NCBI RefSeq assembly: GCF_002288525.1
Contig: NZ_CP023068.1
Coordinates: 124,001-188,000, forward strand
Source of the DNA: Sinorhizobium sojae CCBAU 05684
Lineage (GTDB): Bacteria; Pseudomonadota; Alphaproteobacteria; Rhizobiales; Rhizobiaceae
DNA length: 64,000 bases
Direction: 5' to 3'
In this document: in pieces, positions 1 through 64,000 of the stretch
Layout: every line of letters begins with the position of its first letter
Numbering within the stretch: position 1 is the first letter of the stretch
Notes under the pieces: generated by a model
What the model saw: the letters and a program-made list of their open reading frames with translations, nothing else
Told to the model about the DNA's origin: nothing
Database searches by the model: none
Program-made: the position numbers and the translations under genes

Positions 1-567
1 GACCGCAACCTTGCTGAAGGCGTTGTCGGGCAGATGGAGCAGCTGGGCCTGAAGGTCGTGCTAAACGCGGTCGACGGCACCAAGCGGGATGCGACGCAAT
101 ATGCCGGCAAGTTCGACTGGCTCATCCGCCGCAACGACCAGGAACTGACCTCCGTCGTGCAGAACACGACCCAGCTTGCTCCGGTCGGCCCGCGCACGAG
201 CTGGCACCACCGCGCGCCGGAGAGCGGCGAGGTCGATCTTCTGCCGCACGAGAAGGAACTCGTCGACATCGTCAACAAGTTCATCGCCAGCAGCGACAAT
301 GACGAGCGTGCGCAATTGATGAGAGAGTTCCAGAAGATCTCGACGACGAACGTCGACACGGTCGGTCTGACCGAATATCCGGGCGCGCTGATCATCAACA
401 AGCGCTTCTCGAACATTCCGTCGGGTGCGCCGATCTACATGTTCAACTGGGCGGAAGACACGATCATCCGCGAAAGGGTCTTCGTCGCGGCCGACAAGCA
501 GGGCGACTACGAACTCTTCCCGGAACAGCTTCCCGGCAAGCCCGGTGAAGGTGGCCCGAGCAACTGA
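1..567 (+). CDS. agpA: Alpha-galactoside ABC transporter, substrate-binding protein (3' part)
   Basis: The reading frame is open from base 1 to the stop at 565-567, so only the last 188 codons are present; the signal peptide and N-terminal lobe lie outside the window. The residues look like the C-terminal lobe of the OppA/DppA cluster of periplasmic binding proteins (FDWLIRRNDQEL early, then TEYPGALIINKRFSNIPSGA). The two permeases and the double ATPase that follow are also of the peptide type, but the operon ends with melA. That matches the S. meliloti agp locus, whose AgpA is an OppA-like protein required for melibiose and raffinose uptake. Substrate is therefore inferred from context; a peptide substrate cannot be excluded from this fragment alone. 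Confidence 0.75.
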   Translation, partial: DRNLAEGVVGQMEQLGLKVVLNAVDGTKRDATQYAGKFDWLIRRNDQELTSVVQNTTQLAPVGPRTSWHHRAPESGEVDLLPHEKELVDIVNKFIASSDNDERAQLMREFQKISTTNVDTVGLTEYPGALIINKRFSNIPSGAPIYMFNWAEDTIIRERVFVAADKQGDYELFPEQLPGKPGEGGPSN

Positions 568-577
568 ACCTGAAGCG

Positions 578-612
578 CCCCTCCCGGCCCCGATCGGAAG
601 AGCCGGGAGGGG
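578..612 (+). other. Intercistronic hairpin between binding protein and permease genes
   Basis: CCCCTCCCGGC at 578-588 pairs perfectly with GCCGGGAGGGG at 602-612 (11 bp, 13-base loop). No T-run follows, so it is not a simple terminator. A stable hairpin just after a binding-protein gene commonly protects that mRNA segment or partly attenuates transcription, giving more binding protein than permease; that role is inferred here. Confidence 0.7.
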
Positions 613-689
613 TTACGAGCCCTTTCGCTCCATAGAGGCGAAGCCGGTTCCGGCACCGCCTCACGGAAAACAGACAGAAGGAAACGGCC

Positions 690-1697
690 ATGTTCAGGTT
701 CCTGCTGGTCCGCATCGCCTCTGCCATACCGGTCTTGTTCGTGCTGAGCGTGGTGACCTTTGCCATCATCCAGGCGCCGCCCGGGGACTATAGCGACTAT
801 ATCCGCTCGCAGCTCATCAACCAGGGCGGCGCCTCCTTCGAGGAGGCCGATGCCCAGGCGCAGGCCTATCGCAAGGAACACGGCCTCGATAAGCCGCTGC
901 CGGTCCAATACGTCAATTGGGTGACCGGCATCCTGACACGGGGCGATTTCGGCCACAGCCTCTACTATAACAAGCCGGTTGCCGACGTGGTCGGCGAACG
1001 GCTGCCGCGCACCCTAGCGCTGGCGCTCGTCTGCCATATTCTCGCCTCCGTGATCGGGATCGGCTTCGGCATCCTTGCCGCCACCCGGCAATATTCCTGG
1101 ATCGACAGCCTGCTTTCGACCGTATCCTTCCTCGGCATGACGGTGCCGCGCTTCCTGATGGCGCTGATCATCGTCTACATCCTCGTCTTCCATTTCAATG
1201 TGAGCGACATCAACAGCTTCCATTCGGCCCGCTATGGAGGCGCGCCCTGGTCTTGGGGCAAGTTCGTGGACCTGGTGAAGCATGTCTGGCCGGTGATTGC
1301 GATCGCCACTTTCGGCGGGCTCGCCTACAACATGCGCGTCATGCGGGGCAACCTGCTCGATACGTTGAACGCGCAATATGTCGAGACCGCCCGCGCCAAG
1401 GGTCTGGGCGAAGGCGCGGTCGTAATGCGGCACGCGGTGCCGAACGCGTTGCACCCGCTGATCATGTATCAGGGCGTCGTGATGCCATACATGCTGACCG
1501 GCGAGATCGAGACGGCCATTATCTTCGCGCTTCCGACCGTCGGCCCGGCGATCGTCGGTTCCATGTGGGTGGGCGACGTCTATGTGACGGCGACCTTCAT
1601 GCTGGTTCTCTCGGCAACGCTGATCCTCGGCAACATCATCGCGGACATGATGCTCGCCGCGCTTGACCCGCGCGTGCGCACGGGAGGAGGGACCTGA
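690..1697 (+). CDS. agpB: Alpha-galactoside ABC transporter permease, DppB type
   Basis: This is a 335-residue inner-membrane permease of the OppB/DppB family. It starts with a hydrophobic segment (FLLVRIASAIPVLFVLSVVT), has several further membrane spans, and carries the EAA loop that contacts the ATPase (ARAKGLGEGAVVMRHAVPNA, about residue 240). The ATG at 690 is preceded by AAGGAAA. It is separated from the binding-protein gene by a hairpin and ends 2 bases before the next permease gene, so the genes are cotranscribed. Transport of alpha-galactosides rather than peptides is inferred from the terminal melA gene. Confidence 0.85.
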   Translation: MFRFLLVRIASAIPVLFVLSVVTFAIIQAPPGDYSDYIRSQLINQGGASFEEADAQAQAYRKEHGLDKPLPVQYVNWVTGILTRGDFGHSLYYNKPVADVVGERLPRTLALALVCHILASVIGIGFGILAATRQYSWIDSLLSTVSFLGMTVPRFLMALIIVYILVFHFNVSDINSFHSARYGGAPWSWGKFVDLVKHVWPVIAIATFGGLAYNMRVMRGNLLDTLNAQYVETARAKGLGEGAVVMRHAVPNALHPLIMYQGVVMPYMLTGEIETAIIFALPTVGPAIVGSMWVGDVYVTATFMLVLSATLILGNIIADMMLAALDPRVRTGGGT

Positions 1698-1699
1698 CC

Positions 1700-2827
1700 A
1701 TGACGATCGACGTTCCAACCACGGTTCCCGTGGCGATAGAGCCGGACGAAAAGCACCATCACGAGAGCTATTCCGCCCTCGTCTGGCGGCGGCTGAAACG
1801 CTCCTGGACCGGCATGCTCGGACTCTTCCTCGTCTGCCTGCTGATCTTCATGGCGGTCTTCGCCGACTTCCTGTCGCCGGTCGATCCGAAAGCGACCGGT
1901 GTCGCCTTCGCGCCGCCGCAGGCTATCAGCTTCCATGACAAGGACGGCAATTTCGTCTTCCCGCCGAGGAGCTATCCGCTCGGCGACACGGAGGAGCTCG
2001 ACCCGATCACCTTCCAGCCGGTCGTGGGGCCGGACTATGACAATCCACAGGTCCTCGGCTTCTTCGTCAAGGGCGCGCCCTACACGCTCTTCGGGCTCAT
2101 TCCGGCCGAGCGCCATTTCTTCGGTGCCGTCGACGGATCCGCGGTGCATTTCCTCGGCACCGACAAGTTCGGCCGGGACGTGCTCTCGCGCATTCTCTAC
2201 GGCTCGCGCATCTCGCTGATGATCGCGCTCGTCGTGGTCACCATAGTCACCGTGGTCGGCACGACCGTCGGAATGGTCTCGGGCTATTTCGGCGGGCGCT
2301 TCGATGCCTGGACACAGCGCTTCGTCGAACTCGTGCTCGCCTTCCCGCAATTGCCGCTCTATCTGGCGCTTGCCTCGTTGATCCCGGTGACCGCGCCGAC
2401 CAATGTCTTCCTTGCCTTCGTCGTCGTTGTGATGTCGGCGCTCGGCTGGGCGCAGATGTCGCGCGAGGTGCGCGGGAAGACGCTGGCGCTCGCCCGCATC
2501 GACTATGTGCGCGCGGCGATCGCGATCGGCGCAACCGACCGGCGCATCATCTTCCAGCACATCTTCCCGAATGTGATGAGCCACGTGATCGTCGCGGTGA
2601 CGCTCGCGATCCCGCAGGTCGTGCTGCTCGAATCCTTCCTCGGCTTCCTCGGCTTTGCGGTGAAGCCGCCGCTGATTTCCTGGGGACTGATGCTGCAGGA
2701 TACGGCGACCTATTCGGTCATCGGCTCCTATCCCTGGATCCTCTCGCCCGTCGCCTTCGTGCTCGTCACCGTGTTCGCCTTCAACGCGCTGGGTGACGGG
2801 CTCCGCGACGCAATCGACCCCTATTGA
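1700..2827 (+). CDS. agpC: Alpha-galactoside ABC transporter permease, DppC type
   Basis: This 375-residue second permease subunit belongs to the OppC/DppC family. An N-terminal span (about residues 35-55) is followed by an unusually long periplasmic segment of roughly 90 residues before the conserved LGTDKFGRDVLSRILYGSR stretch; classical DppC proteins are nearer 300 residues. The EAA loop reads AIAIGATDRRIIFQHIFPN. The ATG at 1700 follows the agpB stop by two bases and has GGAGG just upstream. It should form the membrane pore with the DppB-type partner encoded before it. Confidence 0.85.
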   Translation: MTIDVPTTVPVAIEPDEKHHHESYSALVWRRLKRSWTGMLGLFLVCLLIFMAVFADFLSPVDPKATGVAFAPPQAISFHDKDGNFVFPPRSYPLGDTEELDPITFQPVVGPDYDNPQVLGFFVKGAPYTLFGLIPAERHFFGAVDGSAVHFLGTDKFGRDVLSRILYGSRISLMIALVVVTIVTVVGTTVGMVSGYFGGRFDAWTQRFVELVLAFPQLPLYLALASLIPVTAPTNVFLAFVVVVMSALGWAQMSREVRGKTLALARIDYVRAAIAIGATDRRIIFQHIFPNVMSHVIVAVTLAIPQVVLLESFLGFLGFAVKPPLISWGLMLQDTATYSVIGSYPWILSPVAFVLVTVFAFNALGDGLRDAIDPY

Positions 2828-2838
2828 GGAGCGCGCCG

Positions 2839-4509
2839 ATGCCAACGATCGAAAGCACTGTGCTGGTACCGGAAGAACGGCGGGACCGTCATACGAAGGA
2901 TACGCGGCCGATCATCGACGCGCGCCGCGTCGCCGTCACCTTCAAGGTGGAGAACGGCACGGTCGAGGCGGTGAAGGACGTGTCCTTCCAGCTCTATCGC
3001 GGCGAGACGGTGGCGATCGTCGGCGAGTCCGGCTCCGGCAAGTCCGTCACGGCCCGCACGGTGATGGGTCTCCTGTCCAAGCGTGCCACGATCGCCTCGC
3101 ATTCGCGCATCGAATATGAGGGCAGGGATGTCTTGAAGTTCTCCAAGCGAGAGCGGCGGGCGCTGCGCGGCGACCGCATTTCGATGATCTTCCAGGAGCC
3201 GATGAGCTCGCTGAACCCGGTTTACACGGTCGGTAGCCAGATCATCGAGGCGATCCGGGCGCATCGCCGGGTGAGCCGCCGCGCGGCCGCAGAGCGGGCG
3301 CTGGAACTGCTTCGCCACGTCCAGATCCCCGACCCTGAAGCACGGCTCAATCAATATCCGCACCAGCTTTCCGGCGGCCAGCGCCAGCGCGTGATGATCG
3401 CCATGGCGCTCGCGAACGATCCCGACGTGCTGATCGCCGACGAGCCGACGACGGCGCTCGACGTCACGGTGCAGGCGCAGATCCTGAACCTGATCCGCGG
3501 ATTGCAGCAGGAACTCGGCATGGCCGTGATCCTGATTACCCACGACCTGACGGTGGTGCGACAATTCTCCGACTATGTTTATGTGATGCAACGCGGCGAG
3601 GTGAAGGAGCATAACACCACTGAAGCGCTTTTCGCCGATCCGCAGCACGCCTATACGCGCCGGCTTCTTGCGTCCGAGCCCTCCGGTTCGGCCAATCCAC
3701 TGCCGGACAATGCGCCGATCGTGCTCGACGGGCGCGACGTTCGGGTCACCTTCATGCTGAAGAAGGGCGGCTTCTTCAAGCCGGAGCTGAAGGAGCTCGT
3801 CGCCGTCGATAGCCTGAGCCTCAACCTGCGTCGACACGAGACGCTCGGCCTCGTCGGCGAGTCCGGTTCCGGCAAGACCACCTTCGGCCAGGCGCTGATC
3901 CGGTTGATCGGCAATGACGGCGGCGAAATCTATTTCGACGGCCAGTCGATCCACGACAGAGACCGTAGAGGCATGCGGCCGCTCCGATCGAAAATCCAGA
4001 TCGTCTTCCAGGATCCGTTTGCCTCGCTCAATCCGCGCATGTCTATCGGCCAGATTATCGAGGAAGGGCTGATCGTCAACGGCATCGGTGAGAACCGGAA
4101 GGACCGACTGGCGCGGGTGCAGGACGCGCTCGTCAGCGCCGGGCTGCCGGCCAATATCCTGTCGCGCTTCCCGCACGAGTTCTCCGGCGGTCAGCGCCAG
4201 CGCATCGCCATCGCCCGCGCCATCGCGCTCGAACCGGAATTCATCCTGCTCGACGAGCCAACCTCGGCGCTCGACCTCTCGGTTCAGGCCCAGATTATCG
4301 AGCTGTTGCGCAAGCTGCAGGACGAGCGAGGCCTGAGCTACCTCTTCATCTCCCACGATCTGAAAGTCGTGCGCGCGCTCTGCCATCGCGTCGTGGTGAT
4401 GCAGCACGGCAAGATCGTCGAAGAGGGGCCCGTGAGCGAAATCCTTACCAATCCTAAGACTGCCTACACGGAGCGGCTGGTCAGAGCCGCCTTCGATGTG
4501 GCCGCATGA
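2839..4509 (+). CDS. agpD: Alpha-galactoside ABC transporter, fused double ATPase
   Basis: This cytoplasmic protein of 556 residues joins two oligopeptide-type ABC ATPases (DppD- and DppF-like) in one chain. The first copy has Walker A GESGSGKS at residues 62-69 and signature LSGGQRQR; the second has GESGSGKTT and [14 protein letters not shown], each followed by a Walker B ending in DEPT. It would energise both permeases without a separate second ATPase. I chose the ATG at 2839, which has GAGGAG 8 bases upstream; a TTG at 2824 is in frame but overlaps the preceding stop. Only 23 bases separate it from melA. Confidence 0.85.
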
Positions 4510-4532
4510 CCGTTTAAGAACAGAGGTATCAT

Positions 4533-5906
4533 ATGACCAGGCAACCCAAGATCACCTTTATCGGCGCGGGCTCGACCGTTTTCATGAAGAACATCATCGG
4601 CGACCTTTTACAGCGGCCGGCCCTTTCGGGCGCCACCATCGCGCTGATGGACTTGAACCCGGAGCGTCTTGCAGAGAGCGAGATCGTCGCCGGTAAGCTG
4701 GTGCGCACACTCGGCGCGCAGGCGAAGGTGGAGACACATTCGAACCAGCTGAAGGCGCTTGAAGGGGCCGACTTCGTCGTCGTCGCCTTCCAGATCGGCG
4801 GCTACGAGCCTTGCACGGTCACCGATTTCGAGGTGCCGAAGAAATACGGGCTGCGCCAGACGATCGCCGACACGCTCGGCGTCGGTGGCATCATGCGGGG
4901 CTTACGCACCGTGCCGCATCTCTGGCGGATCTGTGAGGACATGCTCGAAGTCTGCCCGGAGGCGATCCTCCTGCAATATGTGAACCCGATGGCGATCAAC
5001 ACCTGGGCGATCGCCGAGAAATATCCGGAGATCAAGCAGGTCGGCCTCTGCCACTCCGTTCAGGGTACCGCCTTCGAGCTTGCCCGCGACCTCGATATTC
5101 CCTTGGACGAAATCCGCTACCGCGCCGCCGGCATCAATCACATGGCGTTCTATCTCAAGTTCGAGCAACGCCAGAAGGACGGCAGCTATCGCGACCTCTA
5201 TCCGGACCTGATCCGCGGCTATCGCGAAGGGCGGTTCCCGAAGCCCAGCCACTGGAACCCGCGCTGCCCGAACAAGGTCCGCTATGAGATGCTGACGCGG
5301 CTCGGCTATTTCGTCACCGAAAGCTCCGAGCATTTCGCCGAATACACGCCCTATTTCATCAAGGACGGCCGCCCCGACCTGATTGAGAAATTCGGCATCC
5401 CGCTCGACGAATATCCGAAGCGCTGCATCGAGCAGATCGAGCGCTGGAAGGGCCAGGCGGCCGCCTACAAGGAGGCCGAGACGATCGAGGTTTCCGAGAG
5501 CCACGAATACGCCTCGTCGATCATGAATTCGGTCTGGACCGGCGAGCCTTCGGTGATCTACGGCAACCTCAGGAACAATGGCTGCATCACCTCGCTACCG
5601 GAAAACTGCGCGGCGGAAGTGCCGTGCCTCGTCGATGCCTCGGGCATCCAGCCGACCTATATCGGCGCCCTGCCGCCGCAACTGACCGCACTCATCCGCA
5701 CGAACGTCAACGTCCAGGAACTGACGGTACACGCACTTGTTACCGAGAACCGCGAGCATCTCTATCATGCGGCGATGATGGATCCGCATACGGCGGCCGA
5801 GCTCGACCTCGACCAGATCTGGTCGCTCGTCGACGACCTGCTCGCCGCCCATCGCGACTGGATCCCGGAATGGGCGCGGGTTTCGAAGAAGGTTGCGGCC
5901 GCCTGA
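4533..5906 (+). CDS. melA: Alpha-galactosidase, glycoside hydrolase family 4
   Basis: A 457-residue cytoplasmic enzyme that hydrolyses melibiose and related alpha-galactosides using NAD+ and Mn2+ by redox-assisted cleavage. The dinucleotide motif FIGAGSTVF is at residues 9-17. The metal ligands expected for GH4 are Cys173 in GLCHSVQG and His203 in INHMAF. The sequence tracks recalled E. coli MelA over its full length (for example YEPCTVTDFEV and SSEHFAEYTP), giving a firm assignment. The ATG at 4533 is preceded by AGAGG. It is the last gene of the agp operon, and a terminator follows at once. Transported sugars would be hydrolysed inside the cell. Confidence 0.93.
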   Translation: MTRQPKITFIGAGSTVFMKNIIGDLLQRPALSGATIALMDLNPERLAESEIVAGKLVRTLGAQAKVETHSNQLKALEGADFVVVAFQIGGYEPCTVTDFEVPKKYGLRQTIADTLGVGGIMRGLRTVPHLWRICEDMLEVCPEAILLQYVNPMAINTWAIAEKYPEIKQVGLCHSVQGTAFELARDLDIPLDEIRYRAAGINHMAFYLKFEQRQKDGSYRDLYPDLIRGYREGRFPKPSHWNPRCPNKVRYEMLTRLGYFVTESSEHFAEYTPYFIKDGRPDLIEKFGIPLDEYPKRCIEQIERWKGQAAAYKEAETIEVSESHEYASSIMNSVWTGEPSVIYGNLRNNGCITSLPENCAAEVPCLVDASGIQPTYIGALPPQLTALIRTNVNVQELTVHALVTENREHLYHAAMMDPHTAAELDLDQIWSLVDDLLAAHRDWIPEWARVSKKVAAA

Positions 5907-5935
5907 CTTCTTTCTCCCGGTCAGGCGACCAGATG

Positions 5936-5963
5936 GCCCCGGCACGGAAGTTCCGGGGCTTTT
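5936..5963 (+). terminator. Rho-independent terminator after melA
   Basis: GCCCCGG (5936-5942) pairs with CCGGGGC (5953-5959) and is followed directly by TTTT. It lies 30 bases after the melA stop and closes the agp-melA operon. Confidence 0.8.
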
Positions 5964-5984
5964 CTCCTTGATGGGGTTTGCCCC

Positions 5985-6170
5985 GCATCCGGCCTGCCGG
6001 CCACCTTCTCCCCCCATGCAGGGCGAAGGAGACTCGCGGCGCCCACATGCCCAAAAGAGCTCCAGCTATGGCAGGCCCGCGGATCACGGTGGGCGTTCAC
6101 CGGTAGCGACAAATGGCGACGATGTCCCCTCGCCCCGCTTGTGGGGAGAGGGCTTGGTGAGGGGCGACAC
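5985..6170. repeat. Rhizobial intergenic palindromic repeat (mosaic)
   Basis: The space between the convergent melA and thiE genes holds two short GC-rich palindromic units: one near 6002-6031 (CTTCTCCC paired with GGGCGAAGGAG) and one at 6126-6166 (CCCCTCGCCCCGC paired with GGGGAGAGGG, then GGTGAGGGGC). The second is the type of mosaic repeat scattered between rhizobial genes. It has no coding potential, and its function is unknown. Confidence 0.6.
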
Positions 6171-6776
6171 TCACCGCCACGCCTCCGTCTTCCGGATCCA
6201 CTCCTTTGTTCTACCCTCCGGATCGGCATTCAACGTAATGTCCGTCACCACCGCCGCGCTATCCGCACCATGGGCAAACACCCCGTCGATCCGCTCCGGA
6301 TTGAGCCCGCCGATCGCGACGAGCGGCAGCGGTCCGGTGCGCTTGCGCCACACGGCAAGCCGGTCGAGCCCCTGCGGTGCCCATTTCATTTTCTTGAGGA
6401 TCGTCGGGTAGATCGGCCCGAGCGCGACATAATCCGGGTCCGCCGCGAGCGCCGTTTCGAGTTCCGCCTCGTCATGGGTACTGAGCCCGAGTTTCAGCCC
6501 GGCCGCGCGGATCGCTGCGACGTCGGCTTCCGCCAGGTCCTCCTGGCCGAGATGAACGAAATCGCAGCCTTCCTCTATTGCCAGACGCCAATAGTCATTG
6601 ACGATCAGCTGGCAGTCGTGCGCCGCGCAGATCGCCCTGGCTGCACGGATCTCGCTGCGGATGTCTTCGTCGCTCAAATCCTTGATCCGAAGTTGCACCA
6701 GTTTGACTCCGAGCGGCACGAGGCGTTCGATCCAGGCGGTGCTGTCGACGATGAGATAGAAGGGGTCGAACTTCAC
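6171..6776 (-). CDS. thiE: Thiamine-phosphate synthase family protein
   Basis: A 201-residue TIM-barrel protein of the ThiE family, which joins HMP-PP and thiazole phosphate to make thiamine phosphate. Family marks are VQLRIKD near residue 30, VNDYWRLA near residue 63, HLGQEDL near residue 78, and GPIYPT. I placed the start at the GTG at 6774-6776, which overlaps the thiG stop (GTGA), a normal coupled arrangement. It is the last gene of thiC-thiO-thiS-thiG-thiE. No thiD is present here, so the HMP kinase must be encoded elsewhere. Confidence 0.9.
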
Positions 6777-7546
6777 GAGAACACCGCCTTTCCGATGACC
6801 GGGGTCGAGGGGACGGCCATGTCGCGTGGCTCCAGCATGCCGGCGTGAAAGGCCGCATGGCCGGCGTCGATCGCCTTGGCGAAGGCTTCCGCCATGGCGG
6901 CCGGATCGGCGGCGCCGGCGACCGCCGTGTTGAGCAGCACCGCGTCGTAGCCAAGCTCCATGACCGCTGCGGCATGGGAGGGGCGGCCGATCCCCGCGTC
7001 CACGATCAGCGGCACGTCCGGATATTCCGCGCGCATCGCCCGCAGTGCGGGCAGGTTCTGCGGACCCATGGCGCTGCCGATCGGCGCGCACCAGGGCATC
7101 AGCACCTTGCAGCCGGCGTTCAGCAGCCGTTCGGCGACGACGAGGTCGTCGGTCGTATAGGGGAATACCTCGAAGCCTTCGCCGACGAGGATGCGTGCCG
7201 CCTCAACCAGGCCGAAGACGTCCGGCTGCAGTGTGTCGTGGTGGCCGATCACCTCGAGCTTGATCCAGCTGGTCGAGAAAACCTCGCGCGCCATCTTCGC
7301 CGTCAGCACCGCTTCCGAGACCGAATGGCAGCCGGCGGTATTCGGCAGCACGCGCACGCCGAGCTCGCGGATGAGCTCAAAGAAGGTGCCGCCAGCGCGC
7401 CCGCCCGCGGTCTCGCGCCGCAGCGACACGGTGACGATGTCGATTGCCGACCGGCGCACCGCTTCGGCCAGAATTGCGGGCGAGGGGTAGCGGGCGGTGC
7501 CGAGCAGGAGTCTGGAGCGGACTTCGGTTCCATAGAAATGCGGCAT
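6773..7546 (-). CDS. thiG: Thiazole synthase
   Basis: This 257-residue TIM-barrel enzyme builds the thiazole phosphate ring from deoxyxylulose 5-phosphate, dehydroglycine (supplied by ThiO) and the ThiS thiocarboxylate. The expected Schiff-base lysine lies in SWIKLEVIG (about residue 95). The typical PNTAGC, PYTTDD and [10 protein letters not shown] segments are all present. The length matches the family. It lies between thiS and thiE and is translationally coupled to thiE. Confidence 0.95.
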
Positions 7547-7548
7547 CG

Positions 7549-7746
7549 TCAGCCTCCCTGCATCGGAGACAGGATTTCGATGCGGTCGCTGTCGTTGAGT
7601 CTGTGGTTGCGGCGATCGGTCCTGTGCACCAGATCGCCGTTGACAGCGGTGGCGAGCCAGTCGCCCTCGTAGTCGAGCAGCGCCAGCAGATCGGCCAGCG
7701 TGTCGGCCTCGAGCTCATGGACTTCGCCATTGACGGTCAGTCTCAT
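7549..7746 (-). CDS. thiS: Sulfur carrier protein ThiS
   Basis: A 65-residue ubiquitin-like protein that carries sulfur as a C-terminal thiocarboxylate to ThiG. It begins MRLTVNGE and ends in the required Gly-Gly (SPMQGG). The start overlaps the thiO stop by four bases (ATGA), and thiG begins two bases after its stop, so thiO, thiS and thiG are tightly coupled. It needs activation by a ThiF-type adenylyltransferase, which is not encoded in this window. Confidence 0.93.
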
Positions 7747-8717
7747 CGGGCATGTCCTCCTGGATTTGGTTGGCCAAGGGCGAGTGCGGCGACCTCCGCG
7801 GCCAAAGCCGGCGACAGCAGGAAGCCGTGGCGGTAGAGCCCGTTGACCGTGATCGTGTCCTGGTGCCGGCTGACCCGCGGCAGGTTGTCGGCAAAGGCGG
7901 GGCGCACGCCTGTGCCGGCCTCTACGAGCCGCGCTTCGGCGAAGGCCGGATGCAGCGCATAGGCGGCGTTCAGGAACTCCATCAGCGAGCGGGCGGTGAT
8001 GGGACCGGCGTCGTCGCTCTCGACCATGGTCGCCCCGCACATGAACAGGCCGTCGCCGCGGGGCACGATGTAGAGTGGGATTCGCGGATGCAGCAGGCGG
8101 ACGGGCCGCATAAGCGCGACCTCGCTCGTCTCGAGATAGAGCATTTCACCCCGCACACCGCGCAGCTCCGCGATCTCGCCGATCCGCGCCGCGCCGGTGC
8201 AGTCGACGGTCAGGTCGTAATCGCCTTCTGCGCCATTGGTGAGGAAGGATACGCCTTGCGCTTCAAGCCCTTTCCGAAGGCCCGAGAGCGCCCGCCGCGG
8301 GTCGAGATGCGCTTCCTCCGGAAAGAACAGCGCCTCCGTGAAACGCCCGACGAGCGCCGGCTCGAGGGCGGCGATCTCCTCCGCGCCGACCCAGCGAAAT
8401 CCCGAGGTGCGCGATGCGAAACGCCTGAGCTCGCCGCCGTCGCGAGGCCGTGCGACGACGAGCGTGCCTTTGCGGTGGACCTCTCCGGCGGGAAGGGCCG
8501 CCTCCCACCAGTCAGCGGCCGTCACTCCGCGGGTGAGCACGCTTTCATCGGCGCTTTCGCGCTCGCACCAGGGCGCCAGCATGCCGCCCGCATACCACGA
8601 TGCGGCGGCGGCAAAGCCGGGGGAGCGATCGAGGATTTCGACCTCGGCGCCTCGCGCAACGAGCTCACGGGCGGCCGTGAGGCCGGCGACGCCGGCCCCC
8701 TTGATCAGCACGCGCAT
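7743..8717 (-). CDS. thiO: Glycine oxidase ThiO
   Basis: A 324-residue FAD enzyme of the DAO family that oxidises glycine to dehydroglycine for thiazole formation. The Rossmann motif GAGVAGLTAARE sits at the N-terminus, and GHxF-type residues (YRHGFLLSPALA) lie near the C-terminus. I took the ATG at 8715-8717, two bases after the thiC stop; a GTG at 8721-8723 is also in frame. Presence of ThiO instead of ThiH marks the aerobic version of the pathway. Confidence 0.92.
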   Translation of the reverse strand: MRVLIKGAGVAGLTAARELVARGAEVEILDRSPGFAAAASWYAGGMLAPWCERESADESVLTRGVTAADWWEAALPAGEVHRKGTLVVARPRDGGELRRFASRTSGFRWVGAEEIAALEPALVGRFTEALFFPEEAHLDPRRALSGLRKGLEAQGVSFLTNGAEGDYDLTVDCTGAARIGEIAELRGVRGEMLYLETSEVALMRPVRLLHPRIPLYIVPRGDGLFMCGATMVESDDAGPITARSLMEFLNAAYALHPAFAEARLVEAGTGVRPAFADNLPRVSRHQDTITVNGLYRHGFLLSPALAAEVAALALGQPNPGGHAR

Positions 8718-8719
8718 CC

Positions 8720-10752
<2,033 letters not shown>

Positions 10753-11039
10753 AATGACGCCCATAGTCACCGATATCGCCGCGCCGTCAAGATGGTTTTT
10801 CGAGCTCCAGCGAGACATTGGCAGTGGACTGCCCGCGTTTCTCGCCTCCCGTTTGGTTGGAACATCAAGGCGCAGGGACTATTCTTCCTTAGAAACTGAT
10901 TGCGATCAGTGCGGTCAGGCGCAGCCTTGGCGATAGTGGACGGAACGGTAATAAGGAGCGTGTCCTGATCAGAAAGCTCAGGGAGAAGGCCTTCCACTGG
11001 CGGAGGCGAAAGTGGGGAAAACAGCCCGGGTCGACTCCC

Positions 11040-12926
11040 GTGTCATCGATGCGCGGCTTCTGGGGGCTGATGTGGGCCTATTGGTTTTCCGAGAAATGGC
11101 AGGAGGCCTGGGGACTGGCAGCGGTCATCGTCGTGCTGACGGCCCTGTCGGCAATGGCGAGCGTCTGGTTCGCCGAGGCCTCGGGCGAACTCGTCAGCGC
11201 GATTGCCTTTCTCCATCATCCGCAAAATCCGACGACGCTCAGCTCCATCCTTACCATCGCGGCGACGCTCGCCACGATCATGGTGCTGAAATCGATCGGG
11301 TTCACGGCCGTGCGCCACTTCTTCTCGACGACCTTGCATCGCAAATGGCGCGCCTGGCTCGACCAGCGCTTCAATGACGCGCTGCTCGGCCGCAATCATA
11401 CCCATCTTCATTTGCAGCGCGGGGTGGCGGAAGCCATCCCCACATCGGTGGGGGTGCCGGACAACATCGACCAGCGCATCCAGGAATCGATCAAGGGCAT
11501 GACCGGCGGCGCCATCGGGCTTGCCATGGGCGTTGCCGGCGTGACCCTGTCGCTCTACTTCGTCGGCGGCAGGATCATCGAGACCTCCACCGAGGTCAGC
11601 GGACTGGAATTTCTCGGCAGCTATGGCAGTGCCTTTCTGACGCTCTTCGCCGTCGCCGCCTATGTTCCCTTGAACACCTATATCGCGGTCAAGCTCGGTG
11701 CGATCCAGCAGCGGCTGGACGTCCGAATGCAATGGGCCGAGGGCAGCTATCGCCGTGAACTGACGACGCTTCTCCATCGCAGCTTCCACATCGCGGCCTC
11801 GCACGGGGAACGGGTGCAGAAACGCATCCACAGGCGGCGCTATCGCGACATCGACCAGACCTGGTCGAACCTGAACATACTGACGGCGTGCTATTTGGGC
11901 TTCGAGCTCGTCTACAATTTCTTCGGCCAGCGCATCGTCGCCTATGCTCCCGGTCTGCTTCCCTATGTCGAGGGCAAGGTAACGCTGCAGGGCTATGTCA
12001 CCGGAGCGGAGCTTGCCAATGCGATCATCAATGATTGCTCCTGGTTCATCCACGTCATGCCCGACATAGCGAGGCTCAGAGCGAACGCGCGCCGCGTCAC
12101 CGATCTGGCCAATGCGATCGAGGACGTTCAGCAGCCGCGCGCCTTCTATGCCCGAACGGGCCATGCGGAGCTGCACCGGGTATCGCAAGATCCCGAGTTC
12201 GGCCTGACGATCCGCCGCCTCGAACTGATGCACCCGGGCCAGGACCTGCCCTTCATCACGACCGGCTTTCTCCACGTCAGTCCTGGCGAATGGGCGCTTC
12301 TCGTCGGCAAATCGGGCAGCGGCAAGTCGTCCCTGCTCAAGGCGATCAATGGTCTTTGGCCGCACGGCCGCGGCACAGTCGCCCTGCCAAGGAACGTGCG
12401 CACGCTCTTTGCCGCGCAGGATGTGAAGCTTCCGCCGATATCGCTGAAGGAACTGATATGCCTGCCCGAACCGGGCGAAGCCTTTACGGACCGGCGAGCC
12501 GCCGTAGCCCTTTCCAGGGCCGGCCTTGCCGAGTTCGCTGGCGATCTCGCCGAGGAGGGGCGCGGCACGCAAAGCTGGGACCAGCTCCTTTCCGGCGGGC
12601 AGAAGCAGAAGCTCGTGCTTGCGCGCATCCTCCTGCAGCGTCCGGGACTGCTTTTCCTCGACGAACCGACCAGCGCGCTGGACGGCGAGGCGACGCTCGC
12701 CTTCCATCAGGCGATCAAGGATGCGTGCCCCGGCGCAACCGTGATCAGCATCATGCATGACGCTGTGCCGCCGAAGTCCCTAAAGGGCGAGGAGTTTTAC
12801 GACAGCGTGCTCGCCATTGCCGACGGCCGGGTGACCAAGCGGTCGCTGTCGAAACTGCCGGTCGGCCCCATTGGCCCCGCCCGCATCAAACCGAGGGCGG
12901 AAACGATGGAGCCCGGGCCGACGTGA
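11040..12926 (+). CDS. SbmA/YddA-like ABC half-transporter (membrane domain fused to ATPase)
   Basis: A 628-residue inner-membrane protein. The first two-thirds hold about six membrane spans with the SbmA/BacA-like signature region (LHRKWRAWLDQRF, PDNIDQRIQESI). The C-terminus is an ABC ATPase with Walker A GKSGSGKSS (about residue 423), signature LSGGQKQK and Walker B LLFLDEPTS. It matches the YddA / ABCD type, which presumably works as a homodimer. Substrate is unknown; relatives handle peptides, acyl-CoAs or vitamin-B12-like compounds. The start is uncertain: GTG 11040 and ATG 11049 lack a good ribosome-binding site, while the frame stays open upstream to an AAGGAG at 10953-10958. It is divergent from thiC. 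Confidence 0.8.
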   Translation: MSSMRGFWGLMWAYWFSEKWQEAWGLAAVIVVLTALSAMASVWFAEASGELVSAIAFLHHPQNPTTLSSILTIAATLATIMVLKSIGFTAVRHFFSTTLHRKWRAWLDQRFNDALLGRNHTHLHLQRGVAEAIPTSVGVPDNIDQRIQESIKGMTGGAIGLAMGVAGVTLSLYFVGGRIIETSTEVSGLEFLGSYGSAFLTLFAVAAYVPLNTYIAVKLGAIQQRLDVRMQWAEGSYRRELTTLLHRSFHIAASHGERVQKRIHRRRYRDIDQTWSNLNILTACYLGFELVYNFFGQRIVAYAPGLLPYVEGKVTLQGYVTGAELANAIINDCSWFIHVMPDIARLRANARRVTDLANAIEDVQQPRAFYARTGHAELHRVSQDPEFGLTIRRLELMHPGQDLPFITTGFLHVSPGEWALLVGKSGSGKSSLLKAINGLWPHGRGTVALPRNVRTLFAAQDVKLPPISLKELICLPEPGEAFTDRRAAVALSRAGLAEFAGDLAEEGRGTQSWDQLLSGGQKQKLVLARILLQRPGLLFLDEPTSALDGEATLAFHQAIKDACPGATVISIMHDAVPPKSLKGEEFYDSVLAIADGRVTKRSLSKLPVGPIGPARIKPRAETMEPGPT

Positions 12927-13004
12927 GGACGACGGCAATCGTCGCGCCGCTGCAGTCCTAGATGGAGGTTTGCCGGGGGTTTAGGGCCGACATGAGGAGA
13001 CCCG

Positions 13005-14369
13005 TTATTCCCCCTCCTTCTTCGCGGTGTTGCTCTTCCCGACATAGTCCGCACGGTTTATGCCGTGGCGCTGGAGCTTGTCGTAGAAGGTCTTGCGGGG
13101 AATTCCGAGGGCCTGCAGGGTCTCCTTGACGTCACCATTGTTTACTGTCAGCGCCTGCCTGAGAATGTCCGCCTCGTAGCGCTCCAGCCGTTCGGGCAGC
13201 GTGCCGCCGTTTGTCGGGACGGCAGGTTTCCGGACGGGTATTTCCGCGACGCCCAAAGCCATTCGTTCGGCGAAATGCGAGAGTTCGCGCACATTGCCGG
13301 GCCAGGGGTGTGACATCAGGTGGTCGCGGACGGCGGCCGAGATTGCCGGCACGTCGCGGCCGAAGCGTCCGGCGGCGCGTTTCAGGAAATGCGAGAAGAG
13401 CAGCGGGATGTCGTTGCGGCGTTCACGCAACGGCGGAATCGATATCGTGACGACGTTCAGCCGATAATAGAGGTCCTCGCGGAAATCGCCGCGCTCGGCC
13501 GGATCGCCGAGGTCGATCTTGGCGGCGGCGACGACGCGGATGTCGACCGGCCGAACGGTGTTGGTGCCGAGCGGCGTGATCTCGCGCGCTTCCAGAACGC
13601 GCAGCATCTTGACCTGGGTCGCCGGCGGCATCGCCTCGATCTCGTCGAGGAAGAGCGTGCCGCCGCTCGCATGCTCGATCCGGCCGACGCGCCTCTTCAG
13701 GGCGCCGGTGAATGCGCCTGCCTCGTGGCCGAAGAGTTCGCTCTCGATCACCGTCTCCGGCAGGGCGCCGCAATTGAGCGCCACGAAATTGCCGGTCCTG
13801 CGCCGGCTCCATTGGTGCAGGAGCGTGGCCACGACTTCCTTGCCGCTGCCTGTTTCACCGGCGACGAGCACGTCGACATCGGTATCGGCGATGTGCTTCA
13901 GCGTCTGGCGCAGCCGTTCCATCGCCGGCGTCTGGCCGATCAGCGGCAGGTTGTCGGAGGCGGCCTCCGCCGCCCGGCGCAGCCTCCGGTTTTCCATCAC
14001 CAGCTGGCGCTTCTCATCGGCGCGGCGGGCACTCTGCACCAGCCGGTCGGCGGCGAAGGGCTTGGCGATGAAGTCATAGGCGCCGTCCTGAATCGCCTGC
14101 ACCGCCATCGGTATGTCGCCGTGGCCGGTCACAAGGATGACCGGCAGGTCCGGGTCGAGACTGGATATTTTGGCGAAGAAGGCGAGCCCGTCCATGCCCG
14201 GCATGCGGATATCGCTGATGACGACGCCATCGAAGTCGGGGTCGAGAACCGCGAGCGCCTCGGTCGCGTTTGAGAAGGACGACACTGCGAAGCCGGCGAG
14301 TTCCAATGTCTGCTGCATCGCCTTGCGCAGGTCACGGTCGTCGTCGATCAGGAACACGGTGCGGCTCAT
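13005..14369 (-). CDS. dctD: C4-dicarboxylate response regulator DctD (sigma-54 activator)
   Basis: A 454-residue NtrC-family activator of dctA. The receiver domain (residues 1-120) has the acidic pocket DDD at 9-11 and the phosphoacceptor in VISDIRMPG. The AAA+ domain carries Walker A GETGSGKE and the sigma-54 contact loop GAFTGA. A Fis-type helix-turn-helix near the C-terminus reads [20 protein letters not shown]. It overlaps the dctB stop by four bases (ATGA), so sensor and regulator are made together. Its target is the sigma-54 promoter of the divergent dctA. Confidence 0.95.
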
Positions 14370-16240
14370 CGCGCGTCGGCCTTCTGCAAGTGGACGATGA
14401 ATGTCGTTCCGGAAGCGCCGCTCGTGACGTCGATCGTGCCGCCATAGTCGGATACGATCTCCTTGGAGATTGCGAGGCCCAGGCCGAGGCCCTCCTCCTT
14501 AGAGGTGTTGAAGGGTGTGAACAGCTCGTCGCGAATATCGGCCGGGATGCCGGGGCCATTGTCGGCGACGGTAAGGGCGATGCCGGCCGCCGTCTCCTCG
14601 CAGCGCAGCCGGATTTCGCCGCCGTCGTTCCCGCCGATGGCTTCGAGTGCATTCTGAAGCAGGTTGATCAACACCTGTTCCAGGCGGATCCGATTGCCGT
14701 GCGCCTTCAAATCGTCTGGCGGGAGCGCGATCCGGATCGCGTCCATGCGCCCGGCAAAGCGGCTGCGCAGGAGCATGAGCGCGCCCTCGATGACATCCTT
14801 CATCGCCGTCGGTTCGGCGGCAAAATGGCCCTTGCGTGCAAAGCGGCGCAGCTCCTCCGTGATGGCGCCGACCCGTTCGGTGAGTTCGGCAATGCTCTCC
14901 ATGTTCTCCGCCGCTGTCGCGCTCTGGCCGCGATCGAGAAAGGTGCGGGCATTGTCGGCATAGGCACGAATCGTGGCGACCGGCTGATTGATCTCATGGG
15001 CGACGCCGGCGGCGACCTGGCCGAGGATTGCCAGTCGGTTCGCCTGCACGAGATCCTGCTGCACGGCCTGTAGCTTCTCCGTTGTCTGGCGATGATCGGC
15101 GATCTCGGTCTCGAGGCGGTCGCGGGCCATGCGCAGGTCGCGCGTTCGTTCCTCCACCTTCGCTTCGAGTTCGCTGGCCCTCAGCCGCTCGGCCGCCGAA
15201 CGGATGGTGATCACCTGGCGGCGGCGCAGCAGGAAGGCGGCGAGTGCAAGGAGCGGCACCAGCGCCGCAAGCATCATCAGCTGCGCTTCGCGCGCGCCCG
15301 CTGCAAGCGGGGCCGTGATCGGCGATAGCAGCGCGAGCCGCCAGTTCGTCGACGGCACCATCGTCTCGACGCGCAGGAAGGCTTGCGCGCCGCGGCCGGG
15401 CAGCAGGGCTTCCAGCGTGGAGGAGCCGTCGGGCCTTGCCTCCACCTGCTCGAAGGGCAGCGGCAGCAGGGGCGCATCGCCGAATTGCAGGCTTTCGCGA
15501 ATGGCGGCGAGGCGATCCTCGGCAAGCGGCTTCGTCGTCATGAAGCGCCAGGACGGCAGGCTGGTGATCAAGACGACGCCGTGGCGGTCGGTGACATAGG
15601 TCGGCTTGTCCGAGACGCGCCAGTCGGCTTCGAGACCGTCGAACTCGACCTTGGCGACGATCACGCCGAGCGGGCCGTCCGGCCCGTCGACCCGTCGGGA
15701 AATGTAGAGGCCGGGCTGCCTGCTCACCGTGCCCAGGGCGAAATGCTCGGCCTTGCCGTCTCGCATTGCCAGCCGGAAATAGTCGCGGAAGGCGTAGTTG
15801 CTGCCGACGAAACTCGTCGGTTCCCGCCAGTTGCTGGCGGCGACGGCGACACCATCCGGCCGCATCAGGTAGATGACCGCAGCTTCAGCACTTGCCGCAA
15901 GGCTTTCGAGCTTGCGATTGATCCGGTCGAGCGATTGCTCGTCGAGGGAGAGGAGGGCGTCGCGAATGGCCGCGTCGTCGGCGAGGACGAGTGGAAGCGC
16001 GCGCTGCCGCTCGATGACCGCTCTCAGGAGCGACGCCTTCAGGCTAGCGTCAATGCGGCTTTGCGCGTCGATAGCCGCAAGCGCCCCCGTCCGGCCGTAC
16101 TCGCCGGAGAGCAGAATGCCGGCGACGAGAATGGCGAATGCCAACGCGGCGAAGACCAGCCATGCCTGCCGCGCCTTCCGGCGAAGCCTGTGCAGGTCTT
16201 CCATGCGTGCGGGAAATCCGACCATGGCGACATTGTGCAT
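14366..16240 (-). CDS. dctB: C4-dicarboxylate sensor histidine kinase DctB
   Basis: A membrane sensor kinase of about 624 residues from the chosen ATG at 16238-16240; in-frame ATGs at 16225 and 16204 are alternatives. Two membrane spans (about residues 25-45 and 325-345) bracket a periplasmic double-PAS region that binds succinate, fumarate or malate. The phosphorylated histidine lies in [14 protein letters not shown], and the ATP lid has DNGPGIP and GLGLAIS. The partner is DctD downstream. In rhizobia DctB also interacts with DctA to set its signalling state. Confidence 0.93.
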
Positions 16241-16267
16241 GTTTTCGCTCACTCCGCCAGTCGGCTC

Positions 16268-16283
16268 GTGCGGATTTCCGCAC
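16268..16283. promoter_or_regulatory. Likely DctD-binding palindrome upstream of dctA
   Basis: A perfect 16-bp palindrome, GTGCGGATTTCCGCAC, lies between the divergent dctB and dctA genes, centred about 85 bases upstream of the sigma-54 -24 element. That spacing fits an upstream activator site for DctD. A second, weaker site may lie just downstream (around 16290-16305), but I could not define it. Confidence 0.6.
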
Positions 16284-16359
16284 AAATGAATACGCGCTGC
16301 GTGGCAAGGATTTGAAAAAACATCAGGATCCCAGAGGTTTATCGCCACCGCGGCTAACT

Positions 16360-16375
16360 TGGCACGACCATTGCT
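16360..16375 (+). promoter_or_regulatory. Sigma-54 promoter of dctA
   Basis: TGGCACG at 16360-16366, four bases, then TTGCT at 16371-16375: an exact match to the -24/-12 consensus TGGCACG-N4-TTGC. Transcription should begin near 16386, about 95 bases before the dctA ATG. The arrangement is that of the S. meliloti dctA promoter, switched on by phosphorylated DctD. Confidence 0.93.
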
Positions 16376-16479
16376 CACCAGCTTCACATGACAGCCGCCG
16401 CTGTCGGTTTTCGGAAATGCGGCCCGGGAGGCCCGGCGATTGCCGGACTGGGCGCGCGCCCCCTGTGGAGGATATCGTG

Positions 16480-17805
16480 ATGATCATTGAGCATTCCGCG
16501 GAGATCCGCGGCAAGACACCCTTTTATCGCCATCTCTATGTCCAGGTTCTGGCGGCGATCGCCGCGGGCATCCTGCTCGGGCATTTCTATCCGGATATCG
16601 GTACCGAGCTGAAGCCGCTCGGCGATGCTTTCATCAAGCTCGTGAAGATGATCATCGCACCGGTGATCTTCCTGACGGTCGCGACGGGGATCGCAGGCAT
16701 GACCGATCTCGCCAAGGTCGGCCGCGTCGCCGGCAAGGCGATGATCTACTTCCTGACCTTCTCGACTTTGGCGCTCGTCGTCGGCCTCGCGGTCGCGAAT
16801 GTGGTGCAGCCGGGTGCGGGCATGCATATCGATCCGGCCTCGCTCGATGCCAAGGCGGTCACCGGCTATGCGGAAAAGGCGCATGAACAGTCGATCACCG
16901 GCTTCCTGATGAACGTCATCCCTTCGACGCTTGTCGGCGCCTTCGCTGAAGGCGACATCCTGCAGGTGCTGTTCATCTCGGTGCTCTTCGGCATTTCGCT
17001 GGCGATGGTGGGCAAGAAGGCCGAGCCGGTCGTCGATTTCCTGCAGGCGCTGACGCTGCCGATCTTCCGGCTCGTGGCGATCCTCATGAAGGCCGCGCCA
17101 ATCGGCGCCTTCGGCGCCATGGCCTTTACCATCGGCAAGTACGGCCTTGCCTCGATCGCCAACCTCGCGATGCTGATCGGCACCTTCTATCTGACCTCGT
17201 TTCTGTTCGTTTTCATCGTGCTCGGCGCGGTCGCCCGTTACAACGGCTTCTCGATCGTCTCGCTCATCCGTTATATCAAGGAAGAGCTGTTGCTCGTGCT
17301 TGGTACCTCCTCGTCGGAAGCCGCACTTCCGGGGCTCATGAACAAGATGGAGAAGGCCGGCTGCAAGCGCTCGGTCGTCGGCCTCGTCATTCCGACGGGC
17401 TATTCTTTCAACCTCGACGGCACCAACATTTACATGACGCTTGCGGCGCTCTTCGTCGCCCAGGCAACCGACACGACGCTGACCTTTGGCGACCAGATCC
17501 TGCTCCTGCTCGTCGCCATGCTGAGCTCCAAGGGGGCTGCCGGCATCACCGGCGCCGGCTTCATCACCCTGGCGGCAACGCTCTCGGTCGTTCCGTCCGT
17601 TCCCGTCGCGGGCATGGCGCTGATCCTCGGAATCGACCGTTTCATGTCGGAATGCCGCGCAATTACCAATTTTATCGGTAATGCAGTTGCTACGCTGGTA
17701 GTGGCGAAGTGGGAAGGCGAGCTTGATCAGGCGCAGCTTGCGAGCGTGCTTGCGGCCGACGCGCCGGTCGAAACCATTCCTGCGGTCGTTCAGCCAGCGG
17801 AGTAA
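16480..17805 (+). CDS. dctA: C4-dicarboxylate transport protein DctA
   Basis: A 441-residue secondary transporter of the DAACS family that takes up succinate, fumarate and malate with protons or sodium; it is the carbon supply route of nitrogen-fixing bacteroids. Near-identity to recalled S. meliloti DctA runs throughout (MIIEHSAE start, [45 protein letters not shown]). The length equals that of the S. meliloti protein. The ATG at 16480 has GGAGG upstream; a GTG one codon earlier is possible. Its sigma-54 promoter is at 16360. Confidence 0.96.
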
Positions 17806-17840
17806 TGCCTCCCAGGGCCCGCACGACAAGTGCGGTTTGG

Positions 17841-17873
17841 CGCGGTCCGGTCTTCCGGATCGCGTCCTTTTTT
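17841..17873 (+). terminator. Rho-independent terminator after dctA
   Basis: CGCGGTCCGG (17841-17850) pairs with CCGGATCGCG (17855-17864) through a TCTT loop, followed by TCCTTTTTT. It separates dctA from the convergent response-regulator gene, which ends at 17878. Confidence 0.85.
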
Positions 17874-17877
17874 GCCG

Positions 17878-18798
17878 TCAGATCCCGTGCAGCACCTGGG
17901 TCGCCTTGACGGCGGCGGATGCCCGGTTCTCGACGCCGAGCTTCACATAGATCTGCTCCAGATGCTTGGTGACCGTGCGGGCGCTCAATCCCAGGATATC
18001 GCCGATGTCGCGGTTGGATTTGCCCTTGGCGATCCAGAGCAGCACCTCGGATTCTCGTTGGGTCAAATGGAAATGCTGGCGCAGCATCTCCTCGTCGCTC
18101 ATGCCGTTCTCGGCCGTGAGCCGAAACAGATATTCATTGGCGCCGATGGCGCCGAGATACGAAATCTGCAGGCCGGTCTGGCCCGCCTGCTGCAGCGCGA
18201 AGCTGCCGTGCCTCTCGCCGGCCGGTCCTTCGCGATCCCGCATCCACGCGGCGATGCGGCCGGCGACGACGGTGACGCCATCGTCGCTGCCGGTGGCGGC
18301 GTTGACGAGGCGGGTCGCCTGCGGCGTCGACCAGCACACGGTGCCGTCGCCGCGCACGGCGAGGAGATGCCGCCCGGCGGCATCGAGCGCAACCCTGGCG
18401 CTTTGGGCGGAGCGGGCGTTCGAAAGATGGACGCGGATGCGGGCGCGCAGCTCGTCGATATTGATCGGCTTCGTAAGATAGTCGACGCCCCCCGCTTCAA
18501 GCGCGCGCACGACATGCTCCGTCTCGGTGAGCCCCGTCATGAAGACCACGGGCACCTGGGCAACGGAGGCATTCGCCTTCAGCCGTATGCAGGCTTCGAA
18601 TCCATCCATGCCGGGCATCACCGCATCGAGCAGGATGATATCGGGGGTGATGCGGTCGGCAATATTGAGCGCCGCATTGCCGGAGGTGGCGATCAACACC
18701 GAGAAGCCGGACTGCTCCAGCGCTTCGGTCAGGAAGCCGAGCGCTTCGGGGGAATCGTCCACAAGCAGGACGATGTCGCGCGGGTTCGCGTCAACCAC
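17878..18798 (-). CDS. LuxR-type response regulator paired with the NCS1 hybrid kinase
   Basis: A 306-residue two-domain regulator. An N-terminal receiver has the acidic pair DD at 14-15, phosphoacceptor Asp in ILLDAVMPGMDG and Lys in LTKPI. A C-terminal LuxR/FixJ helix-turn-helix reads LTQRESEVLLWIAKGKSNRD. The middle (about residues 130-230) looks like a degenerate sensory segment with GDGTVCWSTPQA. Its start overlaps the kinase gene's stop by 8 bases, so the two are coupled and very likely form one signalling pair. Target genes are unknown. Confidence 0.88.
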   Translation of the reverse strand: MVDANPRDIVLLVDDSPEALGFLTEALEQSGFSVLIATSGNAALNIADRITPDIILLDAVMPGMDGFEACIRLKANASVAQVPVVFMTGLTETEHVVRALEAGGVDYLTKPINIDELRARIRVHLSNARSAQSARVALDAAGRHLLAVRGDGTVCWSTPQATRLVNAATGSDDGVTVVAGRIAAWMRDREGPAGERHGSFALQQAGQTGLQISYLGAIGANEYLFRLTAENGMSDEEMLRQHFHLTQRESEVLLWIAKGKSNRDIGDILGLSARTVTKHLEQIYVKLGVENRASAAVKATQVLHGI

Positions 18799-21700
18799 GG
18801 CTATTTGCCTCCTCGGGCAGCATCCGTTTCAGGAAGGCGTCGTAGCCGGTGAGGTCGAATGCCTGGATATAGGCGCGCACGGCCTCGGAAAAGGGCTGGC
18901 TCTCGGGGTTCAGGGCAATCTCCGTCAGTTTCGCCTCGATACCTCTGACGTAGCCGATTTCGCCGAGCTGGATCAATTCCTTCACGTGATGCTCGCCGGG
19001 GCTCTTCACCGCGCCGGTCTTGCCCGGGTCCGGCATACTCTTCCCATCGCCTTCGTAGATCCAGTCGAGCTTGAGGTGGATCGCCAGCTTGTCGGTGAGC
19101 TGGCGCACGCCGAAGGGTTTGGCAAGCGTATCGTTATGGCCGAAGGCGCCGGCCGCCGAGCCGTCGCCGATATTGGCCGAAAGCATGATCGCCGGCGCCG
19201 TCTGGCCGGCTTCCCTGAGCCGGGTCACCAGCTCCCAGCCATTCATGCCGGGCATGGAGATGTCGATCAGGAACAGGTCGGGCTTCGTGGCTTCGACGAG
19301 CGCCAGGCACTCGGCGCCGCTTGCCGCCGGAAGTACTGTGAAATCGAGAGGCACCAGAATTTCGCGCATGAGGTCGCGGTGGTCCTGATTGTCGTCGACG
19401 ACCAGAATGGTCCGGCGCGGGCCCTTATAGGACCTGATCCTGCGCACCGGATCCTTCAGCGCCGCCGGCCGGTCGACGGCCGAAAGCATCAGCCGCACCT
19501 TGAAGGTCGTGCCCTTGTCCTTCTCGCTCACGACGGAAATTTCGCCCCCGAGCGTCTGGGTGAGCAGGCGGGTGATTGTCAGGCCCAGGCCAAGCCCCGG
19601 CTGTCGATACTCCGCATCGCCGCGCTGGAAGGGTTCGAAGATCTTCGGCAGGTCCTTGTCGCTGATGCCGCGGCCGCTGTCCTCGATGGTGAAACTCGCC
19701 ACCTGGCTGCGATAGGCGACGTCGAAGCGGATGCGGCCCTGATCGGTGAATTTCAGGGCGTTCGATAGCAGGTTGACGAGGATCTGCCTGAGCCGCTTGT
19801 CGTCGGTGCGTACATATTGCGGCAGTGACGGGGTCCGGTTGTGCTCGAAGGCGACGCCCTTGGCCTGCGCCTGCGGGCGGAACATGTCGACGATCTGATC
19901 GAGGAAATCGTGGATGTTGATTTCGTTCGAATAGACCTGCAGCTTGCCGGCCTCGATCTTGGAAATGTCGAGCAAGCCGTCGATCAGGCCGGAGAGGTGG
20001 TCGGCGCTACGCCTGATCGCCTTGATCGCCCCGTGGCGGGAGGGCGGGATCGTCTCGTCGCGCTCGAGGATCTGGGCATAGCCGAGGACCGCGTTCAGCG
20101 GCGTGCGCAGCTCGTGGCTCAAGCCCACGACATAACGGCTCTTGGCGCGGTTCGCCGCTTCCGCCGCCTCCTTGGCGTTCTGGAGCGCCGCATCGGTCTT
20201 CTTGTGGGCGGCGATCTCTTTCAGGAGAAGCGTGTTCTGTCGCGAGGATTCTTCCTCGGCCACCACACGGCTGTCATGGGCGAGCACGTAAAACCAGGAG
20301 ACGACGCCGGCGACGATCGAAAAGACGAAGAAGACGATCGCGATCGTCCGCTCCACGACTTCGGCGGTCTCGGGCAGGGCGGCGGTCGTCTGGTGGGCGA
20401 TCATCGCCAGAATGACGCCGATGCCGGTGATCGACAGGATGGCGGAGATCGCGTAGCGGCCGAGCCGGGTGGCGAGCCTGGCGACGACCGGCTCCGGCAG
20501 CAGCGATTTCGCGACGGTCGCGACTTGCGTGTTCAGCCGTGCCTTCGGCTTGCACATGTCGTGGCAGCGGCTGTCGAGCGAGCAGCAGAGCGAACAGATC
20601 GGCGCCGCATAGGCCGGGCACCAGGCCATGTCCTCCGGCTCGAACGGGTGCTCGCAGATCGAGCAGGTGATTTCGCTTTCGCGAAACCAGCTCTTTCGGG
20701 GCTTGCGGGCGAGATAGAATTTGCCGTCCGTCCACCAGGCAAGCAGCGGCGAGACGACGAAGGCGGCAACAAGCGCGATATAGGGCGCAAGCGAGGCGGC
20801 GGTCGCCCCGAGCGCCCCGAAATGCGCGACGAGTGCGAGAAGCGCCGAAATGCCCATCGTGCCGATGCCGACGGGATTGATGTCGTAGAGATGGGCGCGC
20901 TTGAACTCGATGCCGGGGGGTGCCAGGCCCAGCGGCTTGTTGATGAAGAGGTCGGCGGAGATCGCGCAGAGCCAGGCCATGGCGATGATCGAGAAGATGC
21001 CGAGCGTCTCCTCGAGCAGGCGGTAGATGCCGAGCTCCATCAGGAGCAGCGCGATCGCCACGTTGAAGACGAGCCAGATGACGCGGCCGGGATGGCTGTG
21101 GGTCAATCGCGAGAAGAAGTTCGACCAGGCGAGCGACCCGGCATAGGCGTTCATCACGTTGATCTTCAGCTGCGAGACGACGACGAAGGCGACCATCAGG
21201 AGCAGGGCCGCCGTTTCCGACGGAAAGATGTAGCCGAAGGCGGTGTAATACATCTGCGCCGGATCGGCGGCGCGGGTCGAGGGCACGCCGGCACTGAGCG
21301 CCAGGACGACGAGAAACGAGCCGGCGAGAAGCTTCGGGGCACCGAGGACGACCCAGCCGGAGCCGGCGAGGAAGACGGCGATCCGATGATGCAGCTTGCG
21401 CTGGCCGTCCGGCGGCAGGAAGCGCAGGAAGTCCACCTGTTCGCCGATCTGCGCCATGAGGGCGAAAATGACGGCGGATGCCGCGCCGAATTCGAGGAGG
21501 TCGAAGGGGGCGAGGGTGCCCACGGGGCCGGACGCATGCTGGAGGCCGGCATAGGATAGCCAGAGGCCTACCTTCTCCCAATCGGCAAGCGCGATGAAGG
21601 CGAAGGGCAGGATGTTGAGCACGATCCAGAAAGGCTGGGTGACAAGCTGGAACTTGCTGATCAGCCGAACGCCGTGCGTCACCAGCGGGATCACCACGAC

Positions 21701-22171
21701 GGCGCTGACGATGTAACCGATCCAGAGCGGTATGCCGAGCGCGAGCTCCAGCGCGCCCGACATGATCGAGGCCTCGATCGCAAAGAGGATGAAGGTGAAG
21801 CTCGCATAGATGAGCGAGGTGATGGTGGAGCCGATATAGCCGAAGCTCGCGCCGCGCGTCAGGAGGTCGATGTCCACCCCGTAGCGAATGGCGTAGCGGC
21901 TGATCGGCAGGCCGACCAGGAGGATCATCAGGCTGGCCACCAGGATCGCGACGATCGCATTGGTGGTGCCGTAGGACATGGTGATGGCGCCGCCGATCGC
22001 CTCCAGCGCCAGAAAGGAGATGGCGCCGATCGCCGTCTGCGAGATGCGCTCGGAGGAAAAGCGGCGCGCGCCCTTGGCGGTGAAGCGCAGCGCGTAGTCT
22101 TCGAGCGTCTGGTTGGCGACCCAGCGGTTATATTCGCGTCGAACGGGAATGATGCGCTGGCGTGCCGCCAT
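18791..22171 (-). CDS. Hybrid histidine kinase with NCS1-permease sensor half and Cys-rich module
   Basis: A very large membrane protein of 1126 residues from the ATG at 22169-22171. Residues 1-480 are a polytopic domain resembling NCS1 nucleobase/cation symporters. Residues 503-540 hold nine cysteines in CxxC-like pairs (CSICEH, CPAY, CSLCC, CHDMC) like a zinc or metal-binding knuckle. Two membrane spans follow (about 573-592 and 608-630). The kinase core has its H-box SHELRTPLN at 685-693 and an ATP lid with DSGRGIS and GLGLGLTI. The receiver domain has Asp970 in LIDISMPG. The permease half probably senses or transports the signal, as in CbrA-like kinases. The ligand is unknown; a purine, pyrimidine or hydantoin-type compound is one guess. 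Confidence 0.85.
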   Translation of the reverse strand: MAARQRIIPVRREYNRWVANQTLEDYALRFTAKGARRFSSERISQTAIGAISFLALEAIGGAITMSYGTTNAIVAILVASLMILLVGLPISRYAIRYGVDIDLLTRGASFGYIGSTITSLIYASFTFILFAIEASIMSGALELALGIPLWIGYIVSAVVVIPLVTHGVRLISKFQLVTQPFWIVLNILPFAFIALADWEKVGLWLSYAGLQHASGPVGTLAPFDLLEFGAASAVIFALMAQIGEQVDFLRFLPPDGQRKLHHRIAVFLAGSGWVVLGAPKLLAGSFLVVLALSAGVPSTRAADPAQMYYTAFGYIFPSETAALLLMVAFVVVSQLKINVMNAYAGSLAWSNFFSRLTHSHPGRVIWLVFNVAIALLLMELGIYRLLEETLGIFSIIAMAWLCAISADLFINKPLGLAPPGIEFKRAHLYDINPVGIGTMGISALLALVAHFGALGATAASLAPYIALVAAFVVSPLLAWWTDGKFYLARKPRKSWFRESEITCSICEHPFEPEDMAWCPAYAAPICSLCCSLDSRCHDMCKPKARLNTQVATVAKSLLPEPVVARLATRLGRYAISAILSITGIGVILAMIAHQTTAALPETAEVVERTIAIVFFVFSIVAGVVSWFYVLAHDSRVVAEEESSRQNTLLLKEIAAHKKTDAALQNAKEAAEAANRAKSRYVVGLSHELRTPLNAVLGYAQILERDETIPPSRHGAIKAIRRSADHLSGLIDGLLDISKIEAGKLQVYSNEINIHDFLDQIVDMFRPQAQAKGVAFEHNRTPSLPQYVRTDDKRLRQILVNLLSNALKFTDQGRIRFDVAYRSQVASFTIEDSGRGISDKDLPKIFEPFQRGDAEYRQPGLGLGLTITRLLTQTLGGEISVVSEKDKGTTFKVRLMLSAVDRPAALKDPVRRIRSYKGPRRTILVVDDNQDHRDLMREILVPLDFTVLPAASGAECLALVEATKPDLFLIDISMPGMNGWELVTRLREAGQTAPAIMLSANIGDGSAAGAFGHNDTLAKPFGVRQLTDKLAIHLKLDWIYEGDGKSMPDPGKTGAVKSPGEHHVKELIQLGEIGYVRGIEAKLTEIALNPESQPFSEAVRAYIQAFDLTGYDAFLKRMLPEEANSRG

Positions 22172-22478
22172 AGGGCCTCGTTTCTCTCGGAATGCCGGCG
22201 AACGCCAGTTCCCCCTTCGTAGCACAGGCGGAGATCGGGCGGAATTGCTGCGTTGCGGGAAAGTTGCTGCGAAACGCATATGAGATCAGGGGTCGCAGGT
22301 TAGGCAGCCTGATCTTTAGGGACTTCGTTGGCTGCCAATTCCACGGGAGCAATTGCTCGAGCCTGGTGATCGACGACTAGACGACGCAGGCCATGGTCAT
22401 TTGCTTGGGGTCGTGCGGCTTAGAGATTTCTGGAGTATGCTGCAGAACCTTGTACTCCGAGCAGACGGAGGAGGAGCC

Positions 22479-25400
22479 ATGGACGTCGGTGCCTGGCTGC
22501 GTGATCAAGGGCTGGGACAGTACGAAGAAGCGTTCCGCCAGAACGACATCGATCCTGAAGTCCTAAGAGATCTTACGGTCGAGGACCTGATTGGGCTTGG
22601 CGTCGCTTCAGTAGGGCACCGTCGTAAGCTGCTTGCTGCTATCGCCGCACTGCGTGAGGTCGCTCAACAGCCGAGCGGCCCAGCGGGGATTGCCGGGACA
22701 CCTGTAATTCTCCCTGAGCCGGAGCGCCGCCAGCTCACCGTGATGTTCGTCGACCTTGTCGACTCGACCAGGCTTTCCTCACGACTGGATCCAGAGGAGA
22801 TGAGCGACCTGCTACGAGGCTACCAGGGTGCAGTGGCGGGCGCTATTGCTCGGCTCGAGGGCCATGTTGCGAAGTACATGGGCGATGGCGTGCTCGCTTA
22901 CTTTGGCTATCCGCGCGCTCACGAGAATGAGGCAGAACGAGCGGTGCGAGCGGGGCTTGCAGCCATCGACGCGGTGGGGAACCTGCAACCACCGCATGGG
23001 GAGGCGCTGCAAGCTCGCGTCGGCATCGCGACCGGCTTGGTGGTTGTCGGCGAACTGATCGGCGAAGGTGCTGCGCGTGAGGAGACGGTAATCGGCGAGA
23101 CGCCCAATTTAGCGGCACGACTGCAAAGTGTCGCCGAGCCGGGAACGGTGGTGGTGGCATCCACCACCCGACAGCTGATCGGCGGTCTGTTCGATCTCGC
23201 CGAGCTCAGTTTCCACCCGTTGAAGGGCTTTCCTGCTTCAGTACCCGCTTGGCGCGTGCTCGGTGAAAGCTCTGCGGAGAGCCGTTTCGAAGCCCTGCAC
23301 GGGGCGAGCCTGACCCCGCTCGTCGGTCGCGAGCACGAGATAGGACTCCTGCTTAAGCGCTGGGAAGCGGTCAAAAGGGGGGAAGGTTGCGTGGTGTTGC
23401 TAGCGGGCGAGGCCGGCATCGGCAAGTCGCGCCTTGTTCGTGCCCTGCGTCGGCGTTTGGAAGGTGAGCCGCATACCACCGTAAGTCACTACTGCTCGCC
23501 CTATCATCAGAGCAGTCCGCTTCATCCGGTCATCCGCCTTCTGGAGCGGGCATCTGGCTTCGCTGCGGACGATCCCCCGGCAATGAAACTGAGCAAGCTC
23601 GAGGCGCTGCTCACGCAATCGACCGAAGACGTCGCCCACGCGGCCCCACTGCTCGCGGCGTTGCTGTCGGTTCCTGCGGACGGTCGCTATCTGCCGTTGG
23701 AGTTGAGCCCACACCGGCAGAAGAAGCGGACGCTGGAGGTACTCGTCGATCAGCTTATGGGGCTCGCGGCACGTCGGCCCGTCCTGGCAGTCTACGAGGA
23801 CGTGCATTGGGCAGATCCGACGTCGATGGAACTGCTGGATCTTGTTGTTGACCGCGTGCAAGACTCGCCAGTGCTGGTGCTCATCACATTCCGCTCCGAG
23901 TCTCTCCCACCGTGGATGCGCTATCCCCATGTCACGGCATTGACGCTTAGTCGTTTGAGCCGCCGGCAAGGCGCAGATATGGTCGAGAGCCTGACCGGCG
24001 GCAGGGCTCTGCCTGCCGAAGTGCTCAACCAGATCGTCGGACAGACAGACGGCGTGCCGCTCTTCGTTGAGGAGCTGACGCGCGCCATATTGGAGACCAA
24101 CTTGCTTAAAGACGAGGGCGATCACTACGCTCTCGCGAGTCCCCTGTCGGCAATGGCAATTCCAGCTACGCTTCAGGAATCGTTATTGGCCCGGCTCGAC
24201 CGACTTGCGTCCGCCAGGGAGGTAGCGCAGGTTGCGGCAGCAATCGGTCGGGAATTCTCGCATGAGTTGCTCGTGACCGCCGCGCCGTTGCAGACGAGCG
24301 AGGTGGAGGAAGCACTGGACGACCTCGTTGCTTCGGGATTGGTGTTCCGCCACGGGACCCCGCCGCAGGTGACCTACAGCTTCAAGCACGCGCTCGTACG
24401 CGACGCCGCCTACGCGACCCTTGTGCGCACGAAACGACAACGGTTGCACGCGGCGATAGCCACTGCGATCGAGCAACGCTTCCCCGAAACGGTCCAGACG
24501 CAGCCCGAGCTTCTGGCCCGGCACTATGCGGAGGCGGGGCGGCTGGAACCTGCCGTCAATTACTGGCTCAAGGCCGGGCAAGCAGAGATTGCGCGCTCGG
24601 CAACGGCCGAAGCGATTACCCATCTGACACGAGGGCTGGAGCTGCTTGAAGGACTGCCGGATGATGCTGCGCGATGGCGGCAGGAACTCGAATTGCAGGT
24701 CGCTCTCAGCGTTGCACTGATGACTGCCAAGGGTTGGGCAGCGCCAGAGGTCGGTCGGGCCAACGCGCGAGCACGTGAATTATGCGAGCGGATCGGGGAT
24801 AAAGGCAGGCTCTTCCCTGTCCTCTACGGGGAGTGGGTCTTCCACGTCGTGCGCGCTGAACTGGAGGCGGGGAGGAAGGCCGGAGAGGAGCTGCTCCGGC
24901 GCGCGAAGGAAGAACGGGAGGCGTCCGGTGAGACCGTCGGTAATCGCATTGCCGGAACCGATGCCTTCCTTCGCGGCGAGATCGCTACAGCCCGTGAATA
25001 TCTGGAACGGTCGCTCGCCCTTTATGACCCGCAGCAACACCGCTCCCTCGCATTCCTGTTCGCCCAGGACCCTCGGGTGGCGGGACTGTCGGTCCTCTCT
25101 TGGACCCTCTTCACTCTTGGGTATCCCGAGCAGGCCCAGGCCAGGAGTAACGAGGCATTGGCGGACGCAAGGGAACTTTCCCACCGCAACACGCTCGGTT
25201 ACGCCCTGCTTTACGGCTGCATCCTGTCGCAGCTTCGGGGCGACTGGCGAGAAGCACGAGACCGGGCGGATTCACTGATCTCGCTCGCAAGAGCGCAGGG
25301 CTCTCCCCACTTCCTCGGCGCAGGTGCAATAGTTCGAGGCTGGACGGTAGCAGAGGCGGGTGAATTACGGGCGGCCCTCATACAGGTTCGAGAGGGTTTG

Positions 25401-25868
25401 GCGTCGTGGCAGATGACTGGAGCGAGATTCCTGGTTCCATTCTTTTTGAGCTTGCTCGCGCGCCTCGAGACGCATGCCGGGGGAGCAAAGCGAGGATTGG
25501 ATTTGCTGACCGACGCGCTGGACCGAGCGGACGCAACGGGCGAGCGGTGGTTCGAGGCGGAATTGCATCGGCTGACGGGCGAACTGATGCTGAAGCTGCC
25601 CGCGTTTGATCGTGCCGAGGCGGAAGCACGACTCCGGCACGCGGCCGAGATAGCGCGAGGGCAAAGCGCTGACTTGTGGGAGTTGCGCGCGGCGACGAGC
25701 CTAGCCCGACTATGGATCGTGCAGAACCGGTTCGGCGACGCTCATCACCTGCTTGCGCCCCTCTGCGGCAAGTTTACGGAGGGATTCGCGACATCGGATC
25801 TGCAATCGGCCCAACGGGTGCTTCGCGAGACAGCCGGTGTCAATGGCGCGACCAAGTCATCCGACTAG
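22479..25868 (+). CDS. SAM domain / class III adenylate cyclase / AAA / TPR signalling protein
   Basis: A 1129-residue multidomain protein. Residues 1-60 form a SAM domain (WLRDQGLGQYEEAF). About 80-250 is a class III nucleotide cyclase with the metal-binding VMFVDLVDST and KYMGDGVLAYFG. About 285-560 is an AAA ATPase with Walker A AGEAGIGKSR and Walker B-like VLAVYEDVHWAD. The rest is helical TPR-like repeat. The ATG at 22479 follows GGAGGAGGA. Rhizobia encode many such cyclases with unknown inputs. Codon use is less strongly GC-biased than in the dct genes, which fits an accessory region. It is divergent from the hybrid kinase. Confidence 0.85.
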   Translation: MDVGAWLRDQGLGQYEEAFRQNDIDPEVLRDLTVEDLIGLGVASVGHRRKLLAAIAALREVAQQPSGPAGIAGTPVILPEPERRQLTVMFVDLVDSTRLSSRLDPEEMSDLLRGYQGAVAGAIARLEGHVAKYMGDGVLAYFGYPRAHENEAERAVRAGLAAIDAVGNLQPPHGEALQARVGIATGLVVVGELIGEGAAREETVIGETPNLAARLQSVAEPGTVVVASTTRQLIGGLFDLAELSFHPLKGFPASVPAWRVLGESSAESRFEALHGASLTPLVGREHEIGLLLKRWEAVKRGEGCVVLLAGEAGIGKSRLVRALRRRLEGEPHTTVSHYCSPYHQSSPLHPVIRLLERASGFAADDPPAMKLSKLEALLTQSTEDVAHAAPLLAALLSVPADGRYLPLELSPHRQKKRTLEVLVDQLMGLAARRPVLAVYEDVHWADPTSMELLDLVVDRVQDSPVLVLITFRSESLPPWMRYPHVTALTLSRLSRRQGADMVESLTGGRALPAEVLNQIVGQTDGVPLFVEELTRAILETNLLKDEGDHYALASPLSAMAIPATLQESLLARLDRLASAREVAQVAAAIGREFSHELLVTAAPLQTSEVEEALDDLVASGLVFRHGTPPQVTYSFKHALVRDAAYATLVRTKRQRLHAAIATAIEQRFPETVQTQPELLARHYAEAGRLEPAVNYWLKAGQAEIARSATAEAITHLTRGLELLEGLPDDAARWRQELELQVALSVALMTAKGWAAPEVGRANARARELCERIGDKGRLFPVLYGEWVFHVVRAELEAGRKAGEELLRRAKEEREASGETVGNRIAGTDAFLRGEIATAREYLERSLALYDPQQHRSLAFLFAQDPRVAGLSVLSWTLFTLGYPEQAQARSNEALADARELSHRNTLGYALLYGCILSQLRGDWREARDRADSLISLARAQGSPHFLGAGAIVRGWTVAEAGELRAALIQVREGLASWQMTGARFLVPFFLSLLARLETHAGGAKRGLDLLTDALDRADATGERWFEAELHRLTGELMLKLPAFDRAEAEARLRHAAEIARGQSADLWELRAATSLARLWIVQNRFGDAHHLLAPLCGKFTEGFATSDLQSAQRVLRETAGVNGATKSSD

Positions 25869-26191
25869 TCAGCCGAGTCGCAATGTTCTGCGCCAAACCG
25901 CGCTGACAGCACTGTCGGACGGCAAGGGTGTGGTGTGATGGAGCGTCACCGAGGCAGTAGTCGTCCGCTTTCCGGCAACGAATTAGAGCCCCTGAATGTC
26001 CGATCCGGGGGCAGACGGCGGTTCTGCTCGCTAGGCGAGCGACCGCTTAGAGTCTGTCAACCGCATCGGCTTGCCCCCGAGAAGGGACGAAGGGTGCGGG
26101 AACTACACCGTTGTCTCTACCGCCTGCTACAAGACTCTCGTATCCCTTTGGCCCTAAGAGGAACCAACTTCCAAGCTACATCGGGAAGCTG
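25869..26191. other. Intergenic stretch without a recognisable gene
   Basis: 323 bases between the convergent cyclase and ENR-like genes. I see no convincing coding frame, ribosome-binding site or clear terminator here. Confidence 0.5.
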
Positions 26192-27571
26192 TCAGGCCAA
26201 CTCAACGTGAGAATCGTTCGCCCTTTGCTCGATCAACGGCACGGGAGACTTCCATTGCCGGTGGGAAGCGTTAAGTCGGCGCGCCACGATATCGTGATTG
26301 AGCCACTGGATGGGACCGGAGGGATCTGACGACTCGCCAAAAATGAGCTGCCCCGTCGCCTCGACCACGAGAGCACTCAGGAGGTCGCTTATCATCGCCT
26401 TGCTGTCCCGATGCATCTGCGTGATCTCGTTGGACGTGCCGATGGTCAGATCGGACTGTGCTTGGCTGTTTGCCATGGGCCACGCCGAGAAATCGTAAAA
26501 CGGACGCATGACCTCGTTGGCCTGCATTTCGGTAATTTTCTGGAAAACATCCTTCATCGTGAAGCCGTCTGCCAGAAGCTGCTGGCATGCCTGCCATTGG
26601 TCCTCTGCCCACTGTCCACCGTTCTCTTTCCTCAAGGCGAGCAGCAGCGGTATCAGCGGAAGCTCGATACCCGTAAATACGTCGGACGAGTTGGTTCGGA
26701 TCTCGGGACAGTTATAGACGGTTGCCTTGACACCCGCTGCCCAGGCATCTTGCGCGATACATTCGAGCCGCATCTTAGCGTAGCCTTGGGTGTAGTTGGT
26801 GTAGGTCTGCCAGCGATAACTCCCGTCAATCAGGACTGCGGTTCCATGGTAACCGTAGGCGGTATACCGGGCCTGACCACCCGACGCCTCCACGCGCTCA
26901 CGGATCGCTGCGCTGAAGTCGATAAGATGTTGAAAGGTGATTGCGGAGACTTCGTCGAAGTTCTGCAGGATGAGCTTGCCCATGTCGCTGTCGAGCAGGG
27001 CTTGCGACGACATGTGGCGGGGACCGCGTCCCTTGTAGATTCGGTTGGCGACGACCAGGAAAACTTTAGCCTTCGGGATGCCGCCGGCCATTGTGTGGGC
27101 GAAGAAGACATTGCGGCCGTCGGCAATCATTCCGTCGAGAACGGCCATGACCTGCGAAAGCGAATTCGTGAACCGTGCGGTGGCGATGTCCCGGCACTGT
27201 TTGATGTAGTCCCAATCGAGCGTGTCCTGTTCCCAGCTCTCCAGCGTCATGGCTGCGAGGAGATCCGTCGGAGTGGGGCCCCCTGCCGGAGCGTCGAGAT
27301 CGAAGCCGGCCATAAGAGGGATGTTGATAATTCTGCCGCCCAATCGGGCCTCGGCGGCAAAGAGTTCCTCGGCGTCCAGGGGCCGCAGCGCGTTGTTCTC
27401 GTCGCGCCGCCCAACCGTGATTCCCACGATCTCCATTCCAGCCCGCCGGGCTTCTTCGAGCAAGCCAGTCGCATAGCCGCGCCCGAATAGTTCGCCGAAG
27501 AGGACGAAAACATCACCTTTACGAAAGACTTTGTTTTCGGCGATGCGGTTCAATGAGACCGGGTTTTCCAT
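26192..27571 (-). CDS. Probable FabMG-type enoyl-ACP reductase family protein
   Basis: A 459-residue soluble protein starting at the ATG 27569-27571 (MENPVSLNRIAENK). It has an N-terminal nucleotide-binding-like segment (VFVLFGELFGRGYATGL) and conserved blocks FFAHTMAGGIPKAK, YTAYGYHGTAVLIDG and TIGTSNEITQMHRDSK. From memory this matches the unusual FabMG enoyl-ACP reductase family found in soil metagenomes and linked to triclosan tolerance. The family call rests on recall, not on a search, and no catalytic residue was proven. The gene stands alone beside gene debris, so acquisition by transfer is plausible. Confidence 0.5.
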   Translation of the reverse strand: MENPVSLNRIAENKVFRKGDVFVLFGELFGRGYATGLLEEARRAGMEIVGITVGRRDENNALRPLDAEELFAAEARLGGRIINIPLMAGFDLDAPAGGPTPTDLLAAMTLESWEQDTLDWDYIKQCRDIATARFTNSLSQVMAVLDGMIADGRNVFFAHTMAGGIPKAKVFLVVANRIYKGRGPRHMSSQALLDSDMGKLILQNFDEVSAITFQHLIDFSAAIRERVEASGGQARYTAYGYHGTAVLIDGSYRWQTYTNYTQGYAKMRLECIAQDAWAAGVKATVYNCPEIRTNSSDVFTGIELPLIPLLLALRKENGGQWAEDQWQACQQLLADGFTMKDVFQKITEMQANEVMRPFYDFSAWPMANSQAQSDLTIGTSNEITQMHRDSKAMISDLLSALVVEATGQLIFGESSDPSGPIQWLNHDIVARRLNASHRQWKSPVPLIEQRANDSHVELA

Positions 27572-27898
27572 GCAATCAGCTCTTTGGTCCGTTAGTCGTC
27601 GATCGATGGCTCACACGAGCTTGGATAATCCACATGACCGTAAAGGGCCGTAATAGGAAGTCATTTTAAGTGACCGTTCATTTCAAAGCGTGAAGTCCCC
27701 CAAAGGAGTTCTCGCAATCCGAACCGGATAAAGCAGATTTTTGCAGGCGTCGCTGGCTCCCGCCGGTCCGATGTGCAATGGCCGCAGACGAAATGTCCTG
27801 CGGCCATAGCACCGGGCTCGGCCTGACGTTCAGTTTTTGGCGGGATTTCGATACGGATGACGGGGTGCGCCGCTGGCCTAAGCAGGACGGAGAAGCCC

Positions 27899-28053
27899 TC
27901 AACGGAACTTCAGGCCGATCTTCTTGCGAGGCTGGGGCGCAGCAGCAGCCTCTCTCGGCGCCGCCCGGACGCGCGTGCGAGTTCGGCGCGCTGGTGGGCA
28001 TTGGCCGGAGCTGTCATAGGATAGTCGTCCGGCAGCTTTACACGGGAAGGTTT
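27899..28053 (-). pseudogene. Remnant of a MucR/Ros-type zinc-finger regulator (C-terminal end)
   Basis: Read on the minus strand, 28053-27960 encodes KPSRVKLPDDYPMTAPANA followed by a stretch resembling the MucR C-terminal tail (ARSxLAK-like). A shift of frame is then needed to reach AAAPQPRKKIGLKFR and a stop at 27899-27901. The YPMTAP motif follows the zinc finger in MucR/Ros proteins; the finger itself is missing upstream. I read this as a decayed gene end in the debris zone. Confidence 0.5.
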
Positions 28054-28260
28054 ACTTATGAGAGCAATTGTTACGGACAGCCAATGAACGATCTGCGCTG
28101 GCCCTCGAAGTCCGCTTAACCGAAGAAGTTCATGCCGTTCCGAAGATAAAATCGATTTTGTTGGACGATCCGTGAGTTCCAGGGTCGCCGGGGTGCACAG
28201 TCGTTGCGCGGATCTTGCCACTCGCTGCGTCCCATCCACGCAACATGGCGGCGCGAGTTC

Positions 28261-28569
28261 TTAAATCCCTGACCCGTCGAGCTCTCGCTCGTCTTCGCCT
28301 TCCCAGGGTGAGGGCAGCGAGGTGCGATCGACATTGGCCGAGGGCATCGGCATCCAGCACTTCAATTCGGGCTCGGCGTATTCGATGATGCGCCCCGGCG
28401 AGGAGTCAGAGGCGCGCCAACCTTCTGCACCAAACTGATCGCCATTCGACCAGTACGCGAGGTCAACTTCTGCCGCCCCCTGTTCGGACGGGCGGATCGT
28501 AACGAGGATCCGACTGCCGTCTTTCGGTGCGCTTGCCATGTGTCGCCAGGGGTCTGGCTCGGCCATCAT
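28261..28569 (-). CDS. Conserved small hypothetical protein
   Basis: An approximately 102-residue soluble protein. The ATG at 28567-28569 (or the next codon, also ATG) has a strong AGGAGG just upstream. It begins MMAEPDPWRHMASAPKDGSR, a type I recall as a rhizobial hypothetical family. Many Trp, Asp and Gly residues (YWSNGDQFGAEGWRASDS) suggest a small globular fold. The last 20 or so residues run through GC-rich sequence resembling an intergenic repeat, so the original C-terminus may have been altered. Function is unknown. Confidence 0.6.
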   Translation of the reverse strand: MMAEPDPWRHMASAPKDGSRILVTIRPSEQGAAEVDLAYWSNGDQFGAEGWRASDSSPGRIIEYAEPELKCWMPMPSANVDRTSLPSPWEGEDERELDGSGI

Positions 28570-28725
28570 TTTCCTCCTGTCTTGCTGCAGGTTGCAGTGT
28601 CGCCTCGCCATCGAAAACGGTCAACGCAAACTTTGCACAGCCCATCGTCTGTCGAACTGTCCGATCAGGAGGAACGCCCCGAATTTGAGGCGTACCATCG
28701 TTCATCGGCGCATTTCGTAGCCTAG

Positions 28726-28926
28726 GTCCGCCGTGCTCAGCACATCAAATGCACCAGCAGCAACCGGCCGAGCGATTCGCTGTGTCAGATGGCGTACGGT
28801 AAACGGGATCGACCAGGAACAAGGCTCCTTCTGGACATGCTTGTCGATGGGCCGAAACCTCGGCTGGCAAAGGACTTCAAAGACGAGATCCGCAAGCACC
28901 TGTACTACTTGCGACCAGATGAGTAA
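28726..28926 (+). pseudogene. Possible remnant of a reverse-transcriptase gene (C-terminal end)
   Basis: An open frame from after the TAG at 28723-28725 to the TAA at 28924-28926 ends in LLLDMLVDGPKPRLAKDFKD then EIRKHLYYLRPDE. The pattern (hydrophobic-V-D/N-G-x-x-x-R-L-x-x-x-F/Y-K-x-x-I-R-x-H-L) resembles the thumb region after the catalytic domain of bacterial retron-like reverse transcriptases. No YxDD catalytic motif, start codon context or non-coding retron RNA was found nearby, so this would be only a leftover end. The assignment is tentative. Confidence 0.33.
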
Positions 28927-29269
28927 GCACCGTCTATCATGTCGACTGCGGGTCATAGGCTGGGGAAGCGCGTGGGGAATCGGCTTATGGACATCGCGTC
29001 TGCAACCTAGTTTTTGATTTGACGTCGTTTGTCTGTAGCGGTGCTGGAGGTCCAGAGTTCGAATCCTTTCAAGGCGAGCGTCAAATGCCGCTGGTCGTCA
29101 AAGCGACGAAACTCCTTGAACGCCGGGACGAGCATCACGTTCGATCCATTGGAACTCGGGCTGAGGCTCAACCGGCGAGGAATGCATTGAGCGGTTGCCT
29201 CCACGGCCAGGCCGTGTAATCGCGCCGGCCGCGACAGATGCGGTGTCCCGCACGGGCGTGTCGATGTAG

Positions 29270-29401
29270 TTTGTGGAACGATTCTCCGCTTCGATCTGCC
29301 GGCAGAACGAGGACGAGATCACCGTCTTCGACAGCTCGGGCATTTCCCTCCAGGATCTCTACATGGCAAAAGCTATCCTTGATGCTACACGACGTTCATG
29401 A
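29270..29401 (+). pseudogene. Remnant of an ornithine cyclodeaminase-family gene (C-terminal end)
   Basis: The frame ending at TGA 29399-29401 encodes NEDEITVFDSSGISLQDLYM then AKAILDA, the typical C-terminal end of ornithine cyclodeaminase / mu-crystallin family proteins. An in-frame TAG at 29267-29269 and the loss of the upstream domain show that it is not functional. It adds to the evidence that 27.6-29.5 kb is a zone of gene decay. Confidence 0.5.
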
Positions 29402-29528
29402 TGGATGAGATCGGCGAAATGTCGAAGCTGAGCCGACAGCGGCTGTCGCACGAATATGCGCAATGTTGAGGCCGAACGAATGAGCGGAATTTGCGAATGA
29501 TGATCTGGGTGCCGCAGTTACATGGGAC

Positions 29529-31202
29529 TCACGCCGGCGGTGCTTGGAAGTGGGGCCTGTCGATAAGGGTCCCGCGGTAAGCGAATAGCAAGCCAGTCAG
29601 ACGATGGGAGACAACGACCCTGAAGCGGTAGAAGCCATTGGTATCCTCTGCTCCAGCTCTGATGCGTGGTGCAAGGCGGCTCGGTAGTGCGAGTCCGCCA
29701 AAACTCCAACCGCAAAACTCCCAGGAAATTCCGTTTGGCGTTGGCTGGAGGTCGAATTTGAATCGCAGCGGACCGAAGCGTTCTTCGAACAGTCCGAGAG
29801 GTCCGGCATCGCACAGGCGCGAGGAGAAACTCGAGTTACCAAAGCGACGGACCCACTTTTCACCGTCATTGTCCTGATTCAGCATTACTTCAACGTCGTG
29901 TGGACCTGTCCGAGGAAGACCCTGTAGCCAGCGCAATGCCTTGGCGACCACGTTTTTTCCACTGCGCGCGACCGCGCGGCCGGACAACGTTTGGTGCTCG
30001 CCTCCATGCACTGTCTTGATACAAGCTGGCAACGTCGCCCACCTGTTGCCGAGCAGGCGCTCGAACAGGATGTTGCTTTGAGGCAGTCCGTCATCGACGC
30101 GTGTACTGATCGGCAGATGCGCGAGTTCGCGCAAGATGTCCCGCTGATCGAGCAAGCCGACGCAGGCCGTGGCGCCTCGCGTCATCTCACGCCCCTCCAG
30201 CAATGCCCGGATTAATGCGGCCGCTGGCGCCGCCGGTGTGTTCGGCCCTGAGTTGGCTTCTGCGGCCAGCGCCCAGCGCGCGCGAATCGGCCGATCCTGC
30301 TTATCACGACCAATCGCTTCCACGATCATCCCGCCGCGGTCTGAGCCAAACGCCGCCAGTGCGTCTGCCATTGTCCGGATCGGTCTAGCCAATGACCGCA
30401 GTGATCGGATGATCCCCCAATGTACCGGGAGGCTGAGCAGTGTGAGGCCGTGGTGCATCACCGGTAGCTCGAGGCCGGCCATGAACAGCGCGGTGCTTCG
30501 AACTGGGAAGCGCCGGGCAAGAAGATCCAAGTCTGGCGTTTCGCAGATCGAGCCCCATCGCCAACCAAGGCCCGGCATGTAGAGCATGCGTTGCCCAGAC
30601 CAGCCGCGCACGATCTGCCAGGTGCCGTTGCGGAAGGCACGAACGGGCTGCCCGACATAGGACAGGATCGCCTCGATCACTGAAAGGCCGCGCGGGGCTC
30701 GAGCGCCGGGCGAAATCGCCACCACGATTTCATCAATAGCTCGCCAGCCTTCGACAAGATGATCGAGGGCCGCCTGGGAGAGGGCCGGGGTCGAACTCGC
30801 GGCGGTGACAGCGAGGACGCCAGCTTGTCTTGCAGATTCATCAAGCGCGTCTGGAAAGCCTGCGACAAAGTCACGTGCATCGGCGAGATCGACATAGTGC
30901 GCGCCGTGCCGGACAGCCGCCTGCGCCAAGCGGTAGTCGCTTCCCTGGAATGGTCCGGCAGCATCCACGACGAGCCACGGTGAAAGCTCGCTCAGATCCG
31001 GCGGGCGCAACCGATCGAAAGAACGGACTAGAATTCTGGCGCGTGCACCGTTTCCGACGAGCGATGCTCGTAACGCCTCCAGCGCGCCGGTTCCTCGCGC
31101 AGCAAGAATCAGTTCCACTTCGGCGTGTTTTGCTAATAGTGCCGCGAGGCGGCTTCCGAAGGTACCAGTCGCTCCGACCAAAAGTACACGCCGTGCCATC
31201 AT
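29529..31202 (-). CDS. Saccharopine-dehydrogenase-like NAD(P)-binding protein with C-terminal DUF4166
   Basis: A protein of about 557 residues. The N-terminus is a Rossmann fold (RRVLLVGATGTFGSRLAA) of the saccharopine dehydrogenase NADP-binding type, continuing through about residue 350. The C-terminal 180 residues (from LGNRWATLPACIKTVHGG) resemble DUF4166, with the family's YRFRVVVSHRLTGLLFAYRG ending. Such fusions are annotated as oxidoreductases of unknown substrate. The start is one of two adjacent ATGs (31200-31202 or 31197-31199); an upstream TTG at 31208 is less likely. It stands alone after the debris zone. Confidence 0.75.
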   Translation of the reverse strand: MMARRVLLVGATGTFGSRLAALLAKHAEVELILAARGTGALEALRASLVGNGARARILVRSFDRLRPPDLSELSPWLVVDAAGPFQGSDYRLAQAAVRHGAHYVDLADARDFVAGFPDALDESARQAGVLAVTAASSTPALSQAALDHLVEGWRAIDEIVVAISPGARAPRGLSVIEAILSYVGQPVRAFRNGTWQIVRGWSGQRMLYMPGLGWRWGSICETPDLDLLARRFPVRSTALFMAGLELPVMHHGLTLLSLPVHWGIIRSLRSLARPIRTMADALAAFGSDRGGMIVEAIGRDKQDRPIRARWALAAEANSGPNTPAAPAAALIRALLEGREMTRGATACVGLLDQRDILRELAHLPISTRVDDGLPQSNILFERLLGNRWATLPACIKTVHGGEHQTLSGRAVARSGKNVVAKALRWLQGLPRTGPHDVEVMLNQDNDGEKWVRRFGNSSFSSRLCDAGPLGLFEERFGPLRFKFDLQPTPNGISWEFCGWSFGGLALPSRLAPRIRAGAEDTNGFYRFRVVVSHRLTGLLFAYRGTLIDRPHFQAPPA

Positions 31203-31480
31203 TTCCAATGCCCAACAACGAAGCGTGTTCGATCAACGGTAGGTGAAATCAATGAGGCGTCACGCCGGCCCGAACATGCGATAGCAGTTGTGTGTGATCT
31301 GCGAAAGGCCACGCTGACATCTGTCGATAGGCACTGGGGCCGCCTTCGGCAGCCGGGCGCACGAGCGCCTGCTTTGAGGACATTCCGGACGAAGCGGTTG
31401 AGCTTGACCGATATCAGGCGCGAGTAAATCCCTTTTAAACGCTTTGCCTCAGAGGCACCACGTGCCGGTCAATGTGGCGG

Positions 31481-31930
31481 CTAATCGGAATCGCCGATCT
31501 GTTCGAGGTTCTCATGAATTTGCTTCAGAGCGTTCTTGATCCTGTTCACTTCGTCCTCACTGAAGCTCTTTATGCTCACCTCTTCGAAATGTGCTGCAAT
31601 GGGCATGAGATCGTCCACCAGCTTCTCCCCGGCCTTGGTCAGGTCGATCCGGACGGTCCGGCCATTGTCTTCAGGGCGCACGCGCGAGACCAGGCCGACC
31701 TGCTTCATGGCCGTGACCAGTCTCGAGAGGGTCGAAATCTCGACCGTGACCATGGCGCTGAGATCGCCCAGCCGCTGTGGGCCTTCCTGCCGGAGAACCG
31801 CCATGACGCGGTACATGGGAAGGGTGAGGTCGTGCTCTGCGAGCCTTTGCGAAAACAGCTCGCCCATCCTGACGCCGACGCGGTTGAGCAGGTAGGGCAG
31901 TGAACTCGTGAAGCGGTAGGTCATTTTCAT
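31481..31930 (-). CDS. graR: MarR-family regulator of the gamma-resorcylate pathway
   Basis: A 149-residue winged-helix regulator of the MarR family. The DNA-binding region is QRLGDLSAMVTVEISTLSR (about residues 52-70) and the wing is SRVRPEDNGRTVRIDLT. It is divergent from the gra-type catabolic genes, with a palindrome at 32057-32082 between them. In Rhizobium sp. MTP-10005, a MarR-type graR heads the gra operon in the same position. It is expected to repress the operon until a pathway compound binds; that is inference. Confidence 0.8.
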   Translation of the reverse strand: MKMTYRFTSSLPYLLNRVGVRMGELFSQRLAEHDLTLPMYRVMAVLRQEGPQRLGDLSAMVTVEISTLSRLVTAMKQVGLVSRVRPEDNGRTVRIDLTKAGEKLVDDLMPIAAHFEEVSIKSFSEDEVNRIKNALKQIHENLEQIGDSD

Positions 31931-32056
31931 TCACAATTGTTGCGTGGGGCATGGTTAGCGCTTGCCGCCCCGCCATGCAAGCAAGCGAGACGATGCACCA
32001 CCGCCCGGCCGAGCGCCTCGTCGATGCCCTGCGCCTCCTTTAAGATAATTGTGTAG

Positions 32057-32082
32057 ACAACATTTGCAAATGCAAATATTGT
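32057..32082. promoter_or_regulatory. Palindromic operator between graR and graD
   Basis: Nested inverted arms ACAA-n-ATTTGC and GCAAAT-n-TTGT surround an AAAT centre, giving an almost fully symmetric 26-bp site in the divergent promoter region. It lies 29 bases before the graD start codon and is a strong candidate for MarR-family (GraR) binding. Confidence 0.7.
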
Positions 32083-32110
32083 CACTTGCAGATTGGGAGG
32101 AGGAAGTCTC

Positions 32111-32620
32111 ATGACCTTGACTGTCGTTCCAGACGAAACCGTTGGCACCAGCTTTCGCGCCATGATGCGGAAATTCCCGGCCACGGTGACATTGGTCACA
32201 GGCTGTAACGAAGGGGTCGATCACGGCATGACGGTGACGGCCGTCACCTCTGTTTCGATGGAACCGCCAGCACTGGTCGTCTGCCTCAACAACCGGTCCT
32301 ACCTGCATGAAATGGTTCTGTGCCAGCCTCATTTTGCGGTGAACGTACTGACGCAGGAGCAGCGGCCTCTTTCCGATGCATTCAGCGGCAAGGTCGCGCC
32401 GGAGGACAGGTTCCAGCCGGACGAATGGGAGCGTCATGGATCTGGCGTCCTCATGCTTGCGGGCGCTCATGCGCGGGTGGTCTGCCGGCGCGTCGCCGCA
32501 GTGCCCTACGGAACCCATACCCTTTTTATCGGCCAGGTTATCGACGCTTTCGTGGACGATGTGACCCGGCCTCTTCTCTACGAGAATGCGCGGTACTGCA
32601 TTTCGCAGCCTGCCGCTTGA
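32111..32620 (+). CDS. graD: Flavin reductase component of resorcinol hydroxylase
   Basis: A 169-residue flavin reductase of the HpaC family, which supplies reduced flavin to the oxygenase encoded next. Typical features are the N-terminal FRAMMRKFPATVTLVTG, then MTVTAVTSVSMEPPALVVCL and PYGTHTLFIGQV near the C-terminus. The ATG at 32111 is preceded by GGAGGAGGAAG. The gene order (reductase, oxygenase, decarboxylase) repeats graD-graA-graF of the known gamma-resorcylate operon. Confidence 0.85.
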   Translation: MTLTVVPDETVGTSFRAMMRKFPATVTLVTGCNEGVDHGMTVTAVTSVSMEPPALVVCLNNRSYLHEMVLCQPHFAVNVLTQEQRPLSDAFSGKVAPEDRFQPDEWERHGSGVLMLAGAHARVVCRRVAAVPYGTHTLFIGQVIDAFVDDVTRPLLYENARYCISQPAA

Positions 32621-32649
32621 GTCCCGCAATCAGTTTCAGGAGGGAACCC

Positions 32650-33870
32650 ATGACACTCGGCGCTATCGAAGCCATGAGGGAGGACGTTGCCGTCATCGGC
32701 GGGAGCCTTAAAGACCGCGTGGCGCAACTAGTCCCTCTCATCCGGCAGCGGGCATTGGAAACCGAGCGCATGCGGCGGGTGCCGGCGGCCAACATCGCGG
32801 CCCTGCGTGAGATCGGTTATTTCGACGCGGTAAAGCCTGCGGCCTATGGCGGTTCGCCGCGGCCTTTCGCTGAACTCGTCGACGCGAATATCGAGCTTTC
32901 CGCCGCCTGCGCCTCCACCGGCTGGGTCGCGGGCCTTCTCTCGGCGCATCAATGGCTGCTCGCCATGTTCCCGAAGCAGGCGCAGGAAGATGTCTGGGGC
33001 GAAAATCCCGACGCGCTGCTCTGCGGCTCCTATGCGCCCATCTCCATGGCCGAGCGCGTCGAAGGCGGTTATCGCCTCAACGGGCGCTGGTCCTTCGCCA
33101 GCGGCTGCGACAATGCGCAATGGTCGCTGTGCGCGGCCATCCTTCCCCCTTATGGCGAGGAAAAGCCGGTTCCCGCCTTTCTGCTCGTTCCGGCGCACGA
33201 ATACACGATTGACGACACCTGGAATGTGGTGGGTCTCGCCGGCACGGGCTCCAAGACCCTGGTGCCCGACAATGTGGTGGTGCCGGAGCATCGCGTTCTG
33301 GCATTCCCGCAGGCCACCAGCGGGAGGACGCCAGGCGCCAAAGTCTACCCGGGTCAGGCCTTGTTCAACATGCCTCTGCTGACAGGCATTCCCTCCTGCC
33401 TGGCCTCCGCCGCCGTGGGTGCCGCCAAGGGCGCGCTCGAAAGCTATGCAGCCTCGATCTCGACACGCGTCACGCGCGGCGCGGTGGCCGGCGGCAACAA
33501 CCGCATGGCCGAGTTTCCCACCATTCAGCTTCGCGTCGCGGAAGCGGCGGCAAGCGTCGATGCCGCACGCGAAATCCTCCTACGCGATGTCACCAATGCC
33601 GAGGCATTGGCCGGGTCAGGGAATGCGTTCACGGTGGAGGACCGCCTCGTCAGTCGCCGTGGCCAGGCCTTCGCGGTGAGCCTCGCGTTGCGCGCCGTCG
33701 AAGCGCTCAATGCCTCGACCGGCGGCACAGGACTCGGTCTGGAAAATCCCGTCCAGCGCGCCTGGCGGGACGCAAATGCGGTCGGCCGACACATCAGCAT
33801 GAACTGGGACGCCGTCGGAACTATGGTCGGCCAGCACATGCTCGGTCTCGAACCCAAGGGTCAGTACTGA
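32650..33870 (+). CDS. graA: Resorcinol hydroxylase, oxygenase component
   Basis: A 406-residue flavin-dependent monooxygenase of the acyl-CoA-dehydrogenase-like (HpaA/HsaA) fold. It begins after AGGAGGGAACCC at the ATG 32650. The N-terminal helical domain is followed by the substrate-binding block GRWSFASGCDNAQW and the C-terminal LNASTGGTGLGLENPVQRAW. It should oxidise resorcinol to hydroxyquinol with the GraD reductase. Length is close to that of MTP-10005 GraA (about 409 residues as recalled). Substrate is inferred from the decarboxylase and the dioxygenase that follow. Confidence 0.85.
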   Translation: MTLGAIEAMREDVAVIGGSLKDRVAQLVPLIRQRALETERMRRVPAANIAALREIGYFDAVKPAAYGGSPRPFAELVDANIELSAACASTGWVAGLLSAHQWLLAMFPKQAQEDVWGENPDALLCGSYAPISMAERVEGGYRLNGRWSFASGCDNAQWSLCAAILPPYGEEKPVPAFLLVPAHEYTIDDTWNVVGLAGTGSKTLVPDNVVVPEHRVLAFPQATSGRTPGAKVYPGQALFNMPLLTGIPSCLASAAVGAAKGALESYAASISTRVTRGAVAGGNNRMAEFPTIQLRVAEAAASVDAAREILLRDVTNAEALAGSGNAFTVEDRLVSRRGQAFAVSLALRAVEALNASTGGTGLGLENPVQRAWRDANAVGRHISMNWDAVGTMVGQHMLGLEPKGQY

Positions 33871-33902
33871 CCCGCGCTCGAACAAACCTCAAGGGAGGAA
33901 AC

Positions 33903-34877
33903 ATGCAAGGCAAGATTGCGCTCGAGGAGCATTTCGCTATTCGCGAAACGTTGATGGATTCAGCCGGGTTCGTGCCGGGGGACTATTGGACGGAGTTGCA
34001 AGGCAGGCTGCTCGATATCCAGGACACGCGCCTGAGGCTCATGGACCGGCATGGGATCGACATGATGGTCCTGTCGCTCAACGCGCCCGCCGTTCAGGCA
34101 ATCCCCGATACGGGCAAGGCAGTCGAAATCTCGCGCCGCGCGAACGATGCCCTGGCCGAGGAGTGCGCAAAGCGCCCTAGCAGGTTCCGCGCCTTTGCCG
34201 CCCTGCCGCTGCAGGACCCGGAAGCGGCATCGCGCGAGCTGGAGCGCTGCGTCAAGGATCTCGGCTTCGTCGGCGCGCTGGTCAACGGCTTCAGCCAGCG
34301 CAACGACACCAAAGACCTGCTTTACTACGATCTGCCGCTATATCGTAGCTTCTGGGCCACGGTCGCCGCGCTCGATGTGCCTTTCTACCTGCATCCGCGC
34401 AATCCCCTGCCAGAGGATAGCCGCATCTATGAAGGCCATCCCTGGCTGATGGGCCCCACCTGGGCCTTCGCGCAGGAAACGGCGGTTCACGCGCTCCGGC
34501 TGATGGGTTCGGGTCTCTTCGACGAGCATCCCGGCCTGCAGATCATCCTCGGCCACATGGGCGAGGGGCTGCCCTACATGATGTGGCGGATCGACAACCG
34601 CAATGCATGGGTGAAGGTGCCGCCGAAATATCCGGCGAGGCGGCGCATCGCGGACTATTTCAACGAGAACTTCTACATCACTACCTCTGGGAACTTCCGC
34701 ACCCAGACGCTGATTGACGCCATGCTGGAGATCGGCTCCGGCCGCATTCTATTCTCCACCGATTGGCCGTTCGAGAACATCGATCACGCCGCAGACTGGT
34801 TCGACAGCACCACCATTTCGGAGGCGGATCGCACCAAGATCGGCCGTACGAACGCAAAGGCGCTCTTCAACCTGTAG
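33903..34877 (+). CDS. graF: Gamma-resorcylate decarboxylase
   Basis: A 324-residue amidohydrolase-fold decarboxylase that converts 2,6-dihydroxybenzoate to resorcinol without added cofactor. The zinc ligands of the characterised rhizobial enzyme are all in register: Glu8 and His10 (ALEEH), His164 (FYLHPRNPLP), His218 (LGHMGEG) and Asp287 (FSTDWPFENIDHA). Near-identity to the recalled MTP-10005 enzyme supports the specific name. The reaction is reversible. It sits 32 bases after graA with AGGGAGG as ribosome-binding site. Confidence 0.93.
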   Translation: MQGKIALEEHFAIRETLMDSAGFVPGDYWTELQGRLLDIQDTRLRLMDRHGIDMMVLSLNAPAVQAIPDTGKAVEISRRANDALAEECAKRPSRFRAFAALPLQDPEAASRELERCVKDLGFVGALVNGFSQRNDTKDLLYYDLPLYRSFWATVAALDVPFYLHPRNPLPEDSRIYEGHPWLMGPTWAFAQETAVHALRLMGSGLFDEHPGLQIILGHMGEGLPYMMWRIDNRNAWVKVPPKYPARRRIADYFNENFYITTSGNFRTQTLIDAMLEIGSGRILFSTDWPFENIDHAADWFDSTTISEADRTKIGRTNAKALFNL

Positions 34878-34887
34878 GAGGCGGACC

Positions 34888-35772
34888 ATGACGGACGGCA
34901 AATATCCGCTCTTCTCAGAGGAGAACTCTGCGGAGGTGGTCAATGCTCGCATGGGCGCGGATATCGACCCGCGCCTGCGCGAAGTGATGGGCGCCATCGT
35001 GCGCCATCTTCATGCGGCGGTGAAGGAAGTGGAACCGACCCACGAGGAGTGGCTGACGGCAATCGAGATCCTGACCAAGACCGGCCACATGTGCACGGAC
35101 TGGCGGCAGGAGTTCATCCTGCTGTCGGACGTGCTTGGCGTGTCCATGCTGGTCGATGCGATCAACCATCGCCGCCCGTCCGGCGCGACGGAAAACACGA
35201 TCCTCGGACCGTTTTACGTGCCCGAGGCGCCCCGCTACGAGCGCGGCACCAATATCTGTCTCGATGGAAAGGGCGAGCCGCTGTTGGTGGGCGGCTTCGT
35301 TCGCGATACAGAGGGGAAACCGATCGAGGGCGCGCTGATCGACATCTGGCAGACCAATGACGACGGCTTTTACGACGTGCAACAGAAGGGCGTGCAGCCG
35401 GACTGGAACCTGCGCGGCGTCTTCACTACGGACGAACAAGGCAGCTATCGCTTCCGCTCGGTCAAGCCGCGCTATTATCCCATCCCGGATGACGGGCCGG
35501 TGGGCAAACTGCTCGGCCAGCTCGGGCGGCATCCCAACCGCGCGGCGCATATCCATTTCATCGTCACCGCGCCGGGTTACGATCCGCTCATCACCCACAT
35601 CTTCCCGCCGGACTGCGAATTTATCGATCAGGACGCGGTGTTCGGCGTAAAGGAGAGCCTGATCGCGGATTTCCGGCGGATCGAGGAGCCCGGAACGGGC
35701 GAAGATGCGGGTCTCGCAGCACCCTACTGGAGCGTGAATTGGGACTTCGTTCTAATACGATCGGGTGCCTGA
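34888..35772 (+). CDS. graB: Hydroxyquinol 1,2-dioxygenase
   Basis: A 294-residue Fe(III) intradiol dioxygenase that opens hydroxyquinol to maleylacetate. Iron ligands line up as Tyr162 (DGFYDV), Tyr197 (RYYPIP), His221 and His223 (AAHIHF). An N-terminal helical dimerisation domain comes first. The ATG at 34888 follows TAGGAGG. The gene is placed before the maleylacetate reductase, whereas in the recalled MTP-10005 operon the two are in the opposite order. Confidence 0.92.
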   Translation: MTDGKYPLFSEENSAEVVNARMGADIDPRLREVMGAIVRHLHAAVKEVEPTHEEWLTAIEILTKTGHMCTDWRQEFILLSDVLGVSMLVDAINHRRPSGATENTILGPFYVPEAPRYERGTNICLDGKGEPLLVGGFVRDTEGKPIEGALIDIWQTNDDGFYDVQQKGVQPDWNLRGVFTTDEQGSYRFRSVKPRYYPIPDDGPVGKLLGQLGRHPNRAAHIHFIVTAPGYDPLITHIFPPDCEFIDQDAVFGVKESLIADFRRIEEPGTGEDAGLAAPYWSVNWDFVLIRSGA

Positions 35773-35773
35773 C

Positions 35774-36829
35774 ATGCAGCCATTCACATATACCGGGCTT
35801 CCCACGAGGGTCATTTTCGGCCACGGCACGCTCGAAAAGCTTGGCCCCGAGGTGGATCGCCTCGGCATCTCGCGCGCGCTGGTACTTTCAACGCCTCATC
35901 AGCGGGACATGGCGGAGGATACCGCGCAGCGCCTCGGTTCGCTTGCTGCCGGCATCTTTTCGGAAGCGGCCATGCACACGCCCGTCGATGTCACCGAGCG
36001 GGCGATGCGCGAGGTCGAGCGCGGCGGAGCGGACGGCATTGTTGCCATAGGCGGCGGGTCGACGACTGGACTCGGCAAGGCGATTGCGCTGCGCACCGAT
36101 CTGCCGCAGCTGGTGGTGCCGACTACCTATGCTGGCTCGGAAATGACGCCAATCCTTGGCCAGACGGAAAATGGCCGCAAGACCACGCTGCGCGACCCGA
36201 AGGTGCTTCCCGAAACGGTCATCTATGACGTCTCGCTGACGCTCGGGCTGCCGGTGAAGCTCTCCGCCGTCAGCGGTCTCAATGCCATAGCCCATGCAGT
36301 GGAGGCGCTTTACGCGCAGGACCGCAACCCTGTGATCGACCTAATGGCCGAGGAAGGCATCGCAGCGCTCGCCCGTTCGCTCCCCGCCACCATAACCAAG
36401 CCGGACGATCTCGATGCGCGGTCGGATGCGCTTTATGGCGCATGGCTCTGCGGCATCTGCCTCGGCTCTGTCGGCATGGCGCTGCATCACAAGCTCTGCC
36501 ACACGCTGGGGGGCATGTTCAATCTTCCCCACGCGGAAACGCACGCCGTCATCCTGCCCCATGCGATGCGCTACAACATGCAGGCCGCACCAATAGCCGC
36601 TGGAAGGGTAGCGCGCGCGCTCGGGGCAGGGGACGCGGCAAAGGGTTTGCAGAACCTCGCGCGCCGCGTTGGCGCACCGCTTTCGCTCAAGGAGATCGGC
36701 ATGACCGCGGAAGGCATCGATCCTGCGGTGGCCCAGGCTATGGCAAACCCATACTGGAACCCCGAGCCGCTGATCGAGGCCCGCATCCGTGACCTTCTGG
36801 AGCGCGCGTTCCATGGCTCCGATGTTTGA
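35774..36829 (+). CDS. graC: Maleylacetate reductase
   Basis: A 351-residue iron-type alcohol dehydrogenase family enzyme that reduces maleylacetate to 3-oxoadipate. It has the NAD(P)-binding GGGSTTGLGKAIA (about residue 94), PTTYAGSEMTPI and the C-terminal HHKLCHTLGG and NLPHAETHAVILPH blocks that mark maleylacetate reductases. The ATG at 35774 lies one base after the graB stop. It ends the resorcylate operon; beta-ketoadipate enzymes are presumably encoded elsewhere. Confidence 0.92.
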   Translation: MQPFTYTGLPTRVIFGHGTLEKLGPEVDRLGISRALVLSTPHQRDMAEDTAQRLGSLAAGIFSEAAMHTPVDVTERAMREVERGGADGIVAIGGGSTTGLGKAIALRTDLPQLVVPTTYAGSEMTPILGQTENGRKTTLRDPKVLPETVIYDVSLTLGLPVKLSAVSGLNAIAHAVEALYAQDRNPVIDLMAEEGIAALARSLPATITKPDDLDARSDALYGAWLCGICLGSVGMALHHKLCHTLGGMFNLPHAETHAVILPHAMRYNMQAAPIAAGRVARALGAGDAAKGLQNLARRVGAPLSLKEIGMTAEGIDPAVAQAMANPYWNPEPLIEARIRDLLERAFHGSDV

Positions 36830-36863
36830 GAGCAGCCGACCATGCAGAGGAGATCCGCTTCGC

Positions 36864-37670
36864 CTACTTCGCGTCGGCCATTGTCATGGGGGCGAAGGAA
36901 AGATCCTCGCAAAAGGCAATGAGGCGCTTGACCGCCTCCGATCCCGGCTGAACCACAGAGGGGTCGGTGCCGATCAAGGTCACCACCGCCTGCGCTTCTC
37001 CCTGCCAGTCGAGGATCGGGGCCGCGATGGCAACAAGGCCGGGAATGAACTTGCCCTCCACCGAGGCGTAGCCCTTGGCGCGGATGGTCTCAACCAGCTT
37101 GTCGATATCCCGGTCGGCTGGCACATCCGGGGCGATGGCCGGGTTCTTGCGGGCGTGACGCAACTCAGCGTCGCGGATTGCCTGAAGCGGCGCCTGGGGT
37201 GCCCAGGCGAGGAAGGCGCGGCCGGTCGCGGAGTTTAGCAGGGGCAGCGTGGTGCCGAGGCCCATGGAGGTGACCGTGGGCGAGGCGGCGCGCTCCCAGC
37301 GGATCACCGTCGCGCCCTGATTTCCCCAGACGGAGAGCAGCGTGGTCAGACCCGACTCGGTGCACAGATCGGGCAAGGCGTCAGAGGCACGGTTCACAAA
37401 GTCATGCCGGGCAAGGGCCGAAAGGCCGAGCGTCACCGCGCCGGGACCGAGGTCGTATTTGCCGGAGCGCCCGGCCTGCTCCACAAGGCTCGCATGCTGG
37501 AAGGAAGCGAGGTAGCGGTGCACCTTGCTGGGCGGCATGCGGCAATCGCGAGCCAACTCCGACAGCGACACCGGACCGCGGCGTTCCATCATGGCGACGA
37601 GCAGCCGCAATGCCGCGTCGAGCGACTGGATGCCGCCCGTCTGTCCCTCGCCCTTATCGTTCTTGGCCAT
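36864..37670 (-). CDS. IclR-family regulator of the aryl-CoA / gentisate cluster
   Basis: A 268-residue IclR regulator from the ATG at 37668-37670. The N-terminal winged helix (SLSELARDCRMPPSKVHRYL) is followed by the ligand-binding domain (about residues 95-260; SVEGKFIPGLVAIAAPI). The start overlaps the end of the thioesterase gene by 17 bases, so the two share a transcript divergent from the fused hydroxylase-ligase gene. It probably senses an aromatic acid or its CoA ester and controls that cluster; that is inferred from position. Confidence 0.85.
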   Translation of the reverse strand: MAKNDKGEGQTGGIQSLDAALRLLVAMMERRGPVSLSELARDCRMPPSKVHRYLASFQHASLVEQAGRSGKYDLGPGAVTLGLSALARHDFVNRASDALPDLCTESGLTTLLSVWGNQGATVIRWERAASPTVTSMGLGTTLPLLNSATGRAFLAWAPQAPLQAIRDAELRHARKNPAIAPDVPADRDIDKLVETIRAKGYASVEGKFIPGLVAIAAPILDWQGEAQAVVTLIGTDPSVVQPGSEAVKRLIAFCEDLSFAPMTMADAK

Positions 37671-38073
37671 TGGCTTCCACCATGCTGCGTAATGCCTCGA
37701 TTTCCGCAGCGACCATACCGGTATTGCCGTGTTTGAACAGCGCTCGCACCTCGCTGCCCACAACCGTGATGTCGCCGCCGACGCGCCCCTCGTAGGAAAG
37801 GCGCAGGGTTTTGCGGCCCCATTCTTCGAGGGAAAGGGTCAGGATCAGGCTGTCTCCATCGCGCATCGGCCGAAGGAACCGGGCGCTCGCCTCCAACAGC
37901 CCAATGCCGATGGCTCCCAACCTTTCGCAAAGCGCACCATGACCGCCGAACTGCCTGAGCCAGTCGTGGAAGGTGCGGTCGAACCATGCGTAGACGTGTG
38001 GATAAAAGACGATGCCAGCGGGATCACAATCGCCAAAACTGACCGGATAATCAAGGCTGTGTACCGTTATCAT
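37654..38073 (-). CDS. Hotdog-fold aryl-CoA thioesterase
   Basis: A 139-residue protein of the 4-hydroxybenzoyl-CoA thioesterase (YbgC-like) family. The active-site motif is FGDCDPAGIVFYPHVYAWFD near the N-terminus. The ATG at 38071-38073 has GGAG 8 bases upstream; another in-frame ATG lies at 38085. Placed divergent to the fused FAD hydroxylase / CoA ligase and near gentisate dioxygenase, it most likely releases gentisate from gentisyl-CoA. The exact acyl-CoA is inferred. Confidence 0.85.
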   Translation of the reverse strand: MITVHSLDYPVSFGDCDPAGIVFYPHVYAWFDRTFHDWLRQFGGHGALCERLGAIGIGLLEASARFLRPMRDGDSLILTLSLEEWGRKTLRLSYEGRVGGDITVVGSEVRALFKHGNTGMVAAEIEALRSMVEANGQER

Positions 38074-38158
38074 TTTCTGCTCCATAAAAAGCATTGCATA
38101 ATCTGGAAAAGAATCTATCGTCTTAATCTCGGTCTGTCGAGTGAGTTTGGGAGGACGC

Positions 38159-40903
38159 ATGGTTAGGCTGTCCAGCATCGAGATTTTGGGCGGGGGCCCG
38201 GCGGGGCTTTATGCGGCAATCCTGCTGCGACGTATCCTGCCGGAGGCGCGGGTGCGTGTGACCGAGCAAAATCCAAAGGGCGCGACCTTCGGCTTCGGTG
38301 TGGTCTTCTCCGATCAGGCGCTGGATTTCCTCAAGGCCGACGATCCCGAGACCCATGATCTTGTGACGCCGCTTATGGAGCGCTGGCGGAACATGACGCT
38401 GAATCTGCCCGCCGGGCAGGTTATCCTCGACGGTGTCGGATTTGCCTCCGTCGGCCGGCTGGAGTTAATCGAGATCCTGCGCAAGCGGGCCGAAGCGGTT
38501 GGCGTCGAAATGCGCTTCTCGCACACGGTGACCGCGCTTGACGGATTGCAGGCGGATCTCATCATCGGAGCGGATGGGCTGAATTCGCTCGTGCGCCGCT
38601 CGCGGGAGGCGGAATTCGCGCCGGTGCTTGAGCACTTCAGCAACCGTTTCGCCTGGTTCGGCACGGAACGCCCCTTCGACACGCTGACCCAGACCTTTGT
38701 GGAAACCGGGAAGGGGGCGCTCAACGCGCATCATTATCGATTCGCCTCGAACCGCAGCACCTTCATCGTCGAATGTGACGAGGCCACCTTCGGCGCATAC
38801 GGCTTTGCCGATATGGACGAGACGCAGAGCGCGCGGCTTTGCGAAACGATCTTTGCCGACGTTCTGGAAGGCGCGCCGCTGATCACTAACAAGTCCATGT
38901 GGCGGCAGTTTCCGCGGCTATGGTGCCAAAATTGGGTTGCGGGGCGGCATGTGCTTTTGGGCGACGCTGCCCATACCGCACATTTCTCGATTGGTTCCGG
39001 CACGCGGCTGGCAATGGAGGATGCCATCGCACTCGTCCGGTCGCTTGGCAAGCATGATGATGTCGATGAAGCGCTGGCCGCATACCAGGCCGAGCGGCAG
39101 CCAGTCGCCAGGAAGATTGTCGACGCGGCCAACACCTCTGCGAACTGGTATGAGAGCTTCGCGGCGAAGATGGCCCTGCCGCCGGTCGATTTCGCCTTCG
39201 ATTACCTGACGCGTTCCGGCCGTATGGACATGGAGCGTCTGCGCAAGATCGCGCCGGGCTTCATGGCCCGCTACGAGGCCGAGAAGGCGGCGGAAGGCAG
39301 CGCGCTTGCCGACCCGGTGAAGGACGACGCGCCCGGGGCCACCGAGATCGGCTTCGAGAAGGCGGCGCACCCGAACTGCTCCATTATCCTGTGGGACAAT
39401 CTCGCCCGCAATCCGGACAAGCCTGCGGTGATTGGGCCTGCCGGCACGCTGACCTATGCCGAAATGGTGGCCGAGGCGGCGCGGTGGGGCAATGCCTTGA
39501 TCGCCGCCGGGCTGAAGCGGGGAGAGCGCATACCGTTCTTCCTCGATGATACGCCGGCCTATCCAGCAGCCTTCTTCGGGGCAGTACGCGCCGGCTTTGT
39601 GCCCGTTCTGCTGAATATCCAGACCACGCCCGACGTCCTGAATTTCTTCCTTCAGGACACCGGAGCGCGGGTTGCGCTATGTGAGGCGTCCCTGGCGGAC
39701 CGTTTCGGCCCGGAGACGCTGAAAGGCACCGCACTGGAGCGGGTTGTGATCGCGAATGGCACGGCTGATGGGGCAGGGCGCATCGCCGCCGCTGACTTCC
39801 TCGCAGGCCAACCGCAGACGCTCGACTGTGCCGACACCGGTGCGGACGACATGGCGTTCTGGATGTATTCCTCCGGCTCGACCGGGCGACCCAAGGGCAT
39901 TGTCCACCTGCATCACGACATGGCCTATACGCAGGCGTCCTTCGGTGAGCATGTCCTGAAGCTGCGTCCCGACGACATCTGCTTCTCGGTTCCGAAGATC
40001 TTCTTCGCCTATGGCTTTGGGAATGCGATCACTTTTCCCTTCTCGATCGGCGCGACAACGCTATTGCTGCCGGGCCAGCCGCGCCCCAACGCTGTGCTGG
40101 ACGCTATTGAGGGCTTTCGGCCCACGGTGCTCTTTGGCCTTCCGACACTTTATACCGCACTGGCGCGGGCCGAGGGCGTGGCGGCGCGCGACTTGAGTTG
40201 CCTGCGCCAGTCCATGTCGGCGGCTGAGATCCTGTCGCAGGAAATCTATGACTCCTGGAAGGCGTTGACGGGGCACGGCCCGACCGAGGGGCTGGGTTCG
40301 ACCGAGATGCTGCACATTTATCTGTCGAACAGCCTCGACGACCACCGCATCGGTTCGGCGGGCGCGCGCGTGCCGGGCTATGAGGTGCGTCTCGAAACGC
40401 CTGAGGGCAAGCCGGCAGGTCCCGGCGAAGAAGGCGTGATGTTCGTGCGCGGCCATTCCTCGGCACCTTGTTACTGGAACCGGCCGGACAAGACACGCGA
40501 TACAATGCGCGGCGACTGGCTCTACACAGGCGACCGCTTCATCGAGAAAGACGGCTGCTATTACTTTCAGGGACGCGCCGACGAACTGATCAAGGTGTCG
40601 GGCCAGTGGGTGTGGCCGCTGGAGGTGGAACGCTGCTTGAACGAGCATCCGGACGTGCACGAATGCGCCGTCATGGCGCATCAAATGGCCGACCGCCGGA
40701 TGACGCTGCGAGCCGTGGTGCGGCTTCGCGACGGCAAGGCGGGGAGCGAAGAACAGAGCGAAGCGCTGCGGGCCTACGTCAAGTCGCGCCTCCAGCCATA
40801 CAAATATCCGCGTATCGTCGAATATGCCGCCGATCTGCCCAAGACCGGAACCGGCAAGATAGATCGGCAGGCACTGCTGCGGGTGAAAGAGGAAAGCTTA
40901 TGA
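38159..40903 (+). CDS. Fusion of FAD-dependent aryl-CoA hydroxylase and aryl-CoA ligase
   Basis: A 914-residue two-enzyme chain. Residues 1-380 form an FAD monooxygenase of the salicylyl-CoA 5-hydroxylase / 2-aminobenzoyl-CoA monooxygenase type (GGGPAG at 11-16, GADGLNS at 137-143, GDAAHT at 268-273). Residues 400-914 form a benzoate-CoA-ligase-type adenylating enzyme (YSSGSTGRPKG at 570-580, YTGDRF, and the C-terminal lysine at 900 in GTGKIDRQ). The ATG at 38159 follows GGGAGGA. I infer that salicylate is activated to salicylyl-CoA and hydroxylated to gentisyl-CoA on the same polypeptide, with the neighbouring thioesterase freeing gentisate. Known salicylyl-CoA systems use separate proteins, and other fusions of this FAD domain carry an old-yellow-enzyme domain instead. 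There is no stop or frameshift between the halves. Confidence 0.88.
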   Translation: MVRLSSIEILGGGPAGLYAAILLRRILPEARVRVTEQNPKGATFGFGVVFSDQALDFLKADDPETHDLVTPLMERWRNMTLNLPAGQVILDGVGFASVGRLELIEILRKRAEAVGVEMRFSHTVTALDGLQADLIIGADGLNSLVRRSREAEFAPVLEHFSNRFAWFGTERPFDTLTQTFVETGKGALNAHHYRFASNRSTFIVECDEATFGAYGFADMDETQSARLCETIFADVLEGAPLITNKSMWRQFPRLWCQNWVAGRHVLLGDAAHTAHFSIGSGTRLAMEDAIALVRSLGKHDDVDEALAAYQAERQPVARKIVDAANTSANWYESFAAKMALPPVDFAFDYLTRSGRMDMERLRKIAPGFMARYEAEKAAEGSALADPVKDDAPGATEIGFEKAAHPNCSIILWDNLARNPDKPAVIGPAGTLTYAEMVAEAARWGNALIAAGLKRGERIPFFLDDTPAYPAAFFGAVRAGFVPVLLNIQTTPDVLNFFLQDTGARVALCEASLADRFGPETLKGTALERVVIANGTADGAGRIAAADFLAGQPQTLDCADTGADDMAFWMYSSGSTGRPKGIVHLHHDMAYTQASFGEHVLKLRPDDICFSVPKIFFAYGFGNAITFPFSIGATTLLLPGQPRPNAVLDAIEGFRPTVLFGLPTLYTALARAEGVAARDLSCLRQSMSAAEILSQEIYDSWKALTGHGPTEGLGSTEMLHIYLSNSLDDHRIGSAGARVPGYEVRLETPEGKPAGPGEEGVMFVRGHSSAPCYWNRPDKTRDTMRGDWLYTGDRFIEKDGCYYFQGRADELIKVSGQWVWPLEVERCLNEHPDVHECAVMAHQMADRRMTLRAVVRLRDGKAGSEEQSEALRAYVKSRLQPYKYPRIVEYAADLPKTGTGKIDRQALLRVKEESL

Positions 40904-41023
40904 CGCGGCATGGGCCGAAGCCCAAAGCCGAGACTGGTTGAAACGAACGATCCGCAATCGTCCTGTGGGCGGGGAGGCCCTTGCGACGATTCGTTTGGCA
41001 AATCCATCAACGGGAGGAATAAA

Positions 41024-41983
41024 ATGAACATCAGCAGATATTTGTTGGCAGCCGGCTTGGCGCTCGGGCTCACCGTGCCCGCCACCGCGCAGGTCAGTTC
41101 CATCGCGACCCCGCCTCAGGGATCGGTCTGGAACACCATGTCGTCCGTCATCGCCGGTCAGGCGCGCGAAAGCAGCAATCTGCGCATGGTGGTGCAGCCT
41201 TACGGCGGCAATGCACAGATGATGCAGGCCCTGAACGAAGGTATCGCGGAGTTCGCACTTAACGATGTCAACGATGCCATTTCGGCGGTCGCGGGCAGCG
41301 GCGAATATAGCGCTGCCTTGCCCAATCTGCGTGCCGTTGCGCGGATCAACCCGTTCCCGGTCGGGCTTTATGTGAAGGAAAGCTCCGGGATGACCAAGGT
41401 CGCTGACCTCGCGGGCAAGAGCGTGCCCTCGGGCTGGGATGGTTTTCCCATCGCGCGGTCCCACATCACGGCCATTCTTGCCGCCGGCGGATTGACCTGG
41501 GATGACGTCAAACAGGTTCCGGTACCGGAGCTGATCCGCGGCTCGGATGACATGGCTTCCGGCCGGGTCGACAGCGCCTTCTTCGCCGTCGGCGGACCGA
41601 AGGTGGCCGAGATAGACGCCTCGGTCGGCGGCGTCCGGTTTTTGGCCGTCGAAGCCAATGACGAGAACCTTGCGAAGATTCAGGCGGTGCGCCCGGCTTT
41701 CTATTTCTCCGAGATTGCCCCCGCCCCGGCCCGGGTCGGGGTCGAGGAGCCAACGATGTTCGTGACCTGGGATAACGTCCTCCTTGCGGGCAGCCACGTG
41801 CCGGACGAGCAGGTGAAATCATTCCTCGCGGTCATCTTTGACAACGTCGAAGCCATCGGCACGGCCTATCCCCCACTCAGGGCGCTCAATGTAGAGACTG
41901 CATACAAGAGCTATCCGGGATTGGAATACCATCCCGGCGCAGTCGCCTTCTTCGAAGAGCGCGGCATCAAGCAGTCCAAATAG
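41024..41983 (+). CDS. TAXI-family TRAP transporter solute-binding protein
   Basis: A 319-residue exported binding protein. It begins with a cleavable signal peptide (MNISRYLLAAGLALGLTVPA, cut near TAQ), then TPPQGSVWNTMSSVIAG, the TAXI-family ligand region. The ATG at 41024 follows CGGGAGGAAT. It pairs with the fused TRAP permease that follows. Position between the hydroxylase-ligase and the gentisate genes suggests uptake of the aromatic acid substrate, but the ligand has not been shown. Confidence 0.85.
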   Translation: MNISRYLLAAGLALGLTVPATAQVSSIATPPQGSVWNTMSSVIAGQARESSNLRMVVQPYGGNAQMMQALNEGIAEFALNDVNDAISAVAGSGEYSAALPNLRAVARINPFPVGLYVKESSGMTKVADLAGKSVPSGWDGFPIARSHITAILAAGGLTWDDVKQVPVPELIRGSDDMASGRVDSAFFAVGGPKVAEIDASVGGVRFLAVEANDENLAKIQAVRPAFYFSEIAPAPARVGVEEPTMFVTWDNVLLAGSHVPDEQVKSFLAVIFDNVEAIGTAYPPLRALNVETAYKSYPGLEYHPGAVAFFEERGIKQSK

Positions 41984-41994
41984 TCTTGTGTCTC

Positions 41995-42020
41995 CCCGGG
42001 CGGCGCTGGCGCCACCCGGG
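41995..42020 (+). other. Intercistronic hairpin between TRAP binding protein and permease
   Basis: CCCGGG-c-GGCGC (41995-42006) pairs with GCGCC-a-CCCGGG (42009-42020) around a two-base TG tip, a strong nearly perfect stem. No T-run follows. Like the hairpin after the agp binding-protein gene, it probably keeps the binding-protein message more abundant than the permease message. Confidence 0.65.
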
Positions 42021-42045
42021 TTGAGCTGGATCGGAAGGGTATAGA

Positions 42046-44016
42046 GTGACCGACAACATCTCGCAAATCGCAGCCGGAACCGAAGTGCCGCAAGATGTGA
42101 GCGGGCCGCCATGGGTTCGTCACCTGGTCCATGCGCTCGCCGGCACCCTGACCCTGGTTGCTGTTGCGCAGGCCGCTGACCTCGCGTCCAGGCTTGGCTA
42201 CTCCTATTATACCGAGCAGTTCCTGGCGGTGATCCTAGGCTTAAGCCTTGCGCTCGTCTTCCTTCTCCGCAGGGCTCGATCTTCGGACGAGGCAAAGGGT
42301 TCGCCGCCGATCCCCGATCTGATCCTCGCCGCGCTCGGCCTCGGCCTTTCCTTCTATGTAGCCTGGGCCTACCCAGCCCTCCTCTCCAGCGCCATGATGC
42401 TGCCGTGGGATGCGCTCGTCGGCGGCGGCTTGCTGTTTCTCCTTGTGCTCGAAGGTTTGCGCCGGACGGTGGGTATGACGCTCGTCATCGTCGTGCTGGC
42501 GATCGTACTCTACGGGCTTATCGGCCATATGGTGCCGGGCATCCTGCAAACGCGCGAAGTTCAGGCGCCGCGCATGGCGGTCTATCTCGCCTTCGATCCG
42601 AACGGTCTGTTCGGGATAACCCTTAACGTCGCGGCGACGGTAGTGGTCGCCTTCGTCCTCTTCGGCCAGATTCTGTTGCGCTCGGGCGGAGCCGATTTCT
42701 TCAACGATATCGCACTCGCCAGCATGGGCCACAGGCGCGGCGGCTCCGCGAAGATCTCCATCGTCGCATCGGCTCTGTTCGGTTCGATTTCCGGCGTGGT
42801 GGTGTCGAACATCGTCGCGACTGGTGTGGTGACCATCCGGCTGATGATCAATTCGGGTTTCCGCCGTACCACGGCGGCGGCTGTCGAAGCGGTCGCTTCG
42901 ACCGGCGGTCAGATCGCGCCGCCGGTCATGGGCGCGGTGGCCTTCCTGATGGCCGACATCCTGCAGAAGCCCTATTCGGAAATCGTCGTGGCAGCGATCG
43001 TGCCGGCGCTGCTCTACTATGTCGCTCTCTATGTGCAGGCCGACCTTCAGGCAGCCAAGCACAATATCAGGCCGGTAGAGGGGGAGGTCATTCCTCCCGT
43101 GGGCCGCGTTTTGTCGCGTGGATGGGTTTTCGCGCTGCCCTTTGCGGCGATTGTGGCCGCGCTGTTCTGGTTCAACCAGCGGGCCGAGACCGCGGCTCTG
43201 TGGGGCGGCGGTGCGGCCCTGCTGATCGGGCTTTTCATGGGCTACGGCAAAGCCCGCATGTCCCTGCGCGACCTCTGGAGTGCCGCCGTAGAAAGCGGCC
43301 AGTCCATCGTCGACATCATCATGATCTCGGCTGCTGCGGGCTTTATCATCGGTGTGCTGAATGTGACCGGTCTCGGATTTGCCGTAACCTTCGCGCTGGT
43401 TGATCTGGGGCAGGGCAATTTGTTCTTGCTGCTGCTCATTTCGGCTGCGGTCTGCCTCGTCCTGGGCATGGGCATGCCGACCGTGGGCGTTTACCTGCTG
43501 CTCGCCGTGCTCGTCGCGCCCTCGCTGATCGAGACGGGCGTGGAGCCCATCGCTGCACACCTCTTCATCTTCTATCTCGGCATGATGTCGATGGTGACGC
43601 CGCCCATCGGGATCGGCGCCTTCTTCGCGGCGTCGATCGCGAAGGCTCCCCCGCTCGCGACGGCGTTCGAGTCGATGCGCTTCGGCTGGACCGCTTATAT
43701 TGTCCCGTTCCTGTTCGTCTTCTCGCCCGCCCTGCTCCTGATGGGCGATCCGGTCGAAATCGTGGTCGCGGTCGCCACGGCGATCCTGGGCGTCTACGCG
43801 ATCTCAAGCGCCTTCATCGGCTGGCTGCATGGCCCGGCCGGCATTTTCCGCCGCATCCTGACAGGGCTCGCGGGCGCGGCGTTGTTGCTGCCACCGGGAA
43901 TTCTCGGAGCAGCAACACTCTGGATCAACGGGGCGGGCTTTGCCGCGCTGGCTATGCTCTGGCTGCTGGGCCGGGACAGGCAAAGCCAGGTTTCCGTTCC
44001 CCATCCCGCGCAATGA
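42046..44016 (+). CDS. TRAP transporter fused permease (small and large membrane subunits)
   Basis: A 656-residue polytopic membrane protein in which the small DctQ-like and large DctM-like subunits are one chain, the usual form in TAXI-type TRAP systems. The large domain has GSISGVVVSNIVATG, STGGQIAPPVMGAVAFLMAD and LGMGMPTVGVYLLLAVLVAP. The start is the GTG at 42046 with GGAAGG upstream. With the preceding binding protein it forms a sodium- or proton-driven high-affinity importer. Confidence 0.88.
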   Translation: MTDNISQIAAGTEVPQDVSGPPWVRHLVHALAGTLTLVAVAQAADLASRLGYSYYTEQFLAVILGLSLALVFLLRRARSSDEAKGSPPIPDLILAALGLGLSFYVAWAYPALLSSAMMLPWDALVGGGLLFLLVLEGLRRTVGMTLVIVVLAIVLYGLIGHMVPGILQTREVQAPRMAVYLAFDPNGLFGITLNVAATVVVAFVLFGQILLRSGGADFFNDIALASMGHRRGGSAKISIVASALFGSISGVVVSNIVATGVVTIRLMINSGFRRTTAAAVEAVASTGGQIAPPVMGAVAFLMADILQKPYSEIVVAAIVPALLYYVALYVQADLQAAKHNIRPVEGEVIPPVGRVLSRGWVFALPFAAIVAALFWFNQRAETAALWGGGAALLIGLFMGYGKARMSLRDLWSAAVESGQSIVDIIMISAAAGFIIGVLNVTGLGFAVTFALVDLGQGNLFLLLLISAAVCLVLGMGMPTVGVYLLLAVLVAPSLIETGVEPIAAHLFIFYLGMMSMVTPPIGIGAFFAASIAKAPPLATAFESMRFGWTAYIVPFLFVFSPALLLMGDPVEIVVAVATAILGVYAISSAFIGWLHGPAGIFRRILTGLAGAALLLPPGILGAATLWINGAGFAALAMLWLLGRDRQSQVSVPHPAQ

Positions 44017-44074
44017 CAGATCGGCTGGTAGCTATTTCGCAAACCTGGCTGAACTCGACAACAAGGAGACACAA

Positions 44075-44770
44075 ATGTCCTACGTCTTTTCTCCCCCACC
44101 GGTCGCGACTGTGGCAGTTGCCGATAGCCCTGACAGGTTTCCGGTGCGGCGCATCTTCTGTGTCGGGAGGAACTACGCCGCCCATGCCCGCGAAATGGGC
44201 AAGGACCCGGAGCGCGAATTGCCGTTCTTCTTCAGCAAGCCTGCAGACGCAGTCGTGGATGCGGGCGAAACCGTCGCCTACCCGCCGCAGACGGAGAACT
44301 TCCATTACGAGGCGGAGCTGGTGGTCGCCATCGGCACGGGCGGGCGCGATATTCCCGAGGCGGACGCTCTGACGCATGTCTGGGGCTACGCCATCGGCAA
44401 CGACCTGACCCGGCGCGACCTGCAGCTTCAAGCCCGAGACAAAGGGCGTCCGTGGGATTTCGGCAAGGCCTTCGACCGCTCCGCCGTCATCGGTCCGGTT
44501 CATCCGGTGGCGAAGGTCGGGTATCCGGAAAAGGGCTCGATCCGGCTCACCGTGAACGGCGAGACGAAGCAGGACGCGGATCTGAACGAGCTGATCTGGT
44601 CAGTGCCCGAGGTCATCTCGTTCTTGTCGCATTCCGTCACGCTTGCGCCGGGCGATCTGATCATGACCGGCACTCCGGCAGGCGTGGGAGCGCTGGTGCC
44701 AGGCGACGTGTGCGTCGTGAGCATCGAGGGGCTGGGCGAGATCAGCACCCGGATCGGCCCCAGGGCGTAA
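44075..44770 (+). CDS. Fumarylpyruvate hydrolase (FAH family)
   Basis: A 231-residue member of the fumarylacetoacetate hydrolase family, expected to split fumarylpyruvate into fumarate and pyruvate as the last step of the gentisate route (NagK-like). Metal-site residues are in HYEAELVVAIG; other marks are FCVGRNYAAHAREMG and MTGTPAGVGALVPGD. The ATG at 44075 is preceded by AAGGAG. It lies directly before the isomerase gene, two bases apart. Confidence 0.88.
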   Translation: MSYVFSPPPVATVAVADSPDRFPVRRIFCVGRNYAAHAREMGKDPERELPFFFSKPADAVVDAGETVAYPPQTENFHYEAELVVAIGTGGRDIPEADALTHVWGYAIGNDLTRRDLQLQARDKGRPWDFGKAFDRSAVIGPVHPVAKVGYPEKGSIRLTVNGETKQDADLNELIWSVPEVISFLSHSVTLAPGDLIMTGTPAGVGALVPGDVCVVSIEGLGEISTRIGPRA

Positions 44771-44772
44771 CA

Positions 44773-45420
44773 ATGACCCTGACGCTGCACAATTTCTTCC
44801 GCTCCTCGACGTCCACGCGGCTGCGCGCTGCGCTGAACCTCAAGGGCCTGGACTATGATTACGTGCCTTATGTCCTGCGGCGGGGAGACACGCGCACGCC
44901 GGAATACCTGGCGATGAACCCGGCCGGCCTCGTGCCCGCGCTGGAGGGCCCGGATGGCACGATCATGACCCAATCGCTGGCGATCATCGAATGGCTGGAG
45001 GAAAACCATCCTGAGCCTGCCCTTCTGCCAACCGATTCCGATGGCAGGGTGCGGGTCCGGGCGCTGGCGCTTATGATCGCGTGCGAGGTCCATCCCCTCA
45101 ACAATCTCCGGGTGCTCGCCTATCTGGCAGACTGCTTCGGCGCTGATGAGGCGGCACAGAAGGAATGGTTCACTCACTGGGTGGAAACCACCTTCGAGGC
45201 GCTGGAAAAGATGCTGTCGTCGGATCCGAGGACCGGCGTATTCTGCCATGGCGACGAGCCGGGGCTCGCCGACCTTTGTCTCTACGCACAAGTCTGGAAC
45301 AATCGCCGCTTCGACATCCGTACCTCGGCATGGCCGACGATCGATCGCATCTTCAAACGGCTGGATCAGATCCCTGCCTTCAGGGATGCCGCCCCGCCAA
45401 ACCAGCCGGACGCTGCCTAA
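44773..45420 (+). CDS. Maleylpyruvate isomerase, glutathione S-transferase zeta type
   Basis: A 215-residue protein of the zeta-class GST family (NagL-like). The N-terminal thioredoxin-fold domain contains the glutathione-binding FRSSTSTRLRAALNLKG, and NPAGLVPAL and QSLAIIEWLEE follow. It isomerises maleylpyruvate to fumarylpyruvate using glutathione, the thiol rhizobia make. It begins two bases after the preceding hydrolase gene and is followed by gentisate dioxygenase. Confidence 0.9.
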   Translation: MTLTLHNFFRSSTSTRLRAALNLKGLDYDYVPYVLRRGDTRTPEYLAMNPAGLVPALEGPDGTIMTQSLAIIEWLEENHPEPALLPTDSDGRVRVRALALMIACEVHPLNNLRVLAYLADCFGADEAAQKEWFTHWVETTFEALEKMLSSDPRTGVFCHGDEPGLADLCLYAQVWNNRRFDIRTSAWPTIDRIFKRLDQIPAFRDAAPPNQPDAA

Positions 45421-45450
45421 CCATCAAACTCGCAAGCAGGAGGATATGCT

Positions 45451-46551
45451 GTGCTTGAGAAGACAGAAAACGCGCCGGCCCATGCGATGCAGCCTGAGGA
45501 GACGCCGGAACTGCGCGCGCTCTACAAGGGGTTCCAAGAGCAGTGCCTGCTTCCGCTGTGGACCCAACTCGGCGACCTGATGCCGATCCATCCCAAGCCG
45601 CGGGCCGTCCCTCATGTCTGGAAGTGGGCGGACCTGCTGCCGCTGGCGCAACGCTCCGGCGAGCTCGTCCCTGTCGGGCGGGGCGGCGAGCGGCGAGCCA
45701 TCGGCCTGGCCAATCCGGGGCTGGGCGGCCATGCCTATGTCAGCCCGACGCTCTGGGCGGCGATCCAGTATCTCGGCCCGAGGGAGACCGCTCCCGAGCA
45801 CCGCCATGCGCAGAATGCCTTCCGCTTCGTGGTCGAGGGGGAAGGCGTCTGGACCGTGGTCAACGGCGATCCGGTACGCATGAGCCGCGGCGATCTGCTC
45901 CTGACCCCGGGCTGGCATTTCCACGGTCATCATAATGATACCGATAAGCCCATGGCCTGGATCGACGGGCTCGACATCCCCTTTGCTCAGCACAACGACG
46001 TCGGCTTTTTCGAGTTCGGCTCGGACCGGGTAACCGACTATGCCACCCCGCGCTTTTCACGGGGTGAGCGGCTCTGGTGCCATCCGGGCCTGCGGCCCTT
46101 GTCCGGGCTTCGCGACACCGTCAGCTCGCCCATCGGTGCCTACCGCTGGGAGCACACGGACCGCGCTTTGACCGAGCAGCTGCTGCTGGAGGAAGAAGGG
46201 CAGCCCGCGACGGTGGAGCAGGGCCACGCGGCCATCCGCTACGTCAATCCCACCAACGGTGGCGACGTGATGCCGACGATCCGCTGTGAGTTCCATCGTC
46301 TGCGTGCGGGCACAACGACCCCGAAGCGGCGGGAGGTAGGCTCGTCCGTCTTCCAGGTCTTCGAGGGAAAGGGCGCAGTCGTCATCGACGGGGTGACGCA
46401 TAAGCTCGACATCGGCGACTTGTTCGTGATCCCGTCCTGGGTGCCGTGGTCGCTCCAGGCCGAAACCCAGTTCGATCTGTTCCGCTTCTCCGACGCGCCG
46501 ATCATGGAGCGGCTGAACTTTGCGCGCGCCCATGTCGAGGCGGGCGATTGA
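45451..46551 (+). CDS. Gentisate 1,2-dioxygenase
   Basis: A 366-residue double-cupin ring-cleaving enzyme that opens gentisate to maleylpyruvate with Fe(II). The first cupin holds the iron ligands in PEHRHAQNAFRFVVEG (His117, His119) and WHFHGHHN (His156-His161 region). The C-terminal cupin (VFQVFEGKGAVVIDG) lacks some of these. The start is the GTG at 45451 with AGGAGG upstream; an overlapping ATG at 45446 is in another frame. It confirms that the cluster drains into gentisate, and ends overlapping the next start. Confidence 0.92.
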   Translation: MLEKTENAPAHAMQPEETPELRALYKGFQEQCLLPLWTQLGDLMPIHPKPRAVPHVWKWADLLPLAQRSGELVPVGRGGERRAIGLANPGLGGHAYVSPTLWAAIQYLGPRETAPEHRHAQNAFRFVVEGEGVWTVVNGDPVRMSRGDLLLTPGWHFHGHHNDTDKPMAWIDGLDIPFAQHNDVGFFEFGSDRVTDYATPRFSRGERLWCHPGLRPLSGLRDTVSSPIGAYRWEHTDRALTEQLLLEEEGQPATVEQGHAAIRYVNPTNGGDVMPTIRCEFHRLRAGTTTPKRREVGSSVFQVFEGKGAVVIDGVTHKLDIGDLFVIPSWVPWSLQAETQFDLFRFSDAPIMERLNFARAHVEAGD

Positions 46552-47384
46552 TGAGCGAGAGCATCGAGGAGGCGCGCGCCGCCCTTCGGGCCCGGCAGGG
46601 CAGCGGCGCCCGGTACGATGCGCCCGCCGCACCCGCCCGCCAACTCGATTGGGCGCGGCGCGGCACGGCCTATTTCGCGCGCCTCCTCAACGAGCTGTCG
46701 GACCGCGATCTCGACGCACCATCGGCGCTGCCGGGGCTGTCGCGGCGTCACATCATTGCGCATATCGGCTATCATGCCCGGCTTATAAGCGAAATGGTCG
46801 CCTGGGCGCGGACGGGGCAGCTGGGGCCCTTCCCAGAGGCGGCACAGGTATCGACGAGCGATGTCGTGCTCGGAGCGAGCCTGCCGTCGCGCGCTCTCCG
46901 CCATCTCTTCGATCATTCCGGAGTCCACCTCAATGTGGAATGGCGCGACTTGAGCGATGCCGGCTGGGACGCCTCGGTCGAAGACGCCGCGGGCCGGCGT
47001 GTAACGCTGCGTGATACCCCGGAAATCCGGGCCCGCGCACTATGGCTCCACGCGGTGGATTTGGCGGCGGGCGGTCGGTTTGCCGACATGCCACCGGACT
47101 TCATTGATCCCCTGATCCGGTACTATGCGGCAGCCTATACCGGCCGCCCTTTCTCGCTTTCCTTCTCCGACCGGCCGGAACCGCTCGTGGTCGGCAACGC
47201 GCCCGAAATCGCCGTGACGGGAAGAGCGGCGGATATCGCTCAATGGCTCTGTGGCCGGGGTGTACGCGGACTGCAGGTGGCCGGCGGCGTGTTACCCGAA
47301 GAGCCTCGCTCAACCCTCGGATTAATCGGACCATTGCCGGTGGAACTACAGATATCTTCACCCACCGAATCGGGATCCAGTTGA
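46551..47384 (+). CDS. Maleylpyruvate isomerase family protein, DinB/MDMPI type
   Basis: A 277-residue protein with the N-terminal four-helix DinB-like (MDMPI_N) fold, shown by LSRRHIIAHIGYHARLISEM with candidate metal-binding histidines, and an MDMPI C-terminal domain (about 180-260). Its ATG overlaps the gentisate dioxygenase stop by one base, so it is coupled. This family's characterised members use mycothiol, which rhizobia are not known to make, so the thiol used or the real reaction may differ. It would duplicate the GST-type isomerase in the same operon. Confidence 0.82.
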   Translation: MSESIEEARAALRARQGSGARYDAPAAPARQLDWARRGTAYFARLLNELSDRDLDAPSALPGLSRRHIIAHIGYHARLISEMVAWARTGQLGPFPEAAQVSTSDVVLGASLPSRALRHLFDHSGVHLNVEWRDLSDAGWDASVEDAAGRRVTLRDTPEIRARALWLHAVDLAAGGRFADMPPDFIDPLIRYYAAAYTGRPFSLSFSDRPEPLVVGNAPEIAVTGRAADIAQWLCGRGVRGLQVAGGVLPEEPRSTLGLIGPLPVELQISSPTESGSS

Positions 47385-47507
47385 CGAGCACGCGGTAGGT
47401 AAGCCCTCGTAGGCAGCAGCTATCACGCTAGGTAGGAGGGAAACAGGCGCCTTGTCCACCCGGACACCGCTCGGTTGGACGGTGCGGCCTACAAGCGCCG
47501 CGGCCGT

Positions 47508-48338
47508 CTATTTGCGCACCAGACTGAAGGAGAAGTGGCTTCCGCGGTGATAGTCGATGGCGTAGACGACGGGTACGCCGGTCGCGTTGAAGCAGGTCTC
47601 ACGAATGAGCAATGCCGGGCCGAAATCACGCAGGTCGTTGCGTTGAACCACATCGTCCGGCAGCGTGACAGCAGATACGGTTGCGGCGGACATGCGGGGC
47701 CGGTTCTTGAATTCTTCGAGCAGGTCGAGCAGGGAGCCGCCCCAGTCGACGTCGTAGAGCCGCGCGGGAATGATGTTCCGCGGCATATAGTCGACGCAAT
47801 AGAGAATCGGCTCGTCCTTGTGCAGGCGCAGCCGCTCGAGGCGGACGACGCGCTCTCCCAGCTTTAGCCTCAGTTGCCCGGCCACAGTCGCGTCCGGCAT
47901 TTCCTCGGCGATCGACAGCACCTTGTTCACGGTTGCATAGCCGTAGTGTCGCGCCATGTCGGTGACGCTCTCGAACACCGTAAGGGGCCTGTCCACATGA
48001 ACGGCCGACATCGCGGACACAAACCGACCGCGCCCGTGCTCGACATAGATGACGCCGTCCTGCTCGAGCAGCTTCAGCGCCTCGCGCAGGGCCGGTCGGG
48101 AGATCTTGAAGCGTTGCGTCAACTGCGCTTCGGTCGGCAACTTGTCGCCCGGGTTGAGCCCCTGATCACGGATCAGCCCCGCAATTCGGTCGCGAAGCTG
48201 GATCACCAGAGTGCGCGTGTCGCGAAGTGGCTCGTCCAATTTCCGTGACTCCAAAATCAAGATGCTTGGGCTTTCTTGTCTGACAAATTCATCGGGGTCA
48301 AGGGCGCGGTACATTGCTGCTGTCGAGCTCTCGACCAT
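47508..48338 (-). CDS. GntR/HutC-family regulator of the fructosyl-amino-acid cluster
   Basis: A 276-residue regulator with an extended N-terminus of about 35 residues, a winged helix at roughly 40-105 (LPTEAQLTQRFKISRPALRE) and a UTRA ligand-binding domain (about 120-270). It is divergent from the frlB-like gene, and a matching operator motif lies in front of both arms of the cluster. It resembles FrlR in role: release by a sugar-phosphate-amino-acid is inferred. The ATG at 48336-48338 was chosen; 48312-48314 is an alternative. Confidence 0.85.
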   Translation of the reverse strand: MVESSTAAMYRALDPDEFVRQESPSILILESRKLDEPLRDTRTLVIQLRDRIAGLIRDQGLNPGDKLPTEAQLTQRFKISRPALREALKLLEQDGVIYVEHGRGRFVSAMSAVHVDRPLTVFESVTDMARHYGYATVNKVLSIAEEMPDATVAGQLRLKLGERVVRLERLRLHKDEPILYCVDYMPRNIIPARLYDVDWGGSLLDLLEEFKNRPRMSAATVSAVTLPDDVVQRNDLRDFGPALLIRETCFNATGVPVVYAIDYHRGSHFSFSLVRK

Positions 48339-48394
48339 CGCCGCGCATCATCCTTTGTTGATCTGCAAAACATCTCCCTTGACACCGCGGCGCA

Positions 48395-48418
48395 ATGTTG
48401 TCAGTTGTCTTACAACAT
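48395..48418. promoter_or_regulatory. Operator-like motif upstream of the frlB-like gene
   Basis: ATGTTGT (48395-48401) and ACAACAT (48412-48418) form a perfect 7-bp inverted repeat with a 10-base spacer. ATGTTGTCAG then TCTTACA within it recur in front of the binding-protein gene at 55346-55365. A -35-like TTGACA lies at 48379-48384, so the site would cover the -10 region. Likely GntR regulator binding site. Confidence 0.7.
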
Positions 48419-48473
48419 GCCATCAGCCCAGCGACGGGTGCGGCGATCGCCTGCCATCTAACGAGAGAGAGCC

Positions 48474-49487
48474 ATGCTGAATTTTGACGAGCAAAGATTC
48501 CTTCGCATTCAATCCGGTGCCATTGCCCTGCGGGCGCGACTGGACGAGGTCATCGGGTCCTGCCTAAGGAACGGCGCGGAGAATATCTTCTTCCTCGGCA
48601 CCGGCGGCGCCGCCATCCTGATGCAGCCGGCAGCCCAGCTGCTGCAGCGCATGTCGCGCTTTCCCGCCTTCGTCGACCTGCCGGCCGAGCTCGTCATTAC
48701 TGGCTCGGCGAACCTCACTGACAAGTCGATCGTCGTCATCCCCTCCCTCTCCGGCACCACCAAGGAAAGCGTTGCCTTGCTTGAGAAGGTGAAGGAGATC
48801 GACGCCACCGTGCTGACGCTGGTGGGACACGAGAATACCCCGCTCGGAAAGGGCGGCGACCACGCCTTCGTCAATTTCGCCGAGGATGACACCTCCTGCG
48901 AATCCTTCTATCTCCAGTCCCTGTTCATCGCACTTTCGATCATGCGTCACCGCGGCGAGATCGCGAACTACGAGCAGATCGTGAACGAACTCGAAGGCCT
49001 GCCGCAACTTCTTCTGGAGGTGAAGCGCAGTTACGAGGAAAAGGCGGAAGGCTTCGCCAGGATCCTGGCCGGCTCGGACTATCACATTGTCACCGGCGCC
49101 GGAAACGTGTGGCCGGAGGCCTTCTACTACGGCATGTGCATTCTGGAGGAGATGCAGTGGATTCGCACACGTCCTGTGCATGCCTCCGATTTCTTCCATG
49201 GCACCCTGGAACTGGTGGAAAGGGGCGTCAGCGTCATTCTCTTTAAGGGCGAGGACAAGCTGCGGCAGCTTGCCGATCGAGTGCAGAACTTCGCTCCCAA
49301 TTACACGGAGAAACTGACGGTGCTAGACACCGCCGATTTCACTCTCCCCGGCATTTCGCCGGAAGTGCGCGGCCTCGTCTCGCCGATCGTCCTTGCCACC
49401 GTCCTCGAGCGCATCAGCGCCCATTTGGAGGTCATGCGCAATCATCCGCTGACGACGCGCCGCTACTACAAGCGCGTTGCCTATTGA
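48474..49487 (+). CDS. frlB: FrlB-like SIS-domain deglycase
   Basis: A 337-residue double-SIS-domain protein. It has the first SIS motif FFLGTGGAAILMQP, the serine-rich loop PSLSGTTKES, and the second-domain marks ILEEMQWIRTRPVHASDFFH and GTLELVE. The C-terminus RRYYKRVAY parallels FrlB. FrlB enzymes split phosphorylated fructosyl-lysine into glucose 6-phosphate and the amino acid. Pairing with an FrlD-like kinase 84 bases downstream supports the role; the exact amino acid of the substrate is unknown. The ATG at 48474 is preceded by GAGAGAG. Confidence 0.75.
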   Translation: MLNFDEQRFLRIQSGAIALRARLDEVIGSCLRNGAENIFFLGTGGAAILMQPAAQLLQRMSRFPAFVDLPAELVITGSANLTDKSIVVIPSLSGTTKESVALLEKVKEIDATVLTLVGHENTPLGKGGDHAFVNFAEDDTSCESFYLQSLFIALSIMRHRGEIANYEQIVNELEGLPQLLLEVKRSYEEKAEGFARILAGSDYHIVTGAGNVWPEAFYYGMCILEEMQWIRTRPVHASDFFHGTLELVERGVSVILFKGEDKLRQLADRVQNFAPNYTEKLTVLDTADFTLPGISPEVRGLVSPIVLATVLERISAHLEVMRNHPLTTRRYYKRVAY

Positions 49488-49570
49488 GCGATCGGCGCCT
49501 AATCGCTCGGCTTGAGGGTCGCGGATGACTAGGCATCCGCGGCCTTGCCGCGTAACATCAAGAGAACGCC

Positions 49571-50383
49571 ATGACATCCTTCCGCATTGCTGCCGTCGGC
49601 GACAACTGCATCGATCGCTTTCGTCCGCCGCTGGGGCAGTCCTATGTCGGCGGCAATGCGATCAACGTCGCCGTCCAACTCGCGGCTCTGGGCCACCAGT
49701 CCTTCTACTTCGGCGCGGTGGGTCGTGACCGTGATGGCGCCCAGGTTCGCCGGCTATTGCAGCAGAACGGCGTTCTAGTCGACCACCTGTGCGAACGCGA
49801 CGTCAACACCGCTTACACGGAAATCGACGTTACCGCCGACGGCGATCGGGTTTTCCTTCATGAGGACTTCGGCGCCTGCGCCGGTTACCGGCCGCATGCT
49901 GCCGATCTCGAGGTCCTGAAGACGATGGACCACGTGCATATCGGATGGTTGGACGATGGCGGGGCGCTGCGTCGGGCACTTTCAAGAGCCGGTGTCAGTG
50001 TTTCCCAGGACGTATCGGTCAATGCCGCCGCCGCCGATCTCGGCGTCGAGGGACTTTCGATCGCCTTCGGCTCTGCCGGAGAGGAGGACGGCAAGGCAGA
50101 ACGGCTGATCCATGATTTCCTGGCACGCGGTGCGCGGCTTGCGGTGATCACGCGCGGAGCGCGTGGTTCATGCGCCAGTGACGCGGTCGAACGTGCGTCA
50201 GTCGGCGTTCGCCCGGTCGAAGTGGTCGACACCACCGGCGCCGGCGATAGCTTCATCGCCGGCTTCATCGTTACCCACCTTGAGGGGCGCTGCCTTGTGA
50301 AATGCCTCGAGAAAGGACGTGATCTGGCGGCGCGCACATGCACGCATGTTGGCGGATTCCCGCAGGAGCCGCAGCAACTCTGA
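49571..50383 (+). CDS. frlD: FrlD-like PfkB-family kinase (fructosyl-amino-acid 6-kinase)
   Basis: A 270-residue ribokinase-family enzyme. The N-terminal AAVGDNCIDRF and GGNAINVAVQL and the C-terminal DTTGAGDSFIAGF (catalytic Asp, anion hole) match E. coli FrlD as recalled. It would phosphorylate imported fructosyl-amino acids at C6 for the FrlB-like deglycase. Expression should follow the GntR-controlled promoter upstream of frlB. The gene is convergent with the ABC ATPase that follows. Confidence 0.75.
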   Translation: MTSFRIAAVGDNCIDRFRPPLGQSYVGGNAINVAVQLAALGHQSFYFGAVGRDRDGAQVRRLLQQNGVLVDHLCERDVNTAYTEIDVTADGDRVFLHEDFGACAGYRPHAADLEVLKTMDHVHIGWLDDGGALRRALSRAGVSVSQDVSVNAAAADLGVEGLSIAFGSAGEEDGKAERLIHDFLARGARLAVITRGARGSCASDAVERASVGVRPVEVVDTTGAGDSFIAGFIVTHLEGRCLVKCLEKGRDLAARTCTHVGGFPQEPQQL

Positions 50384-50434
50384 ACCCGTTCCGATCAAGT
50401 CGCATACTCGGTTCCCGAGCACGGGGCACTTGCG

Positions 50435-51190
50435 TCAGTGCAGCAGTTGGCTGAGGAACTGGCTCGTGCGCTTGGTCTTCGGGCGGGCGAAGAATTCATC
50501 CGGCGCGCCCTCTTCGACGATTCGGCCCCGATCCATGAAGATCACCCGATCCGCCACCTGGCGGGCAAAGCCCATCTCATGAGTGACGCAGACCATCGTC
50601 ATGCCTTCGCTGGCCAGAGCGACCATGGTGTCGAGTACCTCCTTGACCATCTCAGGATCGAGAGCGGACGTCGGTTCATCGAACAGCATGATCTTGGGGT
50701 TCATGCAGAGCGCCCTTGCGATCGCCACCCGCTGCTGCTGGCCGCCGGAAAGTTGCCCGGGATACTTGTTGGCCTGTTCCGGGATGCGCACCCGGTTCAG
50801 ATAATGCATAGCGATCTCTGTTGCCTGCTTGCGCGGCATCTTCTTGACCCACATCGGCGCCAGAGCGCAATTCTCCAGGACCGTCAGGTGGGGAAACAGG
50901 TTGAACTGCTGAAACACCATGCCGACTTCCCTGCGCACAGCGTCGACCTTGCGCTCGTCCGCGCCGAGTTCGATGCCGCCGACGATGATCCGGCCCTGTT
51001 CGTGGGCTTCGAGACGATTGACGCAGCGGATCAGTGTTGACTTGCCGGACCCCGAGGGTCCGCAGATCACCACCTTCTCGCGCGGCGCGATGGAGAGATT
51101 GATGTCGTTGAGCGCGCGATAGTGGCCATACCACTTATGCACGCCGCTGATGGTGATCTCCGAGGAGGCAAAGTCGAACGGTGCGGGCAT
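50435..51190 (-). CDS. Polar amino-acid type ABC transporter ATPase
   Basis: A 251-residue ATPase of the GlnQ/HisP class. Walker [10 protein letters not shown], signature [15 protein letters not shown] and Walker [16 protein letters not shown] are all intact. I chose the ATG at 51188-51190 because TGGAG sits 6 bases upstream; an ATG two codons earlier abuts that site. With the permease and binding protein on the same strand it should import a fructosyl-amino acid or a similar opine-like compound. Confidence 0.9.
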
Positions 51191-51206
51191 TCTCATCTCC
51201 AGGATG

Positions 51207-52077
51207 TCATTTCAGAACGAGCCAGCCGGATAGGACAATGACGAGCGCGCCCGCCAACGTATGAAGTTCGATCGGGGCGGAGAAGAACAGTGCCCCATAG
51301 AGGCAGCCCCAGATGATCTGGCTGTATTGGAAGGGGGCGACCACCGAGGCATCGCCCATACGAAACGCCCGGACTAGCAGCAGGTGTCCGGCGAGGAGCA
51401 ACAGGCCCGCCGCAAAGGCGACAAACAGGTCCATCGGCCCGACCGGCGCCAGGCCACCCCCTACCACCGCGACCCCGAGTGCGACGACAGTCAGCACTAC
51501 GAGCAGCGTGAACACGAGCGCCAGATCGGATTCGGTCGCTTTTGCGCGCCGCAACAAGAGGAGCGAGAGCGCAAACACCAGGGCGGAGGCGGCAGCGTTG
51601 GCATGACCGATGTTCAGCGGTGCGATTCCTGGCCGAAGCGCGATCGCAACGCCGAGGAAACCGATCACGACCCCGCTCCAGGCGAGCGGCGATAGACGCT
51701 CGGCCAACAGAAGGAAAGCCAGGACTGCCACCAGCATTGGGGTCAGGAACGCAAGCAGATAGGCCTCGGCGAGGGGAAGCAGCGAGAGGGCATAGTAGAT
51801 CAGCAAAGTGTCGATGGCGAGCAACAGCGCCCGCAGCAGCGCAAGCCCCGGATGACGCGGCATCAGGGATGCCCCGGCACCCTTGATGCCGGCGCGGGCG
51901 CTGAGCGATATCATGGCGGCAAGCGTCACCATGAATGTTACCTGCGGCACCGCCAGCCGGACCGCGAGTAGCTTCACCAGCGCATCCGTGCCCGAAAAGA
52001 CGGCGAAGGCCGCAAAGCCGAGTGAAGCGGCGCGGAGATTGCGCCGCATGCCGGCCGCGGCCGGCCTGACATTCGCG

Positions 52078-52088
<11 letters not shown>
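51207..52088 (-). CDS. EamA/DMT-family transporter
   Basis: A 293-residue membrane protein with ten predicted spans in two EamA repeats ([36 protein letters not shown]). These proteins commonly export amino acids or metabolites. It overlaps the end of the ABC permease gene by 11 bases and lies between permease and ATPase genes, so it is part of the operon. Export of the amino acid freed by deglycation is one plausible role. Confidence 0.85.
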
Positions 52089-53049
<961 letters not shown>

Positions 53050-53066
53050 GTCATTCTCTCCGGCGT

Positions 53067-54347
53067 TCAGGCCGCGCGCTCGCGCCACCAGTCCTGTGCC
53101 TGTAGTTTCCAGTAGGTGAGTTGGGCGACCGCCAGCCCGGCGTAGCCGCCGGCCCAGGAGAGGCCGAATGGCTTGAACAGCTTGTAGCGTTCGGACTGGC
53201 CAAGAATGCCCTCGGCCACCAGCTTGCCGCCGATCGCCGTCGTGTTCAGCCCATGTCCGCCGAAGGCCGTGCAATGCCAGACGCCGGGCTGCATCTCGCC
53301 GATCTGTGGCATCAGGTGGCGCGCATAGGACATGAGACCGGACCAGGCGAGTGCCGTCTTTAGGTTCTTGAGCTGCGGATAGATACCGACCATCTCGCGC
53401 CTGAGCTCCGCCGCAAGGGCCGCGGGCGAGGCAGCGCGGGTGGTGATGCGTCCGCCCCAAAGCAGGCGCTTTCCGCCCTCGACCAGGCGGTAATAATCGC
53501 CGGCGCGGCGATTGTCCCCTATCGCGTCCGTTGTTGCGATGGCCGTGCGGATGAGGTCCGGAGCCTCCTCGCTGAGCATGACGTAGGTGGCAATCGGCAG
53601 GAAGGAACGCTTCAACCGCCCGTTCAGTGGACCGGTGTAGCCTCCGGTCGTGAAAACCACCCGACGCGCCTTCACCCGGCCTCCCGCCGTGGCAATGACC
53701 TTCTCCGCGCCGCCAAGCGCGCATTTCGTGGCGGCCGACCCTTCGTAGATCCGGCCGCCCAGACGCTCGATCTCGTCCGATATGCTGCGAAGATAGTTCA
53801 GGGGGTGCATGTGGAAGGCCATTGGATCGCGCAGGCCATGGAAGTAGCGTTTGGATTTCAGCACCGAGCGAACCTGCTCGGTATTGAGATATTCGAGATG
53901 GTAGCTGTAGGCGCGCTCCATCTCCTCGGCATGAACCTTGAGGCTCTCGCCGTCATCGTAGCGCAGCACGCTGGTAAGGCCATGTTGCGGCCTTGCCCCC
54001 TCGATCTTCAGGGCACCGATCGTATCGCGAACAAACTCGACCCCTTCGATCGATAGCAGGTGAATTTGCCGCGCCACCTCGGCCCCTGCGATGCCCGCGA
54101 TCTTGTCGCTTCCCGTCGCAAAGCCGGGACTGACAAAGCCGCCATTGCGACCGGACGCCCCAAACCCGACACTTTCGGCTTCAAGCACGACGACCGCCTG
54201 ACCGGCACGCGCCAGCTGAAGCGCAGTTGTCAGACCAGCAAGGCCACCGCCGACGATCACGGTGTCACATTCGACCGCACCAGATAGAACTGGTCTGACC
54301 TTCCAGTCGGTCATCGTCTGTTTGTAATAGGTATCGGGATAAGACAT
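53067..54347 (-). CDS. FAD-dependent amine oxidoreductase (DAO family, PuuB/OrdL-like)
   Basis: A 426-residue flavoprotein. It opens with a short extension, then the Rossmann motif TVIVGGGLAGLTTALQLARA and the covalent-FAD-type or DAO signature GASGRNGGFVSPGF; the C-terminal FGGHGLNTTAIGG is typical of gamma-glutamylputrescine oxidase relatives. The ATG at 54345-54347 follows GAGGGAAA. In this operon it may oxidise the fructosyl-amino acid (amadoriase-like) or the amino acid it releases. Substrate is not established. Confidence 0.82.
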   Translation of the reverse strand: MSYPDTYYKQTMTDWKVRPVLSGAVECDTVIVGGGLAGLTTALQLARAGQAVVVLEAESVGFGASGRNGGFVSPGFATGSDKIAGIAGAEVARQIHLLSIEGVEFVRDTIGALKIEGARPQHGLTSVLRYDDGESLKVHAEEMERAYSYHLEYLNTEQVRSVLKSKRYFHGLRDPMAFHMHPLNYLRSISDEIERLGGRIYEGSAATKCALGGAEKVIATAGGRVKARRVVFTTGGYTGPLNGRLKRSFLPIATYVMLSEEAPDLIRTAIATTDAIGDNRRAGDYYRLVEGGKRLLWGGRITTRAASPAALAAELRREMVGIYPQLKNLKTALAWSGLMSYARHLMPQIGEMQPGVWHCTAFGGHGLNTTAIGGKLVAEGILGQSERYKLFKPFGLSWAGGYAGLAVAQLTYWKLQAQDWWRERAA

Positions 54348-54475
54348 TTTCCCTCGCGCAGAGACGACGATGGCGGAACCGCGGACGGCTACTGCATGAT
54401 CTCTCAGGTCTATAGCAACCTTTTGCGCGTCCAATAGACGCGCGGCGTTGTAGAGCCGCCCGCACGTTTATCGGA

Positions 54476-55303
54476 TCAGTCGGCGCTGTAGTCCCTGCCG
54501 TACCACTTGGTGGTCAGCGTCGCGAGCGTGCCGTCCTCCTTCATCTCGTCGATGATTTCTCCGACCTTCTTCGTCCAGTCCGGATCGGCCTTTTCGGCGA
54601 TCACCGCCAGCGGCTCCTTGAAAGCGTATTCGCGCTCGATCACGCGCAGCGGGTAGCCGTTCTTGATGGCATTGAGGGCGGTCTGCTCCGGCGCGATCAC
54701 CGCATCAAGCCGCACACCGTCCCCAAGGCGCAGGTCGTCGAAGGGCAGCATGGAATCGGCAAAGGTGCGAATCTCGCCGGGCTCTAGCTTGTATTCGATC
54801 GGGGGCAGGCCGGGCGCGTCGATTTCCAGTTGCCGGCGGATGAAGTCCTCCGACGTCGTGGCCGTTTCCACACCGATGATCTTGCCGTTCAGGTCGGTGA
54901 CGGACTTCGCCTTGCTGTCCTTGTGGAGCACGTAGACATAGGGGCTGTAGTAGTAGATGCCGGCAAAATCGATCACCTGGGCACGCGCCTTCGTCGGGGT
55001 GACCGACCCGACGCCGAGGTCGTAGCGTCCTTGCCAGCGGCCGCCGGTCAGGGTCGCCCAATCCGGGGTCTCGAAGCTGACTCCGACGCCGAGGCGCTTT
55101 GCGATTTCCTTCGAGACATCGATGTCGAAACCGACCATCTCGTTGTTATCGTCCAGGTAGCTCTGGGGCGGCCAGCCGCTGTTGGTTGCGACCACCATGG
55201 CCTTTTTCCCCATAACCCGGTCGAGCGTCTCGCCCGCCTGTACGGCCGTCGCGAATGCCAGCACGGCGACGCCGATTGCAAGCTGTTGAACCAGTTTCCT
55301 CAC
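54476..55303 (-). CDS. Amino-acid ABC transporter substrate-binding protein (family 3)
   Basis: A 275-residue periplasmic protein. A GTG start at 55301-55303 preceded by AAAGGAGGAGG leads into a signal peptide (QQLAIGVAVLAFATAVQA). The mature part has the family 3 blocks GKKAMVVATNSGWPPQSYLD and MVGFDIDVSKEIAKRLGV. It is the first gene of the minus-strand transport operon and is preceded by a promoter and the motif shared with the frlB promoter. The ligand is inferred to be a fructosyl-amino acid. Confidence 0.87.
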   Translation of the reverse strand: MRKLVQQLAIGVAVLAFATAVQAGETLDRVMGKKAMVVATNSGWPPQSYLDDNNEMVGFDIDVSKEIAKRLGVGVSFETPDWATLTGGRWQGRYDLGVGSVTPTKARAQVIDFAGIYYYSPYVYVLHKDSKAKSVTDLNGKIIGVETATTSEDFIRRQLEIDAPGLPPIEYKLEPGEIRTFADSMLPFDDLRLGDGVRLDAVIAPEQTALNAIKNGYPLRVIEREYAFKEPLAVIAEKADPDWTKKVGEIIDEMKEDGTLATLTTKWYGRDYSAD

Positions 55304-55345
55304 GCGGTCCTCCTCCTTTGTTGTCAGTCAGTAAGTTCTCAATTC

Positions 55346-55365
55346 TGTAAGATGTCTGACAACAT
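55346..55365. promoter_or_regulatory. Operator-like motif upstream of the binding-protein gene
   Basis: Read on the minus strand: ATGTTGTCAG, three bases, TCTTACA, the same composite as at 48395-48414. It starts 1 base downstream of the -10 element of the promoter at 55367-55396, so binding there would block transcription. A second partial copy (TGTTGTCAG on the plus strand) begins at about 55319. Confidence 0.65.
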
Positions 55366-55366
55366 G

Positions 55367-55396
55367 ATTTAGAGAAGATGGAGGCGATCGAGTCAA
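55367..55396 (-). promoter_or_regulatory. Sigma-70-type promoter of the amino-acid transport operon
   Basis: On the minus strand TTGACT (55396-55391) and CTAAAT (55372-55367) are separated by 18 bases. They sit about 65 bases before the binding-protein start codon and next to the operator-like motif. Confidence 0.55.
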
Positions 55397-56473
55397 GGGG
55401 CGGGCCGGCTTCGGTCCATGAAACGACGTGATGAGACCATGCTAATTGGTCATGGACCTAGCAACTGTCGCGCCAAGCGCTCTGCAAGCGCACGGCCACA
55501 GCTTTCGTCGCCATCCACAAGACATGAGCCGAATCAATGTTTCGTCGGCCCTTATGTTAAACGCGCCGGCGGCACGTCGAGAGAAGCGGGCTCGGTTCGC
55601 CGGTCGCGATCTCCCAGGCCCCAGCAATTCTCCCGCAATGAGGCCAAGTGTTGCGCCGAAGGCGACGAAATAGCGGAAGTGGCGCTCCCCCCTCTGCGCA
55701 TGATCGTGGGCAAAGCTGACGGTGAACGAGGAACGAATCTGCCACTTTTTGTCCACGTTCGGACGGATGTACTCGGCGAGAACGGGCCAGTCCTGCCTGG
55801 GCTACCGGCCATCGAAGAAAAGCATCAGGCTCGCGGTCGAGACTGTCCACGCGCTGACCGACGAAAGGGGACATGGCAAGAGACCACGTTGCTTGTAGCA
55901 AATTTGAACCGCACGCTGCGCGGCTGTTACTCGGCAATTAAACGGGGTCATCCAGTCAAATGCCGATCCCTGGAGCAGCGGCGGAAGCTACCCAGCTGTC
56001 AGCGCGATACTCAGGACTTTGACCCCTGGGCTCGGGTGACCATAGTCTGCCGAGTGGAAGGTTTCCCGTATCGCGCTGTCGCGACTTTGGCGACTGGCCT
56101 GGAAGCGAGACAGAACGTTAAGTAGCAAACACGATTTCCCTAGACCTTCGGGATGCCGCACTCGACGCCGGTTCAATCCCCCCGCAGCCGCCGGCGAAGC
56201 GAGCTCGCGATGCAGTGCCTCGCGAGCCTCCGGTGCCCGTCCTTTCGCCCGGGGCGGGCATCGTTCGCGATTGACAAAGAATGGCAGTCCCTTATCCCGG
56301 CGGCCGCAGTCCTGCCTCCGGAAACGGCCACCCCACACATGGGGGCAAGGTCAGGCCCCAAGATGTCACCGGATCGAGAGAAACTCGAGGAAAGGCTTTC
56401 GAATCCCGTGCATCCGGGGCCTTGGTGGTCGCGATGGTCAGATGGAGGACCCGCAAACCTAACCTCTCGATCG
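55397..56473. other. Long non-coding or decayed stretch
   Basis: About 1.1 kb between the binding-protein gene and the EF-hand gene. Several frames are open by chance because of high GC content, but none has a convincing start, codon pattern and family resemblance. A minus-strand frame around 55600-55760 encodes a hydrophobic run (FVAFGATLGLIAGELLG) that could be a membrane-protein remnant. Confidence 0.45.
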
Positions 56474-57754
56474 CTACTCGATGTCGAACTGTTCGTAGTC
56501 GAGGCGTTCGCCCTGCACCACCTCCTCACGGTCATAGGGCAGATCGTAAGTCGGACGGCCCGCATACCCGCCCCAGCCGTAGTACGGATATGCATAGGGG
56601 CCGGTGACGCCGTAGCCTGCGTTGGGCGTCACCACCACGGCCTGGAGCTTACCGTCCTTGATGATCAGGTCATTGACATAGCCGTAATTGGCGAAGGCAC
56701 CGGCGTCGCGCACGCGGGCGTAATCGCCAATCAAGTCGGTGGCCCGGAAAAGCCCCGGTGATGTCGCCAGGTCGTCATCCACCACCCGCGTCTCCGTCGC
56801 ATCCTCGCGCGAGAGATATTTGGTCTTCCAGGGTGCGTAGTCCTCTACGTTTTCCTGTGTAACCGGAATGACTATTCGGTCCGCCGTCATTTCGATTTCG
56901 TCCCAGGGGACGTTCACATGGGTGTCGAACATGTCCCAGAAACCGCCAACCTCGGCGACCAGCGAAACGACGCGGCCATCATCGGAAAACACTACGTTCT
57001 CGACGCTGCCGATCTCGTCGCCTGTGGGGCCGTGGACCTCCATGTCGTCGAACATCTGGTCGACGCTCACCCCGCCCTGGTAGAGATCTCCAACCGCCCA
57101 TTCGGAGAGCGCCACGACATCCACATCATCTTCTCTCGGAGTAACCGCGCCGGTGGCCAGGTCGTTTTCACCGCCGGCCTCCCCGGCATCAGCCTGCACG
57201 TCGCCGGTTTCGACGTCGCCGGTCCGCATATCGGTACTTCCGGCCCGGGCGAATTCATCTTCGGAGATGTTCCGGTCGGCGTCGGCGTCGTAGACCCCGT
57301 AGAGCGCCAGATGGAAGGCCTGCCAGTCGACACCCGCGCCTGCCGCATCCCAATCGGCAGCGACCTGCGCCTGCGCCGATCCTTCGACGAATTCGTTCTG
57401 CGTCAGCACGGAGTCTCCGTCCGTGTCGAGAGCGGCGAAGTCGGGCCGGTTGCCATCATCGAACCACCGCTCGAAACCGTTCTGATACTCCGACTCGGTC
57501 AACCGGTTGTCCCCATCACCGTCCCAGTTCTGAAAGATACCGCTGTAGAGTTCGTTCTCACTGATCCGGCGGCTATCATCGGCATCCCAGCGAGTGAACA
57601 CGTCGCGACTCGTCTGTTCGAATTCGGATTCCGACAGCTGCTTATTGGTATCCACGTCGGCATCGGTGAAAACCTGATTTCCGGCGGCAAATGCTGTGCC
57701 CCCGCCAAGGGCCAAGACCAACGCCAATGCAGTCGATGTCGTTTTATAGCTCAT
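56474..57754 (-). CDS. Exported EF-hand and PRC-barrel domain protein
   Basis: A 426-residue protein. A signal peptide (TTSTALALVLALGGGTAFAA) is followed by five EF-hand-like calcium loops (for example DADVDTNKQLSESEF, DGDGDNRLTESEY, DTDGDSVLTQNEF) over residues 30-180. Then comes a PRC-barrel domain (VHGPTGDEIGSVENVVFSDD, about 245-320) and a second barrel-like segment. The C-terminus is rich in Tyr, Pro and Gly. The ATG at 57752-57754 follows AGGAGACAG. An RpoE2-like promoter is about 120 bases upstream, suggesting a periplasmic stress-response role. Confidence 0.85.
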   Translation of the reverse strand: MSYKTTSTALALVLALGGGTAFAAGNQVFTDADVDTNKQLSESEFEQTSRDVFTRWDADDSRRISENELYSGIFQNWDGDGDNRLTESEYQNGFERWFDDGNRPDFAALDTDGDSVLTQNEFVEGSAQAQVAADWDAAGAGVDWQAFHLALYGVYDADADRNISEDEFARAGSTDMRTGDVETGDVQADAGEAGGENDLATGAVTPREDDVDVVALSEWAVGDLYQGGVSVDQMFDDMEVHGPTGDEIGSVENVVFSDDGRVVSLVAEVGGFWDMFDTHVNVPWDEIEMTADRIVIPVTQENVEDYAPWKTKYLSREDATETRVVDDDLATSPGLFRATDLIGDYARVRDAGAFANYGYVNDLIIKDGKLQAVVVTPNAGYGVTGPYAYPYYGWGGYAGRPTYDLPYDREEVVQGERLDYEQFDIE

Positions 57755-57864
57755 TTCTGTCTCCTCGGATTTTCACTTTTCCGCAAAAAGGCGACCAAAG
57801 ATGCTCGGCGGCCATGGCCACCCTGCATAAGACCCCCTGCATAAGACCCGCGGTGTTGTGCGTG

Positions 57865-57922
57865 TCAGCCCGAACAAGCCGCAGCAGGCTGCGTTCCCTC
57901 GGTCACGGAAACTTGATCCGGC
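57865..57922. repeat. Duplicated promoter region, copy 1
   Basis: 58 bases that align without gaps to 59954-60011, with 44 identical positions by hand count. Both copies lie 110-120 bases upstream of an EF-hand protein gene on the minus strand and contain an RpoE2-like promoter. Confidence 0.7.
57873..57897 (-). promoter_or_regulatory. RpoE2-like (general stress) promoter of the EF-hand/PRC gene
   Basis: On the minus strand GGAAC (57897-57893), 18 bases, then TT (57874-57873), matching the S. meliloti RpoE2 consensus GGAAC-N18/19-TT. It lies about 120 bases before the start codon at 57754. Confidence 0.6.
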
Positions 57923-58057
57923 AGACGGCGAGGCGCCGCGTCGCACGCACCCGATCGTGAAAGGAATAGCACGCAGTTTCGGCGAGTACTGCCAAAGGCC
58001 GCGCCCGTTCAGAACACTGTCGGAAATGGTGTCGGCCGGTTAGTCCTCGCTTAATGC

Positions 58058-59125
58058 TCAATCCGCATTTGACGTGGCGGACCTTATTGCGCTTTCGGCC
58101 GCCTCGAGATCATCCGGCTCAAGCGGCGGGGCGACCCTCGCTCTGGCCAAACCCGGGCGACGGCACAGATCCGCGACGACTGGCCAGTGATCGGATCCGA
58201 ATGCCGGACCGCGTGCGAAGCCCAAGATGCCCAGTTCCTCCGTAATAAGGACGTGATCGATCGGCCAATAGAAGATCGGCATTTGGGCGTTGTAGGTTGC
58301 CAGATAGCCGCGCCCGAGGCGGGGATCATACAAGCCACCGATACGAAGGGTCCGGCGGAAGACGGGTTCCCACGGCACGGCATTGAAGTCACCGGCGACC
58401 ACCATTGCCTCTGCGCTCTCGCGTGCCGCTTTGGCCGCCAGCATAAGCTGTGCATCGCGCGTGGCAGAGCTGTGGAAAGGTCGGGGCGGCCGTGGATGCA
58501 ATCCATAGAAGGACACGGTCTCGCCGTCCCGCATGCTCAGCCGGGCTCTGATCGCGGGGACGCGGTTGTCGACCGGAAACAGGATTTCGGACTCGACGAG
58601 GGGAAAGTTCGTGAAAAGGTGAATGCCGAAATTGGCGCGGGATCCTGCGACCTGCTGAACCGCATCAGTGAACCTTGGCTTCAGCGCGGCAAGCTGCTCG
58701 TCCCACCACTGGTTCGTCTCGACCGCCAGGAACAGGTCGGGGTCGTAGCCGCGCACGATCCGGAGCAATTCGTCGGCACTCTCAAGTCTGCCATTCACAT
58801 TGGCCACAAGCACACGCATCCGGGACTCCTTTGGACACTCCGATGCAACAGCGCCGGCCTCTTGTCGGAAGGGCAGGTAAGGGATCAGGTAGAAGGCGTT
58901 GTAGAGCATCGCAGGCAGGGCCAGAGCGAGAACGGCCCAAGCGAGCGGCCGACGGGGCGAGTACAGCAGAGCCGCAGAAGCGACGATCAAGACCAGAAGA
59001 AGGTGCAGTCGAGCGATATCCAGTACCCTGATCCACCAATAGTTTGACTGGATCAGGGGGACCAGCGACAGAGCGCCGGCCACTAGTGTGACGATGAGTG
59101 CGGACCCAAACAGGGCGTTACTCAA
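58058..59125 (-). CDS. Endonuclease/exonuclease/phosphatase-family protein with membrane anchor
   Basis: A protein of about 355 residues. The N-terminal third has three membrane spans (SALIVTLVAGALSLVPLI; LHLLLVLIVASAALLY; LAWAVLALALPAMLYNAFYL). The rest is a soluble EEP domain (RVLVANVNGR at the metal site, FLAVETNQWW, VAGDFNAVPWEP, and the catalytic SDHWPVVADL). EEP proteins cleave nucleic acids or phosphodiesters; this membrane-tethered YafD-like type has no proven substrate. I favour the TTG at 59123-59125, which has AGAGGA upstream; an in-frame ATG at 59182 lacks one. Confidence 0.8.
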   Translation of the reverse strand: MSNALFGSALIVTLVAGALSLVPLIQSNYWWIRVLDIARLHLLLVLIVASAALLYSPRRPLAWAVLALALPAMLYNAFYLIPYLPFRQEAGAVASECPKESRMRVLVANVNGRLESADELLRIVRGYDPDLFLAVETNQWWDEQLAALKPRFTDAVQQVAGSRANFGIHLFTNFPLVESEILFPVDNRVPAIRARLSMRDGETVSFYGLHPRPPRPFHSSATRDAQLMLAAKAARESAEAMVVAGDFNAVPWEPVFRRTLRIGGLYDPRLGRGYLATYNAQMPIFYWPIDHVLITEELGILGFARGPAFGSDHWPVVADLCRRPGLARARVAPPLEPDDLEAAESAIRSATSNAD

Positions 59126-59403
59126 TTTTTGATCCTCTTGCTGAAGGCTAGCGGAGCATATGATCGAGGCCTCTCGCGGCATTAAGAAACTTGCATGGCA
59201 GGCGTTGCGGTTAAGCGTCCACCGGAGCGCCTGTCACGATCCGGGCGGCTCGCCCGTCCAGCGTTCAGGGCCGTCGGCGGAGCGCACCCCGAGCGACTTT
59301 TTTGCCAGCTGGCGCGCCCACGGCTTTAGCGCCCGGTTTTCGGGTGGTCCACATCTGCGCCAGCACTTGCCGACGTGAGTGCCACCCGAATCGCGGACGG
59401 CGT

Positions 59404-59835
59404 TCAGACGTCCCAGAAACCGCCGTCGCCTATGTCGTCGCCTAAGTCGCCGAACTCAGGCTCCTCGATGATGTTGTCACCGTCATCGTCATAGGCGGCG
59501 TACACGCCATCATGAAATTCGGTGCTGGACAACATATCGTCATCGTTGGCGTCCCAGTCGTCGAAGCCAATGTCATCGTCGAAGGGCGATTCAGCAGTAT
59601 CGCGCGTGCCATAACCGGCATCGAACTCCGCTTGGGACAGCATGTTGTCGTCATCCGTGTCCCAGTCGCCGAATACACCAACGTCCTTATCGAAGCCGGC
59701 AGCGAACTCCTCGTTGTCGATACCGGCGTCGCCATTGGCATCCCATTCACCGAAGTTGGCCATTGCCGGCGCAGCAACGAGGGAGATGGCCACGGCGGAG
59801 CCAAGGAGGGCTTTGGTCCAATTTGTCTTCATCAT
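59404..59835 (-). CDS. Small exported EF-hand protein
   Basis: A 143-residue protein. A signal peptide (TKALLGSAVAISLVAAPAMA) is followed by four EF-hand loops (DANGDAGIDNEEF, DTDDDNMLSQAEF, DANDDDMLSSTEF, DDDGDNIIEEPEF). It is very acidic, suiting periplasmic calcium binding. Two adjacent ATGs (59833-59835 and 59830-59832) are possible; AGGAGAACG lies upstream. Its upstream region copies that of the larger EF-hand/PRC gene, including the RpoE2-like promoter, so the two are probably co-regulated. Confidence 0.8.
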   Translation of the reverse strand: MMKTNWTKALLGSAVAISLVAAPAMANFGEWDANGDAGIDNEEFAAGFDKDVGVFGDWDTDDDNMLSQAEFDAGYGTRDTAESPFDDDIGFDDWDANDDDMLSSTEFHDGVYAAYDDDGDNIIEEPEFGDLGDDIGDGGFWDV

Positions 59836-59953
59836 GGGGGTCGTTCTCCTGTTGGGTTGTTTCACATCGGGGGCGCTGCTCCGGCCCGTCACATCTACTT
59901 CCTAACGGGCCCTGCAGCCGAGACCGCACGCGCGTCCTACGGCGTCGCGCAGG

Positions 59954-60011
59954 TCAGCCCCAACAAGCCGAAGAGAGCCCCGTTCCCATGCACACGAAAA
60001 TTTTATCCGGC
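59954..60011. repeat. Duplicated promoter region, copy 2
   Basis: Ungapped partner of 57865-57922 (44 of 58 positions identical by hand count). It overlaps the 3' end of the small hypothetical gene at 59954-60385. Confidence 0.7.
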
Positions 60012-60385
60012 GGGGCCAAGGCCCGTACTGCCCGGGCCGCCTGGAACAATGCCGACCAGCCACCGCGTTTCGCCCACGTGCTGGCGTCGGAATCAGGGGT
60101 GGTGCTGCCGGTGGTCGCGGTTGTATCGGTCATATTCGCCGGCGGATTGATCAGCATGAGGACCCTGTTGCCATCCTCCGTCTGCGCTTGGACCAGGTAA
60201 GCGGCGTCGAGGACCGTTACCTCCTTGAAGCCGGCGTTGGAGAGCTGCGTCTTCAGCTTCTCAGCCGTCATGGCCATGACCTGGTCCTGCTGGCCGGTCC
60301 CGGTCGCCTGTGTATCACCGGACTGAGCGAAGGCGGGCGTGGCGAATGCCGCGATCGTGGGGCAAAATTTGCTGCAGTCATTCAT
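59954..60385 (-). CDS. Small exported hypothetical protein
   Basis: A 143-residue protein. A short signal peptide (IAAFATPAFA) is followed by a mature part with TAEKLKTQLSNAGFKEVTVL and AAYLVQAQTEDGN, a fold I recall from rhizobial exported hypotheticals. The last 40 or so residues (from STWAKRGGWS) look unlike that family and run into the duplicated promoter of the next gene, so the natural C-terminus may have been lost by a frameshift. The gene overlaps the end of the DUF1622 gene by 8 bases. Function is unknown. Confidence 0.55.
   Translation of the reverse strand: MNDCSKFCPTIAAFATPAFAQSGDTQATGTGQQDQVMAMTAEKLKTQLSNAGFKEVTVLDAAYLVQAQTEDGNRVLMLINPPANMTDTTATTGSTTPDSDASTWAKRGGWSALFQAARAVRALAPPDKIFVCMGTGLSSACWG
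59962..59986 (-). promoter_or_regulatory. RpoE2-like promoter of the small EF-hand gene
   Basis: On the minus strand GGAAC (59986-59982), 18 bases, then TT (59963-59962). It is placed about 125 bases before the start codon at 59835, the same arrangement as for the larger EF-hand gene. Confidence 0.6.
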
Positions 60386-60731
60386 CGGTCCTTCTCGTCA
60401 CCTGCCACGGCCAACGGCCCTCGACCTCCACCGTTAGGGAGACGCTGAGAAATGTGCGGATCAGCACGATCACGGCGAGAACGAGGACGTTCTCCATCGT
60501 TGGCCTCACCATGACAGTGCCGACGATGTCGGCGGCCACGAGAAGCTCCAGGCCGAGCAGGATTGCCCGTCCCAGTCGGCGTCGAAAATGGTAGTACGCC
60601 TCCTCCTCATTGACCTTACCCAGTCTGCCGAGGGTGCTGACAAGTGCAAACAGCGCACCAGCGACTATGATGCCGATTCCCGCCATCTCCAAGCCCCTCG
60701 CGGTTCCATGCACTACGCTATCCAGTTCCAT
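60378..60731 (-). CDS. DUF1622 membrane protein
   Basis: A 117-residue protein with three membrane segments (GIGIIVAGALFALVSTLG, AILLGLELLVAADIVGTVMV, VLVLAVIVLIRTFLSVSL) and a central charged stretch (YYHFRRRLGRA), the pattern of the DUF1622 family of unknown function. The ATG at 60729-60731 follows CTGGAG. One or two RpoE2-like promoters lie upstream (60808-60832 and 60996-61020). It is coupled to the small exported protein by an 8-base overlap. Confidence 0.85.
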   Translation of the reverse strand: MELDSVVHGTARGLEMAGIGIIVAGALFALVSTLGRLGKVNEEEAYYHFRRRLGRAILLGLELLVAADIVGTVMVRPTMENVLVLAVIVLIRTFLSVSLTVEVEGRWPWQVTRRTDE

Positions 60732-60807
60732 TATGCAACTCCAGGTTACAGGTTCGACATGGGCAGAATCGGCGCCGCCGACCGGCGGAGCGGGGCATCT
60801 GACGGGA

Positions 60808-60832
60808 AATGGAACACGAAGGCCCAGGTTCC
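60808..60832 (-). promoter_or_regulatory. RpoE2-like promoter upstream of the DUF1622 gene
   Basis: On the minus strand GGAAC (60832-60828), 18 bases, then TT (60809-60808), 77 bases before the DUF1622 start codon. Confidence 0.45.
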
Positions 60833-60995
60833 TGAGCGTCCCTGACCTTGCCGTTCCCCTTGCCGGACCAAAAAGCTATTGTCCAACGTGTCGACGAACG
60901 CCAGCTTTTGCGGTCCGGTGATGATCCGATGCAGCCGATGTTTGTCGCTGGCCGGAGGCGCATTGACCAGCACGGCGTGGCAGTGGGCGCGCGGG

Positions 60996-61020
60996 AACAT
61001 TTTCGTTCAGTTTCAGTTCC
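60996..61020 (-). promoter_or_regulatory. Second RpoE2-like promoter match further upstream
   Basis: On the minus strand GGAAC (61020-61016), 18 bases, then TT (60997-60996). It could serve the uncertain frame at 60746-61000 or the DUF1622 gene with a long leader. Confidence 0.35.
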
Positions 61021-61313
61021 GGCGCCGTACAAGCGATTGCCGGAGGCGAGCCATTGGGGAATCGCGCAGACCTGGGTCGCGCTTCTGGTAACCGACCTCA
61101 GGATGTGGCACACGCGACGACGATTTCGTCTGGCGATGGCACGACAATCTCATTTACGGGATATGGTTGGATATCGGCGATCCCGAAAAGCAGGATCGGC
61201 GTAGCGATTGGTGCTCGACATCGACTTCATCGACGAGTGGCTGGGTGAAAAGCCCGGCGAGGCTGGCATCAAATCCACGCCTTCGCAAACACGCGGACGC
61301 CGCCGCGTGCTGC

Positions 61314-61520
61314 TCAGGAAAGCCCTGCGACAATCCTCAGGCCAAGATCATCCCGAACTCCGACCTGATAGGCGTTGATCAGCTTTGCGGCGAGTGCTTC
61401 AGCTTCTTCCGACTGGCGAGACAAGGCTCGCATTTGCAGCTCGTCCTGGAAGGCCTTCCCGATCATGGCCAATTCGTCGGGCCCGATTGGATCGAAACTG
61501 CAGGTCTGAGCGGAGTTCAT
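61314..61520 (-). CDS. Small hypothetical protein
   Basis: A 68-residue soluble protein from the ATG at 61518-61520, with GGAAGAGGG upstream. The sequence (GPDELAMIGKAFQDELQMRA then SEEAEALAAKLINAYQVGV) is helical and resembles small rhizobial proteins of unknown function. No neighbour gives a clue to its role. Confidence 0.6.
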   Translation of the reverse strand: MNSAQTCSFDPIGPDELAMIGKAFQDELQMRALSRQSEEAEALAAKLINAYQVGVRDDLGLRIVAGLS

Positions 61521-62034
61521 CGTACCCTCTTCCTCCGGCAATGCCGCGACGGAGACCACCTTGCGCCGATTTCGGCCGCATTTGATGAAACACAGTTTCG
61601 GAGATTATCGAAAGTGAACGGTTCTCACGGCGGGGCCATCCAGTTCGGTCCACTCGACGGCCGCAATGGCGGAACCGAACAGAAGAGCAGGTATAGCGAG
61701 AGCTCCCGCGAATCTCAGCATTTGAAGACGACGTGTGCGCTTTCCGTCCCAGTCGTAAGCCATCTGCCATCCGCCCCCTTGAAAGCATCTGAAAACAGCA
61801 CGGCAGAATAGAACCAGAGAAAGACCTGCAGGTCGAGTCGATTTTCAAGTATTACTTTTAGCAAAATTTGACCGGGTCGATCTATATTGCTTGCGCGGCG
61901 GCAACAAATGGTAGAGAGCGGAGGCAAGACGATGAGGCATGCGCCCCTGTCCGAATTAGAGGTCGCCGAAGATCTGGAGGCCCTCAAGGATTGCGGCGCA
62001 TCACCGGCGATGAGCAGGGAATGGTGGCGGTGCC
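61521..62034. other. Intergenic stretch without a secure gene
   Basis: About 500 bases. A plus-strand frame from the ATG at 61932 has a good GGAGG upstream, but it runs through the strong hairpin and terminator that follow, so I do not call it a gene. Otherwise nothing was recognised. Confidence 0.4.
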
Positions 62035-62068
62035 ATCCATTCCCGGTTGCAGCGAACCGGGAATGGAT
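62035..62068. other. Perfect 14-bp hairpin
   Basis: ATCCATTCCCGGTT (62035-62048) is the exact reverse complement of AACCGGGAATGGAT (62055-62068), with a GCAGCG loop. It lies just beyond the end of the aminotransferase gene, upstream of a terminator-like stem. It may stabilise or end convergent transcripts. Confidence 0.75.
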
Positions 62069-62075
62069 CGGAAAG

Positions 62076-62096
62076 GCGGGCGGTCCCCGCGTTTTT
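62076..62096 (+). terminator. Rho-independent terminator between convergent units
   Basis: GCGGG (62076-62080), loop CGGTC, CCCGC (62086-62090), then GTTTTT. It faces plus-strand transcription and abuts the aminotransferase stop at 62098, so it shields that gene from read-through. Confidence 0.55.
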
Positions 62097-62097
62097 C

Positions 62098-63474
62098 TCA
62101 GCCTCCAAGCACGGTTCGGATGGCGTCTTGCGTGGCATTGACGACGATGTCGGCCTGCTCACGCGTCAGGCAGAGCGGTGGCGCAAAACCGAGGATGTCG
62201 CCTTGCGGCATGGCGCGGCCGATAACGCCGCGCTCCGCGAGCGCCGCGGCCACCTGCGGCCCGACCTTGCGGCCGGGGTCGAAGAATATGCGGTCGTCCC
62301 GGTCCTCGACGAATTCCACCGCCGCCATCAGTCCGTCGCCGCGCACTTCGCCGACATGGGCGTGGTCGCCGACGGCCTTCTGAAGTTCGGCTCGGAAATA
62401 AGCCCCGGTCGAACCGGCATTCTCGACGATGCCGAGCTCGTCGATCAGCTCGAGATTGGCGATGCCGGCGGCGGCTGAGATCGGGTGCGCCGAATAGGTC
62501 CAGCCATGGCCGATGGCCCCAAGCTCGTCCGAGCCTTTGACCAGCACCTGCCAGACCTTGTCCGAGACGATCGAGCCGGAGAGCGGCGCATAGGCCGAGG
62601 TCAGCCCCTTGGCGATGGTGATCAGGTCCGGCTTGATGCCGTAGTGATCGCAGCCGAACATGGTGCCGAGGCGGCCGAAACCGGTCACGACTTCGTCGGC
62701 GACGATGAGGACATCGTATTTCTGAAGCACCGCCTGGATCTTCTGCCAGTACCCCTTTGGCGGCGGCACGATACCGCCTGTGCCGAGGATCGGCTCGCCG
62801 ATGAAGGCCGCAATGGTGTCGGGTCCTTCGGCAAGGATCATCTCCTCGAGCTTGTCTGCGCAGAACTGCGAGAATTGTTCCTCGCTCATCGTGCGGTCCG
62901 GGCGGCGGAAATAATAGGGCGCCTCCGTGTGCAGGATCGGCGCACGCGGCAGGTCGAAGGCGTTGTGAAAGAGGTGAAGGCCCGTCAGCGAGCCGGTCAT
63001 CACGCCCGAGCCGTGATAGCCGCGCCAGCGTGAGATGATCTTCTTCTTCTCGGGCCGGCCGAGAACGTTGTTGTAATACCAGATCAGCTTGATGTTGGTC
63101 TCGTTGGCGTCCGAGCCGGAAAGCCCGAAATAGACGCGGGACATCCCTTCCGGAGCCCGCTCGATGATCATCTTGGAAAGCCGGATCGAGGCTTCCGTGC
63201 CGTGGCCGACATAGGCGTGATAATAAGCGAGGTTCTTCGCCTGCTCGGCAATCGCCTCGGCGATCTTCTGGCGGCCATAGCCGACATTGACACAGTAGAG
63301 GCCGGCGAAGGCGTCGAGGCTGCGCTTGCCGGCAATATCGGTGATGTAGACGCCTTCGCCGCCCGCGATCACGCGGCTTGCGCTCTCGCCGCGCGCGTGC
63401 ATTCCCATGTGGGTGGAGGGATGAAAAAAGTGGTCGCGGTCCCAGGCGGTGAGTTCGTTGCTTCTTTCGAGCAT
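62098..63474 (-). CDS. Class III omega-type aminotransferase (PLP-dependent)
   Basis: A 458-residue fold-type I aminotransferase. Cofactor-site features are SGSDANETNIKLIWYYNN, the Asp of VLIVADEVVTGFGRLG and the PLP lysine in LITIAKGLTSAYAPLS. It resembles enzymes acting on gamma-aminobutyrate, beta-alanine, putrescine or pyruvate. Pairing with a succinate-semialdehyde-type dehydrogenase 17 bases upstream suggests a GABA- or polyamine-like route: amine to semialdehyde to acid. The exact substrate is not set by sequence. Confidence 0.88.
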   Translation of the reverse strand: MLERSNELTAWDRDHFFHPSTHMGMHARGESASRVIAGGEGVYITDIAGKRSLDAFAGLYCVNVGYGRQKIAEAIAEQAKNLAYYHAYVGHGTEASIRLSKMIIERAPEGMSRVYFGLSGSDANETNIKLIWYYNNVLGRPEKKKIISRWRGYHGSGVMTGSLTGLHLFHNAFDLPRAPILHTEAPYYFRRPDRTMSEEQFSQFCADKLEEMILAEGPDTIAAFIGEPILGTGGIVPPPKGYWQKIQAVLQKYDVLIVADEVVTGFGRLGTMFGCDHYGIKPDLITIAKGLTSAYAPLSGSIVSDKVWQVLVKGSDELGAIGHGWTYSAHPISAAAGIANLELIDELGIVENAGSTGAYFRAELQKAVGDHAHVGEVRGDGLMAAVEFVEDRDDRIFFDPGRKVGPQVAAALAERGVIGRAMPQGDILGFAPPLCLTREQADIVVNATQDAIRTVLGG

Positions 63475-63491
63475 GGTCTTTCCTTTCGCGG

Positions 63492-64000
63492 TCAGGCAGC
63501 GGTGTCGATGCAGATATATTTGAGCTCGGTGAAGGCCTCCATGCCGTGGCGGGAGCCCTCTCGGCCAAGGCCGGACTGCTTCCAGCCGCCGAAGGGGATC
63601 GGCCCGCCGGTGATCTTCACCCGGTTTATCGCGACCATGCCGTATTCCAGCGCCCGGGCGAGCCGCATCTGGCGGGCACCGTTTTCGGTGACGACATAGG
63701 CGACGAGCCCGTACTCGGTGTCGTTGGCGCGGTCGATCACTTCATCCTCGCTGTCGAAGCCGGTGACGGCTGCGACCGGGCCGAATGTTTCCTCACGCAT
63801 GATGAGCGCACCGTCGGGCACGTCGGCCAGCAATGTCGGTTGGAAGAACAGTGGCCCTGCCGGGTGGCGCCCGCCGCCGGCGACGAGCCGGGCGCCCCGC
63901 TCCAGGGCATCGGCCACCTGCTCCTCGACCTTGGCGACGGCCCGCGCATGCATCAGGGGTCCGACGTCGGTGCCGGCTTCGAGGCCGGGGCCTACCCTCA
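63492..64000 (-). CDS. Succinate-semialdehyde dehydrogenase-type aldehyde dehydrogenase (3' part)
   Basis: The frame stays open to the window edge, giving 168 codons of the C-terminal end plus stop; the start is outside. The fragment reads VGPLMHARAVAKVEEQVADA, then REETFGPVAAVTGFDSED, YGLVAYVVTE and the ending GGPIPFGGWKQSGLGREGSR, which are hallmark blocks of the GabD-type NAD(P)-dependent aldehyde dehydrogenases. The catalytic cysteine lies in the missing part. It is cotranscribed with the aminotransferase downstream. Confidence 0.88.
   Translation of the reverse strand, partial: RVGPGLEAGTDVGPLMHARAVAKVEEQVADALERGARLVAGGGRHPAGPLFFQPTLLADVPDGALIMREETFGPVAAVTGFDSEDEVIDRANDTEYGLVAYVVTENGARQMRLARALEYGMVAINRVKITGGPIPFGGWKQSGLGREGSRHGMEAFTELKYICIDTAA

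What the first reader, a model, noticed from the sequence alone, without database searches (positions are those of the whole stretch)
38159..40903. Single protein fusing an aryl-CoA FAD hydroxylase to an aryl-CoA ligase
One uninterrupted 914-codon gene carries an FAD monooxygenase related to salicylyl-CoA 5-hydroxylase and a benzoate-CoA-ligase-type domain. Described salicylyl-CoA routes use separate ligase and hydroxylase proteins, and known fusions of this FAD domain have an old-yellow-enzyme partner. Fusing activation to hydroxylation would channel the CoA ester. I am not aware of a characterised example.
Basis: partly seen in the sequence, partly recalled or inferred. Interest (0 to 1): 0.8.

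Follow-up and report, generated by a model that had tools for sequence, protein, structure and literature searches.

The report
Fused salicylate-CoA ligase and hydroxylase
One bacterial gene encodes two enzymes joined end to end that are predicted to turn salicylate, a plant defence hormone, into gentisyl-CoA on the way to using it as food, and a known pathway with the same two enzymes as separate proteins likely arose when such a joined gene came apart.

Summary
Window 38159-40903 (+) is one 914-codon gene: an FAD aryl-CoA hydroxylase (residues 1 to about 378), about 8 junction residues, then a complete benzoate-CoA-ligase-type enzyme. Each half has a close counterpart in adjacent separate genes named cehH (salicylyl-CoA hydroxylase, 70.5% identical) and cehG (salicylyl-CoA ligase, 73.4%) in plasmid records, in the window's layout: IclR regulator, gentisyl-CoA thioesterase, hydroxylase/ligase, FAH hydrolase, isomerase, gentisate dioxygenase. 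Most likely reaction (inferred): salicylate to salicylyl-CoA to gentisyl-CoA on one polypeptide. The fusion is common among close relatives: 52 of 80 classified named loci carry it and one more has both forms. Where named, it is mostly called 'benzoate-CoA ligase family protein'. Ten searches of an open-licence paper library showed no characterised fused member. Trees of either half, rooted separately, place mostly split pairs at the base, then a fused clade with the cehH/cehG-annotated split pairs nested inside, so the known two-protein form looks like a secondary break-up. The cluster's dioxygenase has Ala where the salicylate-cleaving dioxygenase of Pseudaminobacter salicylatoxidans has Gly106, which argues against direct salicylate cleavage. 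Channelling is untested. Verdict: new variant of a known kind.

The parts
38159..40903 (+). Fused gene: FAD aryl-CoA hydroxylase (CehH-like) + aryl-CoA ligase (CehG-like), 914 aa
   Evidence: Shine-Dalgarno-like GGGAGGAC before the ATG
38159..39292 (+). Hydroxylase half, residues 1-378; GxGxxG (G11, G13, G16), D139-G140 and G268-D269
   Evidence: Pfam FAD_binding_3; these residues are the same in 31 of 31 aligned rows; 70.5% identical over 380 aa to annotated cehH; nearest solved structure VioD 8gqr
39293..39316 (+). Short junction, about residues 379-386 (limits approximate)
   Evidence: Between the hydroxylase end ARYEAEKAA and the ligase start motif DPVxxxxPGAxEIGF; model pLDDT under 50 at residues 380-382
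39317..40900 (+). Ligase half, residues 387-914; P-loop SSGSTGRPKG present, T715-E716, D792, R806 and K900
   Evidence: TIGR02262, 478 bits; 73.4% identical over 526 aa to annotated cehG; 4eat/4wv3; T715, E716, D792, R806, K900 the same in 30 of 30 aligned rows, P-loop with scattered changes
37654..38073 (-). 4HBT-type hotdog thioesterase, likely gentisyl-CoA thioesterase (CehI-like); start 38073 or 38085
   Evidence: Pfam 4HBT; 50.4% identical over 127 aa to annotated cehI; 4-hydroxybenzoyl-CoA thioesterases 5wh9/1bvq
36864..37670 (-). IclR-family regulator
   Evidence: a relative within 2.5 kb upstream in 41 of 49 fused loci with enough flank
41024..41983 (+). TAXI-type TRAP solute-binding protein, perhaps aromatic-acid uptake
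   Evidence: TIGR02122; start with GGGAGG; kept in only 9 of 44 fused loci with enough flank
42046..44016 (+). TRAP fused permease
   Evidence: TIGR02123; kept in 9 of 44
44075..44770 (+). FAH-family hydrolase, likely fumarylpyruvate hydrolase
   Evidence: start candidate
44773..45420 (+). MaiA-type isomerase, likely maleylpyruvate isomerase
   Evidence: TIGR01262, 254 bits over the cut-off of 171
45451..46551 (+). Gentisate 1,2-dioxygenase, close relative of the P. salicylatoxidans gentisate/salicylate dioxygenase but with Ala at the 106 position
   Evidence: Best solved matches 3nst/2phd; 83% to the L076 dioxygenase; residue 104 here = 106 of 2phd. TIGR02272 gentisate_1_2 matches at 271 bits, under its cut-off of 442
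46551..47384 (+). Mycothiol maleylpyruvate isomerase N-terminal (MDMPI_N) family protein
   Evidence: PF11716

Best explanation
This is a single 914-residue protein with an FAD hydroxylase half and an aryl-CoA ligase half that likely converts salicylate with ATP and CoA to salicylyl-CoA and then hydroxylates it to gentisyl-CoA. The ligase half would adenylate salicylate and load it on CoA; the FAD half would use NAD(P)H and O2 to hydroxylate C5 of the thioester. The divergent hotdog thioesterase would release gentisate, and the downstream dioxygenase, isomerase and FAH hydrolase would take it to fumarate and pyruvate; the TAXI-TRAP transporter may import the acid and the IclR protein probably regulates the cluster. 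The protein equals a CehH and a CehG joined in frame with almost no added linker. The fused form likely arose from an ancestral pair of adjacent genes; the cehH/cehG-annotated separate genes look like a later break-up. Shown: gene structure, domains, conserved motifs, cluster, relatives and tree shape. Inferred: substrate, reactions, channelling and direction of evolution.
For: Both halves match adjacent genes annotated cehH and cehG (70.5% over 380 aa, 73.4% over 526 aa), and the thioesterase matches cehI (50.4% over 127 aa). [quoted passage not shown] X9) was seen as one sentence plus a reference title in PMC11335346. Gentisate genes follow in the same direction. Of 44 fused loci with enough downstream sequence 23 keep a gentisate dioxygenase of at least 75% identity and 24 the FAH hydrolase; of 49 with enough upstream sequence 41 keep the IclR gene and 26 the thioesterase. 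FAD-motif residues are the same in 31 of 31 and T715, E716, D792, R806, K900 in 30 of 30 aligned rows. The dioxygenase of the window, and of 34 of 35 fetched clusters with one of at least 60% identity, has Ala, not Gly, at the 106 position. No salicylate 1-monooxygenase in this genome passes the family cut-off. Trees rooted on two different outgroups agree on the nesting; AU tests against the 52 main fused rows being a clade apart from the split ones: p 4e-7 (both halves), 0.004 (hydroxylase), 1e-4 (ligase); careful 46-row tree.
Against: No biochemical data exist here. The cehH/cehG names come from the annotation of the records, and I could not read the X9 paper or compare its sequences. 3- or 4-hydroxybenzoyl-CoA could also give gentisyl-CoA. 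Only 23 of 44 fused loci with enough flank keep the high-identity dioxygenase within 11 kb, 19 of 44 the isomerase and 9 of 44 the TRAP genes, so some fused members may feed another route. The fission step rests on parsimony: 4 changes against 13 independent fusions on the free tree, on which some forks are weak; counted on the starred forks alone the alternative needs about six fusions in the main clade. Several inner forks of the ligase tree have support of 81-93 only. The AU groups were named after a tree had been seen. One aligned relative, P0169 (602 aa), is a truncated fusion with an altered P-loop region.
Confidence: 0.78

Rival explanations
1. The protein activates and hydroxylates another acid, such as 3-hydroxybenzoate (6-hydroxylation) or 4-hydroxybenzoate (1-hydroxylation with side-chain shift), also giving gentisyl-CoA.
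For: All three routes end in gentisyl-CoA and would use the same thioesterase and gentisate genes (pathways recalled); the residues A617, Y618 and H719, which align with BadA A227, Y228 and H333, are shared with benzoate-CoA ligase and are not salicylate-specific. Their role is recalled, apart from the H333A/I334A mutant title.
Against: The nearest named relatives are salicylyl-CoA enzymes; the 3-hydroxybenzoate-CoA ligase model HbdA scores 362 against a cut-off of 1000.
Confidence: 0.12
2. Salicylate is cleaved directly by the neighbouring dioxygenase, a close relative of the P. salicylatoxidans salicylate 1,2-dioxygenase, and the fusion serves another acid.
For: The window dioxygenase is 83% identical to the L076 enzyme, which differs from PDB 2phd at one of 365 aligned residues; that enzyme cleaves both gentisate and salicylate (PMC11264262, passages).
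Against: The window enzyme has Ala at the position of Gly106, an active-site residue (PMC10306065, passages); [quoted passage not shown] The thioesterase, isomerase and FAH hydrolase fit gentisate.
Confidence: 0.05
3. The substrate is anthranilate or another ortho-substituted benzoate, as in the 2-aminobenzoyl-CoA pathway.
For: The FAD domain is shared with the OYE fusion family, whose best known member acts on 2-aminobenzoyl-CoA (recalled); anthranilate-CoA ligase 4wv3 is a top fold match.
Against: No OYE partner; the OYE-fusion FAD domains lie across a fully supported branch in the hydroxylase tree; gentisate genes downstream.
Confidence: 0.04
4. The cehH/cehG-annotated split pairs are ancestral and fusion occurred many times independently, with no fission.
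For: Fusion does recur: Bradyrhizobium L059 is fused and sits with split L120/L121. Weak forks lower the number of fusions required.
Against: It needs 13 fusions on the free tree against 4 changes with one fission; several starred forks separate fused lineages stepwise from the split clade.
Confidence: 0.15

Closest known systems
CehG/CehH/CehI CoA-mediated salicylate pathway (Rhizobium sp. X9; names in records of Agrobacterium Sta004 pAt1 and, for cehG and cehH, Salipiger abyssi pPABY2)
   Same: Same two catalytic domains in the same order, same divergent thioesterase and IclR gene, gentisate genes in Sta004; 70.5% and 73.4% identity
   Different: Ligase and hydroxylase are separate proteins there; here they are one polypeptide
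Bifunctional salicylyl-CoA 5-hydroxylase/oxidoreductase family NF006101 (FAD + old-yellow-enzyme)
   Same: Homologous N-terminal FAD hydroxylase half (384 bits over residues 7-379); 36-44% identity to 14 members
   Different: C-terminal partner is a CoA ligase instead of an OYE; family cut-off not met; separated by a fully supported branch
Benzoate-CoA ligase family TIGR02262 (BadA 4eat, AuaEII 4wv3)
   Same: Whole ligase fold and catalytic motifs, cut-off passed
   Different: Those are stand-alone ligases; the cehG-type branch is distinct from the five-row ligase outgroup
Gentisyl-CoA thioesterase BH1999 of Bacillus halodurans (for the neighbouring thioesterase)
   Same: 4HBT-class hotdog enzyme in a gentisate gene cluster (PMC516016, passages)
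   Different: Sequence not compared here; the closest named relative tested is cehI
Gentisate/salicylate 1,2-dioxygenase of P. salicylatoxidans (2phd)
   Same: Close relative of the window dioxygenase; its gene lies in a split hydroxylase/ligase cluster (L076)
   Different: The window copy has Ala at the 106 position

Membership tests
CehGH CoA-mediated salicylate pathway | Aryl-CoA FAD hydroxylase related to CehH | tested here: met
   70.5% over 380 aa to annotated cehH of L089; tree position. The X9 protein itself was not available
CehGH CoA-mediated salicylate pathway | Salicylyl-CoA ligase related to CehG | tested here: met
   73.4% over 526 aa to annotated cehG of L089
CehGH CoA-mediated salicylate pathway | Gentisyl-CoA thioesterase CehI beside it | tested here: met
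   50.4% over 127 aa, same divergent place
CehGH CoA-mediated salicylate pathway | Ligase and hydroxylase as separate proteins | tested here: not met
   One uninterrupted frame
CehGH CoA-mediated salicylate pathway | Catalysis of salicylate to gentisyl-CoA | not testable with these tools
   Needs enzyme assay
NF006101 salicylyl-CoA 5-hydroxylase/oxidoreductase | FAD half followed by an OYE half, score over 1078 | tested here: not met
   384 bits, residues 7-379 only
TIGR02262 benzoate-CoA ligase family | Score over the 375-bit cut-off with catalytic motifs | tested here: met
   478 bits; motif residues
Salicylate 1,2-dioxygenase (for the neighbouring gene) | Gly at position 106 | tested here: not met
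   Ala in the window; of 35 fetched relatives at 60% identity or more 34 have Ala and only L076 has Gly

The most novel reading that the evidence does not exclude
An activating-and-oxygenating enzyme: one chain loads salicylate on CoA and passes the thioester directly from its ligase site to its flavin site, so free salicylyl-CoA hardly appears. This fused machine is the ancestral form in one large alphaproteobacterial clade, from which the two-protein CehH/CehG system later broke apart, possibly through a stage with an extra stand-alone hydroxylase as in Sulfitobacter M05 (L043).
Probability: 0.3. Interest if true: 0.68.

Novelty: new variant of a known kind. Interest (0 to 1): 0.52.

Why it matters
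Salicylate is a plant defence hormone and a hub in aromatic and pesticide degradation. A widespread fused enzyme, mostly labelled only as a 'benzoate-CoA ligase family protein' where it is named, would be missed in surveys of salicylate degradation. The family offers fused, overlapping and separate versions of the same two enzymes, a natural series for testing whether fusion brings channelling and why it is undone. It also gives a genomic setting for the P. salicylatoxidans salicylate dioxygenase, as an outlier with Gly106 among related dioxygenases with Ala.

Tried and rejected
Chance or assembly artefact: rejected. Membership of the OYE fusion family: rejected on the cut-off and the missing OYE half. 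A salicylate 1-monooxygenase as another route in this genome: the best match has 123 bits against a cut-off of 446; other salicylate hydroxylase types were not sought. Promoter and terminator scan: 4 promoter-like sites against 1.9 expected, 7 terminator-like against 7.1, uninformative. A solved chain covering both halves: none among the 60 sequence rows shown of 245, and no target among the 50 fold rows shown is long enough. Domain arrangement from the model: pTM 0.52, so relative placement is not interpretable. Literature: ten searches in an open-licence library; I saw no characterised fusion in the listings (one search listed 20 of 88 papers) or in the passages read; most subscription papers are not held.

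Counts: one search kept the best 80 of 161 relatives found by patterns from the window protein, so the fused share is not an unbiased estimate. One search classified 82 of 83 loci L009-L091 (L086 holds the ligase half only): 53 fused, 29 split. L091 (same record as L058) and L090 (a second Salipiger abyssi strain) were then dropped, leaving 52 fused and 28 split; L092, fetched later and fused by annotation, is not counted. Of the 28, L043 carries both a stand-alone hydroxylase and a complete fused gene. In the trees L043 was entered as split (stand-alone FAD half; ligase half from its fused gene); the careful tree (46 of 92 rows) leaves it out and keeps the nesting. One search placed the L043 fused copy without a starred fork.
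Full report
OBSERVATION. The gene at 38159-40903 (+) encodes 914 residues with no internal stop. Pfam finds FAD_binding_3 (9-323), AMP-binding (413-773) and AMP-binding_C (822-900), all above gathering scores. NCBIfam places the second half in the benzoate-CoA ligase family (478 bits, cut-off 375) and the first half next to salicylyl-CoA 5-hydroxylase/oxidoreductase (384 bits over residues 7-379 only, cut-off 1078). In the PDB the two halves match different proteins: benzoate-CoA ligase 4eat and anthranilate-CoA ligase 4wv3, and VioD. The model has mean pLDDT 84.2 and pTM 0.52; segments under 50 are 380-382 (the junction), 572-578, 808-818, 897-899 and 912-914. Foldseek lists ligases and VioD, and no target among the 50 rows shown is long enough to cover both halves.

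SURROUNDINGS. Divergently on the minus strand lie a 4HBT-type thioesterase and an IclR regulator; downstream in the same direction lie a TAXI-TRAP transporter, an FAH hydrolase, a MaiA-type isomerase, a gentisate 1,2-dioxygenase and an MDMPI_N protein. This set would take gentisyl-CoA to fumarate and pyruvate (function inferred from families).

WHAT IT IS. The plasmid search found records where the same protein aligns to two adjacent genes named cehH (salicylyl-CoA hydroxylase) and cehG (salicylyl-CoA ligase), with the thioesterase and IclR genes in the window's layout; in Agrobacterium Sta004 the thioesterase is named cehI (gentisyl-CoA thioesterase) and the gentisate genes follow. Identity to the window protein: 70.5% over all 380 residues of cehH and 73.4% over 526 residues of cehG; cehI is 50.4% identical to the window thioesterase. 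The pathway was worked out in Rhizobium sp. X9 (Zhou et al. 2021, Mol. Microbiol. 116:783); I saw only its title and one sentence citing it in PMC11335346, as the paper is not held. A related predicted cluster from salicyl-CoA to fumarylpyruvate in Allorhizobium vitis is mentioned in PMC9219206 (one passage).

THE JUNCTION. In split relatives the hydroxylase ends near ...ARYEA and the ligase begins with a short leader and the motif DPVxxxxPGAxEIGF or close to it. In fused proteins the two meet with only about 8 extra residues in the window. Eight split loci have a ligase ATG overlapping the hydroxylase TGA (ATGA), so one inserted or deleted base could join the frames (inference); the other 20 were classed as having a spacer. 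L043 (Sulfitobacter M05), one of those 20, has a stand-alone hydroxylase followed directly by a complete fused gene.

DISTRIBUTION. All 120 listed homologues of the full protein (of 7873 hits; the window's own among them) are fusions. Of 82 classified named loci 53 are fused and 29 split; after removing L090 and L091, 52 and 28. By their record titles these are nearly all Alphaproteobacteria; the two gammaproteobacterial labels (L041, L064) are metagenome bins. The scan reaches close relatives of the window protein, so this share is biased to the fused form. In genome samples, fused genes occur in 8 of 199 (family; 8 more have split pairs), 4 of 150 (order) and 2 of 299 (phylum; 7 more split) genomes, the own genome counted in each, at the E-value limits of those calls. 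Where sources name the fused protein, the name is mostly 'benzoate-CoA ligase family protein', so the hydroxylase half is invisible in annotation.

EVOLUTION. The hydroxylase tree rooted on OYE fusions (107 rows) and the ligase tree rooted on other aryl-CoA ligases (97 rows) agree: mostly split pairs at the base, then a clade of 52 fused and 16 split rows (SH-aLRT 98 and 87), with the 16 split rows, which include the cehH/cehG-annotated L089, nested inside it (97 and 99); several forks in between have 81-93. Holding the 52 fused rows as a clade of their own is rejected: p-AU 4e-7 for both halves together, 0.004 for the hydroxylase, 1e-4 for the ligase; the group was named after a tree had been seen. 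A careful 46-row tree without L043 has starred forks along the path (100/99, 100/98, 98/93, 100/99, 98/90, 97/82, 100/99) and one weaker (88/94). On the free 92-row tree the pattern needs 4 changes, or 13 independent fusions if fission never happens, although some forks on that path are weak. Fusion also recurred: L059 (Bradyrhizobium) sits with split L120/L121 in both trees, and the Amorphus-type pair L056/L135 may be a third case. The two-protein form is therefore most simply a secondary break-up (inference).

SUBSTRATE AND RIVALS. The dioxygenase of the window is a close relative of the P. salicylatoxidans gentisate/salicylate dioxygenase: its counterpart in L076 (strain DSM 6986) differs from PDB 2phd at one of 365 aligned residues and is 83% identical to the window's. 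That enzyme can cleave salicylate directly (PMC11264262, passages), which would bypass the fusion. But the window enzyme has Ala at the position of Gly106, and so have 34 of 35 fetched relatives of at least 60% identity (25 of 25 in fused and 9 of 10 in split loci); only L076 has Gly. [quoted passage not shown] that it loses salicylate activity is recalled from the abstract of that paper. So in this cluster hydroxylation before ring cleavage is expected. The genome has no salicylate 1-monooxygenase over the family cut-off. 3- and 4-hydroxybenzoate remain possible substrates, since they too could give gentisyl-CoA.

LIMITS. All functions are inferred by homology and context. FAD-motif residues are the same in 31 of 31 aligned rows and the main ligase residues in 30 of 30, but the P-loop has scattered changes and one relative (P0169, 602 aa) is truncated. 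Of 44 fused loci with enough downstream flank 23 keep the high-identity gentisate dioxygenase, 24 the FAH hydrolase, 19 the isomerase and 9 the TRAP genes; of 23 split loci 10, 12, 10 and 7. The rest may use a distant gene or another route. The papers searched are open-licence only.

Noticed in passing
L076:13351-14445 and window 45451-46551: The P. salicylatoxidans gentisate/salicylate 1,2-dioxygenase gene lies in a split hydroxylase/ligase cluster, and it alone of 35 compared relatives has Gly at position 106 (the rest Ala), so it looks like a one-residue outlier of a gentisate dioxygenase group.
   Followed up: partly
window 32704-36829: A second aromatic cluster just upstream: HsaA-like flavin monooxygenase, Amidohydro_2 protein, intradiol dioxygenase and iron-type alcohol dehydrogenase; perhaps a resorcylate/hydroxyquinol route (recalled from such clusters, not tested).
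   Followed up: no
L043:9001-12996: Sulfitobacter sp. M05 has a stand-alone hydroxylase (69% to the window) followed directly by a complete fused gene (69%), a possible intermediate between fused and split forms.
   Followed up: partly
L059:9001-11742: A Bradyrhizobium fused gene (57-59% identical) sits with split relatives in both trees, an apparently independent fusion.
   Followed up: partly
L058 and L091: Rhizobium leguminosarum plasmid pRLN3 carries the fused gene with only a short thioesterase match, an unannotated FAH match and no gentisate dioxygenase match in the fetched stretch, as if the cluster were decaying.
   Followed up: no
L034, L044, L088, L118, L124, L125: These loci have a more distant dioxygenase homologue (33-39% to the window's) right after the ligase, perhaps another ring-cleavage specificity.
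   Followed up: no
P0169: A 602-aa protein with the hydroxylase half and a truncated, altered start of the ligase half, probably a decayed fusion.
   Followed up: no
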